From a virus, in IMG/VR virus record IMGVR_UViG_3300042889_002648, positions 36,775 through 100,774 of that record: DNA of 64,000 bases; one strand, written 5' to 3'. The notes under the pieces were generated by a model. That model made no database searches and was not told the origin of the DNA. It worked only from the letters and a program-made list of their open reading frames with translations. Within the stretch, counting starts at the first letter, position 1. Each line of letters opens with the position of its first letter. The position numbers and the translations under genes were made by a program. Of the stretch, positions 1 to 64,000 are shown piece by piece.

Positions 1-30
1 TTCCTATATTGTATATGGTGTAAAAGACGC

Positions 31-69
31 AAAAAACCGCATCTAAGCACGCGGCCAGATGCGGTTTTT
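31..69 (-). terminator. Rho-independent terminator
   Basis: The arms AAAACCGCATCT and AGATGCGGTTTT flank a 12-nt loop. Read on the minus strand, the hairpin follows the stop of the ClpP-like gene and is followed by a T run. A T run also exists on the plus side, so it could work in both directions. Confidence 0.75.
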
Positions 70-87
70 ATGAAATATGAGATGACC

Positions 88-771
88 TTATGAGTCTTTC
101 TTAGATTTTTTGGCAGTCTTAGGAGTAGGCTGTGGTGCCGCTGAGGCAGCTTCTGCAGCCTCACGTGCTGCAGTGCGTGCCTCAAGACGTGTCATTACTT
201 CGGCTGCAGTCATCCAAATGTCACGGTCTTCAATCATATCTTTAATTTCAGCTTCACTCAAGAAGTCCGTATACATATCCTTAAAGAGACGTTCACTCCA
301 TCCACGCTCGTGAATTAAGCAGCTATACATCTCGCCACCTTTGCCCATTGTTTGTGAGCTATAGTTGTGAAACAAGAATACACTATGATCAGTAATCATA
401 TATTCATCTGCCATAAGGAAGATAAGAGTTGCTGCGCTCATGCATGCTCCTTCAACACTTGCAATGATATGCGCTTCCGTTTCAGATAGTGCTTGTAAGA
501 ATTGAATGGTTGTAAAGATGTTACCGCCTGGGCAATTAATGTGAAGTTTAATTACATCAGTTGGGCGGCTATTACGTATATCATGAAACCAATCAACATA
601 TTCTGATGGGTCACCAATAGTATCACTAAGGTAATATTCCTTTACTGCTCCATAGTCATTTGCATATGAATGCGTATTGTCAGGTTTGAATAGTTTGCCG
701 AATAGTTCGGCGTTATTTTTATTTTTATTATTTTTATGCATGTCCGAATAGTTTACTTTTATTGTATTCAT
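88..771 (-). CDS. ClpP-like serine protease (S14 fold)
   Basis: This 227-aa protein has the ClpP fold signature. The oxyanion segment INCPGGN lies near residue 98, the nucleophile Ser in GACMSAAT near 128 and the catalytic His in FLFHNYSS near 155. The first 45 residues are polar and Asn/Lys rich; the last 30 are Ala/Lys rich and low complexity. Phage ClpP-like enzymes act in head maturation or in host-protein turnover. No capsid gene is next to it, so its role is open. It overlaps the start of the next gene's 3' end by 38 nt and is followed by a terminator, so it ends a transcription unit. Confidence 0.85.
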   Translation of the reverse strand: MNTIKVNYSDMHKNNKNKNNAELFGKLFKPDNTHSYANDYGAVKEYYLSDTIGDPSEYVDWFHDIRNSRPTDVIKLHINCPGGNIFTTIQFLQALSETEAHIIASVEGACMSAATLIFLMADEYMITDHSVFLFHNYSSQTMGKGGEMYSCLIHERGWSERLFKDMYTDFLSEAEIKDMIEDRDIWMTAAEVMTRLEARTAAREAAEAASAAPQPTPKTAKKSKKDS

Positions 772-1435
772 TTATTGTATCTATCAACCCAGGAACCCAG
801 GTGTCTCTCTTCTCAACAAAAACGAGAGGCTCTGTTGAATTTTCAACGGCCATAAGTATTACTAGTTGTGGCACAGGTATACCAGTGCGTTCTTCAAACA
901 TGATTGCATATGCTGCAGCCTGCATGAAATAGCTCTGTATATGATCACGTGTCTTTACACGAGAGCTTGTCTTAAAGTCAACAATACTATGTTTACCATT
1001 AAATTTTGCAACAAGATCCACACGACCTGCAACGCCAAGATGATTGCTATAAAGAGGACATTCTTGTAGCACAACTTCATCAATGTTTGCGTCAATGATA
1101 GTTTGTATTGCGCCAAACATACCCTTCACGTGAGGCATTTCTTGAGGATCAAAATAGTGCTCTTCATTATTAAGATAACGCTCTGCAATGGTATGCATTG
1201 CAGTACCACGTGTTGCAGCATGCCGCATAACACGATTTGCTTCTTCTTCGCCTACACGTGCGCGCCATTCACGTATACCATCCTTGCTAAGTACACTTAA
1301 TACTGTTGTAATGCTAGGATAACGACGTCCGTCTGGTGTAACATATTGGCGTCCAGTTTTTCCAGTGACTGCATCAAGATCGTCATAATCTAGCTTAACA
1401 GGAGTGTGCTTGAAACATTTGCGAGCTATCTTCAT
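734..1435 (-). CDS. Cas4/RecB-like PD-(D/E)XK exonuclease
   Basis: A 233-aa nuclease with the RecB-family core: GTAMHTIAERYL near residue 80, GVAGRVDLVAKF with the metal-binding Asp near 137, IVDFKTSS near 152 (the D-x-K pair), and a Q-x-x-x-Y-type helix QAAAYA near 172. This family occurs in T4-like marine phages and probably processes DNA ends in recombination or replication. I start it at the second Met (1435), which overlaps the upstream stop in an ATGA junction. A Met five codons earlier (1450) is also possible. Confidence 0.8.
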   Translation of the reverse strand: MKIARKCFKHTPVKLDYDDLDAVTGKTGRQYVTPDGRRYPSITTVLSVLSKDGIREWRARVGEEEANRVMRHAATRGTAMHTIAERYLNNEEHYFDPQEMPHVKGMFGAIQTIIDANIDEVVLQECPLYSNHLGVAGRVDLVAKFNGKHSIVDFKTSSRVKTRDHIQSYFMQAAAYAIMFEERTGIPVPQLVILMAVENSTEPLVFVEKRDTWVPGLIDTINEYNKSKLFGHA

Positions 1436-1584
1436 TTTAAATAGTCCCATTCAGTAAAGATATTACGGTGTGTTTCTTTGTTTTTGCGTGCATCTTCAAA
1501 GCGGCTATTCTTTTGCTTATATTTACGCGCACCTTCATCTACATTACGTTTATTACGATCTCGATTTTTTTTACCTTTTTTCAT
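1432..1584 (-). CDS. Small basic hypothetical protein
   Basis: A 50-aa, very Lys/Arg/Asn-rich protein (starts MKKGKKNRDRNKRN, ends EWDYLK). It fills the space between two clear genes, and its stop overlaps the next start as ATGA, which supports it being translated. No family recognised; a nucleic-acid-binding role is only a guess from charge. Confidence 0.55.
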   Translation of the reverse strand: MKKGKKNRDRNKRNVDEGARKYKQKNSRFEDARKNKETHRNIFTEWDYLK

Positions 1585-1592
1585 AAGTACTT

Positions 1593-1850
1593 TTATCGTG
1601 TTTCAATTTTACTTTGTCTTCCGCTACTCTTCTTAACCTTATTTAATACATCATTCCATCCGCTCCCTGCGCGTTGCAATACAGTCAACCCACCAGCATA
1701 TGAAAGCGCCGGTGCGGCTATAGTTCGCATTACACAATCGACGCATTTGCAATGTGGACAAGAATCTGCGCACGGCGCGTCACGAGAATCCAAAGGTAGC
1801 CTTAGATCCCATACGGCGGCACAACTCTTGCAGTTATATGAATATGTCAT
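1593..1850 (-). CDS. FmdB-like zinc-ribbon small protein
   Basis: An 85-aa protein with two Cys pairs, CKSC near residue 7 and CPHCKCVDC near 31, framing WDLRLPLDSRDAPC. This is the FmdB-type regulatory zinc ribbon found as short proteins in T4-like phages. The tail (VLNKVKKSSGRQ) is basic. The function is unknown; it may bind nucleic acid or another phage protein. Confidence 0.65.
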   Translation of the reverse strand: MTYSYNCKSCAAVWDLRLPLDSRDAPCADSCPHCKCVDCVMRTIAAPALSYAGGLTVLQRAGSGWNDVLNKVKKSSGRQSKIETR

Positions 1851-1853
1851 ATT

Positions 1854-2297
1854 TTAAATTCCTAGGTCCGTGAATGCCTTTTTAACCAATGAAGGCGTAA
1901 GCGTCGAATATTTTTTAGTCAACGCTTTATCTTTCATAGCAATAAAAATCTCAGCATCCTTTTCACATACCTCTTCAAGCAGACGAATAAAGGACATCTC
2001 CTTTTTCATTTTAGGCCAACGTGGATTTCCTACAAGTAGTAATGGCAGCATATTAACATGTTTTTTCATTGACATGTGCATCATACCAGCTGGCGATGGA
2101 TTAACCGTATATGGAGGAGCGCCTGCCGGCAAGTCAAAAACAATATCAGCTCTAAAGGCTGCTTGTAAGATTGTTTTTAATTCATAACTCTCATTCTCTT
2201 GTAGCAGCGCAATTCTATCTGCCTGTTTATCAGCAGTCTGCACGGCTTCAAATACCTCAAACGGTAATTTATTTACATTATTTTTTGCTGTTTTCAT
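1854..2297 (-). CDS. Conserved hypothetical phage protein
   Basis: A 147-aa protein, mostly helical by composition, with YTVNPSPAGMMHMSMKKHVNMLPLLLVGNPRWPKMK in its middle third. It sits just downstream of the RNase H gene with a 11-nt gap that holds a TATTTATA sequence. Similar proteins lie by rnh in marine T4-like phages from memory, but I cannot assign a function. Confidence 0.6.
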   Translation of the reverse strand: MKTAKNNVNKLPFEVFEAVQTADKQADRIALLQENESYELKTILQAAFRADIVFDLPAGAPPYTVNPSPAGMMHMSMKKHVNMLPLLLVGNPRWPKMKKEMSFIRLLEEVCEKDAEIFIAMKDKALTKKYSTLTPSLVKKAFTDLGI

Positions 2298-2308
2298 AAT
2301 CTACATTC

Positions 2309-3178
2309 TTATTTATATGTGAAAAATTCTTCGGCACAATCTACCAACATATTACATCTTTTGGAGATAAGATAATTTAATACCTTACTGTTGGATTTTG
2401 CTGGTGCCGCGGCATAAGCTTCATTGATTTTTTGTACCACTTCATCAGGTATACACGATAAGTCAATGACACGTGAATTGCGAGAATAGTTACGATAGAC
2501 GTCATCTGGCATAACGTCCCTAAGGTTGCCTTTTTTCAGTGCAGCATACCATTCATCAATCTTCTTAGCGCTTAATGGTTTTTGACGTCCACCGTCAACA
2601 AACACGCGATCTTCAGAGAGTACATTTGGTACACCATCTCCGCTGTCCCCACGGAAGATATGTTCACATAGGTAACGATGTGGATTTGAGTCTGTAATTA
2701 GTTTTTTAGTCATTGGACTAAATTGAGTTACATTATCATACTTTTGCAGCTGGATAAAATCTTTATCAGCGCTAATGATCATGACTGGTTCATAAGAACC
2801 AAACTCTTGTGTATTTTCAACAAGTGTTGCAATAACATCATCGGCTTCTGCGTGTGGTGCACCAACAACACTATATGGCATATGCTCTATAATCTCATCA
2901 CGTACTGTATTAATAATGCCAAAGATCATATCCCAATCTAATGGAGATGAGTCTCTATTCTTTTTGCGTGATGCCTTATATTCAGGATAATATTTTTTGC
3001 GCCAACTTCCACTGTCAACAGCGAGAATCATGCGTCCATACTTATCACGGTATTTGACATTATACATTCTCAAGCTATTGAGAATAATATGACGCATAAA
3101 ATCTTCAGTAATATTTCCCCGCGCTGATTGAGAGAAGATTCCCGCAATAGCAATTCCGCTATAGTCTACAATTTGCAT
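2309..3178 (-). CDS. rnh: RNase H, 5'-3' exonuclease (FEN1/T4 Rnh type)
   Basis: A 289-aa T4 Rnh-like flap nuclease that removes RNA primers from lagging-strand fragments. Acidic metal ligands are visible: AVDSGSWRKKYYPEYK near residue 53, APHAEADDVIA near 107, ISADKDFIQL near 134 and RGDSGDGVPN near 175, the last being the helix-hairpin-helix region. The length fits T4 Rnh (about 305 aa). A strong early promoter lies directly in front; its -10 box is only 7 nt from the ATG, so the mRNA may be leaderless. Confidence 0.92.
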   Translation of the reverse strand: MQIVDYSGIAIAGIFSQSARGNITEDFMRHIILNSLRMYNVKYRDKYGRMILAVDSGSWRKKYYPEYKASRKKNRDSSPLDWDMIFGIINTVRDEIIEHMPYSVVGAPHAEADDVIATLVENTQEFGSYEPVMIISADKDFIQLQKYDNVTQFSPMTKKLITDSNPHRYLCEHIFRGDSGDGVPNVLSEDRVFVDGGRQKPLSAKKIDEWYAALKKGNLRDVMPDDVYRNYSRNSRVIDLSCIPDEVVQKINEAYAAAPAKSNSKVLNYLISKRCNMLVDCAEEFFTYK

Positions 3179-3185
3179 ACGGTTT

Positions 3186-3214
3186 ATTATATACTAATTT
3201 GCCTAGTTTGTAAA
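3186..3214 (-). promoter_or_regulatory. Early sigma70-type promoter of rnh
   Basis: On the minus strand, TTTACA, 17 bp, TATAAT. The -10 box ends 7 nt before the rnh ATG, which would give a leaderless or almost leaderless transcript. Confidence 0.75.
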
Positions 3215-3649
3215 TCATTTTTTCCATAAATTTTTCACATGAGCGCTGTGTATTTTCACACCGATAAACTCATTGTAATAATCATCTGTCAATAGCACTT
3301 CTTTAGTGAATTGCCACTTTGCTTCAATATAAGATAGTTCACCTTTTGCTTTACAAAACTCAAGTATTTCACGCCGAAAATCAGCTGGACGTTCATCAAC
3401 CAAAAGCTTAACTTTTTCACTGCTGCCATAGTACTTTGCCCAATCACTTTGAATAATGTCAATACGCTTTCGTTTTTGGCCTTTCAGCGGTGGACGTTTT
3501 CTTTTTGTAATTAACAGCTTTTTGCCGATATACTTTTTGCCGTTTAATACATCTGTAATTTCATAGATGAATCCAATGCAGCCTTCTGCAATTTTTAGTT
3601 CGGCATCTTCTTTAGTAAAAGTGTTATTTTGATACGTCCATGGACTCAT
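3215..3649 (-). CDS. GIY-YIG-like endonuclease domain protein
   Basis: A 144-aa protein. GFIYEITDVLNGKKYIGKK near residue 26 has the spacing of a GIY-YIG core, followed by YYGSSEKVKLLV near 73 and a catalytic-type Glu in SYIEAKWQF near 106. It lacks the extra DNA-binding domain of free-standing homing enzymes. It may be a resolvase-like or domesticated nuclease; relatives are common in T4-like phages. Confidence 0.65.
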   Translation of the reverse strand: MSPWTYQNNTFTKEDAELKIAEGCIGFIYEITDVLNGKKYIGKKLLITKRKRPPLKGQKRKRIDIIQSDWAKYYGSSEKVKLLVDERPADFRREILEFCKAKGELSYIEAKWQFTKEVLLTDDYYNEFIGVKIHSAHVKNLWKK

Positions 3650-3658
3650 ACGATTTAT

Positions 3659-3856
3659 TTATTCATCGTCTTCTGAGTCGCCTTCGGTGCCATACAAATG
3701 GTGTGTACCACAAAACGGGCAAAACTCTGGATATAATTCATCGCGTTCTAGGTCGCCAAAATCGTCTTCATCGTCACAATAGTATTTGTCGTCATCATCG
3801 TCCCAAATAACTTCATATACATACTTGCATTTTGGGCATCTATTATTTTCGTTCAT
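3659..3856 (-). CDS. Acidic zinc-ribbon protein
   Basis: A 65-aa protein with CPKCKY at residue 8 and CPFCGTHH near residue 46, so two CxxC knuckles around a highly acidic middle (WDDDDDKYYCDDEDDFGD). It is tightly packed between the GIY-YIG-like gene and nrdA. No function assigned. Confidence 0.6.
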   Translation of the reverse strand: MNENNRCPKCKYVYEVIWDDDDDKYYCDDEDDFGDLERDELYPEFCPFCGTHHLYGTEGDSEDDE

Positions 3857-3861
3857 TGTCT

Positions 3862-5514
3862 TTATGCTTCACATGTAGTGCAGGTTGTAATTGAACGTGC
3901 AAGTTCTTGTGAAGGATTTGTACCACGTTGATAATACAAGCTCTTAATGCCGTTCTCCCAGGCAAAGATCATAAGTTCATTTACAAGCTTTGGCTTTGCA
4001 TCAGATGAAATCATGATGTTTAAACTCTGCCCTTGGTCAATGTATGGTTGGCGTTGTGCAGCTTGAATAATAATATCCTTCTGAGAAATTTCGCCAAACG
4101 TTTTAAATACAGCGCGCTCTTCAGGAGTTAGTGTTGTTAAGTGTTGCACGCTGCCACCATGAACAAGTATATCTTTCCAAACATCAGATTTATCCAATCC
4201 TTTGCGCTGCAGCAATGTTTTAAGATAAGGATTCTTAAATGTGAATTTACCTTTGGCAAGATCCTTAACAAAGTAATTACTATTAAGCGGCTCAATACTT
4301 GGACTTACTTGTCCTAAGATAAAGCTGCTGCTTGTTGTAGGTGCAACCGCCAGTGTTGTTGTATTACGGCGCCCATAACCAACAAGCAACTCAGGCTCTC
4401 CATATAGTGTGGCAAGTTCCGTTGTTGCTGCATCGGCGTCTTCACGTATCTTACTCCAAATTTGAATGTTACGTGCTTGTGCTTCAATACTCTCAAATGC
4501 AACATCATTCTTTTGTAGGTAATTATGCCAACCTAGTACTCCTACGCCCAATGCACGTTGGCGTATTGCAAAATTACGTGGCGCGCTCATGTGAGCCATA
4601 CCTTCGGTCTTGTCTATAAATTCCGTCATAACGGCATCCAAGAAATATACGAGTGTTTGTATGGCATCTGTCTGCGCAAGTTCGTCCCACAGCTCAAGGT
4701 TGAGGCTGCTAAGATTGCATACAAAACTTTCGTCGGCCGTTGTGCTTAGGAAAATTTCACTGCATAAGTTACTGGCATGAATAGTTTTACCTTTATCCTT
4801 ATAAACCTGCGGTGCAGCATTGTTTGCGTTATCACTAAAGAAAATGTATGGATATCCACTCTCAAATCGTTTCTTGATAACCTTGCCCCATACCGAACGT
4901 TTTTCTTTATCGCCCGCCTTCATTAAATTCATCCATTCATCACTAACAGTAACGCCAATACTCATATTTTGTATCTTATGGCCTTCACCTCGAATTTTTA
5001 AAAATTCTTCAATATCTGGATGATCAATTGGTAGGTATGCCGCAAAGGAGCCACGTCGTACATTGCCTTGCGAGACAACATCCATAAGTCCTTCATACAG
5101 CTCCATAAAATGGACTGCACCAGTACTTGTTCCTCCGCTGTTAATAGGTGCGCCGCGTCCACGTACATCACCAAAGTATGCGCTTGTTCCTCCGCCATGC
5201 TTTGTCATCATTGCAATCTCAGCATATTTACTGCCAGCAATTTCTTCAAGCGAATCGCTAATATAACTGCCAAAGCAACTAATAGGTAACCCGCGCTTAC
5301 GTCCAAAGTTGCTCCAGATTGGGCTGCTTAAAGAATAATAACCAGCATGTAAGTAACCTAAAAATTTTGAGCCAAAGCCTTTAAGATTTAATAATTTCTC
5401 TGCATGCGCCGCAATATCAGCCATGCGCGCCTCAGGCGTTTCGCCTTCTACCAAATAGCCACGTTCAAGGAATTTTCTTGAATCGGCATTCAACCAATGT
5501 ATTTGTTCATTCAT
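3862..5514 (-). CDS. nrdA: Ribonucleotide reductase large (alpha) subunit
   Basis: Reduces ribonucleotides to deoxyribonucleotides with NrdB. At 550 aa it lacks the N-terminal ATP cone, so dATP feedback inhibition at that site is likely lost, as in several phage enzymes. Key residues are visible: the first redox Cys in ISCFGSY (near 79), the N-x-C-x-E radical site in NLCSEIF (near 258), the second redox Cys in VCNLSSLNL (near 275), and a C-terminal CTTC pair for reduction by thioredoxin or glutaredoxin. The nrdB gene lies 20 nt away upstream. Confidence 0.95.
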   Translation of the reverse strand: MNEQIHWLNADSRKFLERGYLVEGETPEARMADIAAHAEKLLNLKGFGSKFLGYLHAGYYSLSSPIWSNFGRKRGLPISCFGSYISDSLEEIAGSKYAEIAMMTKHGGGTSAYFGDVRGRGAPINSGGTSTGAVHFMELYEGLMDVVSQGNVRRGSFAAYLPIDHPDIEEFLKIRGEGHKIQNMSIGVTVSDEWMNLMKAGDKEKRSVWGKVIKKRFESGYPYIFFSDNANNAAPQVYKDKGKTIHASNLCSEIFLSTTADESFVCNLSSLNLELWDELAQTDAIQTLVYFLDAVMTEFIDKTEGMAHMSAPRNFAIRQRALGVGVLGWHNYLQKNDVAFESIEAQARNIQIWSKIREDADAATTELATLYGEPELLVGYGRRNTTTLAVAPTTSSSFILGQVSPSIEPLNSNYFVKDLAKGKFTFKNPYLKTLLQRKGLDKSDVWKDILVHGGSVQHLTTLTPEERAVFKTFGEISQKDIIIQAAQRQPYIDQGQSLNIMISSDAKPKLVNELMIFAWENGIKSLYYQRGTNPSQELARSITTCTTCEA

Positions 5515-5534
5515 AATCTAAATTTATATATCGC

Positions 5535-6539
5535 TTAAAACAAATCAAACAAATCGTCTTCGCTAAAGCTTTGGCCTTTTTTGCTATATTCCGTTGGGCG
5601 GCTATGGAAAAAGTCGGTCATGTTATTACCATGCAACTGCTCGTCAAACCAAAGAGTATCTTTTAGCAGTGTCTCATCGCATGTGAAAGGTTGTGCAAAT
5701 CCAATTGCAACCATGCTTTCATTTATACGACTCTTGATAAACTCTTTAAGAATTGGTGCACTTAGTCCGTGTTCGTTTACGCCGTTAACCATCCAATCAA
5801 CAATCTTGCTCTCAGCTTTAAATGCCTCGATTGCTTCACTTGCAATGCGCTCTTCAAGTTCAGCGTCAAAGAGTTCAGGATGCTCTTCACGTATGGTATT
5901 AATAATCTTAATACCAACAAGTGCATGAATATTTTCTTCATTGCGAGTATACTTAACTTGTTGGTCAGTATCTTTAAGCACATTCTTAAATGTAGCAAAC
6001 CAATTAATTACATAAAATTGGCTAAAGAGACTTACGTTTTCAACAAATAGAGTAAACAAGATAAGAGCATATAGGTATTGCTTTTTGCTATCCTTATAAA
6101 AACGGTGTGTATATTTCTTAAGATACTTAACTCGTCCTTGAATCCATTCCAGCTTGAGGTTCTCTTCAAAGATATCTTCAAGTTCAAGAACAGATAGCAA
6201 CCGCTCATATGCGCTGTTATGAATAACTTCAATGTTGGCCATTACATAACCCAAGTCTTGTAGTGCAGGATGCGGCAAGTTTTCTCCAAGTTTTGCCCAG
6301 AATGTTTTTACCGCAACTTCAATTTGACCAACAGCACTCAATGTGCGTACAATAATCTCACGATATTGATCTGTTAATACGGTCTTGAATTGATGAACAT
6401 CTGCACTAAAGTTAAATTCTTTATCTGTCCAAAAACCATTATGCATGGCCTCAATGAATTGTTCAGTCCATGGATAATGGTTTGGTTTTCGTGAAATTTG
6501 TTCTTCAAAAATGCTGTGTTGTTTTGTCTCGTTATTCAT
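5535..6539 (-). CDS. nrdB: Ribonucleotide reductase small (beta) subunit
   Basis: A 334-aa diiron subunit that supplies the tyrosyl radical to NrdA. The diiron motifs are ANIEVIHNSAYERLL (Glu, His and the radical Tyr, near 108) and EENIHALVGIKII (second Glu-x-x-His, near 200). The radical Tyr is present, so this is a class Ia type and not a Tyr-less variant. An early promoter sits 24 nt before the ATG and probably drives nrdB and nrdA together. Confidence 0.94.
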   Translation of the reverse strand: MNNETKQHSIFEEQISRKPNHYPWTEQFIEAMHNGFWTDKEFNFSADVHQFKTVLTDQYREIIVRTLSAVGQIEVAVKTFWAKLGENLPHPALQDLGYVMANIEVIHNSAYERLLSVLELEDIFEENLKLEWIQGRVKYLKKYTHRFYKDSKKQYLYALILFTLFVENVSLFSQFYVINWFATFKNVLKDTDQQVKYTRNEENIHALVGIKIINTIREEHPELFDAELEERIASEAIEAFKAESKIVDWMVNGVNEHGLSAPILKEFIKSRINESMVAIGFAQPFTCDETLLKDTLWFDEQLHGNNMTDFFHSRPTEYSKKGQSFSEDDLFDLF

Positions 6540-6563
6540 AAATCGTAAAGCGTGTATACTATT

Positions 6564-6591
6564 ATTATATACTAATAAAGTAAAATGTAAA
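6564..6591 (-). promoter_or_regulatory. Early sigma70-type promoter of nrdB-nrdA
   Basis: Minus strand TTTACA, 16 bp, TATAAT, with a 24-nt A/T-rich leader to the nrdB ATG and no Shine-Dalgarno. Confidence 0.7.
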
Positions 6592-6596
6592 CAAGA

Positions 6597-6890
6597 TTAT
6601 TTACGATTTTCATTCATAGCCCGACGGCGTATGCTACGCAATGCGCCATTATTTGAATCTCTCAAAATGACGGTATGTTTTGGATTTTTCTTTGCGTAAT
6701 TATACAAGCTCTGTTGCTCGTCATCAGCCAAGTCTAGGTATTTACCCCAGCGCTCAAACTTATTACGACCTGTTTCGAAGCGTCGGAATATTTCAGATGG
6801 TACATTAAACAAGCGCCATGTAGCGCCTGTCTTTGGGTAATCTGATGGTGGCATCGCTACCGATGCGGTTGTCGTGTCTTCAGTTTTCAT
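6597..6890 (-). CDS. Hypothetical protein, possible virion component
   Basis: A 97-aa protein with WRLFNVPSEIFRRFETGRNKFERWG in the middle and a basic C-terminus. Its start overlaps the end of the next gene by 4 nt (ATGA). It is the last gene of the structural block that follows upstream. No family recognised. Confidence 0.6.
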   Translation of the reverse strand: MKTEDTTTASVAMPPSDYPKTGATWRLFNVPSEIFRRFETGRNKFERWGKYLDLADDEQQSLYNYAKKNPKHTVILRDSNNGALRSIRRRAMNENRK

Positions 6891-7471
6891 TGAACAATAT
6901 CATGTTGAGTAATTAGGATCCGTTGATGTGTTTTATTGTGTGTTGCTGTATATACAGGTACGCCAAAAATAGTTCCGCATGGTGCAACATTTTCACTTAT
7001 TGTTACCAGTGACTTTTTAAGAGCTAGGACTTCGCCTGTAAGTGGCAGCGCAACGTCATGACGTAATGTATAGCGCCCTGCACGTAAATGTTGATCTTCT
7101 GTCAGGTACCAACGTGATTCATTTAACGGCGCAGTATTGATATCAAATCCAGTAACTTCTAAAAGCGCCTTTGATAGCGCTTCATCCGATAATCCTGTCT
7201 TTTCTTTAATAAGATATAATGCAGCTAGGTATGATGCAATTGTTGTTTTGCCAAAAGGTAGCTTATTTAGTAAGCGCTTAACATTAAATACAAGCTTATG
7301 AAATACATTATATTTACTGCGCTCTTCACTCGTTTCAGCCTTGCGTAATATATTACCTTGTGCATCTATCAATCCCAACTTATATGCACCCATTTTTTGC
7401 CATGGTGTAGTAAGCAAACGAAGAAATCGAAATGCATAAAATGTATCGGCGGCGCGTGTGAATAGTCCCAT
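6887..7471 (-). CDS. Conserved T4-like phage protein, probable virion role
   Basis: A 194-aa protein starting MGLFTRAADTFYAFRFLRLL. This N-terminal region is well conserved, from memory, in marine T4-like phages, next to head and tail genes. A late-type TATAAATA box lies about 50 nt before the start, which fits a virion or assembly role. No catalytic motif is visible. Confidence 0.65.
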   Translation of the reverse strand: MGLFTRAADTFYAFRFLRLLTTPWQKMGAYKLGLIDAQGNILRKAETSEERSKYNVFHKLVFNVKRLLNKLPFGKTTIASYLAALYLIKEKTGLSDEALSKALLEVTGFDINTAPLNESRWYLTEDQHLRAGRYTLRHDVALPLTGEVLALKKSLVTISENVAPCGTIFGVPVYTATHNKTHQRILITQHDIVQ

Positions 7472-7475
7472 AAGT

Positions 7476-7844
7476 TTAGAGTGTTTGTAATTTCTTTACG
7501 ATCAATAGATCAATAGGTATATTTATATATTCTCCTTTTGGAATGTAATTTAGGTAGAGTAGGAATGTTTTTAGTGCAGGCCAACATTCTTCATCAATAC
7601 GATAAAAGCACATGCGTGTTGCAGCTTCAGGATAAAACATATTATAAAATATGATAAGGTGATTAAGTATGAGCCGCTCTTGTAGTATGTCTTTTTCAGT
7701 ATATCGCCTTAGTAACTTACGTGCATACTTTAAATGTGCGAGGTCAGCACTAAATTCGTCAAAGTCCAAACACTTTGGATTATTATAATGCTTAGCTGCA
7801 TAAAGCATAAAGTTCTTATCATTCAAATCCGTCAATAGATTCAT
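7476..7844 (-). CDS. Hypothetical protein
   Basis: A 122-aa protein, Leu/Tyr rich and probably helical, in the structural block. It ends 4 nt before the next start. No motif recognised. Confidence 0.6.
   Translation of the reverse strand: MNLLTDLNDKNFMLYAAKHYNNPKCLDFDEFSADLAHLKYARKLLRRYTEKDILQERLILNHLIIFYNMFYPEAATRMCFYRIDEECWPALKTFLLYLNYIPKGEYINIPIDLLIVKKLQTL
7520..7527 (-). promoter_or_regulatory. T4-type late promoter box
   Basis: TATAAATA on the minus strand, 49 nt before the ATG of the 194-aa conserved protein (6887-7471), inside the end of the upstream gene. Confidence 0.45.
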
Positions 7845-7863
7845 ATTATAATTTATATGAATC

Positions 7864-8178
7864 TTATTGTGCCAGTAGGTCTGTCACCGATTTGCCTTTT
7901 TCCCAGAACTTGCAGCTCCAATAGCGTGCTTTCCATTTTGGTCCTGGGGCATCATCGCAGCTATGACGTGCGCGGAAGTTTTTAAGACGTGCAGGATCAT
8001 CACGTTTAATTTCCATATTAGGATCACCAAATCCAAGCTTGATTACATTGCCTTTATCATTGCGAACATATACATAAAATTTATGCTTATTGTCGTCGCT
8101 ACGAAACGGCGCATTAAGTGTTACCTTACGCCCATCGTATTCAGCCTCTTCGGAGATATATTCTTTAAAGCGCATCAT
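7864..8178 (-). CDS. Head-packaged protein with capsid-targeting N-terminus
   Basis: A 104-aa protein. Its first residues, MMRFKEYISE, resemble the T4 internal-protein capsid-targeting sequence (MKTYQEFIAE) and end in I-S-E, the prohead-protease cut pattern. The C-terminal half, with MEIKRDDPARLKNFRARHSC and WKARYWSCKFW, is a small Cys-containing domain common in T4-like phages. A role inside the capsid is inferred. Either of two adjacent Met codons could start it. Confidence 0.7.
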   Translation of the reverse strand: MMRFKEYISEEAEYDGRKVTLNAPFRSDDNKHKFYVYVRNDKGNVIKLGFGDPNMEIKRDDPARLKNFRARHSCDDAPGPKWKARYWSCKFWEKGKSVTDLLAQ

Positions 8179-9446
8179 ATAATTTGATACCAGTTTAGCA
8201 GTGCATTAAATGTAGAATTGGTTGCATCCGCAGCTATTGCTAATGTGTATACATCAGAAACACCTGCTTGAGTTCGACCTAATTGTAAAAATAAACTTCC
8301 CAAATTATCCAATTCTACTGATTCGCTGGCATTTGTAAGGAATCCGGATTTTACTATGGTTCCACCAGTCATAATTGAATCACTTATTGCAAATTCGGTA
8401 GTGACGCAATCTGGGTGAACAGTCCATGTAGGAGATGTTGTAAAGGTTGCATTTTTTATTAGAGCCCATTGATATTTTTTATTTTGTTCAATAACAATAG
8501 AAACACCAGTAGGAATAATTATACCATCTAACTTAGACGATGATAAGCGAATTGATACAGCATTAAAGAATTTTCCTCGATCAGCAGTTGTCGCATTGGT
8601 TTGCCGTGTGACAAATACTGATGCCGACGATGCCTGACAATATGTAATTGATTCTGGGTTATAGCCACCCTCTGAAATAGCAGTGCTGCATATTTGTTTA
8701 AGTGTTCCACTAGCAGATCCTAAATTTTCAATTTCATATCGTATTGGCAGACATGCAGTTGTCATGTATGTCGTGGTGCGAACATTATCATTATGAAATA
8801 CATGAGCGACAACAGGTTTACCGTGTACAATAAATCCACAACGAACGTCGCCTACACCAAGCCATTCAATGTCAATCCAAAAAATATTAGACTTTGTAAC
8901 GTCGAGTGTCACGTCTGAATAACCAGATCCATTAAATTTATCGCCGATCCATTCGCTTTGAGGTACACGAATTGTTGTACCTAAGCTTTGACTGCGAAGC
9001 ACAAGGAAGTTTCCAGTGCCATCATTTTCTAAATATATTCCATTGTCATTACCAAAATAACCAACTCTTTGGCGTAGCCCAGTGACTGGAGTTGCCATAA
9101 CAAAGGTTGACATAATGAGCAAACTTTTCCCAGGTTGATATGGCATTACCCGCTTTGACTCGCGAATGACCTTGCTGCCAGTTGTTGTTGTAACTGACAT
9201 ATTGATTGCACTCTCCGCAGAGACATGAGTGGTGCTTCCGCCAGACGCAGTTACAGTACTCCATTTATCATTTTCGGTATAACGATGTTGGCTTTCAAAT
9301 AGCGTGAATGGTTCAGACACACGTAAACGTCCAAATGCATCTACAAGAGCGCCACCTGGTGTAATTTGGTCTGATAGCATATTTACCTCGTAACGTGCAC
9401 CTTGCCGCGTTAGAGTGTTAGTACTTGATATGTATTGTGTAGGCAT
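8175..9446 (-). CDS. Virion structural protein
   Basis: A 423-aa protein, rich in Thr, Ser, Val and Gly with alternating patterns that suggest beta structure. The segment GRLRVSEPFTLFESQHRY near residue 39 is a hallmark of a virion protein family shared by marine T4-like phages and other large phages. It is probably a surface or tail-associated protein. It overlaps the downstream packaged-protein gene by 4 nt and is preceded by a 78-nt A/T-rich gap. Confidence 0.7.
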   Translation of the reverse strand: MPTQYISSTNTLTRQGARYEVNMLSDQITPGGALVDAFGRLRVSEPFTLFESQHRYTENDKWSTVTASGGSTTHVSAESAINMSVTTTTGSKVIRESKRVMPYQPGKSLLIMSTFVMATPVTGLRQRVGYFGNDNGIYLENDGTGNFLVLRSQSLGTTIRVPQSEWIGDKFNGSGYSDVTLDVTKSNIFWIDIEWLGVGDVRCGFIVHGKPVVAHVFHNDNVRTTTYMTTACLPIRYEIENLGSASGTLKQICSTAISEGGYNPESITYCQASSASVFVTRQTNATTADRGKFFNAVSIRLSSSKLDGIIIPTGVSIVIEQNKKYQWALIKNATFTTSPTWTVHPDCVTTEFAISDSIMTGGTIVKSGFLTNASESVELDNLGSLFLQLGRTQAGVSDVYTLAIAADATNSTFNALLNWYQII

Positions 9447-9524
9447 TTTTTTATTTACATTTTAAAATTATGTGGTATAATAATATAGATTCAATATAAT
9501 ACAACAACGTAATTTAAATACGCC

Positions 9525-10295
9525 TTAAGATTTGATATTACGTTTTAAAGTATTAATCAATGATGAATCACCTGTAATTATTCCAACAAGTGACAGGAAT
9601 GTATTCATGATTAGATCCTTTTGAGATGGTGTTAAAGTTTTGCCATCTTCAAGATTCTTAACAGCAAGAACCAAAGGTTGAATGTTTGTTTCATCTACCA
9701 GACCAACAGCTGCAAGCTGTTTAAACTTGGTATAGTCAACACTTTCATTGGTCATCTTGACATCGCCATATTCATATTCGCCATCATCAATATTAATATC
9801 GTATTTCTCGTCAACAGCAGTATATAATTCGTCAACCGTTGCATAGATGTTTGAGATAGCCTTTACAATATCGTCATCAATATTTTCTTGATCTGAAATG
9901 CAATCATAAATCTCTTCAGTCATTTCTGTAATTTCATCAAGTAAAGCCAATGCTTCACCTACAGGATCGGTTTCCTCTGCGCCCTCTTTAATGCTGTTGC
10001 TGCGCTTTTGTAACTCCTTTACAATATCGTTAACTTTTGCATATTTTAATGTACCTTCAATGTCAACCAATGAATATGGTTTGGACGCATTATCGGTAAC
10101 TGCAACAAAGATGTCAGCATACTTGCCTGCTCTCATTGGAAGACCATACAATTCGATAATGTTATCGACATTTGTATAGTAGGTGTTATTCCCAGGTTTA
10201 GCTGCTTTAAATCCAAGAGTCTTTAATACGCTCTTAAGTAATTTAATTTCGACTTCAGATGCCGATTCGTTTAGGATATCATTTAGTTTCTTCAT
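9525..10295 (-). CDS. Packaged acidic protein with (I/L)xE N-terminus
   Basis: A 256-aa acidic protein. The start MKKLNDILNE ends in L-N-E, matching the prohead-protease-type signal of its neighbours. The middle (residues 105-185) is strongly acidic, with DEITEMTEEIYDCISDQE. No enzyme motif is visible. It probably travels in the capsid or forms part of the prohead core. Confidence 0.6.
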   Translation of the reverse strand: MKKLNDILNESASEVEIKLLKSVLKTLGFKAAKPGNNTYYTNVDNIIELYGLPMRAGKYADIFVAVTDNASKPYSLVDIEGTLKYAKVNDIVKELQKRSNSIKEGAEETDPVGEALALLDEITEMTEEIYDCISDQENIDDDIVKAISNIYATVDELYTAVDEKYDINIDDGEYEYGDVKMTNESVDYTKFKQLAAVGLVDETNIQPLVLAVKNLEDGKTLTPSQKDLIMNTFLSLVGIITGDSSLINTLKRNIKS

Positions 10296-11302
10296 AGTGA
10301 TTGAATATATTTATTATAAGTTTCTTTAAGTGTTACGATTGACTCCATGTTTGGATTGAGCGATACAAATTCATGAATATGTTCTAGGTCGCAAGAACCT
10401 GTTGCAAGTGCAACAATTTTAATCTTACGTGCAGTCTCTAAGTCAACGGCTTCATCTAACTTATATTCTCCTTTTTTGAGTGTAAGATTAATAACATCGC
10501 CTTTTTTGTCGCTCTTTCTATGCTGAACATTAATGCGCCCATCAGGAAACTTGTGAAAGATATTAGCTGTTTTTCCATGCAATATATTTCCCGGTGCTGT
10601 GATGGTTACAGTACCCATAGAATGAGTACCAGTAGCTTCATCGAGATTTGCGGATTCAGCATAATATTTTGGATCCAAGAAGTTGATCAAATCTGGGATT
10701 TTTGCGTCAACCGTAAATGCATCTGCTTTGTCCACTGCCATTGAATATAGTTTTGGATTCATATTATATAAGGTAATCATTATAGATTGTCCTTTACGCA
10801 ATGCCGGCATTTCCTTTCGCATTTTAGCAGCTGCATCAAGCAGTTCTTCAACATCAATTTTTGGAACAGCTTCTTGTAAAGATTCTTCTTTTACAAGTTT
10901 ACCGGAATTAATGTCATCTTGGTGATCATGGTAATATTCACCACTGTATACAACTCCTCCATTTTTTGCAGCATATTCATACGCACCTTTTCTTGTTTTG
11001 AAAGGTTTGATTTTTGCTTTGGCGTCCTTATTGTAAACAACCCATGATTCACCATAAGCTTCTTCCATTTCAAAATATTCGCTGTATTTTTTGTATGCAG
11101 CTTTTATTTGATCCGTCGTATGTGAAGGATACATCTTTTTGTGTTGAGCTTCAAACTCTTGATATGTTTTTTGTTTCATCTCGGTGTTAAATTGTTGTAT
11201 GCGTTGCCCTGGGGTGTCCTTTATGTATTTATATAATAGGCTAGGTGTACCTTCAAAGCCTGCGCCATATTCTTCATCAAGCTCCAAATTCATGTCCTGC
11301 AA
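10292..11302 (-). CDS. Probable head protein with several protease-type sites
   Basis: A 336-aa protein. Several internal L-x-E-A tetrads (SLQEA near 145, NLDEA near 221, KLDEA near 279) fit the T4 gp21 rule (L/I-x-E, then a small residue), so it may be cut into parts during head maturation. The middle piece contains FTVDAKIPDLINFLDPKYY. The start overlaps the upstream gene by 26 nt; Met4 is an alternative start. Confidence 0.55.
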   Translation of the reverse strand: MQDMNLELDEEYGAGFEGTPSLLYKYIKDTPGQRIQQFNTEMKQKTYQEFEAQHKKMYPSHTTDQIKAAYKKYSEYFEMEEAYGESWVVYNKDAKAKIKPFKTRKGAYEYAAKNGGVVYSGEYYHDHQDDINSGKLVKEESLQEAVPKIDVEELLDAAAKMRKEMPALRKGQSIMITLYNMNPKLYSMAVDKADAFTVDAKIPDLINFLDPKYYAESANLDEATGTHSMGTVTITAPGNILHGKTANIFHKFPDGRINVQHRKSDKKGDVINLTLKKGEYKLDEAVDLETARKIKIVALATGSCDLEHIHEFVSLNPNMESIVTLKETYNKYIQSL

Positions 11303-12260
11303 CTCTTTTCATTTGACGAGTAAATTCATCAAAGTCTGGTTTCTTTTTATAATATTTAATTGTTCGTGCATCGTCATCTTTACCTTTGATGCGCCAATCA
11401 TAACCTGCACTTAAACGCTCAGGATCGGTTGTGCGCACTACACGGCGCTCATAACCATCTTCCCAGCTTTCTTCATAAATAACATCCTGTATAAAAAATT
11501 TAGTATGACCTCCAGTTTCAGAAATGCATGTTATATAGTTAGGCCCACGCTCTTTAATTGTATACGATAGCCCATCTTTTTTAGAAATGATTCTTTCGCC
11601 AATATTGTATATCTCGCCAGAGATATAACGTTCACGTGTTTCACCTAAAGATTGGAATTGTATATGCTTGCGAAAACTATGGCTTTCCTTAAGGCCCATC
11701 CCAGTGCGCACTGCATTAAATAACTCTTTAACTTCCCCAAATGTTTTAGGGCATCCTTCAGCAAATGTCTTTAGGTCATTATTAGCAGCCGCATTACGTT
11801 GTACACTTTCATGTAGCGCTGATGGTGCTGGCACTATTCGTATACCATCAGAAAATTTATAATAACCATGCACACCGCGTATACCATTATATGCATGCAG
11901 CTGTTGTTTAAATTCAACTATATGTTCAGTCCGTACTAACATTGTTAGCTTTGTGTAACCCTCATTATAAGCTGATACCGCAACATCTACGGCATCTTTA
12001 ATATTACAATCACGTATAATATTACGGCCATATTGTGGAAACATCTTGCGCATATACCGTATTTTATCATCATAGTTTAACGGGTGTTCTTCATACCCTT
12101 CAGTTTGAAATGAATATACACGAAGCGTTGCGCTCTTTTTAGAGTGTACACTTGCAGCATTAAGTAGTGCTTCATCGTGTATTGTTGGTGGATTAAACGA
12201 ATCATATATCGCAACAAGTTCACGCGTCTTTTCAGTAATGTATCCTTTAAAGCTCTTCAT
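11277..12260 (-). CDS. HIGH-type nucleotidyltransferase, capsid-targeted
   Basis: A 327-aa protein. After the targeting-like start MKSFKGYITE comes a nucleotidyltransferase domain: AIYDSFNPPTIHDEAL near residue 18 carries the (H/N)-x-x-H-type nucleotide-binding loop of NMN- and pantetheine-adenylyltransferases, though the first His of the motif is Asn-Pro-Pro-Thr-Ile-His. The segment SDGIRIVPAPSALHESVQRNAA near 150 fits the second nucleotide-binding region. The C-terminal third (residues 200-327) looks like a separate basic domain. Substrate unknown; it may be injected with the DNA. Confidence 0.65.
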   Translation of the reverse strand: MKSFKGYITEKTRELVAIYDSFNPPTIHDEALLNAASVHSKKSATLRVYSFQTEGYEEHPLNYDDKIRYMRKMFPQYGRNIIRDCNIKDAVDVAVSAYNEGYTKLTMLVRTEHIVEFKQQLHAYNGIRGVHGYYKFSDGIRIVPAPSALHESVQRNAAANNDLKTFAEGCPKTFGEVKELFNAVRTGMGLKESHSFRKHIQFQSLGETRERYISGEIYNIGERIISKKDGLSYTIKERGPNYITCISETGGHTKFFIQDVIYEESWEDGYERRVVRTTDPERLSAGYDWRIKGKDDDARTIKYYKKKPDFDEFTRQMKRVAGHEFGA

Positions 12261-12265
12261 TATAA

Positions 12266-12754
12266 TTATTTTTTACGCTGAAAGCGAGCTGCATCTTTTG
12301 CGCGAACTTGCGGCAATAGGCGAGCTGCCAAACTCTTAATGATGGTCTTTTTACGTGCAAGTTGTTTTTCAACACCAGCACGTGCGCCAAAGGAAAGATC
12401 TCCTTTATTTTTTCCACCAGTTAGACGCTTTGTAATTTCGGCGCGAGCTGCACGCAATGCACGTGCTTTTAATACTACGTTACTTGCACGGCGACGCAAC
12501 GAGCGCGCACGGCCAATCCTAAGTGCAGACTTGTTGCGACGAAACGATGCGCGTCTAGCCATACGCTGTGCAGCTGTAAGTACTTCTTTAAGTTCAGGTG
12601 TGCTTTCATCAGTTTCAGCACCTTCATCAGCCATGAACGGACCTTTCTTACGTTTGCGATATGCATTAATCATTAGGTCTAGCGGATCATAATCGTATGA
12701 ACCGTCTGTTGGATCAACAGTCATTAGGTCTCGTAATCTTAGTGGTGTTTTCAT
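12266..12754 (-). CDS. Very basic head or DNA-binding protein
   Basis: A 162-aa protein with an acidic-neutral first third and a strongly basic remainder. TAAQRMARRASFRRNKSALR and GRARSLRRRA are an Arg/Ala-rich pattern I recall in head-gene regions of T4-like phages. It could condense DNA or serve as a prohead scaffold. A late-type box lies 10 nt in front. Confidence 0.6.
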   Translation of the reverse strand: MKTPLRLRDLMTVDPTDGSYDYDPLDLMINAYRKRKKGPFMADEGAETDESTPELKEVLTAAQRMARRASFRRNKSALRIGRARSLRRRASNVVLKARALRAARAEITKRLTGGKNKGDLSFGARAGVEKQLARKKTIIKSLAARLLPQVRAKDAARFQRKK

Positions 12755-12763
12755 CGTATAGTA

Positions 12764-12771
12764 TATTTATA
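12764..12771 (-). promoter_or_regulatory. T4-type late promoter box
   Basis: TATAAATA on the minus strand in the 22-nt gap before the basic protein gene at 12266-12754. The leader would be very short. Confidence 0.45.
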
Positions 12772-12776
12772 TATAC

Positions 12777-13244
12777 TTAACCTTTCTTATGGTTTGCCCA
12801 TAAGTCAGCATCACCAGTTGTTCGTGTTTTACCACCAACTATAAAACTATTAACGCGTGCATACGCCCATTGAAATTGTCCTGCTCCCGGGCGATGCCCT
12901 GTTTTCCAAGCAGCCATTCCTCGATCAAATACTTGTTTAAGTATCCCATATGCAATTCCACTTTTTTCAGATTTAGTCTTTAGTCCAGCAAGTTGCGCTT
13001 CTTCATCGAGCGTTTGGTATTGATCAAAATCTACAGATTCTTTACCATATTTTGCAGCATACGCTTTGGTATATTTGGAAGGAACTGTTTCAGCTGAGGC
13101 GTCACCGGGTGCAGGCTTGTATGCCGAAGGATCGTCATCGTCCTTTGATGCTTGACGATTAAATTGTGCAGCCCGACGTGCGCGTGTGCTCTTTGCAAGA
13201 CCAGTATAATAGTCTTCATCTAAATATCTTTTAAAGCTTTTCAT
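12777..13244 (-). CDS. Capsid-targeted protein with DUF5824-like C-terminus
   Basis: A 155-aa protein that starts MKSFKRYLDE (ends L-D-E). The C-terminal half, with GIAYGILKQVFDRGMAAWKT near 97 and WAYARVNSFIVGGKTR near 126, matches my memory of the DUF5824 family of phage head-region proteins. The region between is low complexity. It probably enters the capsid and loses its first 10 residues. Confidence 0.65.
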   Translation of the reverse strand: MKSFKRYLDEDYYTGLAKSTRARRAAQFNRQASKDDDDPSAYKPAPGDASAETVPSKYTKAYAAKYGKESVDFDQYQTLDEEAQLAGLKTKSEKSGIAYGILKQVFDRGMAAWKTGHRPGAGQFQWAYARVNSFIVGGKTRTTGDADLWANHKKG

Positions 13245-13269
13245 ATGTATTGTTTAAATCCTATCATAT

Positions 13270-14322
13270 TTATTTTGCGTATATTCCAGAACCAACCTCT
13301 AGATAAAATTTAGCTTCATTTGCTTCTTCACGCAATTTTGTTCTTATTTGAAAAATTGCTGCTTTTGTGTTCTTGTCGAGAAAAATCAAATTTGATCCTT
13401 TTACTTGTGCTATTAGTTTAACCGATTTTTTGAGTTTGTTAAAATAGTCTTGCGTGATTTCTTTTACAGCACCGCGTTGTATATCAATTACATCTGCCAA
13501 ATCATCACCAAATATATTTTTGCCTAAAAAGTTTAATGCATTGAGCGTAAAACTTGGGCTATTACTATTAAGAAGTATTTTGTCTTTCAAGTCTTCATAC
13601 ATACTTCTAATAAGTGCAAATTTAGCTTTTTGCTCAACAGGACCAACAAACGACTTTGCGAGTCTAACATATTTTTCTTTTGCATCCCATTTTATATTAA
13701 GAGCTTCGGCAATGCCCAACATACCAAAGTATGGTGAAAGACTTGATACGGTAACCGATTCTGACTTCAACGAAAACGGAATATCACCAGATGTTATCTT
13801 TTTATTTCCGTTACGTGTTTGTGCATATATTGTTAATGTGACATCTCCTTTGATTTTTCCGCCTGAGGATTCTCCAGCAATACCATCAGCAATAACAATA
13901 ATGTTTATGATATCTGCAGTTTTATTTTTTAAGAATGTATTTATGGCAGCATCGGCACGACGGACAAATGCAGAATTTTGAACTGCCTTTATGAGCTGAT
14001 CTATCTTCCTATCAATGTTTCCAATATCTTTTGATGACCTATACAAGACATCATAATCTTTACCAAAAGCACCTTGTATAGATTTTGGTTTTAGTCTCAT
14101 TTCAAATGAAACGTTAATAAAGTCAGGCATATTTTTTCCAACCTGACGTTTATTATTGGTCACTACATCATACTTAAATCTTCCTTTTGCAAAAACAGAG
14201 GTATCAATCTTAGTGCGAATTTGATTGAGTTTTTGTTTATCGACTTTTCCATATGCCAAGTACAAACTTAGAGCAATTGTAAAAATGCCTTCAATAACAT
14301 CGCCTTCATTCAATTTGCCCAT
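13270..14322 (-). CDS. Hypothetical phage protein, structural block
   Basis: A 350-aa protein with an N-terminal hydrophobic helix (EGIFTIALSLYLAYG, residues 11-25), a central IINIIVIADGIAGESSGG segment near 140, and a C-terminal KFYLEVGSGIY. It has a long Lys-rich helical middle. A late-type box is 10 nt upstream. I do not recognise the family; a nuclease-like or virion role are both possible. Confidence 0.55.
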   Translation of the reverse strand: MGKLNEGDVIEGIFTIALSLYLAYGKVDKQKLNQIRTKIDTSVFAKGRFKYDVVTNNKRQVGKNMPDFINVSFEMRLKPKSIQGAFGKDYDVLYRSSKDIGNIDRKIDQLIKAVQNSAFVRRADAAINTFLKNKTADIINIIVIADGIAGESSGGKIKGDVTLTIYAQTRNGNKKITSGDIPFSLKSESVTVSSLSPYFGMLGIAEALNIKWDAKEKYVRLAKSFVGPVEQKAKFALIRSMYEDLKDKILLNSNSPSFTLNALNFLGKNIFGDDLADVIDIQRGAVKEITQDYFNKLKKSVKLIAQVKGSNLIFLDKNTKAAIFQIRTKLREEANEAKFYLEVGSGIYAK

Positions 14323-14331
14323 TGTAATATA

Positions 14332-14339
14332 TATTTATA
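14332..14339 (-). promoter_or_regulatory. T4-type late promoter box
   Basis: TATAAATA on the minus strand, 10 nt before the ATG of the 350-aa protein (13270-14322). Confidence 0.45.
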
Positions 14340-14760
14340 ATTTCATAAACATCTTATATAGCAAGGCTTCCATACGCCGCGCTTCTTTTTCCCACGGGCG
14401 TGAATATTCGCATTCTTTACTCTTATAACGTACGCCATGCCATAGTTCATAATCTCCATGATAGACGAGTTCTTTAAGAGTAAATTGTTTTACGTGTACC
14501 AACTCATGAAAGAGCGTAAGTAAGAACTCTTTTGCGCATTGCACAAGATGTAAGTCAATATAATATGTATGTATATCAGTAGTACTATAGCATAATCCAT
14601 AAGCGCCTTCCTTCTCTAACAGGTTGTTTGCGCACTTAACGGTAAGGTATAGACATCTCTTGCGTGGTAACAATTCTTGTAGAGCAAATGTTATTGCTTT
14701 CTTTACTGTCGTTCGCAATTCAGGATCGTGTTTTAATCCATAGACACGTACTCTTATCAT
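14335..14760 (-). CDS. SprT-like zinc metalloprotease domain
   Basis: A 141-aa protein with the SprT/Spartan signature HELVHVKQ near residue 89 (two zinc His and the catalytic Glu) and a downstream WEKEARRME near 128 that can give the third ligand. SprT-like enzymes cut proteins, including DNA-crosslinked ones. It lies between a terminator and the structural block. Confidence 0.75.
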   Translation of the reverse strand: MIRVRVYGLKHDPELRTTVKKAITFALQELLPRKRCLYLTVKCANNLLEKEGAYGLCYSTTDIHTYYIDLHLVQCAKEFLLTLFHELVHVKQFTLKELVYHGDYELWHGVRYKSKECEYSRPWEKEARRMEALLYKMFMKL

Positions 14761-14780
14761 ACAATATTAATTATAAACAA

Positions 14781-14812
14781 TTTTGGCGCTACCATTTCTG
14801 ATAGCGCCAAAA
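14781..14812 (-). terminator. Rho-independent terminator after the AAA ATPase gene
   Basis: Perfect 11-bp stem TTTTGGCGCTA / TAGCGCCAAAA with a 10-nt loop, 22 nt after the ATPase stop on the minus strand, followed by TTGTTTATAATT. The T run is weak. Confidence 0.7.
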
Positions 14813-14834
14813 TGAGTTGGGTTTTTAAAATCTC

Positions 14835-16364
14835 TTATGCGTAATCTTCAATCATACGCGCAAGTTCGCTATCTGGAATTTCAATACCAGCTGCAAGCGC
14901 GCCTGCTGACATATTCAATCCACGTGATAACTTACGAAGGTTTGCGCTTTGCTTGCTCTTACCTTTGCGAAGTAATTCAACAACATGTAATCTTGATTTT
15001 TGGTCCAGTTTCATGCCGTCAGCCAATTCAATGGTGCCAACAATCTTCTCCATGAAATCATAAATTTCCATTTCGGTTGGATCGATGTTAATAATAAGTG
15101 CGCGTGTACGCAGCGCACCATCTGGATCCAATTTATCCAAGCTCAAGTTGGAGATAAAGATAATCTTACCAGTAAATTCAAAGTAACGTGGGATTTGACC
15201 GTTATCGAGAATTTCTTCGTCTGTAAGATCTCCTTCAGGATCAACTACGTTTTTGCCCATCTTGTTCCATACGAGCTTACGTACCTTCTTAGTATCGGTT
15301 GCCGCTTTAAGAAGGTTACGTGCTTCTTGGTCGCCCAATGCATCGTCACTATCATCGAAGAATACAACTTCATTCTTATAACGGAACAACAAGCTATATA
15401 GTCCAGCAGCACTTGCGCTACCTGTATTCTTGAAGTAACCGTTACCATCTCTCAATCCAAGGTCGGCAAGAATCTTTTCTGTGGTGTGTGTTTTACCTAC
15501 GCCGCCTTTACCAGATACAAACAGTGCATTGGATGCGCCGTTTACTGTAAATTTAACAAGGCGCTCAAGATCTTGCAATTGCGCTTCAAAGGATAGGCGT
15601 GTACGTTGATTTTCAAGCTCGTCAATTTGAGCATCTCCTTTATAGCGCTCTATTGAACTACCTTTGGTAATCTTACCTGTTACAATACCAACCTTTTGCA
15701 AGATTTCTTCTTTGCCGCTCTTAAGTGCTTTAAGATCTTTATTAGAGCCAGCCCAGACATACTTGGTGCCTTGCTTGGTAATAAGATCTGGGTATTTCAT
15801 TTCAAGCGCATCAAAAATCTTTACGCCTGAACTTTTAAATGCATTCCAAACTTTACCTTTGCTAAAAGAAGGGTCAACAATCATATCGACAATTTCGTCA
15901 AAGATTGTATCAAAGTCGTATTCAGCTGCCTCATGCAATACGTTTTCATATAGCGGTACACCATCAGCAATAGTGCTAATAGATCCTAGTGATGGTGTGC
16001 CACTGCTAATAATGTCAGCAATCACTGGAAGTGTTTTTACAAGAGATACAGTTTGATCAAATTCAATGTGAAATGGCGCAGATGAGATACCATCCCAATA
16101 GTCAATACTCTCAAGGTTATTTAATCCTGCAGCTCCACTTTGTTTCCAGTTAAAACGTACGCTAAGTCCTTTACGCACTGCATAGAAACGTAATCCAAAA
16201 CCAACACCGTTGGAATTTTGATATTGCTCTAGGCCTGGGTAGCGGAAGAAAACTTTACCAGTCTTCTTTTTAAGATAACGTGAAATAATGAATGCAGCTT
16301 TATTAACACCAGAGGTGGATAGCGCTTCGGATAGGTATTCTTTATAATGATTTAGGCTTGACAT
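14835..16364 (-). CDS. P-loop AAA-type ATPase with capsid-targeting-like start
   Basis: A 509-aa protein. The N-terminus (MSSLNHYKEYLSE) ends in L-S-E, like the packaged proteins. The C-terminal half is an ATPase: Walker A GKGGVGKT near residue 286, Walker B VVFFDDSDD near 335, sensor-like KIIFISNLSLD near 399 and an Arg in GALRTRALI. Residues 1-200 are unrelated to known domains to my eye. T4-like phages of marine origin carry relatives near head genes. The ATPase may act on DNA or on protein complexes early after injection. Confidence 0.7.
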   Translation of the reverse strand: MSSLNHYKEYLSEALSTSGVNKAAFIISRYLKKKTGKVFFRYPGLEQYQNSNGVGFGLRFYAVRKGLSVRFNWKQSGAAGLNNLESIDYWDGISSAPFHIEFDQTVSLVKTLPVIADIISSGTPSLGSISTIADGVPLYENVLHEAAEYDFDTIFDEIVDMIVDPSFSKGKVWNAFKSSGVKIFDALEMKYPDLITKQGTKYVWAGSNKDLKALKSGKEEILQKVGIVTGKITKGSSIERYKGDAQIDELENQRTRLSFEAQLQDLERLVKFTVNGASNALFVSGKGGVGKTHTTEKILADLGLRDGNGYFKNTGSASAAGLYSLLFRYKNEVVFFDDSDDALGDQEARNLLKAATDTKKVRKLVWNKMGKNVVDPEGDLTDEEILDNGQIPRYFEFTGKIIFISNLSLDKLDPDGALRTRALIINIDPTEMEIYDFMEKIVGTIELADGMKLDQKSRLHVVELLRKGKSKQSANLRKLSRGLNMSAGALAAGIEIPDSELARMIEDYA

Positions 16365-16369
16365 AAAAC

Positions 16370-16391
16370 TATTTATATAGCATTATTTATA
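16370..16391 (-). promoter_or_regulatory. Tandem T4-type late promoter boxes
   Basis: Two TATAAATA boxes on the minus strand, at 16370-16377 and 16384-16391, directly before the ATPase gene at 14835-16364. Confidence 0.5.
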
Positions 16392-16394
16392 AAA

Positions 16395-16943
16395 TTACAC
16401 ATTTAAGCCACTCACTGCACGAGACTTTCGTCCAGAACTAAACGGCGTATTGGCCACAGGCGTGTTATCAGGCTCTGTTGAGATGTTTGCCATAGGATCA
16501 CTAATATCATACAGTCTCATCTTTGGTAAATCAATTCCAATAGTAAATCGCTTGTTGGTTGTTGGATCATTGTACCGATTCTTAAGTTGCTTAACCATAA
16601 TTTGATTCATCTTGTCAAGTTGTTCGGTGCGAATAAATGCAAGCATCAAATCGGCTGTTGCAGGTAGTCCAAAACTGTTTTTTGTTAAAATGCCGTTGCA
16701 GTAAAATAGGTTATCGCCTGAGGTTGAAATGTCTGTAGTTTCAACCTCACCAACATCCTCAATAGAAACAATAGGATCATTATAATTTAGGTTAAGATCA
16801 CTTTTTGTATTCTTATCAATTTTTTCAGTTTCAAGCGCAATTAACATATCAGTTAATTCAAAAACATCGGTATGTTCGGACACCATACCCTTTGTGATAA
16901 GCTCATTTGCTTTAATTAGACAATATTCTTCAAGCGGTTGCAT
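16395..16943 (-). CDS. gp41-type helicase, C-terminal piece with C-intein 2
   Basis: A 182-aa protein: residues 1-89 end in a C-intein (GDNLFYCNGILTKN) and residues 90-182 are the helicase C-extein, beginning SFGLPATADLMLAF. This joins exactly to the ITDTSE end of the middle piece, giving the unbroken DnaB/gp41 sequence TSE-SFGLPATAD. The last intein pair is Lys-Asn, not the usual His-Asn. The first 45 residues are longer than most C-inteins, so Met33 is another possible start. The start overlaps the stop of the upstream endonuclease gene by 14 nt. Confidence 0.88.
   Translation of the reverse strand: MQPLEEYCLIKANELITKGMVSEHTDVFELTDMLIALETEKIDKNTKSDLNLNYNDPIVSIEDVGEVETTDISTSGDNLFYCNGILTKNSFGLPATADLMLAFIRTEQLDKMNQIMVKQLKNRYNDPTTNKRFTIGIDLPKMRLYDISDPMANISTEPDNTPVANTPFSSGRKSRAVSGLNV
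16677..16943 (-). other. C-intein 2 (split intein in the helicase)
   Basis: The intein part of the helicase C piece. The block G motif is CNGILTKN followed by Ser+1. Partner: the 96-aa N-intein at 18026-18313. Confidence 0.8.
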
Positions 16944-17991
16944 AGTATTTTTCTTTAATATTTTGTGTTATAGTATTTCTTTTTAATTCAAGATCTTCGT
17001 CCGACCATACAATGTATAAATCATGGCCGTACTGTTTAATAGTATTTTCTTTAATATGGTTATAAGCAAGGTTTTCTTCTTTAGATCCAAAGCCTTTCCA
17101 CTCAGTTTCAGGACGCGCGTGCCAAAATGCACCATTATATTCAATTGTTATTTTTAATGATTGAATCGTAAAATCATAAAAGAAGTTCATGCCATTATAA
17201 TGATGCGCAAATTCTTTACTTCCGCGAATGCCCCAAAAGATATCATTTTTATTAACACCTAGTTTTCTAATACTTTTATAAAGCGGGATGAAAAATTTAA
17301 GTGATTCCTTTGAGCATTTGCCATTCACTGCAGTTGTGCCAAACCGTTCAATCAATGTAGCCTTTCGTTTTTCGTGCTGTGCTTTTAATTTAGTCGTACC
17401 TATATCAAACCCATATTTTTCAATATAATTTGCATATGATAACTCAGATTTTATAGAAATTTGTTTTCTGAGAATTTCCGACTCGTTTAAATCATAGCCT
17501 CTAGCAATCCAATATTCAATACAATTGGGTAAATATTCTTTATAACTTAAGCTGTTCAATTTAAATTTATGATGCTTCTTCTTTGAGTTTTTACTTTGCA
17601 ATTCAGAAACCTGCTTTTTGGCTTCTTCGGCAGATAAGCCTTTAGCAATCCAATAAGTAATCGTAAAGCATGAATTAATATTTACCGCTTTGGGCCGCGC
17701 CGCGTATGTGGTTTTTAACTTTTTACCTGAGCCTAAGCCATGTCTAATATCCGCTTTACGATATTGATTATTAGATGAATTGTATTCTGTGAATAATGAA
17801 ATATATGAATTTTCATTATTCATAAGTATGTCTTTAAACAATTCATATTTGCGCTTAAGGGACGATGATAGTTTTTTATGACCAATATATTCAGCTATAA
17901 ATTGAATAAAATATTGTTTTTTATCATCAGGCAATTTATTAATTATGTCACGTATGGGTTTTCTCTCTAATGGATCAGTAATAGCTATCAT
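16930..17991 (-). CDS. Vsr-like (EDxHD-type) homing endonuclease
   Basis: A 353-aa protein in the gap between the two halves of split intein 2. The C-terminal domain has FFYDFTIQSLKITIEYNG then WHARPE (residues 268-295), a Vsr-like PD-(D/E)XK core of the kind reported for homing enzymes in fractured phage genes. Two copies of a YWIA-(K/R)-G-x-(S/D) motif near residues 110 and 157 look like repeated DNA-binding modules. It likely promotes spread of the split-intein insertion by cutting intein-free helicase genes. Confidence 0.8.
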   Translation of the reverse strand: MIAITDPLERKPIRDIINKLPDDKKQYFIQFIAEYIGHKKLSSSLKRKYELFKDILMNNENSYISLFTEYNSSNNQYRKADIRHGLGSGKKLKTTYAARPKAVNINSCFTITYWIAKGLSAEEAKKQVSELQSKNSKKKHHKFKLNSLSYKEYLPNCIEYWIARGYDLNESEILRKQISIKSELSYANYIEKYGFDIGTTKLKAQHEKRKATLIERFGTTAVNGKCSKESLKFFIPLYKSIRKLGVNKNDIFWGIRGSKEFAHHYNGMNFFYDFTIQSLKITIEYNGAFWHARPETEWKGFGSKEENLAYNHIKENTIKQYGHDLYIVWSDEDLELKRNTITQNIKEKYYATA

Positions 17992-18022
17992 AAAATCTGT
18001 AGTATGATATTATTTATAATAA

Positions 18023-19201
18023 TTACATTTTGCCGAGTACAACAGATAGAATGTCTGAAACATTTAATCCGGTATTAACACTAATACGTTTAACATTCCC
18101 ATTGTTTTTACATGGAAATACATGATCCTTCGAAACAATTATTGATTTACCGCTTTCGGTTGTAATCTTTACACAATCTTTCATCTTATTATGATGCTTA
18201 AACATTACTGTTTTATATTCATCATTTGCAGTAATTTGGTCACCTAGTTTAACTTCATCGAGTGTTTTAACTTGTCCATCACGCATAGTAACGGATTCAG
18301 TAATAGCAATACATTCACTTGTATCCGTAATTTCGATATCACTGCTGGAATATCCCGCTCTTGTAACTTGAGTTGCGCTCCAGATAGGAACATTAAATTC
18401 AACAGCCAATCCACGAATTTCTTCAGCAATACTTTTGATAAGACTATAAGTATTGACACTACCGCTCAATCCTTTCATGCGACTACTCGCGCAAATGTTT
18501 AGATAATCAATATAAATGATGTCTGGCTCAAACTTCTTTTTCAATTTGAGTTCAAGTAACAATGCGCGAAAGTGACCAACGTGTGCGCTCGCGGTTGGAT
18601 ATTCTTTGACAACAAGTTTACCTTTGGTTTTATCGCTAATACCTTTAACCTTTGTGTTGAATGATGCTTTAGTCAAGTCTTTTAATTGGTCAATACGAAC
18701 ATCAAAAAGATTGGCATCAATACGTTCTGCAATCTTTTCTTCAGCCATTTCCATTGTAATGTATAGTACATTACGACCTTGTGCCAATGCAGCGCTTGCC
18801 ATGTGACACATACCTAAGCTCTTTCCGCAACCCGTATTATGTGAAGAAACACCATCAGTATAGTATCGGTGATTTTCATGCTCAACTTGAATATCAACGA
18901 TTGGAATTTGCTTTCCTGTTTTTGTAACAATACCAATTTGGTATCCGTCTTCAGTCAGATATTGCTGTTTTTTAAGAACTAGATCTTTTGCATATTGCCA
19001 ACCATCAATAGTTTCAAACAAGTGATTTTCATTGACTCGAATAACTTTTCCGCTATTAAGCAATAAAACGTATTCTTCCCACATTCCTTTATCAACAAAT
19101 GCTGATACGGGAACAAAACCATCGGGTGAATCTACTTCTATTGTGTATCCTGCATTCAGGAGCTCTTCAATTTCTTTAATTTTAATAATTTTTTCGGTCA
19201 T
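18023..19201 (-). CDS. gp41-type helicase, middle piece between two split inteins
   Basis: A 392-aa protein in three parts. Residues 1-122 are C-intein 1, ending YYTDGVSSHN. Residues 123-296 are helicase core: TGCGKS completes the Walker A, then LYITMEMAEE near 150, IIYIDYLNI near 214 (Walker B) and IWSATQVTRAGYSSSDIEIT near 272. Residues 297-392 are N-intein 2, starting CIAITESVTM and including SKDHVFPC. Function needs splicing to both partner pieces. A trailing-edge endonuclease gene follows. Confidence 0.92.
   Translation of the reverse strand: MTEKIIKIKEIEELLNAGYTIEVDSPDGFVPVSAFVDKGMWEEYVLLLNSGKVIRVNENHLFETIDGWQYAKDLVLKKQQYLTEDGYQIGIVTKTGKQIPIVDIQVEHENHRYYTDGVSSHNTGCGKSLGMCHMASAALAQGRNVLYITMEMAEEKIAERIDANLFDVRIDQLKDLTKASFNTKVKGISDKTKGKLVVKEYPTASAHVGHFRALLLELKLKKKFEPDIIYIDYLNICASSRMKGLSGSVNTYSLIKSIAEEIRGLAVEFNVPIWSATQVTRAGYSSSDIEITDTSECIAITESVTMRDGQVKTLDEVKLGDQITANDEYKTVMFKHHNKMKDCVKITTESGKSIIVSKDHVFPCKNNGNVKRISVNTGLNVSDILSVVLGKM
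18026..18313 (-). other. N-intein 2 (96 aa)
   Basis: Starts at Cys1 after the extein sequence ITDTSE. Block A is CIAITESVTMRDG, with the TxxH-like block B region around SIIVSKDHVFP. The length is normal for an N-intein split at the usual endonuclease position. Confidence 0.85.
18836..19201 (-). other. C-intein 1 (122 aa, atypical split)
   Basis: Contains nearly the whole intein fold: a block B-like VNENHLF near residue 57, IPIVDIQVEHENHRYYTDG as block F and SSHN as block G, then Thr+1. It pairs with an 18-aa N-intein. Confidence 0.85.
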
Positions 19202-19217
19202 ATAAAGGTGTGATTTG

Positions 19218-19225
19218 TATAAATA
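19218..19225 (+). promoter_or_regulatory. Plus-strand late-type box for the HNH gene
   Basis: TATAAATA on the plus strand, 30 nt before the likely HNH start at 19255. It is the only such box I found on this strand in front of a gene. Confidence 0.45.
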
Positions 19226-19254
19226 TAATGTTAGCTGGAACAGGAATCAATCTT

Positions 19255-20070
19255 ATGAAATTTTACGCTCGAATCTATTATAACATATGTAATGAAAATG
19301 TAAATAACAAAATTCATTATTGTAAAGGATCAAACATACATAAACATCATATCATTCCACGACATGCGGGCGGCGGAGAAGATGAAAGTAATTTTACTTA
19401 CCTTAGTATTAGACAGCATATAGCAGCACATTTCTTATTGTGGAAAATTCATGGTATGGTTAATGACCTACGATCAATGCATATGCTAGGAGCAAATTTA
19501 ACATATGAACAAAGACGTATTGTTGGCAAATGGTGTTATGAGAATAAGATAGGAATGTTTTCAATTGGTAAGGAAGATCGAGCTGAAATTTCACGTAAAG
19601 GAATTAAGACACAAATTAAAAATAAATTAGGCATTCACAATCCAGAAAACTTTTCAAAATTTGCATCACTTGGTGGAAAAGCTTCAATAATTTCGCCCAA
19701 TAACCCATGGGCGTATTGGGCCTCAAAGGAAGGCCGCTCGAAGCGTGGACATATGGGAGGAAAATCACATATTGGTAAATTATGGATTCATAAAAACGAT
19801 GTTATAACACGATGTCTTTATAATGAAATTCAACAAAAAATTGATGAAGGATGGCAATACGGTATGAAAGATGGTGGAAAAGAATATGTGAATAACGGAG
19901 AAAAAACATTTCGTATTGAAACCAATAAGATATTTGAATTGCTTTTGCGTGGTTGGCAATTAGGAAAAGCACGCAATTACCAACCAGATCGCAAGCGGTC
20001 TAAGAAAGAATTTTCTTATGAATCCTTACTCGAATTGGAGTCTCAGGGTGAACACAGCCGGCAAGAATAA
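19255..20070 (+). CDS. HNH homing endonuclease in split-intein gap
   Basis: The one convincing plus-strand gene. The HNH domain is at residues 25-65 of this start (KHHIIPRHAGGGEDESNFTY, then HIAAHFLLWKIHG). The C-terminal part has repeated W-x-x-G DNA-contact modules (KLWIHKNDVITR, EGWQYGMKDGG, YVNNGEKTF, RGWQLGKA) typical of phage homing enzymes. It sits between the N- and C-parts of split intein 1. Its 3' end overlaps the end of the helicase N piece by 71 nt on the other strand. An upstream Met at 19228 or 19210 is possible. Confidence 0.82.
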   Translation: MKFYARIYYNICNENVNNKIHYCKGSNIHKHHIIPRHAGGGEDESNFTYLSIRQHIAAHFLLWKIHGMVNDLRSMHMLGANLTYEQRRIVGKWCYENKIGMFSIGKEDRAEISRKGIKTQIKNKLGIHNPENFSKFASLGGKASIISPNNPWAYWASKEGRSKRGHMGGKSHIGKLWIHKNDVITRCLYNEIQQKIDEGWQYGMKDGGKEYVNNGEKTFRIETNKIFELLLRGWQLGKARNYQPDRKRSKKEFSYESLLELESQGEHSRQE

Positions 20071-20650
20071 TATTAAGCGTCTTGCGTGGTATACCTCCGC
20101 CTGTAATAACATTAAACATATCAAGATCAAATGGTATCTTATCTTCGGTCTTATGATAAAATTCATAACGGCTTTCAGCATTCTCAAGGTAATCGTGTCC
20201 TACATTTGTATCAAAAGTGACGCTTAATGCTTTACTTAATATAGTAGGAATTGAGCCTTCACTCTTTTCAAGATCTTTACCATCAATGATAGAGATTGAC
20301 TCCATGATGGCAAGATATACTGCACGGTCCTTACACCATTTTTCGGTACTATCAATAATCCATTGCTCGTCAACCGTTAGGTGTTCTGATAATGCATTGA
20401 TGTAATAGTTAACCTCGGCTGCATTGGCATTACGACTAGCGTCAGACGCCTTATATTCAATACTTAATGCTGTACTGTTTGGCAGCTTATTATACTTGGT
20501 AATAAACTTTAAGATAGCCTCATATATAGTGCGATGAATACCATCAAAATATTCAGGCTTTATGTGTGGCAGCGCTTTGCGACAAAATACTTCATTGTGT
20601 ATAAGATTGTTAATGATTGTTGTTTCAAGATTTGTCTCCATGTTTTCCAA
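20000..20650 (-). CDS. gp41-type helicase, N-terminal piece with 18-aa N-intein
   Basis: A 216-aa protein. Residues 1-198 are the helicase N domain and linker ending KTLNIILAG, the first half of the Walker A. Residues 199-216 are a very short N-intein, CVHPETPIRVRIHKKILS. Splicing to the middle piece would rebuild LAG-TGCGKS. The gene is translated from a start that overlaps the upstream gene by 26 nt. Without trans-splicing no ATPase site exists in any single piece. Confidence 0.92.
   Translation of the reverse strand: MENMETNLETTIINNLIHNEVFCRKALPHIKPEYFDGIHRTIYEAILKFITKYNKLPNSTALSIEYKASDASRNANAAEVNYYINALSEHLTVDEQWIIDSTEKWCKDRAVYLAIMESISIIDGKDLEKSEGSIPTILSKALSVTFDTNVGHDYLENAESRYEFYHKTEDKIPFDLDMFNVITGGGIPRKTLNIILAGCVHPETPIRVRIHKKILS
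20003..20056 (-). other. N-intein 1 (18 aa)
   Basis: Only block A of an intein (Cys1, V-H-P-E-T-P-I). Comparable in size to the few known atypically split inteins with N-parts under about 30 aa. Confidence 0.8.
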
Positions 20651-20933
20651 TTTTGTATTCCTGATTTGTTAAGATATCGCACAAGACATCACCAGCAAAG
20701 TTTTTAAAGTCGGTGTCTGCGTTTAAGTCAATTATATCAAAACACGCTGGTTTGTAAATAATTTTATAGTCAAAATTTAATTGACACTTATCATGTTTCA
20801 CATCTTCATCTACGCTTATGGTACCATACTTATATCGTATTCCATAGTACTTTGCGTTTGTGCATTGGATCCCACAAACATTTTGGTTTGCGGGATCGTC
20901 AATGAAAATATAGTCGCTTATTTCACTGGGCAT
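20625..20933 (-). CDS. Hypothetical protein
   Basis: A 102-aa protein with FIDDPANQNVCGIQCTN near residue 10 and CDILTNQEYKIG near the end. It lies between uvsX and the helicase N piece in the same operon. No family recognised. Confidence 0.55.
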   Translation of the reverse strand: MPSEISDYIFIDDPANQNVCGIQCTNAKYYGIRYKYGTISVDEDVKHDKCQLNFDYKIIYKPACFDIIDLNADTDFKNFAGDVLCDILTNQEYKIGKHGDKS

Positions 20934-20938
20934 ATCCT

Positions 20939-22009
20939 TTATGCTTCGTCTTCGTGTAAGTCAACCATCGCGTCTTCGCTATCCGTAATCATGTCGCGTA
21001 AGCCAATGGTATACTTGTTCTTAATGTAATCTGCAAAATCAGTATTCTTAAATACGTTTTCCCAGAACTCTTTGGTCATGGTTGCAGCTTCACGCAATGA
21101 ACCGCTAAGATCGGTTTTGGTTGCAGGGTTATGCGCAACATACCATCCGTTCTTTGGCTTCACTACATATCCAGCATCAACCGCAACAGCAAGTAATCCA
21201 CTCCATTTTTCAATACCGCCTTTCCAACTTACACTAATTGGAATCTTGCTCTTTTCTTTAACAAAGCGGCTCTTCTCTACATTGATTACAAAGTGATAGC
21301 CTTGAATTTCGGTACCATCTTTATCTTGTTGGCGACCAATAATCCAAACATTGTCCGCACTATACATGATGCCAGTTCCACCGCTAACAATAGCTTTTGG
21401 GAACAAGCCAATTTCTTGATAGGTATGGTTGATTGCAAGCAAGCAAATGTTTTTCATTGTAAGGTATGGCGTAACCATACGGAACAATCCTTTAAGCGCT
21501 TTAGCACGTGTCATATCGGCCACGCTCTTTTCATTCATTGCATCTTCAAGTTCTTTCTTACTTGCAAGGTTACCAACACTATCAATAACAATAATTACCT
21601 TATCTTTGCGCTCCATCTGCTCAAGCTGATTCACAATATCAAACTTAAGTTCTTCAATGTTTTTAATAGGAATATGCAAGACACGCTTTGTGTCAATACC
21701 AAAGCTCTCAAAGTAACTCTGAGGACTGCCAAATTCACTATCATAAAACATAAGACATGCATCGCTATGTTTCTTAAGATATGCACTTGCCATAAGTAGT
21801 GCAAAGCTGGTCTTAAAGTGTTTACTTGGACCTGCAAGTACTGTTAGTCCACTTGTTAATCCAGCATCAATGCTACCTCCAAGTGCAACATTAATCATTG
21901 GTACGCTTGTTGTAGTAATATCTTTCTCAGCATAAAATTCACTATCTGATAGGACATCCGCTTCTTTAATGCGGCAATTCTTTTTTAGTTTCTCTAGTAT
22001 ATTTGACAT
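20939..22009 (-). CDS. uvsX: UvsX RecA-like recombinase
   Basis: A 356-aa strand-exchange protein that drives recombination-dependent replication and repair. The Walker A is GPSKHFKTS near residue 60 (T4: GPSKSFKS) and the Walker B VIIVIDSVG near 138. The mobile loop GGTGIMYSADNVWIIGRQ lies near 210. The acidic tail (DSEDAMVDLHEDEA) is usual. An early promoter lies 25 nt upstream and would also serve the helicase pieces. Confidence 0.93.
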   Translation of the reverse strand: MSNILEKLKKNCRIKEADVLSDSEFYAEKDITTTSVPMINVALGGSIDAGLTSGLTVLAGPSKHFKTSFALLMASAYLKKHSDACLMFYDSEFGSPQSYFESFGIDTKRVLHIPIKNIEELKFDIVNQLEQMERKDKVIIVIDSVGNLASKKELEDAMNEKSVADMTRAKALKGLFRMVTPYLTMKNICLLAINHTYQEIGLFPKAIVSGGTGIMYSADNVWIIGRQQDKDGTEIQGYHFVINVEKSRFVKEKSKIPISVSWKGGIEKWSGLLAVAVDAGYVVKPKNGWYVAHNPATKTDLSGSLREAATMTKEFWENVFKNTDFADYIKNKYTIGLRDMITDSEDAMVDLHEDEA

Positions 22010-22032
22010 AATTTAATTTATTTTGTATAGTT

Positions 22033-22061
22033 ATTATATACGGTTTTTTCTTCAATGTAAA
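22033..22061 (-). promoter_or_regulatory. Early sigma70-type promoter of uvsX
   Basis: Minus strand TTTACA, 17 bp, TATAAT. The -35 box overlaps the last codons of the methyltransferase gene. Confidence 0.72.
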
Positions 22062-23284
22062 TGGAAAAATGCATCGAGTGGCTCAGTATTTGACTCTTCT
22101 TTAACGGTTAGAGCGCTGCTGTATACCTGTGACTTGTTATTTTGTTTGACATATGAACTTGGTCCAAAGTCAGTTTGACCAGCTAGGTAAGCCATGATCC
22201 CACGCATCATATCCGCAGCGGTACTCACAGGTACGTTTTGACATATATGATTAATCTTAGAGCGTGGATTATCACCAGCTAGGTTAAAGTCATCAGGCAT
22301 TTTCATAATGCGCATACATTCACGAACGGTAACAAATCGTCCAGTATATGCATTAATCAAATAGTGTGGCTGCGCGCCAATGAGTGAAGGAATTTCACCT
22401 TTGCCCATTGTAATACCATGCGCCCAGTAACCTTTCCCATCTTCAAGTTTCTTTTGCATTGCAACTGCACGGTCAGCAAAACGATCATATCCTTTATTAC
22501 GCATCCAATCAGCAACATCATATAGTGTGCCATCAAATCCACGATCAGATTCTACAATACAATTTGTTGACTTATTGATTTTGTTAAAGTAGTCCATGAT
22601 TGTTTCCGATCCTGTCTTGTGCATGCAATAGCGGAGCCATGGGTTATCCATCGGATCATCGTTATTTCCGCGTATATTCATTGGATCATTTGGATCAATG
22701 GCACGTTCAAAGATACGTTCAACCGGCTCAAATTCACGACGGTGCCATGGGAATATTGGAGCGCGCTCACTGCGCGTAAAGAAGTAGAATGTACGCGGAC
22801 GCTTTTGTGCAAGACCATGCAAGCGGCTTTCTGTATAATACAAGTTAAGACTATAACCATAACGCTGCCCAATTTCATATAGGCGATCCGCTACAGGTGC
22901 GCCTGCACTCGTATATAGACGCGGCGCATTCTCTCCCCAAAATACTTTAGGTCCAATCTCACTCAATACATATTCTGCTGTGGTATATAACCAATCATTC
23001 ACTGCACTATTTGCGCTGCTGCTTACGCTCAAGCTGCTAAGACCTGCGCATGGGCACACACTATTTACAACATCAACAGTTGATGGCTTATATGTTTTAT
23101 CTTCATCGAGAAATACATAGTCACCAGTCCATCCACGCTTTTCGCGAATGTATTGTATATAATGACTATCATTATTTTTAAACGGACTATAACTCAAGAC
23201 ATATTCTGGGAGCTGTCCATTTGTCGCTTCCATGATTCCTAAACTCTCTCCGCCAATAAGCGGGATTATTGATGCATACTTCAT
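22052..23284 (-). CDS. DNA cytosine-C5 methyltransferase-like protein
   Basis: A 410-aa protein with C5-methyltransferase order: a SAM-loop-like PLIGGESLGIMEA at residue 8, the catalytic Pro-Cys in VCPCAGLSSLS near 77, FWGENAPRL near 115 (ENV-type motif VI) and AQKRPRTFYF near 153 (QxRxR motif VIII). The target-recognition region follows. It acts on DNA cytosine. Its neighbours (glycosyltransferase, sugar genes, a dCMP-hydroxymethylase-like gene) suggest a part in base hypermodification and not only in restriction evasion. Confidence 0.82.
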   Translation of the reverse strand: MKYASIIPLIGGESLGIMEATNGQLPEYVLSYSPFKNNDSHYIQYIREKRGWTGDYVFLDEDKTYKPSTVDVVNSVCPCAGLSSLSVSSSANSAVNDWLYTTAEYVLSEIGPKVFWGENAPRLYTSAGAPVADRLYEIGQRYGYSLNLYYTESRLHGLAQKRPRTFYFFTRSERAPIFPWHRREFEPVERIFERAIDPNDPMNIRGNNDDPMDNPWLRYCMHKTGSETIMDYFNKINKSTNCIVESDRGFDGTLYDVADWMRNKGYDRFADRAVAMQKKLEDGKGYWAHGITMGKGEIPSLIGAQPHYLINAYTGRFVTVRECMRIMKMPDDFNLAGDNPRSKINHICQNVPVSTAADMMRGIMAYLAGQTDFGPSSYVKQNNKSQVYSSALTVKEESNTEPLDAFFHLH

Positions 23285-23287
23285 ATA

Positions 23288-24556
23288 TTAATTTATAATT
23301 GCTTTAAGGCTATTCATTGTAGTGCGATTTAGTAATGTGCCATCGCGATGTTCTGTTGTGATCATATTCTTTAGGTTGGTTAAGAGTGTTTGATATGCGT
23401 CAGGGTTTTCTTCAAGAAAACTAATGCGCTTAAACAACTCCTTACTATCTGGCACTCTCAAAAACTCAGGAGCCTTCAAGTTATTTTGTTCATCATATGT
23501 TGGATGTAAGAATGGTATGACGCCATGATTTATCAGTTCCCAAAACTTCATTGTAGTCCATCCCTTCTTAATGGGAATACAATATGAATATTTAACACGT
23601 GGTAATAGACGTTGTAACTCCTCATAGGGTAAACTACCTTTAAAGCGAGAGTCATCCCCAATTGTTTCAGGATCCCACTTTCCATAAATCTCAACATCTT
23701 GTACACCATCAAGAATACTATTCTTTAGCATATCATAGCGTGAAGGACGTCCTTCGTTTAATACTACAAGAAATGATACATCCTTTTCAACTGGCGGGGA
23801 CTCAACTGTAGGCTCGTCATTAAAGAAACTATCAAGTGTGCACTCATCTGGCGCTGCCGGCGGTGGATCAATCAAATAGATTGTTTCCATTGATGCATAC
23901 AAACATTCAAGTGGAAAACTATTTACCGTGTTATCTTTATATGCAATACGATGCTTGTATTGTATGGTCTCGTTATATTGTGATAGGACTGCACCAGGCG
24001 CATGCATAATATCTTTAGCCATAAATGGAAAATACCGCGGATCATTTACAATTAAAATGTATGGCACACGATATTCATTTAGGTATGATGCTAGCGGACC
24101 AGTGTAACATCCAATCATTTCAATAGGGGTTGACTCCTGTGTTGGATTTTTCATTTGAGTGCAACGGTATGGAATATTCGTTGTTGCATTTGGTCCTGCA
24201 ATAATGATTCCACCATCCATCTCTAATCCCGCACGTTTTGATTCTGCAGCCCAGTGATCTACGTATGCAACACGACCACCTAGTTTTGTAACAGTGTGGT
24301 TCTTCTTAAAGTTTTTCCAACCTTCGCCCCAGATATCGTGTACATTACCGTGACGATTAATACGATTGCGCTCACGCTCATCCAAACGGCTATAGTCATT
24401 ACTGCCTAGCAGGTAAAAGTTTACCTCAGGATTATGATAAAAAAGGTTTTCGTAATATGTAGGAGCTTCATTATCTCCGCCAATAGAGCCCCATGACTTG
24501 CGATTAAACAAGATGCTCTTTCCTAACTTTCCAACAAATATATTCATATTATCCAA
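23288..24556 (-). CDS. GT-B type glycosyltransferase
   Basis: A 422-aa protein. The C-terminal half has a GT-B nucleotide-sugar domain: IYGKWDPETIGDDSRFKG near 306, LPYEELQRLLPRVKYSYCIP near 324 and KFWELINHGVIPFLHPTYDE near 353, with the Glu that binds the sugar nucleotide. The N half is an acceptor domain. Candidates for the acceptor are hydroxymethylated cytosine in phage DNA or a glycan. It overlaps the epimerase gene by 8 nt. Confidence 0.7.
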   Translation of the reverse strand: MDNMNIFVGKLGKSILFNRKSWGSIGGDNEAPTYYENLFYHNPEVNFYLLGSNDYSRLDERERNRINRHGNVHDIWGEGWKNFKKNHTVTKLGGRVAYVDHWAAESKRAGLEMDGGIIIAGPNATTNIPYRCTQMKNPTQESTPIEMIGCYTGPLASYLNEYRVPYILIVNDPRYFPFMAKDIMHAPGAVLSQYNETIQYKHRIAYKDNTVNSFPLECLYASMETIYLIDPPPAAPDECTLDSFFNDEPTVESPPVEKDVSFLVVLNEGRPSRYDMLKNSILDGVQDVEIYGKWDPETIGDDSRFKGSLPYEELQRLLPRVKYSYCIPIKKGWTTMKFWELINHGVIPFLHPTYDEQNNLKAPEFLRVPDSKELFKRISFLEENPDAYQTLLTNLKNMITTEHRDGTLLNRTTMNSLKAIIN

Positions 24557-25568
24557 TCTTTACGTTTTCAATGTTTATGTTGCTCATATATGTAGACGGC
24601 ACAATTGCGCCGCGCGCTATTTCAGCTTCAAGGTAACATACGGTATCATCCAGTGCAACAGCAATGCTGTGTGTTGGCTCCCAGCCCAACCCCTTCGCTT
24701 TAGTGATATCAGCATAAATATCAAATGCTTCTCCGTTAATCTCTGGCATATATGTATAGGTGATTTCTTGTGGTATATCATAACCACGCTTGCGCAATAC
24801 ATCGCCTACAATAGAACCAATTTCAAGTAGGCTATAACTTTCGCCACGCCCAAGATTATATGTTTCTCCAATGGTACGAGAGTCTTTCATTGCAAGTAAA
24901 TGGAAACTATTAATATCATTCACGTGAATAAAGTCACGACGACGTGCGCCATCTCCAAATATGATTGGGTGATTGCCTGCCATAAGTCGTATTGCAAATC
25001 CTGCAAAGAGTGGCGGCACTGTGCGACGATAGTCTTGAATAGGACCTGCTACATTAAAGTAACGCAATGCTGTATATTCTAATCCTTTGGTGCGCGCATA
25101 ACTCTCTGCCATAAGAGCAACACATGATTTGGATGTACTATAGAATGTTGTGGGATCGCTTTGATCTTCACAAAATCCGTGCTGTGGTAATGCACAATTT
25201 TCATATACTGCACTTGTTTCTGAAAAGATAATTCTTGGGCAGCCATGCTCTAGGAGTGCATCAAATACATTCAATGAACCATAGACATTATTTAACAGCG
25301 CGCTTGCGGAGTCACGATGACAGTCATAAATGCTAACAAGTCCTGCAAAGTGGAATGTAACAGCTGGCTTGACGCGGCCCACATAGTCAAAAAGTGTTTC
25401 ACGTGATGTGATATCTCCTTTGCAAAAATTCACACGATCATGAACGGCTGGAATGTATGATCCTTGTGCAAGGTTATCATAAACATATACATCATGCCCT
25501 TCATCCAATAAGCTTGGGATTAAATTTGTACCGACAAAACCGGCACCTCCTGTAATTAGTACTTTCAT
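24549..25568 (-). CDS. NAD-dependent sugar epimerase/dehydratase (extended SDR)
   Basis: A 339-aa GalE-like enzyme. The NAD-binding GGAGFVG is at residue 7, SETSAVYEN near 116, and the catalytic Tyr-x-x-x-Lys is YSTSK near 141. The substrate-binding RDFIHVNDI near 207 is standard. It should interconvert a nucleotide-linked sugar, likely to feed the adjacent glycosyltransferase. Confidence 0.85.
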   Translation of the reverse strand: MKVLITGGAGFVGTNLIPSLLDEGHDVYVYDNLAQGSYIPAVHDRVNFCKGDITSRETLFDYVGRVKPAVTFHFAGLVSIYDCHRDSASALLNNVYGSLNVFDALLEHGCPRIIFSETSAVYENCALPQHGFCEDQSDPTTFYSTSKSCVALMAESYARTKGLEYTALRYFNVAGPIQDYRRTVPPLFAGFAIRLMAGNHPIIFGDGARRRDFIHVNDINSFHLLAMKDSRTIGETYNLGRGESYSLLEIGSIVGDVLRKRGYDIPQEITYTYMPEINGEAFDIYADITKAKGLGWEPTHSIAVALDDTVCYLEAEIARGAIVPSTYMSNINIENVKIG

Positions 25569-25574
25569 ATTGAG

Positions 25575-26033
25575 TTATATATTGCTTGTGTTGCTTACAC
25601 GTGTTCTTAGTTCTGTTGTGCTAAATGAATGGCGTCGTTTGTTATAATGTATTGGACACAGCCCAACGCCAGTATGATCCGTGCCTTTATATTCTTCACC
25701 AACAATACGTATGTCAGGATTGATTGTCATAATCATATCCACAAGATCTTTTTCAGTTTCAAATGGAATGATTTCGTCAACATACTTACAGCTAGCAAGC
25801 TGTGTGTATCGCTCAAAGGCGCTTTGTATTGGTTTATTTTTTGTATCTGGACGATCACTCGTTGGATCAACTAGTAATCCAACAATAAGATAGTCGCATA
25901 ACTGTTTTGACTCCATAAGCATAACATTATGACCTGCATGAAACAAGTCAAATGTTGAGCAAGTGAATCCAATCTTTACTTCATGTGGCTCCTTGCCAAT
26001 ACGTTCGGCAACTGATTTTCTATCAAAGAACAT
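25575..26033 (-). CDS. Cytidylyltransferase-like protein (TagD/RfaE type)
   Basis: A 152-aa enzyme with TCSTFDLFHAGHNVML near residue 24 (HxGH nucleotide site) and a second motif YCPIHYNKRRHSFSTTELR-like region, here GLCPIHYNKRRHSFSTTEL near 127 (ISTT type). It would form a CDP- or ADP-activated alcohol or sugar. Its start overlaps the preceding gene by 11 nt. Confidence 0.8.
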   Translation of the reverse strand: MFFDRKSVAERIGKEPHEVKIGFTCSTFDLFHAGHNVMLMESKQLCDYLIVGLLVDPTSDRPDTKNKPIQSAFERYTQLASCKYVDEIIPFETEKDLVDMIMTINPDIRIVGEEYKGTDHTGVGLCPIHYNKRRHSFSTTELRTRVSNTSNI

Positions 26034-27066
26034 TTAATTCTGCTGTTATAAGGTTAAGTATATTTGTACGAGAAGATTCAGGCGCATATGGTAATGCACG
26101 ACAATATTGACCAAGAGCGTGTGCGCGTATTAGAGCAGCGTCCAATCCCGAATGAGCTACAACTTCAGATGTTGAGACACGCTCATATCCAAACATACCT
26201 ATGCTTGCATAATATTTAGATATGTCGAGTACCCAACTGCTGTATAGCGTTGAGTCATTAATAGGATCAATAAATGCAGGAACATCGCTCTCACACGAAT
26301 TTTTGCCCATGATATTACTGACAGAGCAATCTCCATGGCCAAATGTGTATGGCGTGCTTTTCATTGCATGCTGCAATATGTTCTTAATCTTTTCAACTTG
26401 TAGCGGTTGCAAATATTTCATAGCACGTGCAGTGCAACGCTCTACATAACGTGCAGGATCAGAGTCTCCTTGTAGTGCAGGATGGTTAGAAAATGAGCGT
26501 ATAACATTTACAACACTATAGACACTTCCATTATATTCTGGCAACATATCCATGCGAATAGTATCACCAATAATGTTGTGAATGTATGGCGTATTATATC
26601 CTAAGTCTTTTGCATGTTCATACCATCCTATTGCACTATGACTGTTGCCTGCAGTCTTATAGACGCAATCTGTTACACGATCATAATAGACGCTTGCTCC
26701 GCTCCAGCCTGCATTCAAGTCAATACGATCAAACTTTTCTACAAATTGTTCTGGTGTAATACCCTTATCATCAATGTAATATGCCGCAAGTTTCTTTTGA
26801 AACGAAAGCGTATGATAACAAACATCGTGCGCAACCAACCAACTCTCAATTTGATTCCGATACTTAAGATCGGCTGCATCGCAATCTCCATTGCAAGATA
26901 GCTGCCCACGTGCAGTGACAATATGAATTGTCCAACCGCAATGATATAATTCATTTAGTTTAGAGATTAATGATGTGTTGGGTTTAGCATGCTCCCAGTC
27001 ACGATTGAATGTTATTGCAATCGTATCATCATAATCCACAACAAGTGTAGTAGTATGCGAACTCAT
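26023..27066 (-). CDS. HAD phosphatase fused to APH-like phosphotransferase
   Basis: A 347-aa two-domain protein. Residues 1-115 are a HAD domain: DYDDTIAI (nucleophile, near 12), IHIVTARG near 48, and YYIDDKG near 92. Residues 120-347 look like an aminoglycoside/choline-kinase fold: FGHGDCSVSNIMG near 244 (H-G-D-x-x-x-x-N) and AFIDPI near 264 (the metal Asp). Such fusions occur in surface-sugar and phosphocholine-like clusters. It probably removes and adds phosphate on a small sugar or alcohol for the same pathway. Confidence 0.72.
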   Translation of the reverse strand: MSSHTTTLVVDYDDTIAITFNRDWEHAKPNTSLISKLNELYHCGWTIHIVTARGQLSCNGDCDAADLKYRNQIESWLVAHDVCYHTLSFQKKLAAYYIDDKGITPEQFVEKFDRIDLNAGWSGASVYYDRVTDCVYKTAGNSHSAIGWYEHAKDLGYNTPYIHNIIGDTIRMDMLPEYNGSVYSVVNVIRSFSNHPALQGDSDPARYVERCTARAMKYLQPLQVEKIKNILQHAMKSTPYTFGHGDCSVSNIMGKNSCESDVPAFIDPINDSTLYSSWVLDISKYYASIGMFGYERVSTSEVVAHSGLDAALIRAHALGQYCRALPYAPESSRTNILNLITAELNVL

Positions 27067-27087
27067 ATGAGTGTATCTATAGCATTA

Positions 27088-27420
27088 TTATTTGCTTCTG
27101 TTTAAGAAGTCACGATTAGTGTCTTGTCCATCAATACCGCCACGGCACCATGCTACGAGAAAGCTTGAATAATTAATCAAGTCTTTACCGCTATCTTCAA
27201 TGCTCTCAAAGTTGGGTACATAATCAGGATCGCTTTCCATTGCTTCAATTACGCTATACATACGCAAGACTTTCGCTTGAATAATATCAAGGATACTTGC
27301 GGCACCGCGAGGATAATAGTCAGCCTGACGAATGCGGCTATGTGGGTTTTGATAGTCATTACTTTTCTTAAGCTGCAATTCAGCGCACTCTTCAAGAACT
27401 ATAATTGATTGTTTCTTCAT
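27088..27420 (-). CDS. Nmad1-like nucleotide modification-associated protein
   Basis: A 110-aa helical protein. CAELQLKKSNDY at residue 12 and ILDIIQAKVLRMYSV near 44 fit the nucleotide modification associated domain 1 (DUF1599), linked by genome context to phage base modification. The 22-nt space to the previous gene and its own promoter set it apart. Assignment is by pattern only. Confidence 0.6.
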   Translation of the reverse strand: MKKQSIIVLEECAELQLKKSNDYQNPHSRIRQADYYPRGAASILDIIQAKVLRMYSVIEAMESDPDYVPNFESIEDSGKDLINYSSFLVAWCRGGIDGQDTNRDFLNRSK

Positions 27421-27428
27421 GTTGTTAT

Positions 27429-27455
27429 ATTATACGGTTTGTGATGAATTGTAAA
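27429..27455 (-). promoter_or_regulatory. Early promoter of the Nmad1-like gene
   Basis: TTTACA, 15 bp, TATAAT; the spacing is shorter than in the other promoters, so it may be weaker. The -10 is 8 nt from the ATG. Confidence 0.5.
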
Positions 27456-27463
27456 TGGAAAAG

Positions 27464-28126
27464 TTATGCATGTGCGATATATTTTTCAATCATGCTGTAA
27501 TGCCGCTCATATACGTGCAAGCTGCCCACTTGCCATGTGATATTCCCAGCTGGGACACCTAGGTCAGCTGCCAGTTGCTGCAAGACATACAGCTGCCATG
27601 CATAGTCATTGCGATATCCGAAGACCACATCATTGCTCCGCATCTGCACAACAGCATGGAGCGCGCCATTACGCTGCAAGTATTGTACTGCATTAGTACA
27701 AATAAAGTCACTCATGCCGTCGGCGCAATATTCTGTTTGTATACTAGGGCGTGTGTAAATCATAATTGCACGACGTGAAAACGGATTATTTCTTAGCTCT
27801 GCAAGTGCTGAATCATATTGACTTTTGTTTTCTGCACTATAGACAAGGTAACCATAGTTACTATTAATAAGTCCTTCACGCGATGCTACGCTTTCCCAAA
27901 TCTTTGGAGTGACACCTGGGATGTCTGCTACTCTCAAGCTTTGTGATAGGTACCATTCCAATTCACGTTGGATATAGTCATCATTAGGTTCGCCAAAGAT
28001 TGCGGGTTCATCAGCCATAAAGCTAGCACCAACAAGTTCAATTGTGCTACCGCCATTCTTATCAAGCACAAAGTCACGGTCTTTATATGCTTGTATAAAA
28101 TAATCTCTAAGGTTTGCTACATTCAT
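27464..28126 (-). CDS. dCMP hydroxymethylase-like (ThyA superfamily) enzyme
   Basis: A 220-aa ThyA-fold protein, shorter than standard ThyA (264 aa). RRAIMIYT near residue 112 supplies phosphate-binding Arg, FICTNAVQYL near 137 has the catalytic Cys, and QMRSNDVVFGYRNDYAW near 156 is the pyrimidine loop. In that loop the Asn that reads dUMP in ThyA (E. coli Asn177) is Asp, which is the change seen in dCMP hydroxymethylases. The His after the catalytic Cys is Thr. The likely product is 5-hydroxymethyl-dCMP for modified phage DNA. Confidence 0.75.
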   Translation of the reverse strand: MNVANLRDYFIQAYKDRDFVLDKNGGSTIELVGASFMADEPAIFGEPNDDYIQRELEWYLSQSLRVADIPGVTPKIWESVASREGLINSNYGYLVYSAENKSQYDSALAELRNNPFSRRAIMIYTRPSIQTEYCADGMSDFICTNAVQYLQRNGALHAVVQMRSNDVVFGYRNDYAWQLYVLQQLAADLGVPAGNITWQVGSLHVYERHYSMIEKYIAHA

Positions 28127-28497
28127 GCGAAAATAATGTTACGAATATCAATTAGTTGTTTAAGGTGAAAACCGTCTTGTTCATGTAATTCAACTGAATA
28201 CGATGTGTATTCATCAAGGCTATCTTCAAGATCGGATATGATAATCTTGTCAAGCAACTTTGGACGGTCAAATTTAATATATGTATAGACATCAGATACT
28301 GCATCATGTACATTGTGACCACCTTCGGTGGAATCGCAAACGGTTTCTTCAAGGAAACTTTTATCTTCAACCAATGAAACAACTCTAGAAAACATCTGTT
28401 CCTGTAACAGATTTTCGCCATATTCTTTTTTCTTTTTTGCAGATACCATTGCTGATAGTCTACCCATTAATGTATCGGTTTGTATTGTACTTTCCAT
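28123..28497 (-). CDS. Hypothetical protein
   Basis: A 124-aa acidic helical protein, overlapping the hydroxymethylase-like gene by 4 nt and expressed from its own early promoter. No recognised domain. Confidence 0.6.
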   Translation of the reverse strand: MESTIQTDTLMGRLSAMVSAKKKKEYGENLLQEQMFSRVVSLVEDKSFLEETVCDSTEGGHNVHDAVSDVYTYIKFDRPKLLDKIIISDLEDSLDEYTSYSVELHEQDGFHLKQLIDIRNIIFA

Positions 28498-28504
28498 ATA
28501 GATT

Positions 28505-28532
28505 ATTATATCAAAAAAATCGAAAATGTAAA
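28505..28532 (-). promoter_or_regulatory. Early sigma70-type promoter
   Basis: TTTACA, 16 bp, TATAAT on the minus strand, 7 nt before the ATG at 28497; possibly leaderless. It should serve the two-gene unit 28123-28497 and 27464-28126. Confidence 0.68.
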
Positions 28533-28544
28533 TAACTTTTTTAG

Positions 28545-28580
28545 AAAAAAAGAGAGCAAAGATGACTCCCTGCTCTCTTA
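28545..28580 (-). terminator. Rho-independent terminator of phoH
   Basis: A 9-bp stem AAGAGAGCA / TGCTCTCTT with a 12-nt loop followed on the minus strand by seven T. It is the clearest terminator in the window. Confidence 0.85.
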
Positions 28581-28602
28581 AAAGTGGTGCTATAGTTAGC
28601 GC

Positions 28603-29352
28603 TTATGCCTCGAGAATATTCACAATGAATTTAAGTATTTTCGAACGTACAATTTCGGAATAGCTAAACTTAAACGTGTGTATACCATTTTCACGGCACT
28701 CAGCGGTATCAAATTTGTTATATACTTCAGCATAACCTGATAGTTTACCAATGTCAGTTTGCTTTAGGTCACCGCATATAACATAACGAGTATTCTTACC
28801 AAATCGTGTTAGGATTGTAACAATTTCAGATTTGGTCATGTTTTGAATTTCATCAATAATTACAAAGGAATCGTTGAATGTTAAGCCGCGTGCAAAGTTT
28901 ACTGGTATAGCTTGCAGCACACCATTTGCTTTGAGGTATTGCGCAGTAGATTCATCTGTTATCTCTCGAACCTTTTCAATGAGTGGCATTGCATAAGGCC
29001 CAAACTTGTCATCAATTTCACCTGGGAGTAACCCAATACTGCGGCTGGCGCTTTCCACCACACTGCGTATATAAATGATTTGTTTTGTGCGCTTTTCTTT
29101 AAATGTTTCGAGCGCTGCTAATACTGCAATGTAACTCTTTGCTGTGCCGGCGCTGCCGTCAACAAATACGATATTTGAGCTCTCATCTTTACAACATTCA
29201 TAAAATGCGCGATGCTTTTCATTAAAATGAAATGGCTTTTTAATGCGTATGTTATAATTAAAGTTTTCAGCCAATGATTTTTCAATGCTTTCATCGTGTT
29301 GATTGACTGCTGGCTTCCTTGGTTTGCGTGTGGTTGTAGTTTTTGCTTTCAT
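28603..29352 (-). CDS. phoH: PhoH-like ATPase
   Basis: A 249-aa RNA helicase-like P-loop protein found in many marine phages. Walker A is VDGSAGTAKS near residue 70, Walker B is FVIIDEIQNM near 170, and ICGDLKQTDIG lies near 198. I start at MKAKTTTT (29352) because a longer reading would run through the terminator hairpin at 29368-29394. It sits alone between two terminators. Confidence 0.88.
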   Translation of the reverse strand: MKAKTTTTRKPRKPAVNQHDESIEKSLAENFNYNIRIKKPFHFNEKHRAFYECCKDESSNIVFVDGSAGTAKSYIAVLAALETFKEKRTKQIIYIRSVVESASRSIGLLPGEIDDKFGPYAMPLIEKVREITDESTAQYLKANGVLQAIPVNFARGLTFNDSFVIIDEIQNMTKSEIVTILTRFGKNTRYVICGDLKQTDIGKLSGYAEVYNKFDTAECRENGIHTFKFSYSEIVRSKILKFIVNILEA

Positions 29353-29367
29353 ATACATAAAGAAAAA

Positions 29368-29394
29368 AGCCAAGGTATGTAATATACCTTGGCT
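29368..29394 (-). terminator. Terminator downstream of the lysis genes
   Basis: Perfect 11-bp stem AGCCAAGGTAT / ATACCTTGGCT with a short loop; six T follow on the minus strand. It ends the lysis transcript before phoH. Confidence 0.8.
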
Positions 29395-29428
29395 CTCGTT
29401 AAATTTGTTGTTTTCCAGTGCACTATTG

Positions 29429-29665
29429 TTAATTGCCGTTTCCAATAATGATTGCTCTCCGATAGCTATAGTCGCTGTGATACTTTTCACCACGACCAGT
29501 GAGTATTCCCTCTTTAAACTGATATGTTACACCGTCACTTAGTGTTATCGTCTCGGGTGTATATAGCTGTGAGGAGTTGAGTCTTTCGTTTGATTCTTTT
29601 TGATAATCTCTCCAAGCGCAACTTACTGGCAGGAGAACCATCAGCGGCCAAACGATCAATTTCAT
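29429..29665 (-). CDS. Rz1-like spanin lipoprotein
   Basis: A 78-aa protein with a lipoprotein signal MKLIVWPLMVLLPVSC, lipobox ending at Cys16, then a polar tail. It begins inside the Rz-like gene in another frame, as spanin partners often do. It would sit in the outer membrane and pair with the Rz-like inner-membrane protein to fuse the envelope at lysis. Confidence 0.65.
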   Translation of the reverse strand: MKLIVWPLMVLLPVSCAWRDYQKESNERLNSSQLYTPETITLSDGVTYQFKEGILTGRGEKYHSDYSYRRAIIIGNGN

Positions 29666-29768
29666 CTTCAAGTTCATCAATTTCGTTTTCACGTTTATTT
29701 TTAAGGTATTCAGCATATTGATTTGCAAGCGCTGTTATGGCAAGCAATAGTGCAGTAAAGACGTTCAT
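29535..29768 (-). CDS. Rz-like (inner-membrane) spanin
   Basis: A 77-aa protein: an N-terminal membrane segment (VFTALLLAITALANQY) then a charged helix, likely coiled coil (NKRENEIDELEDEIDRL), with a basic end. This is the layout of an i-spanin. The lipoprotein gene overlaps its second half in another frame and a holin-like gene lies one base upstream. Confidence 0.65.
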   Translation of the reverse strand: MNVFTALLLAITALANQYAEYLKNKRENEIDELEDEIDRLAADGSPASKLRLERLSKRIKRKTQLLTAIYTRDDNTK

Positions 29769-29769
29769 C

Positions 29770-29967
29770 TTACTTTTTTACACCTGTATCTTTTGCCTTG
29801 CCGATATTAAGAGCAATAAAATCAATTACAGCATAAACCTTTGCAAGTTTAGTCCCAGGGGCTGGTGTTGGTGTAATGCTTGCAATTGCACTAGCTAATG
29901 ATACCGCAGCAGTCACTACAGCAAACCATGGGTAATTTTGGATTAGAGTTACGAGTTGTTCAATCAT
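29770..29967 (-). CDS. Small holin-like membrane protein
   Basis: A 65-aa protein with one clear membrane helix (FAVVTAAVSLASAIASI) followed by PTPAPGTKLAKVY and a second, weaker one. It heads the lysis genes and has a late-type TATAAATA box in front. A holin role is inferred from position and topology. I saw no endolysin nearby. Confidence 0.55.
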   Translation of the reverse strand: MIEQLVTLIQNYPWFAVVTAAVSLASAIASITPTPAPGTKLAKVYAVIDFIALNIGKAKDTGVKK

Positions 29968-30004
29968 ATGTTTTTGTGGTTATTTGAGAATGATTTCTCA
30001 AACA

Positions 30005-30012
30005 TATTTATA
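30005..30012 (-). promoter_or_regulatory. T4-type late promoter box for lysis genes
   Basis: TATAAATA on the minus strand, 38 nt before the holin-like start at 29967, inside the last part of the small gene at 30025. A short inverted repeat (TTTGAGA / TCTCAAA) lies between box and gene. Confidence 0.5.
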
Positions 30013-30024
30013 CAAAAGCACAGC

Positions 30025-30132
30025 TTAATAGTCACCATTTATTGATCGCCAAATTACGTCAACCAGCTTGATTAGCAGAATGGCGCACATGACCCACATC
30101 CAACCTTCAGAGACTGTAAAATCAAATTTCAT
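30025..30132 (-). CDS. Tiny membrane protein
   Basis: A 35-aa protein with one membrane helix (WMWVMCAILLIKLVDVIW). Its ATG overlaps the stop of the preceding gene by 11 nt, the same junction used through the tetrapeptide-repeat cluster. That makes it the last member of the coupled chain and links the chain to the lysis genes. Confidence 0.55.
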   Translation of the reverse strand: MKFDFTVSEGWMWVMCAILLIKLVDVIWRSINGDY

Positions 30133-30379
30133 AGTTTATATATTGGTGCTCTAAGAGCGTATTGTTGAGAATTGACTTTAATTCAAAACCGCCGACGAAT
30201 GGAACATTACCACCAATTGTGTTTATAATATTGCGTGGAACATTACTCAATGCTTTATGCAAAGGGTCATCATCGACGTGATCTGCAACATTCTTTTTTA
30301 AAGCAACACGCAAAAAATCAACATCACGCCACACCGTGTTCCAAACACAAACTTCAATTGATTGCTTTGTCATATTCAT
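30122..30379 (-). CDS. Non-repeat member at end of repeat cluster 1
   Basis: An 85-aa protein whose start (MNMTKQSIEVCVWNTVW) resembles the family N-terminus, but with no tetrapeptide repeats. It contains VPRNIINTIGGNVPFVGG near residue 47. It overlaps the preceding repeat gene by 26 nt. Unknown function. Confidence 0.55.
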   Translation of the reverse strand: MNMTKQSIEVCVWNTVWRDVDFLRVALKKNVADHVDDDPLHKALSNVPRNIINTIGGNVPFVGGFELKSILNNTLLEHQYINYEI

Positions 30380-30575
30380 AATCCTTTATCGCAATGCTAA
30401 CTGAGTCATAAACTGAGCCATAAACTGAGTCTCTAACTGAGTCATAAACTGAGCCCCAAACTGAGACATAAACTGAGCCATGTACTGAGTCACGGACTGA
30501 GTTATTAACTGAGTCCCAAACTGAGCCGCTAACTGAGTTACAAACTGAGCTATATACTTCCTTTTCAATATTCAT
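30354..30575 (-). CDS. Tetrapeptide-repeat protein 1-9
   Basis: A 73-aa member of the SV-repeat family: start MNIEKEVYSSV, about 12 units of the form (D/N/G)-S-V-(W/Y/R/N/H), end SIAIKDYEYDKAIN. An ATG 129 nt earlier in the same frame exists but translates the antisense-like frame of the preceding gene, so I start at 30575. It overlaps the preceding gene by 11 nt. Confidence 0.75.
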   Translation of the reverse strand: MNIEKEVYSSVCNSVSGSVWDSVNNSVRDSVHGSVYVSVWGSVYDSVRDSVYGSVYDSVSIAIKDYEYDKAIN

Positions 30576-30711
30576 ATTCTTGTATTGCAATGTCAACAGT
30601 GTTCCTAACTGAGTTACGAACTGAGCCCCAAACTGAGTTCCAAACTGAGTTAATAACTGAGATATTAACTGAGTCATAAACTGCACTATATATTTCCTTT
30701 TCAATATTCAT
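30565..30711 (-). CDS. Tetrapeptide-repeat protein 1-8
   Basis: A 48-aa member: MNIEKEIYSAV, seven to eight S-V units, then TVDIAIQEYEY. It was found by following the 11-nt Glu-Tyr-Glu-Tyr-stop / ATG overlap at both ends. The second half of the repeats uses Trp and Arg at the fourth position. Confidence 0.7.
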   Translation of the reverse strand: MNIEKEIYSAVYDSVNISVINSVWNSVWGSVRNSVRNTVDIAIQEYEY

Positions 30712-30907
30712 ACTCCCTTAGTGTAATATTAACAGAGTTCCTAACTGAGTCACTAACTGAGATACCAGCTGAGTTCCTAACTGAGTTCCTAACTGAGTCA
30801 TGAACTGAGCCCCAAACTGAGACCCAAACTGAGCCATAAACTGAGCCATGTACTGAGTCACGGACTGAGTTATTAACTGAGTCATCTATTTCCTTTTCAA
30901 TATTCAT
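30701..30907 (-). CDS. Tetrapeptide-repeat protein 1-7
   Basis: A 68-aa member: MNIEKEIDDSV, about 13 units, then NSVNITLREYEY. The C-terminal coding end is identical to that of 31081-31335, part of a 67-nt DNA identity between the two junctions. Confidence 0.78.
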   Translation of the reverse strand: MNIEKEIDDSVNNSVRDSVHGSVYGSVWVSVWGSVHDSVRNSVRNSAGISVSDSVRNSVNITLREYEY

Positions 30908-31091
30908 ACTCTTCTATTTCACTCCGCAAATTGTCATCAACTGAGTCCCAAACTGAGACAAAAACTGAGTCATAAACTGAGTTATAAACTGAGTTATAAA
31001 CTGAGTTATAAACTAAGTTACGAACTGAGCTACGAACTGAGCTACGAACTGAGTCATAAACTGCACTATATATTTCCTTTTCAATATTCAT
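30897..31091 (-). CDS. Tetrapeptide-repeat protein 1-6
   Basis: A 64-aa member: MNIEKEIYSAV, 11 units with runs of Y-N-S-V, then NLRSEIEEYEY. Overlaps its neighbours by 11 nt on both sides. Confidence 0.78.
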   Translation of the reverse strand: MNIEKEIYSAVYDSVRSSVRSSVRNLVYNSVYNSVYNSVYDSVFVSVWDSVDDNLRSEIEEYEY

Positions 31092-31335
31092 ACTCCCTTA
31101 GTGTAATATTAACAGAGCTCTCAACTGAGCCATAAACTGAGACATAAGCTGAGACATTAACTGAGTCATGTACTGAGTTCCTAACTGAGTCCCAAACTGA
31201 GCCATGTACTGAGTCACTAACTGAGTCATAGACTGAGTCATAGACTGAGTCATAAACTATCTTACGAAGTGAGACATCAACTGAGCGATTAACTGAGTCA
31301 TCGACTGAATAATATATTTCCTTTTTAATATCCAT
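31081..31335 (-). CDS. Tetrapeptide-repeat protein 1-5
   Basis: An 84-aa member: MDIKKEIYYSV, about 16 units, then SSVNITLREYEY. Overlaps on both sides by 11 nt. Confidence 0.78.
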   Translation of the reverse strand: MDIKKEIYYSVDDSVNRSVDVSLRKIVYDSVYDSVYDSVSDSVHGSVWDSVRNSVHDSVNVSAYVSVYGSVESSVNITLREYEY

Positions 31336-31522
31336 ACTCTGCTATGTGTGCTGCTAAATTATTGTACCGCCCAGCATCTCCTATAGAATCCTGAAACGAG
31401 TTACGAACACTATTATAAAGCGATATTGTTGGTAGGGTACCTGTTATTCTATCACCATTATCCAAAACATACTCCCATGTTGCAGACCATAGCTCTTGCC
31501 GCAAATCTTGTTTAATATCCAT
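31325..31522 (-). CDS. Non-repeat member of repeat cluster 1
   Basis: A 65-aa protein with family-like ends (MDIKQDLRQ at the start, HIAEYGY at the end) but a unique core (ATWEYVLDNGDRITGTLPT). Only one or two S-V units remain. It keeps the 11-nt overlaps, so it behaves as a cassette with a replaced or decayed core. Confidence 0.65.
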   Translation of the reverse strand: MDIKQDLRQELWSATWEYVLDNGDRITGTLPTISLYNSVRNSFQDSIGDAGRYNNLAAHIAEYGY

Positions 31523-31724
31523 ATTCTTTTATTTCACTCTTTATATTAATACCAACAGAAATGCCAACTGAACCAGCAACAGGCTGAGTGACCTTGCTAC
31601 CAATCGTGGTGATAGGTAATATATGAACAGAATTATATACTGTATCAAAAACTGAGCTACTAACTGATCTATTAACTGAGTTATTAACTGAGCCATCTAT
31701 TTCCTTTTTAATATTCGTATTCAT
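31512..31724 (-). CDS. Mixed tetrapeptide-repeat protein 1-3
   Basis: A 70-aa member: MNTNIKKEIDGSV, about six units, then a unique stretch (HILPITTIGSKVTQPVAG) and the family end IKSEIKEYGY. It overlaps the upstream gene by 17 nt in place of the usual 11. Confidence 0.7.
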   Translation of the reverse strand: MNTNIKKEIDGSVNNSVNRSVSSSVFDTVYNSVHILPITTIGSKVTQPVAGSVGISVGINIKSEIKEYGY

Positions 31725-31860
31725 ATTCTTTTATTGTAATGTCAACAGTGTTCCAAACTGAGTTACGAACTGAGCCGCTAACTAAGTTCCAAACTGAGCT
31801 ACGAACTGAGCTACGAACTGAGTCATAAACTGCACTATATACTTCCTTTTCAATATTCAT
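31708..31860 (-). CDS. Tetrapeptide-repeat protein 1-2
   Basis: A 50-aa member: MNIEKEVYSAV, eight units (including RSSV twice), then TVDITIKEYEYEY with one extra Glu-Tyr pair, which explains the longer 17-nt overlap with the next gene. Confidence 0.7.
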   Translation of the reverse strand: MNIEKEVYSAVYDSVRSSVRSSVWNLVSGSVRNSVWNTVDITIKEYEYEY

Positions 31861-32044
31861 ATTCTTTTACTGCAGCGTTAACAGAGCTCTCAACAGAGCT
31901 CTCAACTGAGCCATAAACTGAGATATCAACTGAGTCATAAACTGAGTTATTAACTGAGTCCCAAACTGAGCCGCTAACTGATTTTTCGACTGAGTTATTA
32001 ACTGAGTCATAAACTGAGGTATATATTACCTTTTCAATATTCAT
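31850..32044 (-). CDS. Tetrapeptide-repeat protein 1-1 (first of cluster)
   Basis: A 64-aa member: MNIEKVIYTSV, about 12 units including EKSVSGSVWDSVNNSV, then NAAVKEYEY. A 73-nt stretch of its repeat DNA is identical to one in 37278-37487, in the second cluster. It lies just after the terminator hairpin at 32055-32088. Confidence 0.78.
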   Translation of the reverse strand: MNIEKVIYTSVYDSVNNSVEKSVSGSVWDSVNNSVYDSVDISVYGSVESSVESSVNAAVKEYEY

Positions 32045-32054
32045 ACAACAAAAA

Positions 32055-32088
32055 AGCGAGGAGCTTATTATAATACAAACTCCTCGCT
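32055..32088 (-). terminator. Rho-independent terminator before repeat cluster 1
   Basis: 9-bp stem AGCGAGGAG / CTCCTCGCT, 16-nt A/T loop, then six T on the minus strand. It follows the gene at 32109-32441, so cluster 1 needs its own promoter or read-through. The loop holds TATAAT. Confidence 0.75.
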
Positions 32089-32108
32089 ATATCTATTTGT
32101 GTTAAAGC

Positions 32109-32441
32109 TTAGTCGCGAACTGCTCGCATGTTTTGTGCAAAGTGATCATACTCTTGTTGAATGCCAACTTCCCATACACCAGGAGGCATAGCGATAGCAT
32201 CGTGACGATTAGCATGCACGCAACGCACCTGAGTAGGTTTAGAGTTGCGAATGAATGTACGATCGCCAGAGCGAAACACTTTAGTGCCTGCTACCATATC
32301 AACGACATGGTGATTGCCAGTCGTCTCACTGTCTGCAATAATATGCAGATCGTTGTTAGTAGGCTTAATTTCAACTGCATCTGCTGGCAGTTCTGCGGGG
32401 AACAACATGGCTTCGCCATGGAGGATTACGTTTGGTTTCAT
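32109..32441 (-). CDS. Conserved phage protein paired with DUF6745-like gene
   Basis: A 110-aa protein with NVILHGEAMLFPAELPADA at residue 4, IADSETTGNHHVVDM near 36 and PTQVRCVHANRHDAI near 69. I recall this family in many large phages, next to a DUF6745-type protein as here. No activity is known to me. Confidence 0.7.
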   Translation of the reverse strand: MKPNVILHGEAMLFPAELPADAVEIKPTNNDLHIIADSETTGNHHVVDMVAGTKVFRSGDRTFIRNSKPTQVRCVHANRHDAIAMPPGVWEVGIQQEYDHFAQNMRAVRD

Positions 32442-32482
32442 ATCTATATTATAGTTTACTGTTTGTTAATTGCTAGGATTAT

Positions 32483-33463
32483 TTATGCGATTGTAGAGAT
32501 GATCATATCACGTCCACCTAGACGTTGTTTGATTGCACTCACTAGATCTTTACAGTCTGGCGATACACCTTCAAAGTGGAAGATACTAGTAGTCTGATTG
32601 ACCATGCTGAGATATGGCGCACTAGACAAGCCATCAAAGATTGCTTCCATATCCCAGAGCTCGTATTGACTCTTGACCCACCACTCATATTCAGCACCAG
32701 TATAGTTCTGATAGGTATCAAGCAATTTGCCTAAGCTCTTGAAGCGTTCGATACCAGCCTTGCGCACAAACTCAGCTTTCACGTCAGCGTTTTGAATAGT
32801 CTTGTAGTACTCAAGATCCAACTTCTCTTCAGGAGTCACGGCAATATACTCTGGCACACGAACACCGTTGAGGGAATAGACCTTAAGGTCACCACGACCA
32901 GCATAAGTTAGCGCAGCTCCGCCATCACGATGCAAGCGATTCTCTTCATTGAGGAAGATTTCAGTAGGCTTCTCGCACACAATGGTATATTCTTCCATAG
33001 GGTAGATACAGCCAAGTTGCGCCGTTGCTTCCCATGTCTTATACTTAGCGTAGAGCTCAGCGTCTACCTCCACCCCAACTTCTTCAAACATAAAGTCATA
33101 GAAGGAGAAGGTTGCAGCGAAGAATGAGCCACTCTGCCATGGGAGTTGTGCAGCGGGAATATCATACTTCTTAGTATTGCCATTGAAGACACTATCAAGC
33201 TCAGCATTCAAATTTTCAAAGCTTACATTAAAGTTGCTCAAGAGGTGACACGCAGCCCAAGCCTCCAATGGATTGTCAAGAATAATCAGCGGCACATCTA
33301 CAGGACGGTTAATGAGCGCGCGATACTGATCAACTGTCTTCTTGGTTCGAGTAGGATCAAGACGAGCAGTATCAGTACCAACCGCAATCCATTTTGCGAC
33401 ATATTCGGGCATCTTAGCTTCTTGCTCAGGAGTGAGCTTATCAATTTTTTGTTTTTCTGACAT
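32483..33463 (-). CDS. DUF6745-like protein
   Basis: A 326-aa protein. The start LTPEQEAKMPEYVAKWIAVG and the later NEENRLHRDGGAALTYAGRG and YSLNGVRVPEYI segments match the DUF6745 family, found in phages and bacteria beside the gene downstream. An in-frame Met 30 nt earlier (33493) is possible. Function unknown. Confidence 0.68.
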   Translation of the reverse strand: MSEKQKIDKLTPEQEAKMPEYVAKWIAVGTDTARLDPTRTKKTVDQYRALINRPVDVPLIILDNPLEAWAACHLLSNFNVSFENLNAELDSVFNGNTKKYDIPAAQLPWQSGSFFAATFSFYDFMFEEVGVEVDAELYAKYKTWEATAQLGCIYPMEEYTIVCEKPTEIFLNEENRLHRDGGAALTYAGRGDLKVYSLNGVRVPEYIAVTPEEKLDLEYYKTIQNADVKAEFVRKAGIERFKSLGKLLDTYQNYTGAEYEWWVKSQYELWDMEAIFDGLSSAPYLSMVNQTTSIFHFEGVSPDCKDLVSAIKQRLGGRDMIISTIA

Positions 33464-33470
33464 AGTATGT

Positions 33471-33539
33471 TTATTTGTGAGAGTTTTCTGCATCGCGAAG
33501 AATGAAGATTAATACGAAAATTAGTATGATTGCAATCAT
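33471..33539 (-). CDS. Tiny membrane peptide
   Basis: A 22-aa reading frame (MIAIILIFVLIFIL then a polar end) that fits between two genes with a 2-nt gap. A single membrane helix; it may be chance. Confidence 0.35.
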   Translation of the reverse strand: MIAIILIFVLIFILRDAENSHK

Positions 33540-33541
33540 AG

Positions 33542-33733
33542 TTAGTATGCTTCAGAGTTGCTCATGCTTTTAAGATTAATACTTGGACGCTTGAGATATG
33601 TTTTGTTACGAATGTATTGATTAGCCTTTGCTTTTGGCTTGAATTGTACATCAGATACATCAACGCTTTTCACAGCTCCAAAACGGACTGACCAATTGCT
33701 TTTAACGACTTGTGTTTGTGTGTTTGTGTTCAT
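33542..33733 (-). CDS. Hypothetical protein
   Basis: A 63-aa basic protein (NWSVRFGAVKSVDVSDVQF in the middle), the first gene after an early promoter. No family recognised. Confidence 0.55.
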   Translation of the reverse strand: MNTNTQTQVVKSNWSVRFGAVKSVDVSDVQFKPKAKANQYIRNKTYLKRPSINLKSMSNSEAY

Positions 33734-33754
33734 AGTGATATTTGTTACAGATTT

Positions 33755-33783
33755 ATTATATACGGTTAGTGTGAGTTTGTAAA
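33755..33783 (-). promoter_or_regulatory. Early sigma70-type promoter
   Basis: TTTACA, 17 bp, TATAAT, followed by the shared leader AAATCTGTAACAAA before the ATG at 33733. Confidence 0.75.
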
Positions 33784-33816
33784 ATAAAAAATGAATCTTT
33801 TATCTTAGGAAATTTT

Positions 33817-33852
33817 GTCCCGGGAGATCACACGCGTGTGATCTCCCGGGAC
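33817..33852. repeat. Perfect 36-bp palindrome
   Basis: GTCCCGGGAGATCACACG followed directly by its exact reverse complement, with no spacer. It is much more GC-rich than its surroundings and covers the stop and last eight codons of the gene at 33828-34049. It may be a terminator for that gene, but no T run follows at once. Confidence 0.85.
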
Positions 33853-34049
33853 GAGGTAACCACACCTGAAATTTTATTTTCTCCAAGAGAAGCACATTCA
33901 CGCAATCCTTGAAGATAACTTTCATAATTATTTTCGTTTAGGAAAGGATGCGCTGCTGAACCCAGTTCCAAGTAGCATATTCCGCTTGTAGAGTTCATCA
34001 GCAATTTGCCGCTCGATCCATGACTGTGATTTGAAAATGTTTGCTCCAT
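33828..34049 (-). CDS. Hypothetical protein ending in a palindrome
   Basis: A 73-aa protein (MEQTFSNHSHGSSGK...). The last residues SSREITRV are encoded by the 36-bp palindrome. No family recognised. Confidence 0.5.
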   Translation of the reverse strand: MEQTFSNHSHGSSGKLLMNSTSGICYLELGSAAHPFLNENNYESYLQGLRECASLGENKISGVVTSSREITRV

Positions 34050-34120
34050 ACTTTGGTTGTTTGCGTTTGAATGTTAGCTTAATTTTTTGCAGGATTCGTC
34101 GGATCATATTATGCGCGTTG

Positions 34121-34345
34121 TTATTTTGTTAGGTGTTTTACTCCAATCATGTAGCATTCAGCTTTTGTATTTGCAAAGGCGCTAAGCTCAATTTCATTGC
34201 CATCTATGATGGTGATTTGCCATTGAGGCTTTCCGCCAATGACAGCTGCCGAATTTGAAACGGTGATTGTCATCGAGCCATAGGTGTTTGTGTAATATCC
34301 TCTCGATATCTTGTTTAAGTTAAGAGTAACGGTGTGGATATTCAT
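34121..34345 (-). CDS. Hypothetical protein
   Basis: A 74-aa protein starting MNIHTVTLNLN, with repeated beta-like segments (SMTITVSNSAAVIG, WQITIIDGNEI). The start is placed after the promoter; a Met 36 nt earlier lies inside the promoter region. Confidence 0.55.
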   Translation of the reverse strand: MNIHTVTLNLNKISRGYYTNTYGSMTITVSNSAAVIGGKPQWQITIIDGNEIELSAFANTKAECYMIGVKHLTK

Positions 34346-34372
34346 AAACTGTGTGGTACTGGCTACAAGATT

Positions 34373-34401
34373 ATTATACACTAAAAAACGCTGCTTGTAA
34401 A
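34373..34401 (-). promoter_or_regulatory. Early sigma70-type promoter
   Basis: TTTACA, 17 bp, TATAAT, with an A/T-rich upstream element containing AAAAATGCATTTTT. Drives the gene at 34121-34345. Confidence 0.75.
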
Positions 34402-34429
34402 TAAAAAAATGAAGAAAAATGCATTTTTT

Positions 34430-34765
34430 TCACAAAAAATCGTTTGAGGCGTCTCCAAGAGCATCATGCCGCGGACTTTTCTGCAATTCGTTCTTTAGTT
34501 CACCATAGGTGCGAGCTTCACTGGTGAATGCATTGTGGATGAGATCATTTATATTAAACGATAATTGAGCAACCTCGTTTTCATTTTCATCAAAGATAGA
34601 AGCATAGCCTGCGCATGGATTTTCAACATCCAAAAAGTCAAATGCATAGTGCATCATTACACAACCACAACTATCTCTATAATGATTGTGCGCCATATTC
34701 ACTGCGCGTTCATCATCTTGTGAGATGATATAGTTTCGCAGTTCTTCAAATGTTATTTTTTCCAT
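34430..34765 (-). CDS. Hypothetical protein
   Basis: A 111-aa acidic protein with MAHNHYRDSCGCVMMHYAF near residue 24. It overlaps the upstream gene by 20 nt. No family recognised. Confidence 0.55.
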   Translation of the reverse strand: MEKITFEELRNYIISQDDERAVNMAHNHYRDSCGCVMMHYAFDFLDVENPCAGYASIFDENENEVAQLSFNINDLIHNAFTSEARTYGELKNELQKSPRHDALGDASNDFL

Positions 34766-34961
34766 TGTGTATTTTTATTTGTGTGTTATGAAAGGAGGCA
34801 GCCTCAACAATCCAAAAGAGGCCATTATCGTCAAGATTAAATCTTTCGGTTATATTGTTGAGCAGCTCATATGAGGAGCTCATGCGCACAGCCTCGGCAA
34901 TTTGAAAACATTCGGATGGCAGCCGAATCATGTCACGTTTGTTAATTTTTACAGTGTTCAT
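34746..34961 (-). CDS. Hypothetical protein
   Basis: A 71-aa protein (MNTVKINKRDMIRLPSE). It overlaps both neighbours by about 20 nt, as in the repeat-family chains, but has no repeats. Confidence 0.5.
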   Translation of the reverse strand: MNTVKINKRDMIRLPSECFQIAEAVRMSSSYELLNNITERFNLDDNGLFWIVEAASFHNTQIKIHNGKNNI

Positions 34962-35142
34962 ATTCTCTTATTTCGCTGATGATTGAAGCTCGTACTTGAA
35001 AGTCAACAGGATACCAAACATCGGTGTGTAAGGAGCTAGGAAGATTACTAGCAGACAATCCGTCAATGCAAACACCGCTAAATGCATATAGCAAGTCGTT
35101 TAAGATGGATGATCCTGCTATTTCATATTTGATGTTCATCAT
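34942..35142 (-). CDS. Repeat-family relative without repeats
   Basis: A 66-aa protein with the family N-terminus (MNIKYEIAGS) and C-terminus (SIISEIREYEH), but the core is unique (FSGVCIDGLSASNLPSS). It supports the view that the family is defined by its ends. Confidence 0.55.
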   Translation of the reverse strand: MMNIKYEIAGSSILNDLLYAFSGVCIDGLSASNLPSSLHTDVWYPVDFQVRASIISEIREYEHCKN

Positions 35143-35456
35143 AGTTTACACTTTAAATCATAAGCATTTTTAACGCCCTCTGGTAATGGGATTCTCACCT
35201 CCTTATCAATACTCTGAATAACATCAGCCTCATCAACAATAACCGTGATACGTCCAGTGTAGCTGTCAAGAGTCACCATGCCTGTTGAGACACGAATTGC
35301 TGTTGGCTCTAATGATAGGACATAAGCGAGTGCAATGTCATTCCATACTTTGCCATAGAGTTCAGGCAAAACACAAACATTTGTGTATGAATAGATGTCC
35401 TCCTTTTGAGGCACTGCATGATGATATACTTTAAAATCTTCTGGTTTATTTTTCAT
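35139..35456 (-). CDS. Hypothetical protein
   Basis: A 105-aa protein, with VVNEADVIQSIDKEVRIPLP-like C-terminal part (here IVDEADVIQSIDKEVR). Mixed alpha/beta by pattern. No family recognised. Confidence 0.55.
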   Translation of the reverse strand: MKNKPEDFKVYHHAVPQKEDIYSYTNVCVLPELYGKVWNDIALAYVLSLEPTAIRVSTGMVTLDSYTGRITVIVDEADVIQSIDKEVRIPLPEGVKNAYDLKCKL

Positions 35457-35462
35457 ATTTTA

Positions 35463-35675
35463 TTAAAATTCAACGGGATAAAGAATGACTGCCCATCCAG
35501 CTTTACTTCCACACTCTGGACAATCACAATGCGCAAATTCATAATGTTCGCGAGGACAACTTTCAACAACTCCGAGTCTTACGGTTTCATCTGTATCTTC
35601 AAACTCTGAGTCGCAATGTCGACATGTTCCACGCCAGATTCTTTTGTGTTTATTACCCGCTTTGATTAGTTTCAT
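35463..35675 (-). CDS. Zinc-ribbon small protein
   Basis: A 70-aa protein with CRHCDSEF near residue 18, CPREH near 39 and CDCPECGSKAG near 49. It has enough Cys and His for one or two zinc sites. Likely nucleic-acid or protein binding, not assigned further. Confidence 0.6.
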   Translation of the reverse strand: MKLIKAGNKHKRIWRGTCRHCDSEFEDTDETVRLGVVESCPREHYEFAHCDCPECGSKAGWAVILYPVEF

Positions 35676-35902
35676 AATTGACCTTCTTTACCAAAGACTA
35701 AATTCATTAAACGTATTTGGTCAGTTGCTTCTTGTATTTCTACAGAATCTATCACGACATCATCTTGATCACAAACACGAAAACGATAAGGCTGCGCATT
35801 TGCCAATTCTACAATCGGCATGAGATAACGACGATAATCACCCCTCGTCCATGTTACTCCACCATCATCAGAATATTCGTAATAATAAAATTTATGTTTC
35901 AT
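35672..35902 (-). CDS. Hypothetical protein
   Basis: A 76-aa protein (YYYEYSDDGGVTWTRGDYRR). The start overlaps the next gene by 4 nt. No family recognised. Confidence 0.55.
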   Translation of the reverse strand: MKHKFYYYEYSDDGGVTWTRGDYRRYLMPIVELANAQPYRFRVCDQDDVVIDSVEIQEATDQIRLMNLVFGKEGQL

Positions 35903-35908
35903 AGTTGT

Positions 35909-36289
35909 TTAAGTATTTCCAAATTCGTCGTAATATAAATCCCCGCACGGTCCACCACCGTGCCACACTCCTGCACCATTCGGATAAACAGTATGAGCTT
36001 CCCATACATCACCATATTTGTGGTAGATACGGGTGCCTATTTCTGCTCCAGTGGCATCACAAACAGGTGAGCCATGATCTTTAGGTCGACTATCATAATG
36101 GGCTTTATAATAAGCATCATACTCTTTTTGTGATTGTTCAATAAATCTACGAGCGCGAGGAGACAATGGTTTCTCAACCTGATCTTCACTAAACAATGGA
36201 GTGCCATCATTCATTCGAGCTATTGCCTTCTCGCCTTTGAGAATTTTATAACCGCGTTGCGACCATTCATTAAAGCTGCGAAGTTCCAT
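35909..36289 (-). CDS. Hypothetical protein
   Basis: A 126-aa protein with SFNEWSQRGYKILKGEKAIAR at the start, which resembles the opening of ArdC/antirestriction-type N domains (a QRG-x-x-I-x-x-GE-x-x pattern), but it is too short to be a full ArdC. The tail is Gly/His rich. Confidence 0.5.
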   Translation of the reverse strand: MELRSFNEWSQRGYKILKGEKAIARMNDGTPLFSEDQVEKPLSPRARRFIEQSQKEYDAYYKAHYDSRPKDHGSPVCDATGAEIGTRIYHKYGDVWEAHTVYPNGAGVWHGGGPCGDLYYDEFGNT

Positions 36290-36342
36290 ATTTCTTATAT
36301 TGTCGAATGTTCCAAATGATTAGTGGAATGTGAATGCAAAGA

Positions 36343-37101
36343 TTAATTGCCGCATAGCTCCCTAGCCTCCAAAATGAGCTCTGCCGCAAGATTTTCGTTA
36401 AAATCATAGCGCAATTTGCTGCCGTCCATGACAAGATTTAGCTCCGCAAAGCTATCAGATACCAGCTTCTCAAGAGTCTCACAGGTGTATGATGATGGAT
36501 TTGTTTTGATGTCAAGCAGCAGCATATGAAACTCTGTTCCAAAATCCGCAACATTTACCACATACTCTCCAGATTCAAAAAAGCGTTTACCCACTTCACA
36601 TAGCCGTAAGATTTGAACAAAGTTCTTTGGAGAAAAGCCATAGTGTTGCACCGCATCTTTGCGCTTGCCGCCAAGACGACCACTGCGCTCACCCGTTGCA
36701 AGTTTTAATTCGCTATAGACATAACCGCGCAAGCTATTTTTCAAAACTTCAGTGTTGATTAAGCTATAGCGAAGATGATATAATTCAATCATAAACTTAG
36801 AACGATAAGTGAATGACTCCAATGGAGCAAACAATATTTCCATGACTTGAGTATTGCTCTTGCGCAGCAATGACATATAATGGCCAATCTCATAATATGT
36901 TGCGTCGTGTGGTGAGTTTGTAACAATATTTGTGATTGTATGTAACCCACTCTTATGCAGGGGAGCGCGTGCAACAAAGAGACCGCGATAGTCAACATCA
37001 GAGTCAGCTGTCGCCAATCCATAAAGATTGCTACCACCTACAAGACTGCACAATAGACTAGAGTCATATTTGATAAAACTAAGATGTTCTTGGATATTCA
37101 T
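36343..37101 (-). CDS. RlaP-type nucleotidyltransferase
   Basis: A 252-aa protein. LVGGSNLYGLATADSDVDYRG near residue 20 is a nucleotidyltransferase G-S-x(n)-D-x-D site. The rest matches the RlaP-like phage family from memory, linked to RNA repair. A repeat-family gene overlaps its start by 23 nt. Confidence 0.75.
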   Translation of the reverse strand: MNIQEHLSFIKYDSSLLCSLVGGSNLYGLATADSDVDYRGLFVARAPLHKSGLHTITNIVTNSPHDATYYEIGHYMSLLRKSNTQVMEILFAPLESFTYRSKFMIELYHLRYSLINTEVLKNSLRGYVYSELKLATGERSGRLGGKRKDAVQHYGFSPKNFVQILRLCEVGKRFFESGEYVVNVADFGTEFHMLLLDIKTNPSSYTCETLEKLVSDSFAELNLVMDGSKLRYDFNENLAAELILEARELCGN

Positions 37102-37303
37102 ATTTTTCCTTCGTTATAATTCTTCTTACTTCAAGAGCTATATCCCCACAAAGTATATTGTCAATTTTGAATCCTATCGAATCATATACGCTAGTGCTTA
37201 TGTATGGTGTGGTTTGATCTGCTGCTGTTTGTCTACATTCACTCTGTACACACTTCCACACATGCTCATACAGAGCTTCATTTATTGCGTATCCTATATT
37301 CAT
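37079..37303 (-). CDS. Non-repeat last gene of repeat cluster 2
   Basis: A 74-aa protein starting MNIGYAINEALYEHVW, with no S-V array. Overlaps the upstream repeat gene by 26 nt, the same as the last pair in cluster 1. This mirrors the 30122-30379 gene. Confidence 0.5.
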   Translation of the reverse strand: MNIGYAINEALYEHVWKCVQSECRQTAADQTTPYISTSVYDSIGFKIDNILCGDIALEVRRIITKEKYEYPRTS

Positions 37304-37487
37304 ATTCTACTATTGTAGCGTTAACTGTGTTCATAACTGAGTTCATAACTGAGTTCCAAACAGAGCGATGTATTGAGTTCCAAACTGAGATATCAACTGA
37401 GTCATAAACTGAGTTATTAACTGAGTCCCAAACTGAGCCGCTAACTGATTTTTCGACTGAGAGATCTATTTCCCGTTTAATATCCAT
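37278..37487 (-). CDS. Tetrapeptide-repeat protein 2-4
   Basis: A 69-aa member: MDIKREIDLSV, units including EKSVSGSVWDSVNNSV, then NATIVEYEYRIRNK. Shares 73 identical nt with 31850-32044. Confidence 0.75.
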   Translation of the reverse strand: MDIKREIDLSVEKSVSGSVWDSVNNSVYDSVDISVWNSIHRSVWNSVMNSVMNTVNATIVEYEYRIRNK

Positions 37488-37755
37488 ATTCTTTCATTGT
37501 AGCGTTAACAGAGTTCTCAACTGAGCTCTCAACTAAGTTCCAAACTGAGCCATGTACTGAGCTCCAAACTGAGTTACTAACCGAGTCTCTAACTGAGCTA
37601 CGAACAGAGACATGTACTGAGACATGTACTAAGCTATGTACTGAGTCCCAAACAGAGTCCCAAACAGAGTCCCAAACAGAGACCCCAACAGAGACCCCAA
37701 CAGAGTTCCAAACAGAGACCCAAACAGATTTCAATATTTTTTCTTCAGTAGTCAT
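37477..37755 (-). CDS. Tetrapeptide-repeat protein 2-3
   Basis: A 92-aa member with a different start, MTTEEKILKSV, and about 18 units. The first half uses TCT for Ser, the second half TCA; ends NATMKEYGY. A near-copy of the start is in the next gene. Confidence 0.75.
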   Translation of the reverse strand: MTTEEKILKSVWVSVWNSVGVSVGVSVWDSVWDSVWDSVHSLVHVSVHVSVRSSVRDSVSNSVWSSVHGSVWNLVESSVENSVNATMKEYGY

Positions 37756-37945
37756 AATTATATTCTAGCATCTGCGCATTAACAGAGTCCCTAACAGAGA
37801 CCCTAACAGAGTTCCAAACAGAGTTCCAAACAGAGACCCCAACAGAGTCCCAAACAGAGTTCCAAACAGAGTTCCCAACAGAGACCCCAACAGAGACCCC
37901 AACAGAGACCCAAACAGATTTCAATATTTTTTCTTCAGTAGTCAT
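37745..37945 (-). CDS. Tetrapeptide-repeat protein 2-2
   Basis: A 66-aa member: MTTEEKILKSV and about 13 units, nearly all with TCT codons, ending NAQMLEYNYDY. The N-terminal 30 codons are duplicated in 37477-37755. Confidence 0.75.
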   Translation of the reverse strand: MTTEEKILKSVWVSVGVSVGVSVGNSVWNSVWDSVGVSVWNSVWNSVRVSVRDSVNAQMLEYNYDY

Positions 37946-38087
37946 AATTATATTCTAACATTTGAGCATTAACAGAGTCCCTAACAGAGTCATAGACTGA
38001 GCCATGTACTGAGTCACTAACTGAGCCATAAACTGAGCCCCAAACAGAGACATTAACTGAGAGATTTATTTTATCGTTAATATTCAT
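37935..38087 (-). CDS. Tetrapeptide-repeat protein 2-1 (first of cluster)
   Basis: A 50-aa member: MNINDKINLSV, eight units, then NAQMLEYNYDY, the same end as 37745-37945. Its last 11 nt overlap the next start. Confidence 0.7.
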   Translation of the reverse strand: MNINDKINLSVNVSVWGSVYGSVSDSVHGSVYDSVRDSVNAQMLEYNYDY

Positions 38088-38089
38088 AT

Positions 38090-38401
38090 TCAATCCCAGT
38101 TCCAGCGGTTACCACTTTTTGTTGGAGCGTCAAGCGGAATAGCGTCATAGTCGGCGACATTCAATGCATCGCGAGTTGCTGCACGATTCTTACTGTTATG
38201 CTCGTCCTTTGTGCTTTGATTAATATTAGTTGCACGCTTATTGTCATGCGTATAGCAACGTGCCAATTCAATAAGCTTACGAGGCGTATATTCTTTGTAA
38301 TCACTCCAGCTAAAATGGAGAACATTGAAGTTACCGGAGTCGAGCTTGACTACTTTCCACTTGTTACGCTTAATGATTTGTATTGCTTCAGACGTGTTCA
38401 T
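38090..38401 (-). CDS. Hypothetical protein
   Basis: A 103-aa protein with EAIQIIKRNKWKVVKLDSGNFNV at residue 5. It ends 2 nt before repeat cluster 2 and may be co-transcribed with it. No family recognised. Confidence 0.55.
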   Translation of the reverse strand: MNTSEAIQIIKRNKWKVVKLDSGNFNVLHFSWSDYKEYTPRKLIELARCYTHDNKRATNINQSTKDEHNSKNRAATRDALNVADYDAIPLDAPTKSGNRWNWD

Positions 38402-38413
38402 AATTATATGATA

Positions 38414-38704
38414 TTAGTGTTTGTTTGTTCGAGCTGCTTGTTTGCGACCACCGCGAGAGCGAGAGCATTGAGCATAGTCAGACCAGTTGGCAAGCTTACT
38501 CTCCCAGCGCAACAAGTCGCGGCAAGCAGCTCCAATATGCGCCTTGCCTCGGCAGCGATTCTCAGCATTGAGCGCTCCATTCAGGAATACTCGGCAACCA
38601 TAGACTCCTCCACCAAGGTGAGTAACCTTAACAGTGTGCTCGACGTGACGTTGCATTATGCGAATCGGAGAGATGTGTTGCCAGAATGTGTAGTGTGGTG
38701 TCAT
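38414..38704 (-). CDS. Conserved phage protein
   Basis: A 96-aa protein. HTVKVTHLGGGVYGCRVF and GAACRDLLRWESKLANWSDY are segments I recall from small proteins of large phages. It has the shared junction AACTCTGATACAATATCATT just before its ATG. Confidence 0.6.
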   Translation of the reverse strand: MTPHYTFWQHISPIRIMQRHVEHTVKVTHLGGGVYGCRVFLNGALNAENRCRGKAHIGAACRDLLRWESKLANWSDYAQCSRSRGGRKQAARTNKH

Positions 38705-38727
38705 AATGATATTGTATCAGAGTTCGT

Positions 38728-38976
38728 TTAATCTTTGAGTGCTTTGAGTGCTTTGAGTGCTGCATCGTTGTTGCTGAATGTTCCAACTGGAGTGACGAAT
38801 GCTCCATAGTTGGCAAGTATCTCAGCATGCTTAACATAGTGAGTTACCTGACCATTGCGGACACGGAAGCCAATCCAGCGAGCTTGATACACTCCATCCT
38901 TTTTAGTCTTAGCCTTCTCTTGAATGAAGAGACGATTGGCTTGGTTGAGCTGGCCGTAGAAAATGTGTTCTTTCAT
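38728..38976 (-). CDS. Conserved phage protein
   Basis: An 82-aa protein with YQARWIGFRVRNGQVTHYVK in the middle. The ATG follows the same conserved junction (one base changed). Function unknown. Confidence 0.55.
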   Translation of the reverse strand: MKEHIFYGQLNQANRLFIQEKAKTKKDGVYQARWIGFRVRNGQVTHYVKHAEILANYGAFVTPVGTFSNNDAALKALKALKD

Positions 38977-38998
38977 AATGATATTGTATCGGAGTTAG

Positions 38999-39232
38999 TT
39001 ACCAACTTGCTGCAGTTTGGTAGCCGCATTCATATTTGAATTTAGCGTAATCGCGAATGAAGTCTTCAAAGCTATCATAGCGCGCACACCATTCAAAAGA
39101 CTTACCGTGGACACGTGAGTAAAAACAATCATAATCCTCAACATTACACATCCGTTCGACTGTGTGGGAGATGCTCTCAATTGCAGCGATACGTTTAAGG
39201 ATCGCGATTTCTTCAGGAGTTACTTTGGTCAT
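38999..39232 (-). CDS. Hypothetical protein
   Basis: A 77-aa protein (VTPEEIAILKRIAAIESIS then CYFYSRVHGKSFEWCARYDSF-like region). It too starts after the conserved 20-nt junction. No family recognised. Confidence 0.55.
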   Translation of the reverse strand: MTKVTPEEIAILKRIAAIESISHTVERMCNVEDYDCFYSRVHGKSFEWCARYDSFEDFIRDYAKFKYECGYQTAASW

Positions 39233-39255
39233 AATGATATTGTATCAGAGTTCGT

Positions 39256-39408
39256 TTAGCCGCGGTACTTCAAACGGATGAAGACATCTTTGTTGTCTTC
39301 CATGATATCAGCGAGCAGCTTCATGCAGTAGTCAACCCAAGCCTCTTGAGTGATCTCGCCTCTTTGAACGGCGGCGAACATTTCGTAGTATTCTTTATTA
39401 TCGGTCAT
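39256..39408 (-). CDS. Small hypothetical protein
   Basis: A 50-aa acidic, helical protein (MTDNKEYYEMFAAVQRGEIT). It directly follows an early promoter and its shared leader, which supports translation. Confidence 0.55.
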   Translation of the reverse strand: MTDNKEYYEMFAAVQRGEITQEAWVDYCMKLLADIMEDNKDVFIRLKYRG

Positions 39409-39430
39409 GATGTGATTTGGTTACAAGATT

Positions 39431-39459
39431 ATTCTACCACAAAAATGCACACTTGTAAA
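39431..39459 (-). promoter_or_regulatory. Early sigma70-type promoter
   Basis: TTTACA, 17 bp, TAGAAT, followed by the leader AATCTTGTAACCAAATCACA. It drives the run of small genes 39256 down to 38414. Confidence 0.72.
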
Positions 39460-39516
39460 TAAAAAAATGCGAAAAAATGCATTTTTTTCACAAAAATACT
39501 CCTTGGGGAGACTTTT

Positions 39517-39744
39517 TTAGTCCTTGATGCGCCGTGGGCCACGCAGTGGACGAGGCGGTAGCTGTTCTTCAATGTAGCGACATGCCGCAGAGCTTAAGAC
39601 TTCATCTCCGCAAGAGTCACACTTATGAACAGGCACATTCTCCACAACATAGTTTTGTCCTTCGACCGTTTTGTCGAACTTCTGATATTCGACACGCAGA
39701 GTGCCGTCGCAATCAAAGCAAGGGATGTCTTGTAAATGTTTCAT
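39517..39744 (-). CDS. YgiT/MqsA-like zinc-finger protein
   Basis: A 75-aa protein with CFDCDGTL near residue 9 and VHKCDSCGDEVLS near 39, the two CxxC knuckles of YgiT-type antitoxin zinc domains. No helix-turn-helix part and no toxin partner are next to it. Met 18 nt upstream is an alternative start. Confidence 0.65.
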   Translation of the reverse strand: MKHLQDIPCFDCDGTLRVEYQKFDKTVEGQNYVVENVPVHKCDSCGDEVLSSAACRYIEEQLPPRPLRGPRRIKD

Positions 39745-39871
39745 AATTTTCGTCGTCTTCAAGTCTAACAGATGATTGGATCAAGCTTTCGTGTAGTATC
39801 TCGTTGCCTTCATCATCATATTCGTATCTTTCCCAATATCCACATTCGTCATCACCAATTTGATTTTCCAT
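39713..39871 (-). CDS. Small acidic hypothetical protein
   Basis: A 52-aa acidic protein (MENQIGDDECGYWERYEYDDEG). It overlaps the next start by about 30 nt and begins 6 nt after the last cassette gene of the GC-rich island. It marks where normal phage sequence resumes. Confidence 0.45.
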   Translation of the reverse strand: MENQIGDDECGYWERYEYDDEGNEILHESLIQSSVRLEDDENYETFTRHPLL

Positions 39872-39876
39872 GGTAG

Positions 39877-40221
39877 TTACTGAGGTTTGGGCGTGGTCGG
39901 AGTGGCGCTCTCGCCGCGTGCCTCACCTTGTGCGTTCGGCTCAGAATAAAGGTCATCCAGTTCGCCGTGATCGGGGCAGTAGTAATACGGCTTACCGTCC
40001 CGCCAGTTGATCGAGGACTCCACACAGCACACGGGGCAGAGATTGCGCGGGTATGCCGTGCCGATCATGTCTTCGCAGCGACAATGCCACTCGTCCAGTT
40101 CGTGGTATTTTGCCCATGCTTCCATCACTGGTTGAGCCACCGCAAGAAGCCGAACAAGTCGCGGCAGATCAACCGCCTTGTTGCTGGTGTTTTGGGTATC
40201 GTTTGGCAATTCAGAGTTCAT
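39877..40221 (-). CDS. Cassette gene 1: zinc-binding hypothetical protein
   Basis: A 114-aa protein with CRCEDM near residue 47, CPVCC near 62 and YYYCPDHGEL near 79, so one or two zinc sites. The ends are made by cassette-junction DNA: the first 20 residues (NDTQNTSNKAVDLPRLVR) lie in attC-a and the tail QGEARGESATPTTPKPQ in the left half-site. Confidence 0.6.
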   Translation of the reverse strand: MNSELPNDTQNTSNKAVDLPRLVRLLAVAQPVMEAWAKYHELDEWHCRCEDMIGTAYPRNLCPVCCVESSINWRDGKPYYYCPDHGELDDLYSEPNAQGEARGESATPTTPKPQ

Positions 40222-40280
40222 TGGTGTTTTGGTCGTTTGTTTGGTTGTAGATCGGCGGTGTCTGCGCTGTGGCGTTAGCC
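40149..40280 (+). repeat. attC-like site a
   Basis: R'' GCCGAAC, 5-nt spacer, L'' GCGGCAGA; then L' TCTGCGC, 6-nt spacer, R' GTTAGCC. L'' has one extra G that L' lacks, as expected for an attC extrahelical base. The stop codon of cassette gene 2 lies in the R' box. Confidence 0.78.
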
Positions 40281-40472
40281 AAGAAATTCCTCGGGGCGGA
40301 TGATGTTTTCACCAGGGTCATCGCTTCCGCAGTGGCAGCAGACATACCCGTTTCGGATTACTCGCCCGCAATGGTCGCATTCGACCAGTTCGGGGCATTC
40401 CCCGATTACGGTTTCCATGAGTTGTGCAAGCCATTGGCGGCTACCTGTTTTTAGTTTGCGGAGTTTCTTCAT
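40275..40472 (-). CDS. Cassette gene 2: zinc-ribbon protein
   Basis: A 65-aa protein with CDHCGRVI near residue 32 and CCHCGSDD near 45, a four-Cys zinc ribbon. The stop is TAA within the attC core GGCTAAC. Unknown role. Confidence 0.65.
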   Translation of the reverse strand: MKKLRKLKTGSRQWLAQLMETVIGECPELVECDHCGRVIRNGYVCCHCGSDDPGENIIRPEEFLG

Positions 40473-40483
40473 AATTCGTAAGA

Positions 40484-40575
40484 GGCTAACAAGTGAATGC
40501 TGGCAACGGCGGGAAGTTGCCTGTTTGGTTTATTCGGAGTCCAGCGCCCGCCGCGCCAGATCTTTGTCGTTCGGC
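40484..40575 (+). repeat. attC-like site b
   Basis: R'' GGCTAAC, 6-nt spacer, L'' ATGCTGGC; L' GCCAGAT, 7-nt spacer, R' GTTCGGC. The left arm has an extra G, and GGCGGG pairs with CCCGCC further in. Confidence 0.76.
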
Positions 40576-40638
40576 AGAGAACTCGCAGCCTTGCTATTTT
40601 CTCTTCTCTGTTTTTGTCTGTCATTTCTTCGAGACCAG

Positions 40639-40860
40639 TCATGAGTTTATTTCAGTTGTTCTATGGTCTCCGCAATAGCACCAATGATACCTCATGGGGG
40701 TTCTTTTCCCGATAATGATTGTGCATCCGAGATTCCATTTGTGGACGTGTCCTTTTTGAATGCTTTTCTTGTTAGACCTTCCGTTTCTTCGCTGACGACG
40801 TATCTTTGTGATTGTTTTCTTGAGGTGTTGGTTCATTTTATTGTTTGTTGTTCCGAACAT
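40639..40860 (-). CDS. Cassette gene 3: small His/Cys protein
   Basis: A 73-aa basic protein with HVHKWNLGC near residue 38 and HWCYCGDH near 59, possible zinc ligands. Met9 is an alternative start. This unit is less GC-rich than its neighbours. Confidence 0.45.
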   Translation of the reverse strand: MFGTTNNKMNQHLKKTITKIRRQRRNGRSNKKSIQKGHVHKWNLGCTIIIGKRTPMRYHWCYCGDHRTTEINS

Positions 40861-40905
40861 TCCGCATCAAGCAACGCTGGGCGTGCCTGTGCTTGGCTGT
40901 TGTGC
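40852..40905 (+). repeat. attC-like site c
   Basis: The shortest site (54 bp): R'' TCCGAAC, R' GTTGTGC, with ATCAAGC pairing to GCTTGG. Less regular than the others. Confidence 0.5.
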
Positions 40906-41264
40906 TAATAAAGGTTCTCGCTGAACAGCCGCTCGCCATCGCCCCCGCAGCGTCGACGGACTTGGTTCTGATCGACGGCGACGATCCACGCTTCTTCACG
41001 GGTCATCCAGTCCCCGAACTGATCCACGAATCCTTGATCCCATGCTTTGAAGTCGTGACCCATAGCATTGGCTTGCACCCTCATGAGCTTGTCCCAGTGC
41101 CGAGCACCGCAGATGATTAGCAGCTTGTTCACACGGTGCCGATTAGCAGCGCATACCACGCGGCGAGGGGTCTTTGTGTAGTCGGGCTTCCACTCGGGTT
41201 CGGAAGAAGCACCACAAGACGGTGAGCCCAACGAATCGGGCGGTGGAGTTGGTTTTGTATTCAT
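40905..41264 (-). CDS. Cassette gene 4: conserved small phage/bacterial protein
   Basis: A 119-aa protein. RRVVCAANRHRVNKLLIICG, QGFVDQFGDWMTREEAW and the end RRRCGGDGERLFSENLY match a widespread small protein of phages and bacteria that I remember without a known activity. The first 25 residues (PTPPPDSLGSPSCGASSEP) come from attC-d. Confidence 0.7.
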   Translation of the reverse strand: MNTKPTPPPDSLGSPSCGASSEPEWKPDYTKTPRRVVCAANRHRVNKLLIICGARHWDKLMRVQANAMGHDFKAWDQGFVDQFGDWMTREEAWIVAVDQNQVRRRCGGDGERLFSENLY

Positions 41265-41291
41265 GATCTTTTCTCGCCCGATTCGTGGGCT
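41226..41291 (+). repeat. attC-like site d
   Basis: R'' GCCCAAC and R' GTGGGCT frame a nearly perfect stem: GAATCGGGCG pairs with CGCCCGATTC. One extra A is present in the left arm. The ATG of cassette gene 4 is in the loop. Confidence 0.75.
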
Positions 41292-41929
41292 ACCTCGACG
41301 TTAGCTCCAATAATCGGCCATCCCATATCAGCCACAAGACTCTCGGCCTCCTCCTTAGTTGGTAGCGCATCCATCCAGAATCCGTCCTCCAACGTAATCG
41401 CCCACTGGACATCTCCCGTCTCGTCGGTTTCGTATATTTCCACGGGTTCCCCTGCTCGTCGAATCGCCTCCTTGTATCCCGTGGGACATTCCTTGAGGAA
41501 CCGAATCGCCCAAGAAGAGCTAACAAGGTGGTCGAGGACAACGGGCGGGGCGGTGTGTGTCGAAGTTTCCATGTGCTTAGAGAGTTTATGAGGTATCGGA
41601 GTGGCGCTTTCCGCCCGTGCCTCACCTTGATCGTTCGCCAAAGAAACAAGAACGTCCCCGTGGCAGGCTTGCGGAGCGCACCAGCACCCCAACACTTTTC
41701 CGCGCAGTTCATGCAGCGCAGCCATGAGATGCGGTTGAGTTACTACCCATTCACGGTATTTTCGGATCACGGTTTCCCGGTCGCCGTCCTTCCCAATCTC
41801 AAACGGGTTTCCCCATTTCGACGGCCTGCCGATACACACGTCATGCTTCGACCGTTTGCAGTGAACCACAAATGGCGAACAAGGCGGTGGAGGACAACAG
41901 CCTCCCGTTGGGTCTTTTGGTGTATTCAT
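41261..41929 (-). CDS. Cassette genes 5+6 read as one frame: DUF4326 protein fused to unknown
   Basis: A 222-aa frame. Residues 20-99 are a whole DUF4326 domain: VVHCKRSKHDVCIGRPSKWG, then GKVLGCWCAPQACHGDVLV. Residues 100-118 (QGEARAESATPIPHKL) are encoded by attC-e, which lies inside the frame. From Met119 (41572) a second unit starts, with EYETDETGDVQWAITLEDGF-like sequence (here IYETDETGDVQWAITLEDGF). It may be one fused protein or two; the second may start at 41572. The first has no stop before attC-e ends. Confidence 0.7.
   Translation of the reverse strand: MNTPKDPTGGCCPPPPCSPFVVHCKRSKHDVCIGRPSKWGNPFEIGKDGDRETVIRKYREWVVTQPHLMAALHELRGKVLGCWCAPQACHGDVLVSLANDQGEARAESATPIPHKLSKHMETSTHTAPPVVLDHLVSSSWAIRFLKECPTGYKEAIRRAGEPVEIYETDETGDVQWAITLEDGFWMDALPTKEEAESLVADMGWPIIGANVEVAHESGEKRS
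41518..41639 (+). repeat. attC-like site e (inside the DUF4326 frame)
   Basis: R'' AGCTAAC, R' GTTCGCC; AAGGTG pairs with CACCTT, and GGGCGG with CCGCCC. The left arm is longer by several bases. This site is in frame and open, so translation can pass through it. Confidence 0.7.
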
Positions 41930-41971
41930 GATTTTTTGTCGGGACTCTGTAAGTCACCTTGGGCGTTGTGC
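41874..41971 (+). repeat. attC-like site f
   Basis: R'' GGCGAAC, R' GTTGTGC; AAGGCGGTG pairs with CACCTT with extra bases on the left. Both the stop of one gene and the ATG of the next lie in it. Confidence 0.68.
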
Positions 41972-42204
41972 TGAATAAATTCGTGCGGGAACTCCTCGCT
42001 GAATCCGTAGTGTTCCCTGAACTCTTCCCCCGTCATCGGATCGTTTCTTGCAGCCATCAATCCGTCTGTGGTATCAACCGTTCTCAGGACATATCTGCGT
42101 TCCATCCTGTTGCGGTCGATAGTGACCACAAAAGGCCACCCGTCAAAATCAACGGCACAACAAGCCGCATCACGCAACCCGCTGGAAGTCTGTTCTTTAT
42201 TCAT
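41926..42204 (-). CDS. Cassette gene 7: hypothetical protein
   Basis: A 92-aa protein with FVVTIDRNRMERRYVLRTVD in the middle and EFIQHNAQGDLQSP encoded by attC-f at the end. The first 15 residues fall in attC-g. No family recognised. Confidence 0.55.
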   Translation of the reverse strand: MNKEQTSSGLRDAACCAVDFDGWPFVVTIDRNRMERRYVLRTVDTTDGLMAARNDPMTGEEFREHYGFSEEFPHEFIQHNAQGDLQSPDKKS

Positions 42205-42242
42205 GGTTTTGAGTGGGCGGGTGCGTGTGCTTTGCGTTCGGC
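42155..42242 (+). repeat. attC-like site g
   Basis: R'' GCACAAC, spacer AAGCC, left arm GCATCACGCAACCCGC; right arm GCGGGTGCGTGTGC, spacer TTTGC, R' GTTCGGC. The left arm matches the right except for two extra bases (T and A), a textbook attC feature. Confidence 0.8.
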
Positions 42243-42508
42243 AGCGATGCCATCACATCGACGTTCGGTGAAGAAATTACAACGAGCACGCCACACAGTC
42301 CCGCCATCCATCCAACGGACAGTCCGAGGGCAGCAGCGCACCATGCAACTAAGTCAGCATGACCGCCTAGCCCGTATGTGAATACAGTGATTCCACTGAG
42401 CAAGGGCGTGCAGATTAGCGAAGCCGCTAGGTTATTCCAAACACACCGAACAAGTCGCTCCTGAGCAACCGCGCCCGCCGTGTTATTTGAGTCTGATTCT
42501 GTTTTCAT
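42197..42508 (-). CDS. Cassette gene 8: two-helix membrane protein
   Basis: A 103-aa protein with two membrane helices (LICTPLLSGITVFTYGLGG and WCAAALGLSVGWMAGLCGV). The tail NAKHTHPPTQNHE is attC-g sequence. Small membrane proteins are common in integron cassettes. Confidence 0.6.
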   Translation of the reverse strand: MKTESDSNNTAGAVAQERLVRCVWNNLAASLICTPLLSGITVFTYGLGGHADLVAWCAAALGLSVGWMAGLCGVLVVISSPNVDVMASLPNAKHTHPPTQNHE

Positions 42509-42575
42509 ATTGTTGTAAATTGAACATGTCGATACAGAACACGGCTATTGCCGCTCCTGATCTTGCCTGTTCGGC
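42445..42575 (+). repeat. attC-like site h
   Basis: R'' ACCGAAC and R' GTTCGGC; inner arms GCCGTGTT / AACACGGC are perfectly complementary. The L boxes are less regular than elsewhere. Confidence 0.6.
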
Positions 42576-42715
42576 AGACAATTATTACATTTGGGCTTTC
42601 CACTAAAAACACGCCACCCAGCAGACCACGCCTGTTCCACGCATTCAGCCTTGGTCTTACAGTAAAACCCCTCACCACCGCACCCGCTTTGGCAGAAGAT
42701 TCGCCACTCACGCAT
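42545..42715 (-). CDS. Cassette gene 9: zinc-binding protein with strong RBS
   Basis: A 56-aa protein with CQSGCGGEGFYCKTKAEC near residue 8 and KCNNCLPN near 45. The start MREWRIF is fixed by GGAGG five bases before it. Longer in-frame starts (42811, 42889) would only add residues encoded by attC-i. Confidence 0.65.
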   Translation of the reverse strand: MREWRIFCQSGCGGEGFYCKTKAECVEQAWSAGWRVFSGKPKCNNCLPNRQDQERQ

Positions 42716-42761
42716 TGTTCCTCCATTGTAATCTTTGAAGGTTAAGTGCGGAATCAAAGAA

Positions 42762-42847
42762 GCCGAACAATTCGTGAGAGGCAACGCCTCGGAGTCTGTT
42801 GGTGTATTCATAGTCGTTATTGGCGTGCCTCCACAGAGGCGTTCGCT
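42762..42847 (+). repeat. attC-like site i
   Basis: R'' GCCGAAC, spacer AATTC, L'' GTGAGAGGC; L' GCCTCCAC, spacer AGAGGC, R' GTTCGCT. L'' carries one extra A. The spacer sequence AATTC is the one seen in classic attC sites. Confidence 0.82.
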
Positions 42848-43122
42848 GAATCGTAATTGCGGAACTCTGGAGTGCCGCGCCAGTTCCATTCGCGGTAGGT
42901 TTCATCAGCACCCACGGGGCAGTTGAGCCACATGCAGGAGTAGCAAGGTTCCTCGACGTGGACATGCGCCCAAAGACCTCCGTAGAGGCGACGATACCAC
43001 TCATGGTTCCCAAGAAAACATGCAAACCAGCCCCAGCGAACAAGGCGGCGCATCCATTCGGTCCAAATGGCTTGGCGAGATTTGACGCTCTTTAGTGTTT
43101 CAACTCGTTCTTCGCTGATCAT
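42817..43122 (-). CDS. Cassette gene 10: His/Trp/Cys-rich protein
   Basis: A 101-aa protein, with FLGNHEWYRRLYGGLWAHVH near residue 36 and CYSCMWLNC near 60. Its 3' end runs into attC-i (SANASVEARQ). The start is like that of the phage gene next upstream (MISEE / MINEE), so the 5' end may be phage-derived. Confidence 0.6.
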   Translation of the reverse strand: MISEERVETLKSVKSRQAIWTEWMRRLVRWGWFACFLGNHEWYRRLYGGLWAHVHVEEPCYSCMWLNCPVGADETYREWNWRGTPEFRNYDSANASVEARQ

Positions 43123-43137
43123 AATATAAGTTTAATG

Positions 43138-43287
43138 TTAACCCCAAAGAATTGATTTCATAAGTTCCCAACGCTGACGAAGCAATTCGGTATATTCAAA
43201 TAGTTGATCTTCGTCGAGACACTCAATATTGTTCAATTCGCGAATACGTTTTTCAATAAGATTAAATTCAATTTCTTCGTTGATCAT
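43138..43287 (-). CDS. Small hypothetical protein
   Basis: A 49-aa acidic helical protein (MINEEIEFNLIEKRIRELNN). A/T-rich like normal phage DNA, so it lies just outside the island. Confidence 0.5.
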   Translation of the reverse strand: MINEEIEFNLIEKRIRELNNIECLDEDQLFEYTELLRQRWELMKSILWG

Positions 43288-43317
43288 AATATATAGTGTT
43301 ATTTGAGTTACGAGTTC

Positions 43318-43698
43318 TTAGAGCAGATTTTGTTCCATATATTCCTCACATGTGGGAATAGTGTTTCGGTATTGCTGCAGATCGGCAATAAGCATATCCA
43401 GTGATTCTCTGTTATGCATCTCAGGTGTGTTTAGGCAAAGATCTACAAATTTTAAAATTTGTTCCGAGATTTCTTCGTGTGAAGGGAGAGAGCAATACGC
43501 CACGATGAAGAAGTCTTCTTCCTTGCATTCGAGTGTATCATTTGCACCAGTCAAGCCAAAGCAGTAATTATTCCAAGGACATTTGATGTTCCAATATTCC
43601 TCTCCGCCTTTCTCGAAAAGAGTTACGACATATGCCGTGGTGCCCCAATGAACGGTTTTGCCTTCACGAACTGCTTGCTTAATTTCTGATAGATTCAT
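43318..43698 (-). CDS. Hypothetical protein
   Basis: A 126-aa acidic protein with VHWGTTAYVVTLFEKGGEEY near residue 16, first gene after an early promoter. It may be transcribed toward the island. No family recognised. Confidence 0.55.
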   Translation of the reverse strand: MNLSEIKQAVREGKTVHWGTTAYVVTLFEKGGEEYWNIKCPWNNYCFGLTGANDTLECKEEDFFIVAYCSLPSHEEISEQILKFVDLCLNTPEMHNRESLDMLIADLQQYRNTIPTCEEYMEQNLL

Positions 43699-43720
43699 AA
43701 TGTGGTTTGGTTACATGATT

Positions 43721-43749
43721 ATTCTACCATAAAAACACATACTTGTAAA
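43721..43749 (-). promoter_or_regulatory. Early sigma70-type promoter
   Basis: TTTACA, 17 bp, TAGAAT, with leader AATCATGTAACCAAACCACA before the ATG at 43698. Could also transcribe the cassette island downstream. Confidence 0.72.
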
Positions 43750-43776
43750 ACAAAAAATGATGAAAATGTGAAAAAA

Positions 43777-43810
43777 GTGAAAAACCTATAGATACGTATA
43801 GGTTTTTCAC
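43777..43810 (-). terminator. Rho-independent terminator
   Basis: 14-bp perfect stem GTGAAAAACCTATA / TATAGGTTTTTCAC, 6-nt loop, T-rich tail on the minus strand. It ends the phosphoesterase transcript. Confidence 0.82.
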
Positions 43811-43834
43811 TCTGTAAAAACCGCCTAAAACGGC

Positions 43835-44491
43835 TTAATGATGATCAATTGCAGCTTTTTTTCGGCCTGAGAGAATGGTGTCCACCTCTTCAACCGTGAA
43901 AAATGCACTCTTGTTATATGAGAGAGTGTTTTCAATTCCACAATCAAGGATCGGCCCGTAAATGTCATGTACACTGTGATGTGCATTAATACCTTTGAGC
44001 GAGCCATGGCTATGTCCACAGAGTGTAACTGCACCGCGGCCTAGCTCAGGCCATACAAGCGGACACATATGTGTAAGATAGTAACGACGTGAGTCAACAT
44101 GCAGCATCGCAGAGTCTCCAAGCATTGTCACATTGTGAGTAATCCGCAGCGGATAAATTTCACAGCTCTTATATTCATCAGGCAGTGCTGCATCATAAAG
44201 CTGTTTAACACCGCTGTTATGATTACCCCAGACCATAAGTGTTTCGCATTTAAGGCTACGAACAAGTTCAGCAATAGAGTCTGGTCCGATACTCAAACCA
44301 ACATCGCCCAATACCACAAGCAGGTCATCGCTGTGCAGTGTCTCCAATTGGTCAATGAGCCATAGTGCATGCTCACGTGCGCTGTTGAATCCGCGTTTGG
44401 CATAGACAAAATCTTTATCATGGCCAAAATGCAGGTCACTGCAAAACTTGATGTTGTGATAGTCTTTACGATTTTTCTTAATTCGAATCAT
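43835..44491 (-). CDS. Metallophosphoesterase
   Basis: A 218-aa calcineurin-like enzyme. Motifs in order: FCSDLHFGH (near 16), VVLGDVG (near 60), VWGNHN (near 90), and LCGHSHG (near 160). It cleaves phosphoester bonds in an unknown nucleotide or RNA end. A second paralogue is at 53263-53769. Confidence 0.85.
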   Translation of the reverse strand: MIRIKKNRKDYHNIKFCSDLHFGHDKDFVYAKRGFNSAREHALWLIDQLETLHSDDLLVVLGDVGLSIGPDSIAELVRSLKCETLMVWGNHNSGVKQLYDAALPDEYKSCEIYPLRITHNVTMLGDSAMLHVDSRRYYLTHMCPLVWPELGRGAVTLCGHSHGSLKGINAHHSVHDIYGPILDCGIENTLSYNKSAFFTVEEVDTILSGRKKAAIDHH

Positions 44492-44747
44492 GATTATTTT
44501 TCATTAGGATTGTACAATGGTTTAAGCGCCGACTAAATTCAGCGCGTGTCAATGGAGCTTCAAGTGGTGTATCATCCATGCGCCATCCGTCAGGATCTAT
44601 GATTGCAGAGACATGCTCAAACTCAGAATCTTTCAACCATTGCTCTGCAGTCTTCTTTGCGAAGATAGCATCCCAGCCATCGCGATAGCTTTGAGTCGCC
44701 ACACGAGATGCGATGCTATCTCCAGTAATATCATTTTTAGTTGCCAT
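44478..44747 (-). CDS. Hypothetical protein
   Basis: An 89-aa protein with DGWDAIFAKKTAEQWLKDSE near residue 23. It overlaps both neighbours by 11-14 nt. No family recognised. Confidence 0.55.
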   Translation of the reverse strand: MATKNDITGDSIASRVATQSYRDGWDAIFAKKTAEQWLKDSEFEHVSAIIDPDGWRMDDTPLEAPLTRAEFSRRLNHCTILMKNNHDSN

Positions 44748-45846
44748 AATTTTCTAATAGAGTAAGCATTGCATTTTTAAGTTGACGCTCTTCAATGGTC
44801 TTGCCAACGAAGAGAGTGAATGCCAATCCACTGCGCCAATCAGGATAATTCGCTTGCACAAGCAGCGCAAAGTTCTTACGATAGTCTGCTGCAGTGGAGT
44901 CATGGGTTGAATGATATACAGAGATGAAGCGGAGCAGTTCACGATGCGCAGCTTCAAACTCGTGATATGCCGATACTATAGCATGCATTTCATCGCTAAT
45001 CTTTTCTGCAATCTCGTAGTCAAGAGTAGACTCAACATACTTATAAAAGGCTTCAACACTAGCATATCGTTCAGGCGCTGCAAGCCATAAGTCAAGTACA
45101 TTCTTAACACCCTTCACACCAGTTGCAACACGATGCAACATTAGATAGGCTTCGGCCTTAATCTTTTTCATTGTCTGAAAGTCAGGTGAATAGATCACTA
45201 CACCTTCTTTGCCAGTCCATGCTTCAACATCACGGATACATTCTTCAATGCTGCTATAATAATATGGAGTTGGTCGTGGTACATCGAGCAAAAATGAGAC
45301 GACATCAACATTAGCTTGAGTCATATATTCTGCAGTATCGTTTGCCACAGCGCCAAGCATAGTGAGAGTCGGCTCGTCATGCTCCCGCAAGACAATGATA
45401 TTTGAAGGAGTAGTCCATTCAAAGAGCAAGCTCCATTCTTTCAAGTATGGATTAATCTTGTCAAAGACTCGTGGATATTTACTCATTAGGACTTCAATCT
45501 CGTGTCCGTTTGGCAATTGGCGTGCGTCAACAGTACCACGAGTGCGAACAATAAGCTCATCCTTATAGCGCGAAACAATAAGCAAGCTACCATCCATCTT
45601 GTGACGTGCTTGTATTGGCCATGAAGAATCCCAAGGTTGAAAGTCTGGCTTTTCGCCATAGTTCACAAACTTGCCAAAGCCTTGAGAGACAACAGCACCA
45701 TCAGATACACGGACAATTGCACTACGATAGCGTGCATTGCCGTCATTCCATGTGGTACCCATATCATTTGGAGTCACGAGAAAAAAGTCTTCTTTTAGTG
45801 CACCAATCTTGACTGGCTTGATATTAAATTCTTCAGAGTTGATCAT
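44737..45846 (-). CDS. rnlA: T4 Rnl1-type RNA ligase
   Basis: A 369-aa ligase that seals RNA ends. The nucleotide-binding Lys is in ARHKMDGSLLIV near residue 82 (K-x-D-G); then TRGT near 101, LLFEWTTP near 141 and EGVVIYSPDF near 218, with KIKAEAYLML near 232 as motif V. The C-terminal helical domain is like Rnl1. Start set at MINSEEFN (45846); an earlier Met is inside the upstream gene. Phage Rnl1 repairs tRNAs cut by host anticodon nucleases. Confidence 0.85.
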   Translation of the reverse strand: MINSEEFNIKPVKIGALKEDFFLVTPNDMGTTWNDGNARYRSAIVRVSDGAVVSQGFGKFVNYGEKPDFQPWDSSWPIQARHKMDGSLLIVSRYKDELIVRTRGTVDARQLPNGHEIEVLMSKYPRVFDKINPYLKEWSLLFEWTTPSNIIVLREHDEPTLTMLGAVANDTAEYMTQANVDVVSFLLDVPRPTPYYYSSIEECIRDVEAWTGKEGVVIYSPDFQTMKKIKAEAYLMLHRVATGVKGVKNVLDLWLAAPERYASVEAFYKYVESTLDYEIAEKISDEMHAIVSAYHEFEAAHRELLRFISVYHSTHDSTAADYRKNFALLVQANYPDWRSGLAFTLFVGKTIEERQLKNAMLTLLENYGN

Positions 45847-46004
45847 AGTATGTAGGAGATTAGAGTGATGATTGCGGAGACTAGGGTTAGAGATAAAGCA
45901 CATGCTTTAATATATTCTGTGCGAAGGACGTCAGCATAGCGACGATTGCGATTGCCTTTAAGATTAAGGCCTAGAGCTTTTCTACGAAGTATATCAGTGT
46001 TCAT
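45843..46004 (-). CDS. Small tail-anchored membrane protein
   Basis: A 53-aa protein with a basic N part (RRKALGLNLKGNRNRR) and a C-terminal membrane helix (ALSLTLVSAIITLISYIL). Overlaps the ligase start by 4 nt. Confidence 0.5.
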   Translation of the reverse strand: MNTDILRRKALGLNLKGNRNRRYADVLRTEYIKACALSLTLVSAIITLISYIL

Positions 46005-46143
46005 AATTTTTACGGCAGAGTGTTCGTTTTTCTTTTTTCTTTTTGTCAGTGTAAGAGACCACAGGCGGAGCAAAAAGATGACGTGCCAATTTGCGCAATG
46101 CGATTGGGCTATAGTCAAATGTTTTGGTTTTGATCTTTTTCAT
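45994..46143 (-). CDS. Small basic hypothetical protein
   Basis: A 49-aa Lys-rich protein (MKKIKTKTFDYSPIALRKLA). It overlaps the next start by 11 nt (Glu-His-stop over ATG), the same kind of junction as in the repeat clusters. Confidence 0.5.
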   Translation of the reverse strand: MKKIKTKTFDYSPIALRKLARHLFAPPVVSYTDKKKKEKRTLCRKNYEH

Positions 46144-46153
46144 ATAAAGGTAA

Positions 46154-46435
46154 TTAGGCGGCTAGTGTTGCTTTGTAACACTCATCGCTTACGCGCATGG
46201 CGAGTTCATCACCATCGCAGAAGCACACTCCAGATGAGCGGCAAATTCCATCCTTGTCGATCCATTCTTTTCCAAGAATGTATTGATCTTTTCCGTTGTG
46301 ATTTTTTCCGTTATAAACAAAAACGCATATTCTATATAAGCCTTGTTCAAGACTTAAGACTTGGCCTACTTTGCAGTCAGAGATTTTGACTTCTTCGAGT
46401 GCGGGACGAGTGGTGGTGAATTTGTATTGGATCAT
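46154..46435 (-). CDS. Hypothetical protein
   Basis: A 93-aa protein starting MIQYKFTTTRPALEE, with VGQVLSLEQGLYRICVFVYN and CFCDGDELAMRV. Start placed 15 nt after the promoter; no family recognised. Confidence 0.6.
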   Translation of the reverse strand: MIQYKFTTTRPALEEVKISDCKVGQVLSLEQGLYRICVFVYNGKNHNGKDQYILGKEWIDKDGICRSSGVCFCDGDELAMRVSDECYKATLAA

Positions 46436-46450
46436 ATTGGTTACAGATTT

Positions 46451-46479
46451 ATTATACACCAAACCGTGCTGCTTGTAAA
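46451..46479 (-). promoter_or_regulatory. Early sigma70-type promoter
   Basis: TTTACA, 17 bp, TATAAT, leader AAATCTGTAACCAAT before the ATG at 46435. Confidence 0.75.
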
Positions 46480-46490
46480 ACAAAAAATGA

Positions 46491-46518
46491 AGAAAAATGC
46501 AAAAAAATGCATTTTTCT
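46491..46518 (-). terminator. Probable terminator just before a promoter
   Basis: 10-bp stem AGAAAAATGC / GCATTTTTCT with T-rich tail on the minus strand. It ends the transcript of 46546-46740 and lies directly in front of the next promoter. Confidence 0.55.
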
Positions 46519-46545
46519 CCAAAAACTGCCGTTTTTCTATGTTTT

Positions 46546-46740
46546 TTAGTCTCCGAGTGATTCTGGAGTTGTTGTCCAATCTAACGGAAGGTGTTTAATG
46601 TCTTCAGCTTCATACCAACGTAACGGTGATTGTGAATGCATATATCCTTGATTCTTTGCATTGATGTCACTCTTATCCATAGCGCTATTGATTTGAACTA
46701 TGCGCCAATCGTTTGTGTCAACGAGATAATATGTACTCAT
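46546..46740 (-). CDS. Hypothetical protein
   Basis: A 64-aa protein (MSTYYLVDTNDWRIVQINSA). No family recognised. Confidence 0.5.
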   Translation of the reverse strand: MSTYYLVDTNDWRIVQINSAMDKSDINAKNQGYMHSQSPLRWYEAEDIKHLPLDWTTTPESLGD

Positions 46741-46749
46741 GGTTTTTAT

Positions 46750-47235
46750 TTATAGCGTTTTGATTTTTACAATGACTCTGCTGCCGGCAAAAATTGTTTT
46801 GATGATCTTAAAGATTGTTGACCAATCTCCGCGAGCAAGACCTGCTCCAATCTTTGGCATTTGTATTACTCTATAGCCGTCAGTCTCTGCTTTACGACGT
46901 AGCGCCTGCAGACAGCGAAAAAGAGAATCTGTTTGCAATGGCGTTGGATTATATCTTGAATGATAGACTCCTGCCATTGCAAACATGTTCACCACCGTGA
47001 TGTCCTGAGCAGCATCAACACATTGTATTGATCCTAATAATTCTTCAGGTCGATCTTCGTATGCCTTGCAGCGTTTTAAATAATAACGTTCTATCTCTGG
47101 CCAACGACGTGATATCGCAAGCACAAAGCCAGCTCCCCAGAGTCCGCGATTATTCACAACATGCGCGAGCAGTGTGGGTACACCAGCTTCACAGTTGCAT
47201 GCATCACCAGCGGAGAGTATAACGTTATCTGTCAT
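46750..47235 (-). CDS. Macro-domain protein (ADP-ribose binding)
   Basis: A 161-aa macro domain. Key loops are AHVVNNRGLWGAGFVLAI near residue 24 (Asn and Gly-rich phosphate loop) and QMPKIGAGLARGDW near 131. Members bind or hydrolyse ADP-ribose derivatives, such as ADP-ribose 1''-phosphate from tRNA splicing. With the RNA ligase gene two genes away, a link to RNA repair or to ADP-ribosylation defences is plausible. Confidence 0.8.
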   Translation of the reverse strand: MTDNVILSAGDACNCEAGVPTLLAHVVNNRGLWGAGFVLAISRRWPEIERYYLKRCKAYEDRPEELLGSIQCVDAAQDITVVNMFAMAGVYHSRYNPTPLQTDSLFRCLQALRRKAETDGYRVIQMPKIGAGLARGDWSTIFKIIKTIFAGSRVIVKIKTL

Positions 47236-47241
47236 AATATT

Positions 47242-47409
47242 TTAGTTTTTGCCGTTTCCGCCATATGTCTTACGACGGCGTTTTTTGCTGTTAGGATTGT
47301 CCCAGCTTGTATCGCAGTTGGATCCTGCAAATACTTTAGTTCCACCATTATTCTGGTCCTTCTTGCTAGCATAGCCAGCTGCTCGTGCTTGTCTTGTATT
47401 TTTGTTCAT
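47242..47409 (-). CDS. Small basic hypothetical protein
   Basis: A 55-aa Lys/Asn/Gly-rich, probably disordered protein (RQARAAGYASKKDQNNGG, NSKKRRRKTYGG). Start at the Met after the preceding stop. Confidence 0.5.
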   Translation of the reverse strand: MNKNTRQARAAGYASKKDQNNGGTKVFAGSNCDTSWDNPNSKKRRRKTYGGNGKN

Positions 47410-47413
47410 AAGT

Positions 47414-47677
47414 TTATTTGCTTTCTTTAAAGATGACTTGTCCTTCAACCAAACCTAAGTCCGACTTTTCGCTAAATGTTGATGTTTCGGGATTTTCATT
47501 TTCACGCAGAGGACGAGTCAAATACCATAGCTGTTCATTCTTCCATGTGACATTCATGAGTTTTGTATTTGCCGGCAAGTCAACTGTCATGCTTCCGCCA
47601 TATGATTTTGCTCTTTGATTTTCCGTGCACGAAAAGGATGCGCACGCCAATAGTGTATATATTAGGTATTTCTTCAT
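47414..47677 (-). CDS. Phage lipoprotein
   Basis: An 87-aa lipoprotein: signal MKKYLIYTLLACASFSC with the lipid Cys at 17. The mature part (SYGGSMTVDLPANTKLMNVT, WYLTRPLRENENPETS) is a family I recall in several phages. It would be tethered to a membrane; superinfection exclusion is one possibility. Confidence 0.68.
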   Translation of the reverse strand: MKKYLIYTLLACASFSCTENQRAKSYGGSMTVDLPANTKLMNVTWKNEQLWYLTRPLRENENPETSTFSEKSDLGLVEGQVIFKESK

Positions 47678-47680
47678 AAT

Positions 47681-48316
47681 TTAAATTTTACATTGATGTC
47701 CATGTCCTCTAAACTCTCCGCAGTGCAAACAATTGGAAAGGTTAAGCTCTCCCTTGTTCCAATATTTGTTCCAAGGGAAAAGTGTTGTTTTTATCTCCTC
47801 AAGCGGGGAGTTTTCAACCCATGCATCTTGCCAACGAATTGCTTCACGTCGCGCTTCAGTGATATCTTCACTTTGTTTTTTGAGTAATAACAATGCGTGT
47901 TGTAAAGCAAGCTCTGCGCTATATTCATTTGAATAGACATAATCTGCCAATTGTTGCAATGTCATTGGTGTCTTCACTCGCTCTGAAATAGTATGAGTCA
48001 AGCTGCTCAAGCTATTTTGTTTAACTGTGCCACATATGCCTTCAAAGGCAGCACGTGCTCCATTATACTCATGTCTGAGATTTAGAATTTCATTGTTTGC
48101 TTCGGCTAATTTTTGTGTCAGCTCATCGATCTGATGTTGCATACTCTGCATTTGTAAATATGTCGCAAAATCAATTGAGGAAGTGTCCGATGCAAACGGT
48201 CCAAACTCACTATCAACATGATCATACTCATCTTGGAGTGGATCTTTTGACCAATCCTTGATTGGTCGATTTAGCATTTCTTCTAGTTGTTTTTTACCAT
48301 CTAATCGTTCACTCAT
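47681..48316 (-). CDS. Coiled-coil hypothetical protein
   Basis: A 211-aa protein; residues 70-110 are a probable coiled coil (QHQIDELTQKLAEANNEIL) and the C-terminus has CLHCGEFRGHGHQC. The start MSERLDG (48316) is set by AAAGGAGG. Earlier Met codons lie upstream of this ribosome site and are unlikely. Confidence 0.6.
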   Translation of the reverse strand: MSERLDGKKQLEEMLNRPIKDWSKDPLQDEYDHVDSEFGPFASDTSSIDFATYLQMQSMQHQIDELTQKLAEANNEILNLRHEYNGARAAFEGICGTVKQNSLSSLTHTISERVKTPMTLQQLADYVYSNEYSAELALQHALLLLKKQSEDITEARREAIRWQDAWVENSPLEEIKTTLFPWNKYWNKGELNLSNCLHCGEFRGHGHQCKI

Positions 48317-48605
48317 ATATCCTCCTTTCACGGCGGGATTTAATAGGTTTGCGCACAATCCACATTGCTGATCCCAAAGGCCACCAAAGTTGCCAGTATC
48401 GAGCAGAGCCATTAGCGCCACCACCCATGCAAGTAAATGTACTAAGAGTTCCGCGATGGATGTCCATGGTTAATCTTCCTACTGTGAAGCGGATCAATCT
48501 CTTGCCCCAAAAGCAAACATTGATCCACGAACATCCGTATGTTCTTCGATCCATCTCAGCACTGTTTGGATTATGTATCGGGCATATCGTTGTTTTTCCA
48601 TTCAT
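48309..48605 (-). CDS. Hypothetical protein with strong RBS
   Basis: A 98-aa protein (MNGKTTICPIHNPNSAEMDR), Cys/Trp/Gly rich. AAAGGAGG before the ATG supports translation. No family recognised; the end overlaps the next ATG by 8 nt. Confidence 0.5.
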   Translation of the reverse strand: MNGKTTICPIHNPNSAEMDRRTYGCSWINVCFWGKRLIRFTVGRLTMDIHRGTLSTFTCMGGGANGSARYWQLWWPLGSAMWIVRKPIKSRRERRIYE

Positions 48606-49012
48606 GATTCACCTCCTTTCACGGCGGCAATAAGTGCCTCTCTCGACAAATCAGGTTGCGACCATGGCAATTCAGGCAGTGGAGGGACTCTCCCACCTGC
48701 ATACATTTCTCCGACAACCTGCAACTGGTCGCGCAATATCTCAGCGCATTCCCGCGCCTCTGCAAGCTCGCGTTCGAGCTTCTCGCGCTCCGTTGTTTCC
48801 TCAGCGAGTGCTTTCGTTAAGTCGCCAATCATCTCAGGTAGATTCTCCACCGTGTGCGTTGGGACATACCCGACTGGCATGATTGATAGGCACTGCTTTA
48901 GGATATTCCGCGCTTCGGTAAGTTCGTGTTCTATCACTTGGATGTGGTCATACATGGTGCGCTTATACACTTGGTCTGGCATTCGTGCATCTGTTATCGG
49001 TGTCTCACTCAT
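48602..49012 (-). CDS. Coiled-coil protein (SETP-type start)
   Basis: A 136-aa protein: MSETPITDARMPD, then a long charged helix (ETTEREKLERELAEARECAE). Similar 'SETPxTDA' plus coiled-coil proteins are common in several bacterial and phage genomes from memory. GGAGG precedes the ATG. Confidence 0.6.
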   Translation of the reverse strand: MSETPITDARMPDQVYKRTMYDHIQVIEHELTEARNILKQCLSIMPVGYVPTHTVENLPEMIGDLTKALAEETTEREKLERELAEARECAEILRDQLQVVGEMYAGGRVPPLPELPWSQPDLSREALIAAVKGGES

Positions 49013-49418
49013 GGCTCCCTCCTTCCGCTGTGACTAGGGCATCTCTTAGTATTTGTTGATCTTCATATGTGAAATACGTGGTTGTTTCCTCTCCTTCTTC
49101 AAGAGTCCAGTCAACATCAAACCGCTCCAAAGCCTCAACCAATATATCGCGTTGACTTTGATATTCAATCGCCCTAAGTTGGCTTACATTTGCACTATTT
49201 AGTGCGGCAGTAATTATCCCGTTAAGATTTTCTATTTCTTTTCGAGCCTCAACGAGTTTGCCCAACAATTTGCCTACTTCTTTCTCAAGATCGTGTCGCA
49301 TTGCTGCGCTACACATGCCACTCAACGAATATTTTGTATGACCAAGTTCTGCCATGATTTTCTCTGCCTCGCGAACATACCCAAGAGCCTCTGTTGTTTT
49401 ATCATCAAATGTAATCAT
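49005..49418 (-). CDS. Hypothetical helical protein
   Basis: A 137-aa helical protein (EKIMAELGHTKYSLSGMCSA). It has a GGAGG ribosome site and overlaps neighbours by 4-8 nt. Part of the Shine-Dalgarno-bearing gene block. Confidence 0.58.
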   Translation of the reverse strand: MITFDDKTTEALGYVREAEKIMAELGHTKYSLSGMCSAAMRHDLEKEVGKLLGKLVEARKEIENLNGIITAALNSANVSQLRAIEYQSQRDILVEALERFDVDWTLEEGEETTTYFTYEDQQILRDALVTAEGGSHE

Positions 49419-49960
49419 TGTGCTCCTCCTGCTTCTTTATGTCTTTCGTTCAAAAAGTGTTTTACAATATCGGCAAAAATATCTTCATCGCTATTGTCAC
49501 CCATATAGTCTTCAACTTTAAGATAGTGAGTCCGCGGATTAATGCCCATGAGTGTAGTCTTTTCATCATTCCACATTGGCAGCAAATTGTCAATGAGTAC
49601 ATTATTCTTATTTGCATAAGGATGCGGATTCACAATTTTGTCAACGCCATACAAACTCTGTAAGCGAATGCTATACTTTTGCATCGTCTCACGCGAAAAG
49701 ATGTCTTCATCTGAGAAGCCCCATTCCGCCAAGCGTGAAATTTCCCTAGCATAGTCAAAACTAGCAGCGGTCAAGATGTGAACATTTTCTTCACCAACAA
49801 GTGTGCGACTATATTGGATTAGCGCCTTCGAGCATGGACGCACACAAGTAAAATACTCCTCGCCGCCGTCTAAACGAAAGTGTATGTTATGTTTATATAG
49901 TTTTGATTCATAAGTGCGGCTATGAATCAATGTTTCATCAATGTCCCAGAATATTTTCAT
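49415..49960 (-). CDS. HAD-like phosphatase
   Basis: A 181-aa protein that starts MKIFWDIDETLIHSRTY, the DxDET of HAD phosphatases (FCP/NIF type). HILTAASFDYA near 82 is motif II, and KNNVLIDNLLP near 133 motif III. Substrate unknown. Start placed at 49960 after a leader with no ribosome site, unlike the genes before it. Confidence 0.75.
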   Translation of the reverse strand: MKIFWDIDETLIHSRTYESKLYKHNIHFRLDGGEEYFTCVRPCSKALIQYSRTLVGEENVHILTAASFDYAREISRLAEWGFSDEDIFSRETMQKYSIRLQSLYGVDKIVNPHPYANKNNVLIDNLLPMWNDEKTTLMGINPRTHYLKVEDYMGDNSDEDIFADIVKHFLNERHKEAGGAQ

Positions 49961-49973
49961 AAGTAGTGTTGTG

Positions 49974-50210
49974 TTAGGAAAGATCAATTGTAATGCCTTT
50001 GTCAAAATTTACAAAGACGCGATAGTCGGATGGAAAACGGCATGCGCTCAAAAACTTGCGCAGCGTCTTTGGAGTTGCAAATTCAAAATGGCCATCAGCA
50101 ATCACTGTATATGCTTTGCGTTGCTCGTGTAGTAGCTTTTTGCCTTTGCGCATTTCCTTAGCGCGATTAATGAGGCTGTCCATTTGGATGTCTGTCAAGT
50201 ATGCTTTCAT
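49974..50210 (-). CDS. Small basic hypothetical protein
   Basis: A 78-aa protein (MKAYLTDIQMDSLINRAKEM), with a region (EFATPKTLRKFLSACRFPSD) that could bind nucleic acid. First gene after an early promoter. Confidence 0.55.
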   Translation of the reverse strand: MKAYLTDIQMDSLINRAKEMRKGKKLLHEQRKAYTVIADGHFEFATPKTLRKFLSACRFPSDYRVFVNFDKGITIDLS

Positions 50211-50228
50211 AATATTGGTTGCATCAAT

Positions 50229-50257
50229 ATTATACACTATTTACTGACAATTGTAAA
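50229..50257 (-). promoter_or_regulatory. Early sigma70-type promoter
   Basis: TTTACA, 17 bp, TATAAT before the ATG at 50210; the -10 is 18 nt from the start. Confidence 0.72.
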
Positions 50258-50268
50258 TAGAAAAATGA

Positions 50269-51207
50269 TCACATTCTTAGCGTTTTTGACTCAATTTCTT
50301 CAAGAAATGATCTATAGGCTCTCTCCAAACCATCCCGTAAAGATATTGTGGCGCGCCAACCCATCTGCTCACATAGACTTACATCAAGAAGTTTTTGTGG
50401 AGTGCCATCGGCTTTGCTATAATCATTTTCAATTGTGCCTTTAAATCCAACAATATCGATAATTAGTTCAGCTAATTCTTTTATGCTAATATCATAGCCT
50501 GTGCCGATATTGATCCAATCAGGTGGATTTGCTTGCTCAATAAGAGTCATGCATGCAACAGCAAGATCATCAACATGCAAAAATTCTCTTCGAGGATTGC
50601 CTGTACCCCAAATAGTTACACTTGGTGATTGGTCAATTTTAGCCTGATGAATGCGACGAATAAGTCCAGGAACAACGTGACTATTTTCAGGATGATAATT
50701 ATCACCTGTTCCATATAAATTTGTAGGCATAGCAGAATGATAAAGAAGATCATATTGATTGCGATAGTGTTGGCACATTTTTAGTGCAGCAATTTTTGCA
50801 ACCGCATATGCTTCATTAGTAACTTCCAATTGTGATTCAAGCAAATAACTTTCTTTAATTGGTTGAGGTGATTGCTTAGGATAGATACAAGAACTTCCTA
50901 AGTTTAAGAGCCGTTGTACATTAGCGCGACGACTGCCCTCTATAATATTTGAAGCTATTGTAAGATTCTCATATATAAATTCTGCTGGATATTGAGAATT
51001 TGCATGAATTCCTCCAACCTTCGCGGCAGCAATAATAACAACATCTGGTTTCTTTTCATTAAGAAAGTCAAATACTGCTCTTTGATCCAACAGATCAAGC
51101 TGATCTCGTGATGCAACAATCAATTCATATTTGTCACTTTTTTCTACAGCTCGTACTAAAGCAGAGCCTACCATTCCGTTGTGTCCGGCAATATATAATT
51201 TCTTCAT
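50269..51207 (-). CDS. fcl: GDP-L-fucose synthase
   Basis: A 312-aa enzyme that makes GDP-L-fucose from GDP-4-keto-6-deoxymannose. NADP site GHNGMVGS at residue 4, SSCIYP near 104 and the catalytic Tyr-x-x-x-Lys in AYAVAK near 134 are visible. RREFLHVDDLA near 205 is typical. It follows gmd; a Met four codons upstream overlaps the gmd stop by 11 nt. Confidence 0.9.
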   Translation of the reverse strand: MKKLYIAGHNGMVGSALVRAVEKSDKYELIVASRDQLDLLDQRAVFDFLNEKKPDVVIIAAAKVGGIHANSQYPAEFIYENLTIASNIIEGSRRANVQRLLNLGSSCIYPKQSPQPIKESYLLESQLEVTNEAYAVAKIAALKMCQHYRNQYDLLYHSAMPTNLYGTGDNYHPENSHVVPGLIRRIHQAKIDQSPSVTIWGTGNPRREFLHVDDLAVACMTLIEQANPPDWINIGTGYDISIKELAELIIDIVGFKGTIENDYSKADGTPQKLLDVSLCEQMGWRATISLRDGLERAYRSFLEEIESKTLRM

Positions 51208-51208
51208 A

Positions 51209-52309
51209 TTAATAGCCATTTTCTTTAAGCAGAGTCATGCGATTAGCTTCCCTTAAATCGTGAATTATCATTTCTTCACACATTTGTTCAACACTAATCT
51301 CGGGTTTCCAACCAAGTTTTTCCATTGCTTTTGATGGATCGCCTAGCAATGTTTCAACTTCGGCTGGTCGAAAATATTGTGGATCGATTCGTATAATAAT
51401 ATCACCAACTTTAACACCGCTTGCCTTTGATGAATCACTAATGGCAGAAACAATGCCAATTTCATCGAGGCCTTCGCCTTTAAAATCAATTTCAATGCCT
51501 GCATATTTTGCGGACATTCTTACAAATTCTCTTACGGAAATTTGTTTACCACTGGCAATAACAAAATCATCAGGAGAATCTTGTTGCAGCATCATCCATT
51601 GCATTCTAACATAATCTTTAGCATGACCCCAATCTCTTAATGCATTAAGATTACCAAGAAATAAAGTTTTTTCTAGAGCAAGAGCAATATTCGCTATGCC
51701 TCGCGTTATTTTTCGCGTTACAAAGGTTTCTCCTCGGCGAGGTGATTCATGATTAAAAAGAATGCCATTACAAGCATATATGCCATATGCTTCTCTATAG
51801 TTTACTGTTATCCAATATGCATATAGCTTAGCGACTCCATAAGGGGAACGAGGATAAAATGGAGTTTTTTCGGTTTGAATCTCGTTTTGTACATTGCCAT
51901 ATAATTCAGATGTTGATGCCTGATAATAACGGGTCTTTTTTTCTAATCCAAGAAAACGAATTGCTTCAAGCAATCGCAATGATCCTAATGCATCAACATC
52001 AGCAGTATATTCTGGCAAATCAAATGAGACAGCAACATGAGATTGTGCACCTAAGTTATAAATTTCATCAGGCTCAATTTCTTTGACAAGTCTTATTAGA
52101 TTTGAACTATCTGAAAGATCGCCATAATGCAGATGAAACATGTTATTATCTTCATGCGGATCTTTATAAAGATGATCAATGCGTGATGTATTAAAGGATG
52201 AAGATCTGCGTTTAATGCCATGAACTTCATAGCCCTTTTCAAGAAGCAATTCGGCAAGATATGAACCATCCTGTCCAGTAATACCAGTTATGAGTGCTTT
52301 TTTATTCAT
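51209..52309 (-). CDS. gmd: GDP-mannose 4,6-dehydratase
   Basis: A 366-aa full-length enzyme. [13 protein letters not shown] at residue 8 (NADP), [11 protein letters not shown] near 90, the catalytic Tyr-x-x-x-Lys in [10 protein letters not shown] near 154 and [15 protein letters not shown] near 187 are standard. It and fcl make GDP-fucose, for modifying host surface sugar, virion or DNA. Confidence 0.93.
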
Positions 52310-52331
52310 TGTTAATATGTAATGATAATAA

Positions 52332-52463
52332 TTAATTAGCTAACCAATCACAGAGCAAATAGATTGTCACAATCCAAAATAATATTGAGCCTAAGACAAC
52401 TGGCCAACAACCACGTTTTTCATTTTTCGAATAGTCGTGAACTGGATATTTGAATTTTTTCAT
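52332..52463 (-). CDS. Tiny membrane protein
   Basis: A 43-aa protein: a polar basic start and one membrane helix ([19 protein letters not shown]). Found by reading the gap between genes. Plausible but small. Confidence 0.5.
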
Positions 52464-52467
52464 ATTT

Positions 52468-52677
52468 TTATTTATCTTCATTATTTTCAAAATAATCATT
52501 TAATACACTATGAATCTTAAGACCTCTTGATGTGACACCTTCACTTATTTGACCAAGCTGCCCAAAATCAATTTTCCATACGGCACAACCAAGCTCATTG
52601 ATGAGCGCAGTTCTTGTACGATAGCCTGTTTGAAAGCATACGGTATCTTCAACACCATTATTTTCGAAATTGATCAT
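52468..52677 (-). CDS. Non-repeat member near repeat cluster 3
   Basis: A 69-aa protein (MINFENNGVEDTVCFQTGYR). It lies after the last repeat gene of cluster 3 without overlap. No family recognised. Confidence 0.5.
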   Translation of the reverse strand: MINFENNGVEDTVCFQTGYRTRTALINELGCAVWKIDFGQLGQISEGVTSRGLKIHSVLNDYFENNEDK

Positions 52678-52681
52678 ACGA

Positions 52682-52882
52682 TTAATATTTGTATTCTTTT
52701 ATTGTAACACGGACTGAACTAAATTCAGAGTCATTAGATATCAATTGACCGCATTGTAAAAATGAACCGCAAATTCTATTATTAACTGAACTCCAAACTA
52801 TATCACGAACTGCTTTATGAACTGAATACCAAACTGGTTGATAGACTGCACTTTTAATTTCATCTTCAATATTAATATTCAT
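52682..52882 (-). CDS. Decayed tetrapeptide-repeat protein 3-2
   Basis: A 66-aa protein with the family start (MNINIEDEIKSAV) and end (RVTIKEYKY). The core has only fragments of the repeat (YSVHKAVRDIVWSSVNN), then unique sequence, which suggests a decaying or mixed member. Confidence 0.6.
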   Translation of the reverse strand: MNINIEDEIKSAVYQPVWYSVHKAVRDIVWSSVNNRICGSFLQCGQLISNDSEFSSVRVTIKEYKY

Positions 52883-53078
52883 ATTCTTTTATTGCAACGT
52901 TAAGTGAGTCATGAACTGAGACACGAACTGAGTCAACAACCGAGCCACGAACTGAGTCATCAACCGAGTTATCAACTGAGTCATAGACTGAGTTATTAAC
53001 AGTGTCCCAAACTGAGTCATAAACTGAGTTCCAAACTGAGTTCCAAACTGAGCGATTTATTTTATCTTCAATATTCAT
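52872..53078 (-). CDS. Tetrapeptide-repeat protein 3-1
   Basis: A 68-aa member: MNIEDKINRSV, about 13 units (runs of WNSV, YDSV, DNSV), then NVAIKEYEY. Start set at the family Met, 53078; a longer in-frame reading starts inside the upstream gene. 11-nt overlap with the next gene. Confidence 0.75.
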   Translation of the reverse strand: MNIEDKINRSVWNSVWNSVYDSVWDTVNNSVYDSVDNSVDDSVRGSVVDSVRVSVHDSLNVAIKEYEY

Positions 53079-53080
53079 AT

Positions 53081-53266
53081 TCAATCTTGTCCATTGGTTA
53101 ATAATGATATTCCTAACATAAGTGAAAACCACATTAACAGAAATCCTAATACATAACCAGCAGCAATAAGCACATCATGTAAACCATATTCCTTTACCAT
53201 AAGACAAAGATATATTGTAAATGGCAATGATACGAGAATGCCTCCTAATAGTTTTGCTTTATTCAT
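53081..53266 (-). CDS. Small two-helix membrane protein
   Basis: A 61-aa protein with two membrane helices (LLGGILVSLPFTIYLCLMV and AAGYVLGFLLMWFSLML). No known function. Confidence 0.55.
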   Translation of the reverse strand: MNKAKLLGGILVSLPFTIYLCLMVKEYGLHDVLIAAGYVLGFLLMWFSLMLGISLLTNGQD

Positions 53267-53769
53267 AATCCAAAATAACCTTTAATCGTTTCAAGAGTTA
53301 CAAACACATTACCCGTCTTTGGATAAACCACATCAACACAAGTATTATAGTAACGCTTGTCAAGAGTGCCATACCAAGTGCGCACACTATGTTGATGAAC
53401 ATGGCCGTGCACGTTCTTTTTGCCGCGGAGTTCGGCAGGATGGATAGGTGAGTGACTCAGCCACATAGCTTTATACTTGATGATGCCATGAATTTCTTCA
53501 AAGACACTAGTCTGTAGCGCGGTGCTCGTCATATCATCGTGGTTACCTTTGATGAGAATCTTACGACCACATAGATTGCCCATTGCGATGAGCTCATCGT
53601 CCGTAAAGGCAGCATCGCCCATGACATATACGATGTCAGTCTTTTTAACCGTATCACGCCATAGCTTATGAATATGAGCAGTGTTTGCTGCACTATCTCT
53701 AACCCATGGACGATACTTTCCAATTGCTTTATGACCCAGATGCGGGTCGCCTATAAAATATACGCTCAT
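53263..53769 (-). CDS. Metallophosphoesterase
   Basis: A 168-aa calcineurin-like enzyme: FIGDPHLGH at residue 5, YVMGDAAFT near 48, LIKGNHDDM near 72 and VHGHVHQHS near 118. More compact than the paralogue at 43835. Overlaps both neighbours by 4 nt. Confidence 0.85.
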   Translation of the reverse strand: MSVYFIGDPHLGHKAIGKYRPWVRDSAANTAHIHKLWRDTVKKTDIVYVMGDAAFTDDELIAMGNLCGRKILIKGNHDDMTSTALQTSVFEEIHGIIKYKAMWLSHSPIHPAELRGKKNVHGHVHQHSVRTWYGTLDKRYYNTCVDVVYPKTGNVFVTLETIKGYFGL

Positions 53770-54050
53770 GTTTTTATTTCTTTCAATTCTTCATCCCAAC
53801 GACGATGAAAGCTATCTTCTCCGTCATCACCGCTAACGAGCCAATCGACTCGCTGAGCCATTATAGCAGCTTTTCTTAGCGTATCAACGGCAGTTTTGAA
53901 CTTTTCAATTGTTTCAGCACTATAGCCTCCGCCACGCCGATAGCCCCATTCATCCAATGACTCATCGTCATTGCTCTTGATAAGTTCTTCAATACTTTTT
54001 GCAATGTCTTCAATGCGATCTTGCTGATATTCAAAATGTCCTCCACTCAT
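53766..54050 (-). CDS. Conserved phage protein (MSGGHF family)
   Basis: A 94-aa protein. MSGGHFEYQQDRIEDIAKSI is the start of a widespread small phage protein family; DWGYRR-like and RVDWLVSGDDGED segments follow. No function known. Confidence 0.7.
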   Translation of the reverse strand: MSGGHFEYQQDRIEDIAKSIEELIKSNDDESLDEWGYRRGGGYSAETIEKFKTAVDTLRKAAIMAQRVDWLVSGDDGEDSFHRRWDEELKEIKT

Positions 54051-54063
54051 ATATGTTATTTAA

Positions 54064-54384
54064 TTATATTGATTGCTCTTCGAATTTTGAGCGCAATGCT
54101 TCATATTGAGAGCGCTCGTAGTCAAGTCGTTTGTGATCTCTGATTGCTTCATTTGCTTCAGCTTGTGCAGACTCTTCAGCTGTCATATATCGGGTGCCAA
54201 GAATTTCAACATACCCACAGTCGCCTCGAAAAAATTCAATAGACGTGCTAATTGCGCCTAGTTCTTTTGCTTTTTGGTTAAGGCTCTCAAGCGTTTTAAT
54301 CAACTCTTCAATTGACTCACCATAAGCAACGTTGCTGTTGTCTAATTCAAATTTTTTTGTTCTTTTAGTCATATTTTTTGTCAT
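54064..54384 (-). CDS. Hypothetical helical protein
   Basis: A 106-aa protein with SIEELIKTLESLNQKAKELG near residue 22 and a charged C-terminal helix. Starts 8 nt after the upstream gene's stop; a longer frame would overlap that gene. Confidence 0.55.
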   Translation of the reverse strand: MTKNMTKRTKKFELDNSNVAYGESIEELIKTLESLNQKAKELGAISTSIEFFRGDCGYVEILGTRYMTAEESAQAEANEAIRDHKRLDYERSQYEALRSKFEEQSI

Positions 54385-54391
54385 AGTAGGG

Positions 54392-54778
54392 TTACCAGCT
54401 TGAAGTATAAAGAAGTTCTTCATTTTCAAAGTCAAAGGTTGCTAGAATTTCTGATAGAATATCAATGGTGGAGTTGACTCTATTCCAATACCATTCATCA
54501 TACACGGTGCTACCAAAAAAGAAGCCACTTTGTGTTGGCAGCAAGCTTGTATCTTTTGTCTGCTGCAGCTTCTTGAGAACTTCTACAAGCTCGCTTAGTT
54601 TAGTTCGTGACACGACATAAGCGCCGCAGTCATCAACATCGTCTTGTACATTGCGAACAAACCAAGCATGCAATGCATTGAATTTGCGCCAATAGGCGAG
54701 TTCTGCCCAATCGGCATAATCATTTGCTTTAGCACGATTAAGTTCTGATCGTGAAGTTAAGTACATGTCAAGTCCCAT
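54392..54778 (-). CDS. Conserved phage protein (MGLDMYL family)
   Basis: A 128-aa protein beginning MGLDMYLTSRSELN with LAYWRKFNALHAWF near residue 28, a small-protein family I recall in many phages. It often lies near MSGGHF-type genes, as here. Function unknown. Confidence 0.7.
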   Translation of the reverse strand: MGLDMYLTSRSELNRAKANDYADWAELAYWRKFNALHAWFVRNVQDDVDDCGAYVVSRTKLSELVEVLKKLQQTKDTSLLPTQSGFFFGSTVYDEWYWNRVNSTIDILSEILATFDFENEELLYTSSW

Positions 54779-54838
54779 AATTTTATTTTTTGTTAGTTAT
54801 TCTTTGTTTTGCTCTCTTCTAAATTATAACGATGTTCC

Positions 54839-55237
54839 TTATGTCCACAAGTAGCCTCGGTACTTCACAATCGTGCTTAACATTTCAGTGTCACGTTCAT
54901 AAAGATCGCTCTCTGCTTTGATCGCACGTTGTATTTCGTTCGCGGCAAATGCCTCATCAATTTCTTTTTCAAGTACTGCGCGTTCTGTTTTGAAATATGC
55001 ATACACTTTGCGAATAGCATCATTCCAAGCATAGCTTTGCTCTGCATAGCCTTCACTAACATGTCCTGCTTTTAGATCTTCATCATAATAACCACGGTCA
55101 GGCAATTCACCTTTCATTTCTTGCTCGACATAATCGAACAAGCACTGCACTAAGACAGTTTCAATGATGGTGTCTTTGTCTCTCCAATCGCCTGATATAC
55201 GATCAGTGAGCCATTTTTGTCGGTTCTTTTTTGCCAT
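54839..55237 (-). CDS. Hypothetical protein
   Basis: A 132-aa charged, helical protein (WLTDRISGDWRDKDTIIETV). First gene after an early promoter. No family recognised. Confidence 0.6.
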   Translation of the reverse strand: MAKKNRQKWLTDRISGDWRDKDTIIETVLVQCLFDYVEQEMKGELPDRGYYDEDLKAGHVSEGYAEQSYAWNDAIRKVYAYFKTERAVLEKEIDEAFAANEIQRAIKAESDLYERDTEMLSTIVKYRGYLWT

Positions 55238-55265
55238 AATGATATTGTAGTTTGTCTACAGATTT

Positions 55266-55294
55266 ATTATACACTATTAGTGTGCTCTTGTAAA
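55266..55294 (-). promoter_or_regulatory. Early sigma70-type promoter
   Basis: TTTACA, 17 bp, TATAAT, leader AAATCTGTAGACAAA before the ATG at 55237. Confidence 0.75.
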
Positions 55295-55303
55295 TAAAAA
55301 AGA

Positions 55304-55897
55304 TTAAGTATTGAGATTTGTAGCAATCTTGCACATATTCCAGTAGATTTCAATTGCCTTTAATGCTTCCCCAATTTGTTCAAATCTATGAGTACCACCA
55401 TTAAAGCGAATGACTTCATATTTCTTTAATGCTTCAGCTGTTGCAGATGAGTCAAACAGTTCATCGCCATCGGCCAATAAGACAAGAGGAACGTATGAAT
55501 GCATAGCGGTCTCTGTTATAGATTGACAGTTGAATGACTCTACGGTCTTAGCCGTTAAACGAGAAACTGTGCCGTCTACATAATTCACATATTCAGTTTC
55601 AAATGATTTACCTGAAAAAGTTTTGTATGGGTCTATGCACGGGTTAATTAATACGCAAGGAACTCCTAAAACTTTAGCACATGCGTCCGCATAATATGCA
55701 CCTAAGCTGGTTCCAACAATAAGCAAGTCATCTGCATATTCACTTATACGATCGAGGATATAACCAATGACATCCTCGCGTGGTGCAAAGGTATCATATG
55801 AAAAGCCAATGACATCTTTATCGAGTTTATGTAAAGCCGCGAACTTGGCATTACGCGGATCATATCCGCCGTTAAAGCCATGTAAGTATACAATCAT
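55304..55897 (-). CDS. YqiA-like alpha/beta-hydrolase (esterase)
   Basis: A 197-aa hydrolase: YLHGFNG at residue 4, nucleophile elbow GTSLGAYYA near 62, catalytic Asp in LLADGDELFD near 142 and His in GGTHRFEQ near 168. The YqiA family are thio- or carboxylesterases. The substrate is unknown. Confidence 0.75.
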   Translation of the reverse strand: MIVYLHGFNGGYDPRNAKFAALHKLDKDVIGFSYDTFAPREDVIGYILDRISEYADDLLIVGTSLGAYYADACAKVLGVPCVLINPCIDPYKTFSGKSFETEYVNYVDGTVSRLTAKTVESFNCQSITETAMHSYVPLVLLADGDELFDSSATAEALKKYEVIRFNGGTHRFEQIGEALKAIEIYWNMCKIATNLNT

Positions 55898-56508
55898 AAG
55901 ATCGGTTTTCCAGGTGTCCCAATTGCCATTTTAAGAAATTGCGCATCACCAATTTCCCTTACATAAAAATACTGATGCCAATCTTTAAACCGCTTGTATA
56001 TTGCTTGATCAGCACGGTCCAGATTAGCATTAACATACTCTTGTGTAGGAATGATAATTTCATCATCAAAGATTTCCACGACTTTTTGATGTGGAATCGC
56101 GTATGCTTTGATTAATTCACGTGGTATTGTTTTCATAATGAATGCAAGTATACCTTTAGAATATTCACCAAAAGAGACCTTAAATGTTTCTTTCAGAGTG
56201 TCAGATAAAACCTTTAATGCTTTTGGCGATCCGTCTGTTCCTAGCGCAATTGCCTTACGACCACCACGATCTTTATAGAGCATTACCATCTTAAGCGTGT
56301 CGCCATCAAAGAAGAGTTTCCAAAAAGGGATAGACATAATCATATCATCAGGCGAAGAAAATCCTTTACCTTTAATTCCTCCAATTTTTGCATAAGACTG
56401 TTGTATTAAATCCCACACTGCAGGAGCGTACTTTTCACGATCAGCATCATCTTTTGAAAGAATTAAATTTGTGAATCCTTCAGAAATATATGTTTTAAAT
56501 GATTTCAT
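55894..56508 (-). CDS. Capsid-targeted hypothetical protein
   Basis: A 204-aa protein, starting MKSFKTYISE, the same targeting signal as in the structural block 40 kb away. The rest has no recognised motif (LILSKDDADREKYAPAVWDL). A late-type box is 6 nt upstream. It suggests a packaged protein encoded amid early genes. Confidence 0.6.
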   Translation of the reverse strand: MKSFKTYISEGFTNLILSKDDADREKYAPAVWDLIQQSYAKIGGIKGKGFSSPDDMIMSIPFWKLFFDGDTLKMVMLYKDRGGRKAIALGTDGSPKALKVLSDTLKETFKVSFGEYSKGILAFIMKTIPRELIKAYAIPHQKVVEIFDDEIIIPTQEYVNANLDRADQAIYKRFKDWHQYFYVREIGDAQFLKMAIGTPGKPIL

Positions 56509-56579
56509 TATGTATATTTATATGAATATGCGATTGCAGCTGCTTCGGCTTCTTCAGGTGTTGGATAATTTTTTGCCAT
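56508..56579 (-). CDS. Tiny reading frame before the capsid-targeted gene
   Basis: A 23-aa frame (MAKNYPTPEEAEAAAIAYSY) whose end overlaps the next ATG by one base. The late-type box lies inside it. It may be a leader peptide or chance. Confidence 0.3.
   Translation of the reverse strand: MAKNYPTPEEAEAAAIAYSYKYT
56515..56522 (-). promoter_or_regulatory. T4-type late promoter box
   Basis: TATAAATA on the minus strand, 6 nt before the start of the capsid-targeted gene at 55894-56508. Confidence 0.45.
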
Positions 56580-56580
56580 A

Positions 56581-56781
56581 TTATTTCTCTACAAAAACTT
56601 GACCATGAAACTGTCGTGTCTCAGTTATTCCAACGTTTGTTTTTTCATGAGCAATTAAGACAGTTTTTTCTGTTATGCTTATGACAGTTCCAGTTAAAAA
56701 TACGCGATAGCCTGTTTGCATAAATGCAACAATATCACCTACAGAGATATCATTACCAAAAAAATCTTTTGCTGTTTTCAT
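56581..56781 (-). CDS. Small beta-rich hypothetical protein
   Basis: A 66-aa protein (FGNDISVGDIVAFMQTGY, then alternating beta pattern), possibly a small barrel fold. Met three codons earlier is possible. Confidence 0.55.
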   Translation of the reverse strand: MKTAKDFFGNDISVGDIVAFMQTGYRVFLTGTVISITEKTVLIAHEKTNVGITETRQFHGQVFVEK

Positions 56782-56782
56782 A

Positions 56783-56944
56783 TTATCCAATTACTTCAAA
56801 TTCTTTTAAGATATCTTCTGCAATATCTTCATAGTCATCTACGCGAACACCTGGGTTTGAGCGACAATAGCTATAGCCTTCCATTTCAGTGGTATAGTTG
56901 TCGATAATGGCGATGATTCGTTCTTTGATTTCTTCTTTAGTCAT
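56783..56944 (-). CDS. Small acidic hypothetical protein
   Basis: A 53-aa protein (MTKEEIKERIIAIIDNYTTE). The ATG follows the conserved AACTCTGATATAATATCATT junction. No family recognised. Confidence 0.5.
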   Translation of the reverse strand: MTKEEIKERIIAIIDNYTTEMEGYSYCRSNPGVRVDDYEDIAEDILKEFEVIG

Positions 56945-56966
56945 AATGATATTATATCAGAGTTCG

Positions 56967-57155
56967 TTACCAATAAGTGTAGGTGAGAATCGTTCCGTCC
57001 TCGTGACGATACTTAGCATTCACATAATTCTGAACGCAGCTATCATCACAGTCTTCAAAGATTCCCAAACGCTCTTGAAGGTCTCGCATTGCATCAATAT
57101 AAGCTTTGCATGCAGCTGCTGCTTCATCGCGTGTATTGTAAATAATTTCGTTCAT
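56967..57155 (-). CDS. Small hypothetical protein
   Basis: A 62-aa protein (MNEIIYNTRDEAAAACKAYI) ending YRHEDGTILTYTYW. It is one of a run of very short genes with related start junctions. Confidence 0.5.
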   Translation of the reverse strand: MNEIIYNTRDEAAAACKAYIDAMRDLQERLGIFEDCDDSCVQNYVNAKYRHEDGTILTYTYW

Positions 57156-57184
57156 ATCTAATTGTGTTAGAGTTCGTTTTTGTT

Positions 57185-57397
57185 TTATTGGAGAACAGTA
57201 TGTTCTTCAATCATACTGTTCAACCAGCTTTCATAAGTTTTGCCAACCCAGCCTGCTCGCTTGACCACGCTTGACTCATAGTATCGTCTTGCAGTTTCAG
57301 TATCGAGATATTTCATCGCAGATTCTTTAGTTGAGAAGATCTTTTCAATTCCTTGAATTTCCCAACCATCTCGATCATAGATAACGTAAACGTTCAT
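57185..57397 (-). CDS. Small hypothetical protein
   Basis: A 70-aa protein (MNVYVIYDRDGWEIQGIEKI), with a start like phage proteins involved in clock-face KTN-type small folds; not assigned. Confidence 0.5.
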   Translation of the reverse strand: MNVYVIYDRDGWEIQGIEKIFSTKESAMKYLDTETARRYYESSVVKRAGWVGKTYESWLNSMIEEHTVLQ

Positions 57398-57419
57398 TGT
57401 AGTAATATTGTATCAGAGT

Positions 57420-57620
57420 TTATTTAGTTTTGATACGACCTGCTCGGTCGCATAGAAAGATCTTATCGCCTACGGCTTTTAGTAGTTTCCAATCACCTGT
57501 CTTGTGATTCATCATTTGCTTTTTGATGCGAGCTGGAATATCTTCAAACGAATCAAAGGTTTTGATTTCAGGGCCAAAAATTCCAATCGGTCCAAAATAC
57601 ATATATTGTTTTGCTTTCAT
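57420..57620 (-). CDS. Small basic hypothetical protein
   Basis: A 66-aa protein (MKAKQYMYFGPIGIFGPEIK). No family recognised. Confidence 0.5.
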   Translation of the reverse strand: MKAKQYMYFGPIGIFGPEIKTFDSFEDIPARIKKQMMNHKTGDWKLLKAVGDKIFLCDRAGRIKTK

Positions 57621-57643
57621 ATTATGATTGTGTTAGAGTTTGA

Positions 57644-57979
57644 TTAGTGGCGAATGCCATAGCGATTTTCTTCATAGCCGCCACGAGCTTCTTTAGCTTT
57701 AGCATATTCGAGAAAAGCACCTGCTTTTTCGTTAGTGTTTTTGCGAGTCCTTTTCACAATTGCAACATGTTGAACTGTGGTGGGATCAAGGCGATAGGTA
57801 TCACCTTTGGCGTCAACAATGTCAATCGTAACTTTATTGACTTTGGCAATCGTATATTCACGTGTCACACATTCGGTGCAGCCTCGGCCATCATGATGGC
57901 TGGTAGTCACTTCAATGACTTGACCGGCTTTGAAGTTTTCAGCGAGCGCGGGAGCAGTTGCTTTTTTTATTAGTTTCAT
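57644..57979 (-). CDS. Hypothetical protein
   Basis: A 111-aa protein; FKAGQVIEVTTSHHDGRGCT near residue 17 and a beta-rich middle suggest a small barrel. The C-terminal 30 residues are charged. It follows an early promoter. Confidence 0.55.
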   Translation of the reverse strand: MKLIKKATAPALAENFKAGQVIEVTTSHHDGRGCTECVTREYTIAKVNKVTIDIVDAKGDTYRLDPTTVQHVAIVKRTRKNTNEKAGAFLEYAKAKEARGGYEENRYGIRH

Positions 57980-58001
57980 AACATTTAGTGGTTACAGATT
58001 T

Positions 58002-58030
58002 ATTATACACTAAACCACCCAGCTTGTAAA
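58002..58030 (-). promoter_or_regulatory. Early sigma70-type promoter
   Basis: TTTACA, 17 bp, TATAAT, leader AAATCTGTAACCACTAA before the ATG at 57979. Confidence 0.75.
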
Positions 58031-58033
58031 ACA

Positions 58034-58078
58034 AAAAATGAAGAAAAATGCATTTTTTTCACATTTTTCTTCATTTTT
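58034..58078 (-). terminator. Terminator directly before a promoter
   Basis: 17-bp perfect A/T stem AAAAATGAAGAAAAATG / CATTTTTCTTCATTTTT, 11-nt loop, ending the Pth2 transcript 26 nt after its stop. The next promoter begins 4 nt further on. Confidence 0.65.
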
Positions 58079-58103
58079 AGCCAAAACCGCAGTTTTTCTG
58101 CTC

Positions 58104-58526
58104 TTAATAGAGCTTCAGGTGACTTGTGAGTTCATCTAATCGTTCATTCCAATCAGGACCCAATGCAATGCAAGTGGCTGTGCTCACACCATTAAAGACC
58201 GTGCGGCCATTATCAACCACGAGATGTGCCATGACTCCAGCTTCTGTTGCTTTCGCTTCAAGCTCATGCAACTCCTCTTCGCTGTCAACACCAAGAACAA
58301 CCTTTGTGAAGCTGTTCTCTAGCCAATCACGTATTGCGCCATTGTGCATGTCAATAGAGTCGTCGTCATTCATAAAGACATCATTAAGCATATCAGCTTG
58401 CCAACCAACCCGACCTTCACGAGTAAGAAAGCTCATTGCTGCATGCGCAACTTGAGCCGCCATCTTACCGTGTTTCATTTTTAGATCGCGGCGTACCACG
58501 ATGACTTGTTTAGTCTTTACTGCCAT
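58104..58526 (-). CDS. Peptidyl-tRNA hydrolase 2 (Pth2)
   Basis: A 140-aa enzyme that frees tRNA from stalled peptidyl-tRNA. KQVIVVRRDLKMKHGKMAAQ at residue 6, VAHAA, and the active-site region VLGVDSEEELHELEAKA near 75 with VSTATCIALGP near 115 match archaeal/eukaryotic-type Pth2, also found in phages. Start at 58526 keeps the family N-terminus; a Met 69 nt upstream would add an unusual extension. Confidence 0.85.
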   Translation of the reverse strand: MAVKTKQVIVVRRDLKMKHGKMAAQVAHAAMSFLTREGRVGWQADMLNDVFMNDDDSIDMHNGAIRDWLENSFTKVVLGVDSEEELHELEAKATEAGVMAHLVVDNGRTVFNGVSTATCIALGPDWNERLDELTSHLKLY

Positions 58527-58690
58527 ACAATAACTCCAATCCGCGTTAGATAAATGCAGAGTGCCACAAATGCAGCGATGAATTGGCACAGCCAAAAGCG
58601 ACCATGCTTGACGCTAGGCTGCTCATAACACTTATCAATCATTACATACACGCTCCAATAAGGATTGTCATCATAATAGATACTGCCCAT
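58517..58690 (-). CDS. Small membrane protein
   Basis: A 57-aa protein with a C-terminal membrane helix (WLCQFIAAFVALCIYLTRIG). It overlaps the Pth2 start by 10 nt. It was not a long frame but fits the tight spacing. Confidence 0.5.
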   Translation of the reverse strand: MGSIYYDDNPYWSVYVMIDKCYEQPSVKHGRFWLCQFIAAFVALCIYLTRIGVIVWQ

Positions 58691-58719
58691 GACATTACTG
58701 TTATTCCATTAATAATCAT
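58642..58719 (-). CDS. Tiny membrane peptide
   Basis: A 25-aa frame (MIINGITVMSWAVSIMMTIL) overlapping the previous gene in another frame and the stop of the next gene. It may be a chance frame. Confidence 0.3.
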   Translation of the reverse strand: MIINGITVMSWAVSIMMTILIGACM

Positions 58720-59207
58720 TCTATTTCAATTTCTTCTTTTAAGAGTTTATAACCCTGTCGCCCCGCTTCACCAGAAGATAGTGTCTTTATCCAACCATAG
58801 CCTTTGCCCTTAGTGCAAAGGCTACCAGCTTCACCCGTGACTTCACAAATCTTAAAGCTACGATCTTCGGCATCACTAATCAGACTTTTAATTTCTTCAA
58901 CGCGATCGCCTTCATAAGAGTAATAAAATCGCAATCCTCCGAACTTTTCTTTGATTTGACCAATCTCGAAAGTTAGATTATTTTCATCAACAATCTTGGC
59001 GAGCTTAGAGCATAGCTCTTCCACCATAGGTTGCCATCCAACTGGACACCATGCTCCACAATCAGGTTGTTTTGGTTTACCCTCATCATCCTTTGGAAAG
59101 AGTTGTGGATATGCTGCCATCAGACGTTCTGAAAACCTTTCTTGAATCATTTCTTCTTTTGTAAAATAATCCAACATCTCTCCTACGTTTTTAAATGTTT
59201 CGCTCAT
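58716..59207 (-). CDS. Conserved phage protein (FGGLRFYY family)
   Basis: A 163-aa protein with CGAWCPVGWQPMVEELCSKL near residue 50, QIKEKFGGLRFYYSY near 83 and CEVTGEAGSLCTKGKGYGW near 117. The last pair of Cys may bind zinc. A common phage family from memory, function unknown. Confidence 0.7.
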   Translation of the reverse strand: MSETFKNVGEMLDYFTKEEMIQERFSERLMAAYPQLFPKDDEGKPKQPDCGAWCPVGWQPMVEELCSKLAKIVDENNLTFEIGQIKEKFGGLRFYYSYEGDRVEEIKSLISDAEDRSFKICEVTGEAGSLCTKGKGYGWIKTLSSGEAGRQGYKLLKEEIEIE

Positions 59208-59224
59208 AATTTAATTTATATTCT

Positions 59225-59689
59225 TTATCGTTTTAATAGTTCAGGGTTTTCAAACTTATTTCCAATTACAGTATGATTGTCTAAAATGTCAGGTGAATGA
59301 CCATAGACATGATCAAAAAACGGACCATCACCATCAATCATGTATGTACCCGCTGCGAAGTAGACGACACCAATATTAGCTTCATCTTCTCCGCCATCAT
59401 GATCAGCAGCGAGAATATCGCCTTCGTAGATTGGTGTGCGATTCTTATCATAGCAACCAGTGTATTGTTGAACAACATAAGGAGATTCTTTTACATGTGT
59501 ATTTTTATCAAAATAAAAGTTTGGCTCACTGTCTCTACTGAAAAATTTGTTGTCAGTTGTAACAATTTCCACAACCTCTCCAGTAAAGATGTTAAGACAA
59601 TATTCGCCCCAACAGTGTGTTCCTGCATCATCGTTCAACCAGCTTTTGGTTGATTTGTTCCATACGCGAAATTTAAGTTCTCTATTCAT
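59225..59689 (-). CDS. YopX-like phage protein
   Basis: A 154-aa protein: MNRELKFRVWNKSTKSWL at the start and VVQQYTGCYDKNRTPIYEGD near residue 70, ending VIGNKFENPELL. This is the layout of YopX-family phage proteins. The start at 59689 overlaps the upstream stop as ATGA; the longer frame is rejected. Confidence 0.8.
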   Translation of the reverse strand: MNRELKFRVWNKSTKSWLNDDAGTHCWGEYCLNIFTGEVVEIVTTDNKFFSRDSEPNFYFDKNTHVKESPYVVQQYTGCYDKNRTPIYEGDILAADHDGGEDEANIGVVYFAAGTYMIDGDGPFFDHVYGHSPDILDNHTVIGNKFENPELLKR

Positions 59690-59865
59690 TGTTCCACGGT
59701 ATGATATTTTACTTCTTTTGTTTGCCAGCTTCTGATTTGTTTTTCCGCCCGTTCTTTGCTCGACCATCCAATGGAACTATCTTCCCACCGCCAAAGAAAT
59801 TTTGTTTGAACTGTAAATGTACTGATACTGTTATTATTAATCGTTTCTTTTATTCTGTATTTCAT
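59686..59865 (-). CDS. Small hypothetical protein
   Basis: A 59-aa basic protein (MKYRIKETINNNSISTFTVQ) with Trp-rich WRWEDSSIGW; a beta-strand and helix pattern. The start and stop overlap neighbours by 4 nt, a strong sign of a real gene. Confidence 0.6.
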   Translation of the reverse strand: MKYRIKETINNNSISTFTVQTKFLWRWEDSSIGWSSKERAEKQIRSWQTKEVKYHTVEQ

Positions 59866-60035
59866 TTTCTTTTTTCTGTGTTAAATCGTTCAATTAAAGC
59901 GTCAAGCATTATAGTATGATACTCGCCTTTTGCAAGTTCCCAAGCGTCAGCTTGTAGTATGCTATAGCGAGTTGACAATCTTTTTCCGCTATGAGGATCT
60001 TCGATTGTAATTGTTATAAGTTCGTCTCCGCTCAT
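59862..60035 (-). CDS. Small hypothetical protein
   Basis: A 57-aa protein (MSGDELITITIEDPHSGKRL). Overlaps the next gene by 4 nt and precedes 60043-60330. No family recognised. Confidence 0.55.
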   Translation of the reverse strand: MSGDELITITIEDPHSGKRLSTRYSILQADAWELAKGEYHTIMLDALIERFNTEKRK

Positions 60036-60042
60036 ATTTTAA

Positions 60043-60330
60043 TTATTGAGATGCTCCTTCTGGCAATGGTGGACATTTTTGATACTGCCACCATTCACTG
60101 CCATCATATTCGCCACGGTCACTCCATGAGCCATCGTTATACCAAATTGTGCCAAAGAGTTCTTGACTCCCATAGCCGCTATCATAGTCAAAGTCGAGAC
60201 GAGGCAATACCTCTTCAAGAGTTCCTTCGATCTTTATGTTACTATCTCCCAAGCCGAGTTCGTGGTTGATTTGAACATACTTTACTTCGCGATCAGCGAT
60301 GTGTCTCAATAGTTCATATTTTGCATTCAT
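60043..60330 (-). CDS. Conserved phage protein
   Basis: A 95-aa protein with HIADREVKYVQINHELG near residue 9 and LFGTIWYNDGSWSDRGEYDG near 57, a family I recall in phages. Start at 60330 keeps the conserved region; the long upstream frame runs through the next gene and is rejected. Confidence 0.68.
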   Translation of the reverse strand: MNAKYELLRHIADREVKYVQINHELGLGDSNIKIEGTLEEVLPRLDFDYDSGYGSQELFGTIWYNDGSWSDRGEYDGSEWWQYQKCPPLPEGASQ

Positions 60331-60334
60331 ATTA

Positions 60335-60706
60335 TTATTTGATAGTTGGTACAACAGTTGCAGTTTCTCTAATCTCTGCTCCCCATGTGTTTCGTCTTTT
60401 GGTGACGAGAATGTCGCCTTCCACATTATCCCATCGCTTGTTGTCTGAGATAACCTTATAGTGTAAGTCATTGCTATAGAATAGTGAAAAGTTCTGATCG
60501 CTAATTTTTTGAGCAGGATAACGATAAGCGGTGTGTTCACCTCCAGTTGTAAATCCAAGCAGGAACAGCATTCCCGCAGCGATAAAACATGTAATGTGAG
60601 TAGTAATGCTATGCTTATACATATACCATAATCCTATTGCTAGTAGGACCAATGGAGTTGCAATGAATAATGTTACGCCTTCTGTGGTTAATAATGTTGA
60701 GTTCAT
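60335..60706 (-). CDS. Membrane protein of unknown function
   Basis: A 123-aa protein with two membrane helices (FIATPLVLLAIGLWYMY and ITCFIAAGMLFLLGFTTGG) and a soluble C part (WGAEIRETATVVPTIK). No family recognised. Confidence 0.6.
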   Translation of the reverse strand: MNSTLLTTEGVTLFIATPLVLLAIGLWYMYKHSITTHITCFIAAGMLFLLGFTTGGEHTAYRYPAQKISDQNFSLFYSNDLHYKVISDNKRWDNVEGDILVTKRRNTWGAEIRETATVVPTIK

Positions 60707-60726
60707 ATTGTTATTATTATTTTGAT

Positions 60727-60915
60727 TTATACATCCACTGCGTCACGAACACACTTCAAGTCCTCGATGACTTCTTCCAATTCGCTCAAGGCGCCATCGC
60801 CTCGATCTGCTTCGCAGGTGTAAATATAAAAGGTGTTCTTGATTGACTCAATACGCTTCTCATACTTTTCAATCAATGCAGTGATGTGTGATTTGATAGG
60901 ATCAGATTGTTTCAT
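60727..60915 (-). CDS. Small coiled-coil-like protein
   Basis: A 62-aa helical protein (HITALIEKYEKRIESIKNTF, EDLKCVRDAVDV). Conserved small phage genes of this type exist but no function is known. Confidence 0.5.
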   Translation of the reverse strand: MKQSDPIKSHITALIEKYEKRIESIKNTFYIYTCEADRGDGALSELEEVIEDLKCVRDAVDV

Positions 60916-60935
60916 AATTTTTTAGATGTTAAAAT

Positions 60936-61166
60936 TTAGCTGTGAGCTGGAGTATCGCGCAATTCGTTTATCATATATTGTACTTCTTCGAAGAGATCTA
61001 CGAGTTCATTCATAGCACGACGCTCGTCAGAGGACGAAAAGTCGTCAACGTACTCTTCGTATGTAACACCTTTCTCGTGCGCTTCTTCAAGATCGCCTAG
61101 AATTTGCTGAAGTGCAAGTCTAGTGTTTTGATACATGCAATAGCTCATGTTTGGATAATTACTCAT
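60936..61166 (-). CDS. Small acidic helical protein
   Basis: A 76-aa protein (LALQQILGDLEEAHEKGVTY). No family recognised. Confidence 0.5.
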   Translation of the reverse strand: MSNYPNMSYCMYQNTRLALQQILGDLEEAHEKGVTYEEYVDDFSSSDERRAMNELVDLFEEVQYMINELRDTPAHS

Positions 61167-61196
61167 AATGGTGTGTGGTTGTGTGTGTGGTTGAGT

Positions 61197-61487
61197 TTAG
61201 TGTGCGTAGCCGTATTCGTAGAGACCGTTGAGCAGCTCCTTGAGTTCGTCGATACTCATGTCCTTGAGACCAAGACCGCGTGGGCGAACGCCATGGACTT
61301 CCTTGTAGACGTCCCAGATGGTGTTCTCGAGCTCTTGACGCTCGAAGTCTTCCACTGTGTGGATGCCGATGCTGTTCCAGTAGCCGATGTCGCTGATATA
61401 CTGGCACATCCAGCGGTTGGTAGGATCTTCGTCGATCCAAGCTTGAGCTTTGGCGTTGAGGGCGGCGATGTGGTCGGCTAGTGTCAT
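61197..61487 (-). CDS. Hypothetical protein
   Basis: A 96-aa protein (MTLADHIAALNAKAQAWIDE) with RWMCQYISDIGYWNSIGIHT near residue 25. Its GC content is above that of neighbouring genes (many CGT and GTC codons), which hints at transfer. First gene after an early promoter. Confidence 0.6.
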   Translation of the reverse strand: MTLADHIAALNAKAQAWIDEDPTNRWMCQYISDIGYWNSIGIHTVEDFERQELENTIWDVYKEVHGVRPRGLGLKDMSIDELKELLNGLYEYGYAH

Positions 61488-61515
61488 ATTATTGCTGTGG
61501 TTTCCTTACAGAATT

Positions 61516-61544
61516 ATTATACACTAAAAAATGCCGCTTGTAAA
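61516..61544 (-). promoter_or_regulatory. Early sigma70-type promoter
   Basis: TTTACA, 17 bp, TATAAT, leader AATTCTGTAAGGAAACCACA before the ATG at 61487. Confidence 0.75.
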
Positions 61545-61548
61545 TAAA

Positions 61549-61591
61549 AAAATGAAGAAAAATGCATTTTTTTCGCATTTTTCTTCATTTT
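61549..61591 (-). terminator. Terminator directly before a promoter
   Basis: 17-bp stem AAAATGAAGAAAAATGC / GCATTTTTCTTCATTTT with a 9-nt loop, after the ThyX stop. It is nearly identical to the hairpin at 58034-58078. Confidence 0.65.
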
Positions 61592-61614
61592 CGGCTATTT
61601 TTCTCGGTTTTCGG

Positions 61615-62310
61615 CTATAATACCGTACCGTTTGCTCTCCATGCTGCGAGTGTATGCTGAAACGGAGAGTCTGGGATAGATTCTACGAGACTTAGCATTT
61701 CTGCAGCAACTTCTCGTATTTCAACTTGCGCATGCTCGCTGTTGCGTAGCTTGACGAAGTTTGCAAAGCTACGCATGTTGAAACTAACATCTCCTTGGAT
61801 TTGACTGTTGTAAGTCTTAAAGAAACGAGCACTCTCCTTAGCGCGTTTGCGGCCAAGTGTTGCGCTAAGATCCTCGATTGCGCGATGATACAAATCATTG
61901 CCTAAGCGTGTATATTCTTCAAGAATATCTTGCCAGTTCTTGTGATGAATGTCAATTTCTTTATCGAAGTAATTTAGCTTCTTAGCATTCAATGCAAGTG
62001 TCTGACACCAATCTTTAGGAATGTAATACTTATCCTCCTTTAGCTCTTTATAGCGAGCGCTCTCAGCATTCATGCTGCTCATACGATGCTTAAGCAAATG
62101 AATATGACTTGCAATGTCGGTGTCAACGAGAAAGTGGACCATGCCCTTTTCAAATGGACTCTCGTGACCGTCATTCCATAACATATTAATTAGCTTTGGT
62201 ATACGCGCTCTCTTTTCATCTGAGAGATCCCGTGATGTACTCGTCCATGCGCTGCATGCAATGACTTCATCGTTACCATAATATCCAAGTAGTTCTATTG
62301 TGTTTTTCAT
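61615..62310 (-). CDS. thyX: Flavin-dependent thymidylate synthase
   Basis: A 231-aa ThyX that makes dTMP from dUMP with FAD. The signature is KHRMSSMNAESARY near residue 77 (R-H-R-x7-8-S form, with Lys for the first Arg). FVKLRNSEHAQVEIREVA near 183 is the second substrate site. Works beside NrdA/NrdB in nucleotide supply. Another ThyA-like gene in the window likely makes modified dCMP. Confidence 0.92.
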   Translation of the reverse strand: MKNTIELLGYYGNDEVIACSAWTSTSRDLSDEKRARIPKLINMLWNDGHESPFEKGMVHFLVDTDIASHIHLLKHRMSSMNAESARYKELKEDKYYIPKDWCQTLALNAKKLNYFDKEIDIHHKNWQDILEEYTRLGNDLYHRAIEDLSATLGRKRAKESARFFKTYNSQIQGDVSFNMRSFANFVKLRNSEHAQVEIREVAAEMLSLVESIPDSPFQHTLAAWRANGTVL

Positions 62311-62462
62311 TTTTTAAGTGCTAAGTAAATTAATCCAAAGTTTGCGCTTGAATAGCTAAACCAAACTATTGCCCATGGAGCATTGCCTTTTAATGCATAG
62401 CTTGTTCCAACCGACGCATAAAGAATCGCTACAACGCCAACAACTATTGTTTCAAAATTCAT
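62307..62462 (-). CDS. Small two-helix membrane protein
   Basis: A 51-aa protein from MNFETIVVGVVAILYA, with two membrane helices. The longer frame upstream runs into the next gene. Overlaps thyX by 4 nt. Confidence 0.55.
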   Translation of the reverse strand: MNFETIVVGVVAILYASVGTSYALKGNAPWAIVWFSYSSANFGLIYLALKK

Positions 62463-62463
62463 A

Positions 62464-62928
62464 TTATCTATCTTGCGAAATTTCTGAGCGCCGTTCGATC
62501 CATGGCTGCAAAAAAGCATCAAGCTCTTCGCTCGATATATTATTAAATGTACCGCGTTGTACATTAACGCGAATCAGCGCGAGCAGTTCACCGGCCAAAA
62601 GATTATAGCGATCACGATGACGTCTAAGAATCTCATTTTCCGCAGTGAGACTCTCAATGAGTTTTTGATTTTCAATACGCAATCCGTCAAGGCGATTCCA
62701 TTCACGTCTTAAGCCACGACTCTCCTGACGCTCTGCGCATATGCTATCATGGTCAGGATCATTACAGCAACCATCTTGATGTGTATATGTTACACGTGCA
62801 CCAAATACTTTTGAGATTAGTGCATCAAGTGCTTGCTCTCTATTCGCAAATGTGATGCCAAAGACAGCGTCACAACATTGCAGCTCAGATTCACCCTCAA
62901 CGGTTATATGATTATTCTCGTGATTCAT
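62464..62928 (-). CDS. Coiled-coil hypothetical protein
   Basis: A 154-aa protein with possible zinc ligands (HQDGCCNDPDHDSIC near 52) and a long charged helix (LRIENQKLIESLTAENEILR near 84). No family recognised. Confidence 0.58.
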   Translation of the reverse strand: MNHENNHITVEGESELQCCDAVFGITFANREQALDALISKVFGARVTYTHQDGCCNDPDHDSICAERQESRGLRREWNRLDGLRIENQKLIESLTAENEILRRHRDRYNLLAGELLALIRVNVQRGTFNNISSEELDAFLQPWIERRSEISQDR

Positions 62929-63355
62929 CTTCCAATTCTAATATTTTAAATGCTTGTTTGATCACTTCACCTGTAAGATATGCGACACGACTTTCAAGAT
63001 ATGTTGCATCAGTCAATTGCACAAAGTCAACACTATCATATAGTTTTTGAATAAACTCTGCACTTCGACGATCTTTTTCAGCGTGATCTTGAACAGGATA
63101 ATCTGCATAAGAAGTCGAGCGCCATGATTCAATATCTTCAAACCCATACATATAGCAATCATGCTCCCGCTCAAACATGAGTCGAAGTGCACTTTTTGCC
63201 GCGGCCAAACTATTCCAAATTTGTTTGCCGCTGCTCGTTACAAGATAATGACTCTTATCAAACATATCCCTTACACGAATTTTATAGGCATCACACTGCG
63301 TCTTTTTTCGTGGATTCGTAATGTTTTGATGTAATTTGTCCGTGATAAGTTTCAT
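62912..63355 (-). CDS. Hypothetical protein
   Basis: A 147-aa protein with VTSSGKQIWNSLAAAKSALR near residue 39. It overlaps both neighbours by 4-17 nt. No family recognised. Confidence 0.58.
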   Translation of the reverse strand: MKLITDKLHQNITNPRKKTQCDAYKIRVRDMFDKSHYLVTSSGKQIWNSLAAAKSALRLMFEREHDCYMYGFEDIESWRSTSYADYPVQDHAEKDRRSAEFIQKLYDSVDFVQLTDATYLESRVAYLTGEVIKQAFKILELEDESRE

Positions 63356-63765
63356 AGTTTAATAGAGCTTTTGAGATTGTGACGTTGACGCTCTTTGACT
63401 TCAGACGGCACATCATGCACATCATTATTGCCATGACGATTTTCAAGAACTAAGTATGTTACGGTTGCGCCATAAGCTTCAGCAGCATCCACATAATTCT
63501 TAAAGTCACGCGGCGATGTATTGGTATTTGCAACAATAACTGTGTTTACATCAGGATCAAACAAAGCAGTCTCAAAACGCTTATAACACTGTGCATGAGC
63601 AGCACCAAGTTTGCTTGCATCAAACTTATAAAGACCCCAACTGTCAGTGAAATAGTCATCGGCGGTTACAACCACTGCGCCGTTGTTATGACGTGCAAGC
63701 ATAGACGCAAAGGTGGATTTACCGCTGCCGCTTACGCCGCGTAGTATGATTACATTTTTTTCCAT
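63352..63765 (-). CDS. P-loop kinase (polynucleotide-kinase-like)
   Basis: A 137-aa AAA-type kinase: Walker A GVSGSGKST near residue 9, then VVTADDYF near 32 and the helix-rich end PSEVKERQRHNLKSS. Similar small phage proteins phosphorylate ends of nucleic acid or nucleotides. Start at 63765; the longer frame is rejected because it begins in the upstream gene. A second link with the RNA-repair theme. Confidence 0.78.
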   Translation of the reverse strand: MEKNVIILRGVSGSGKSTFASMLARHNNGAVVVTADDYFTDSWGLYKFDASKLGAAHAQCYKRFETALFDPDVNTVIVANTNTSPRDFKNYVDAAEAYGATVTYLVLENRHGNNDVHDVPSEVKERQRHNLKSSIKL

Positions 63766-63769
63766 AATA

Positions 63770-64000
63770 TTAAAAACGAGTGTATTGATAAACGTCAAGA
63801 GTTGCTGCATGCTTTAGATTAATATTTTGATAGGGATGACCGCCAAAATTCCAACCACGTGGCATGCGAGCTTGTGCACGGCTGCGATAAATCATAGCAT
63901 TTGGATTATTCTTGCCAAGACGACCCTTCACTTCGATTTTCAAAAACTTTGGCTTATACGAAGGATCCTGCATTGCAAGTAAACGTTGCTCTGCATTATG
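63770..64000 (-). CDS. Partial hypothetical protein, cut by the window edge
   Basis: The frame is open through base 64000, so the start may lie outside. The visible 77 codons end RGWNFGGHPYQNINLKHAAT then DVYQYTRF. A start at 63973 (MQDPSYKP) is possible. No family recognised. Confidence 0.5.
   Translation of the reverse strand, partial: HNAEQRLLAMQDPSYKPKFLKIEVKGRLGKNNPNAMIYRSRAQARMPRGWNFGGHPYQNINLKHAATLDVYQYTRF

Follow-up and report, generated by a model that had tools for sequence, protein, structure and literature searches.

Integrons are textbook bacterial devices, in which a cassette consists of a gene followed by a non-coding site. In canonical integrons (Vibrio, class 1, Verrucomicrobiales) the ORFs have the same orientation as the attC top strand and terminate either at R'' or before reaching it. 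Integrase-less attC clusters (CALINs) are known from phages as well; 17 of them were reported by Qi et al. 2023 (PMC9892861), so the earlier note on this DNA is out of date in treating phage examples as almost unheard of. That study tested six phage sites with IntI1, and five of them recombined. For one of these phages, MW202573, our model search gave two weak attC matches on the strand opposite to the ORFs, and one ORF reads SNV across the AAC core; the accessible part of PMC9892861 makes no mention of inverted ORFs there. In Treponema denticola, whose integron is of the reverse type, transcription of intI proceeds toward attI (PMC3607928, PMC4909258).

The array described here lies in a T4-like, virulent phage, within a window of 64 kb (the whole stretch of DNA that was analysed) taken from a 100.8-kb record. 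With the phage CALINs TJE1, PH101, P12002L and MW202573 (PMC9892861), it has in common the integrase-less attC cluster, the virulent or uncharacterised phage and the methyltransferase cassettes, but that paper presents TJE1 and PH101 as arrays of the typical kind, whereas the window array shows eight firm sites, inverted ORFs and a frame lock. The R boxes, spacers, L boxes, two extrahelical bases on one arm and variable loop are those of canonical integrons, as is, in relatives, an IntI with the additional domain. In contrast to the canonical arrangement, the ORFs lie antisense, with their starts in the loop, and pass over R' in a fixed frame. As in T. denticola (PMC3607928, PMC4909258), intI and the cassette genes of the phage family point in the same direction, but the array is located 5' of intI with the genes running toward it, and it is the ORFs and not intI that are inverted relative to attC.

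The attC cassette array in this phage is real. The sites were judged by an independent covariance model (CM R1), of the same kind as IntegronFinder/HattCI and built for the present analysis, with a training set of 21 sites, all from other contigs (the window was excluded). A first regex scan for pairing arms let nothing through the folding criterion, and the scan that replaced it yielded an excess of chance sites when thresholds were low, so it served only for the choice of training sites. In the 64-kb window CM R1 finds eight matches between 40149 and 42847, all on the + strand, with E values from 4e-13 to 2e-4 (the earlier note had wanted at least six for support), and no further match at E<=5 over the rest of the 64 kb. 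Nine attC-like sites had been claimed; eight are firm, and the ninth (d, 40852-40905), which is short, is marginal (14.6 bits, E 0.013, filters off). Beyond these, the array is capped at both ends by half-sites, a at 39897-39940 and k at 43035-43056, the latter truncated site scoring 11.1 bits (E 0.09, filters off).

The palindromes at the gene junctions, with their R boxes and pairing L boxes, are confirmed by both the sequence and CM R1. The R'' and R' boxes carry AAC/GTT cores, and the eight sites lie within 2.7 kb, an array requiring two or more sites in a stretch of a few kb. The base pairing covaries (score 0.520 vs 0.167 when shuffled in alignment A3, which was fitted to the model, so that its counts are biased in favour of that model). 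The extra bases on one arm, noticed previously, sit in the + strand left arm in the canonical attC pattern of 3 bp, one extra base, ~6 bp and one extra base. The second extrahelical base is an A, invariant in 21/21 training sites (model structure 3 bp-EHB-6 bp-EHB), and sites c, h and j of the window show, by eye, a spacing equal to the model structure. A search of Rfam gave no match to a known structured RNA family at the gathering threshold. The GC-richness noted earlier also holds, with 51-55% at 40-43 kb vs ~39% across most of the window. Most of the hairpins are located within ORFs, and not only the gene ends, as had been noted, but also the gene starts fall inside the sites.

In the following, all sites are on the + strand and all ORFs on the - strand, the ORF calls being mechanical. 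Half-site a, the left end of the array, consists of L' and R' only (GTGCCTCACCTTGTGCGTTCGGC), with the left arm absent; it shows 82% identity over 40 nt with an attC of contig L142, and a phage gene start (39871) is found beside it. Cassette ORF 1 (39877-40221, 114 aa) is zinc-ribbon-like, with a weak Pfam zinc-ribbon match below the cut-off and the tail ..PNAQGEARGES.., and overlaps attC b (40149-40280; 39.5 bits, E 1.5e-7). The stop of ORF 2 (40275-40472, 65 aa, with CxxC pairs) is a TAA within the R box of site b. ORF 3 (40469-40642, 57 aa) reads through attC c (40484-40575; 61.9 bits, E 4e-13), with which an attC of a separate viral contig, L240, shares 96.7% identity over 92 nt and one of L205 92%; the attC-coded part of ORF 3 shows 88-93% identity in the same two contigs, and a search for plasmid copies of site c found none. 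ORF 4 (40639-40836) comprises 65 aa, and the neighbouring site d (~55 nt) has no coding overlap. ORF 5 (40905-41264, 119 aa) matches phrog_839 (E 8e-33), and its leader MNTKPTPPPDSLGSPSCGAS, matched in L142-L146, is encoded by attC e (41211-41306; 49.5 bits, E 5e-10; 83% over 70 nt to L142).

ORF 6 (41261-41929) is one read-through of two cassettes: a DUF4326 cassette (PF14216, E 5e-28) is fused in frame, via attC f (41518-41639; 44.5 bits, E 9e-9; 86% over 107 nt to L142), to a second cassette (41261-41572, METSTHTAPP..) with its start inside site f. Site g (41874-41971; 42.5 bits, E 3e-8) is 86% identical to L223 and 85% to L226, while ORF 7 (41926-42204, 92 aa) ends with the tail HNAQGDLQSPDKKS before its stop. 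Next come attC h (42155-42242; 53.0 bits, E 7e-11; 80% to an L186 attC) and ORF 8 (42197-42508, 103 aa), with hydrophobic segments and the terminal sequence PNAKHTHPPTQNHE. The arms of attC i (42445-42575; 27.2 bits, E 2e-4) pair poorly, and it is perhaps a hybrid site. ORF 9 (42545-42811, 88 aa) has the leader MNTPTDSEALPLTNCSAS, encoded by attC j, and its longer frame (42545-42889) matches phrog_926 (E 9e-4). Site j (42762-42847) scores 47.5 bits on + and 9.9 bits on -; its left half is 93% identical in L083/L084 and its first 30 nt 93% in L085. (L083/L084 were dropped as full arrays, as they contain half-sites only.) The start of ORF 10 (42817-43122, 101 aa) was apparently taken from a phage gene, given the ATGATCANCGAAGAA repeat (D9; 43108-43128 and 43273-43293, 95%). 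Half-site k, with R''-L'' only, forms the right end.

The same inverted design is observed in ~40 other viral or prophage contigs (the Pfam terminase model is too narrow as a check of their viral nature). The longest ORF between neighbouring sites is antisense in 95 of 107 intervals (viral, prophage and window together), with antisense:sense splits of 61:10, 27:2 and 7:0, respectively; none of the seven window intervals thus shows the canonical ORF in sense to attC and upstream of R''. Canonical arrays are the opposite, with 1:5 in L165 and L173. The same asymmetric model reads the attC of Vibrio (L165), Shewanella (L166) and Verrucomicrobiales (L173, L178) on the gene strand, whereas the sites of the phage family are read on the antisense strand. 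The ORFs begin in the hairpin loop and usually stop inside the hairpin of the next site. Where an ORF crosses the predicted cut point of that site, the AAC core is in frame, as Asn, for 109 of the 119 cases left after deduplication (p ~2e-40 under a chance of 1/3). In the window, the phase is 0 at all six callable sites and the ORF start lies within the site for six of eight, so the array itself combines antisense ORFs, loop starts and AAC in frame; at sites b and d the incoming ORFs end at the R box. The AAC phase is conserved at R' but mixed at R'', and this pattern locates the exchange point at R' by an independent route, although head swapping at R'' indicates that R' is not the sole junction ever exchanged. 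The earlier note had passed over the antisense position of every ORF, the frame lock across the recombination point and the occurrence of the family in dozens of viral contigs.

We interpret the locus, with a probability of roughly 0.83, as a CALIN that a T4-like phage acquired from a phage/prophage integron family with inverted ORFs, loop starts and AAC in frame. The start of each ORF would lie in the loop of its own attC hairpin, whose L''/R'' arm would thus encode a short N-terminal leader; the ORF would then pass through the cassette body, traverse the next site's R' core with AAC in frame, and end at a stop codon in the arm or loop of that site, where the following ORF would begin. The cut of integron recombination lies within the core (AA^C on the coding strand), and any cassette joined there would therefore keep the frame and gain a new C-terminal tail. 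As the genes are reversed across the recombination site in one fixed frame, one protein would end and the following one begin in sequence supplied by the site itself; attC is probably recombination site, stop tail and translation start at once. The array may be transcribed within the leftward operon of the phage, and its cassettes moved by IntI from the host or a co-resident prophage. Recombination, expression and the route of entry are what we infer from sequence.

The alternative that survives best is an ordinary captured CALIN, a canonical array that lies gene-reversed by chance, the coding overlap and frame of attC being functionless by-products of compact phage genes. ORFs ending inside attC are known in canonical cassettes, and overlap is frequent among phage genes. 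Phage CALINs have also been described (PMC9892861). Compactness, however, predicts neither an antisense orientation that is systematic over dozens of contigs nor a 109:10 phase after deduplication, and the phase is kept at R' and not at R''; we regard this explanation as unlikely. Less probable still are RNA-level elements of phage operons (translational couplers or attenuators) with a convergent likeness to attC. The location at gene junctions, the starts and stops in the loop and the transcribed operons would suit them, as would the ATGA overlaps at 41926-41929 and 41261-41264 (this 4-base overlap was left out as general evidence, the flag having examined the next base only). Against them, the AAC/GTT core of the R box is invariant, the extrahelical bases take the positions known from attC, the same model also detects true Vibrio and Verrucomicrobiales attC, unrelated genes are flanked by near-identical sites (identity up to 97%, beside different genes in other viral contigs), and IntI (TIGR02249) adjoins such arrays in L151, L152, L156, L157, L179, L283 and L289, the relatives with an integron integrase including Luteolibacter and Haloferula prophages and a 16-site phage integron. 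An assembly chimera that joins phage DNA to that of a bacterial integron, raised earlier in view of a possible refutation, would explain the abrupt GC step and sharp ends but is hardly credible, as a second viral contig (G002, 73 kb) contains the same 3901 bp including the phage flanks at 100% identity and the array is joined at its ends to the starts of phage genes.

That the phage captured an integron cassette array is supported by the attC model, the near-identical attC elsewhere, the foreign GC and the relatives without sites. The further proposal of cassette exchange within the phage is not upheld: no tyrosine recombinase or IntI is found in the 100.8-kb record (which is possibly incomplete), so the array is a CALIN and not a complete integron, and the sole other copy, in G002, is identical, so that no cassette gain or loss is seen. 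A search of other relatives of the phage found neither attC nor a clean empty site; the nearest (G006) has 5.4 kb in place of 15 kb of the window, in a hypervariable region. Since the array ends are half-sites with no clean G^TT cut, entry or later erosion would have involved other recombination.

The array apparently represents a kind that is widespread in viral DNA and new to the literature; phage CALINs as such are known (Qi et al. 2023, PMC9892861), and no description of the inverted, frame-locked architecture was found. We lean towards a distinct virus-borne class of integron, with a protein-coding recombination site and open-ended ORFs in one phase at the cut point, in which the downstream cassette would provide a C-terminal tail and a translation restart and genes would be shuffled as interchangeable, translationally coupled modules. 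The coding site, the reversed orientation and the frame fixed at the predicted cut recur in dozens of viral contigs, a pattern suggestive of a standard format in which phages exchange accessory genes, among them several DNA methyltransferases and a helicase.

The region 39877-43122 of the window has a GC content of 51-55%, against about 39% for most of the window. It comprises about ten short ORFs, every one on the minus strand, with palindromic sites at their junctions, in agreement with the GC-rich region and junction palindromes described in the earlier note. The same 3.9 kb, phage flanks included, is also present, at 100% identity to the window, in the 73 kb viral contig G002, which is a separate assembly and is not claimed as a separate sample.

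The attC identity of the palindromes was assessed with a covariance model built from 21 sites of other contigs, found via shared N-terminal leaders and then aligned; the training sites were picked by our own scan, in contigs reached by likeness to the window's, and the window sequence itself was excluded. The modeled structure comprises seven R-box pairs, 3 bp, one extrahelical base, 6 bp, a second extrahelical base (A in 21/21 training sites), and 5 bp. Pairing covariation in the alignment is strong, with a score of 0.525, whereas shuffling gives 0.179 and sliding no more than 0.134. The earlier note had counted nine attC-like sites and set support for such a check at six or more. Eight are matched in the window, all on the plus strand (E 4e-13 to 2e-4), with no further attC in the rest of the window at E ≤ 5, and they are the only matches in the whole 100.8-kb record. 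The ninth is short and appears only with the filters off (E 0.013), together with a truncated site (E 0.09); under these settings, the top minus-strand score in the window is 9.9 bits, at a site scoring 47.5 bits on the plus strand.

In canonical sites, such as the attC of aadA7, it is the top strand's left arm that carries the extrahelical bases. On true arrays, the model matches the gene strand (Vibrio phage L165, Shewanella phage L166, and the Verrucomicrobiales chromosomal loci L173 and L178), whereas in the window and the prophage relatives the matches are antisense to the genes. The longest ORF between neighboring sites is antisense or sense to attC in ratios of 7:0 (window), 27:2 (prophage), and 61:10 (viral), in contrast to 1:5 for L165 and L173, where the inter-site ORFs are mostly sense. 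The Verrucomicrobiales contig L174 encodes a different IntI, and at 5442-5894 a single leader-type ORF (MNTTQSPETE..) runs antisense to attC alongside ORFs of the opposite sense, possibly a mixed orientation.

The reading frame at the recombination core was scored as the phase of the R' AAC for the longest coding-strand ORF that runs into each site from its upstream side. AAC is an Asn codon in 105/114 cases (viral 72:7, prophage 27:2, window 6:0), and 105/114 of the tested ORFs end inside the attC site. With near-duplicates removed and two loci (L283 and L289) added, the in-frame ratio is 109:10 over 38 loci. The binomial p of about 2e-40 against one third overstates the significance, as related phages contribute loci that are partly dependent on one another, but almost every contig conforms to the ratio. 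With window, viral, and prophage sites pooled, the R'' phase is mixed (32:31:17 across the three frames). This is as expected if R' is the exchange point, where each ORF meets a new partner, whereas leader and body would travel together at R''. The leader of ORF 9 (42545-42811, minus strand), MNTPTDSEALPLTNCSA, precedes a DUF4326 body in L083 and L084 with the phase unchanged, so that, judging by these sequences, leader recombination occurs sometimes. In L083, L084, and L085, from other phages, only the left half of attC j stands ahead of the DUF4326 genes; these are apparently single cassettes captured with a truncated site.

A DNA pattern from the attC left arm matches 80 viral stretches, about 36 contigs among these having model-confirmed sites; the choice of pattern favors similar sites, and the counts are hence no census. 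The integron integrase TIGR02249 is found in 5/36 of these viral contigs. IntI lies directly downstream of the arrays, in the direction of the genes, in L151, L152, L156 (Luteolibacter marinus), L157 (Haloferula luteola, next to phage head genes), L179, L283, and L289. L289 (7420-15794 of viral contig G671, IMGVR_UViG_3300017707_001413) is the best complete representative of the inverted type, in which an intI co-directional with the genes adjoins about 16 attC sites. Its IntI scores 274.5 bits, above the TIGR02249 cut-off of 265, and that of L146 scores 253.9, below it. The family integrases form no single tight clade in a tree with long branches, and the closest IntI type is rare in Verrucomicrobiota (1/388 genomes at E ≤ 1e-60). 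A second AT-rich large phage (L288/L259, a 196.7-kb viral contig, 36% GC in the part read) carries at least four antisense attC sites at the contig end, and no IntI was found in it. In Virus Rctr41k (KX853513, 2317-5678), an integron-type integrase ends a run of small overlapping ORFs, in which the model finds no attC.

Window site c has attC counterparts in L240 (96.7% identity across 92 nt) and L205 (92%), and those of sites e, f, g, and h are 80-86% identical; these counterparts adjoin different genes. In the search of related phages proposed earlier, the array was not found in the examined contigs of the phage's relatives, most of which are fragments. The one relative that spans the region has a hypervariable stretch there. 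The phage belongs to the T4-like type, as judged by its UvsX, which has relatives in phages of Acidovorax and Stenotrophomonas, and by RNA ligase/tail-fibre attachment. Elsewhere in the window, at 18023-20070, intein-like motifs occur at either end of a helicase-like ORF, and the other strand bears an HNH-like ORF (19210-20070), which suggests inteins or a homing element; short degenerate repeat proteins (SVWDSVWNSV..) are encoded by a row of neighboring paralogous ORFs (37278-38093).

Both borders of the array are half-sites (39897-39940 and 43035-43056). On the left, a phage gene start lies 6 bp past the last array stop; on the right, an apparent phage gene start, ATGATCANCGAAGAA, opens the first array ORF (repeat D9). 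Because both ends are half-sites with phage gene starts fused there, entry or later loss of the array did not proceed via clean IntI cutting at the borders, and we infer homologous or illegitimate recombination.

The remark in the earlier note that few, if any, phage arrays of this length are known is outdated: phage CALINs (clusters of attC sites without integrase), active with IntI1, are already described in PMC9892861. One phage of that set, MW202573, has two weak model sites (2069-2132 and 3670-3738; E-values 0.004 and 0.05) antisense to its genes. An ORF there reads ..SNV.. across one core, in the AAC frame found for the family, and the end of another ORF reads ..PNV*; thus the inverted architecture may already be present in that set unremarked. 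The inverted phage arrays differ from the Treponema reverse integrons. No description of inverted, frame-locked arrays was found in the open literature, a scope that leaves aside subscription papers and preprints.

In integron recombination, IntI folds attC as its bottom strand, and the cleavage point in R' separates AA from C, which corresponds to G^TT in the top strand. The phage array would be expressed by read-through from phage promoters, with IntI probably acting on it in trans. In the inverted arrangement, the cut would land inside an ORF, always at the same codon position. Cassette exchange would therefore preserve the frame and the neighbor would encode each protein's tail, after which the hairpin loop would supply the next translation start.
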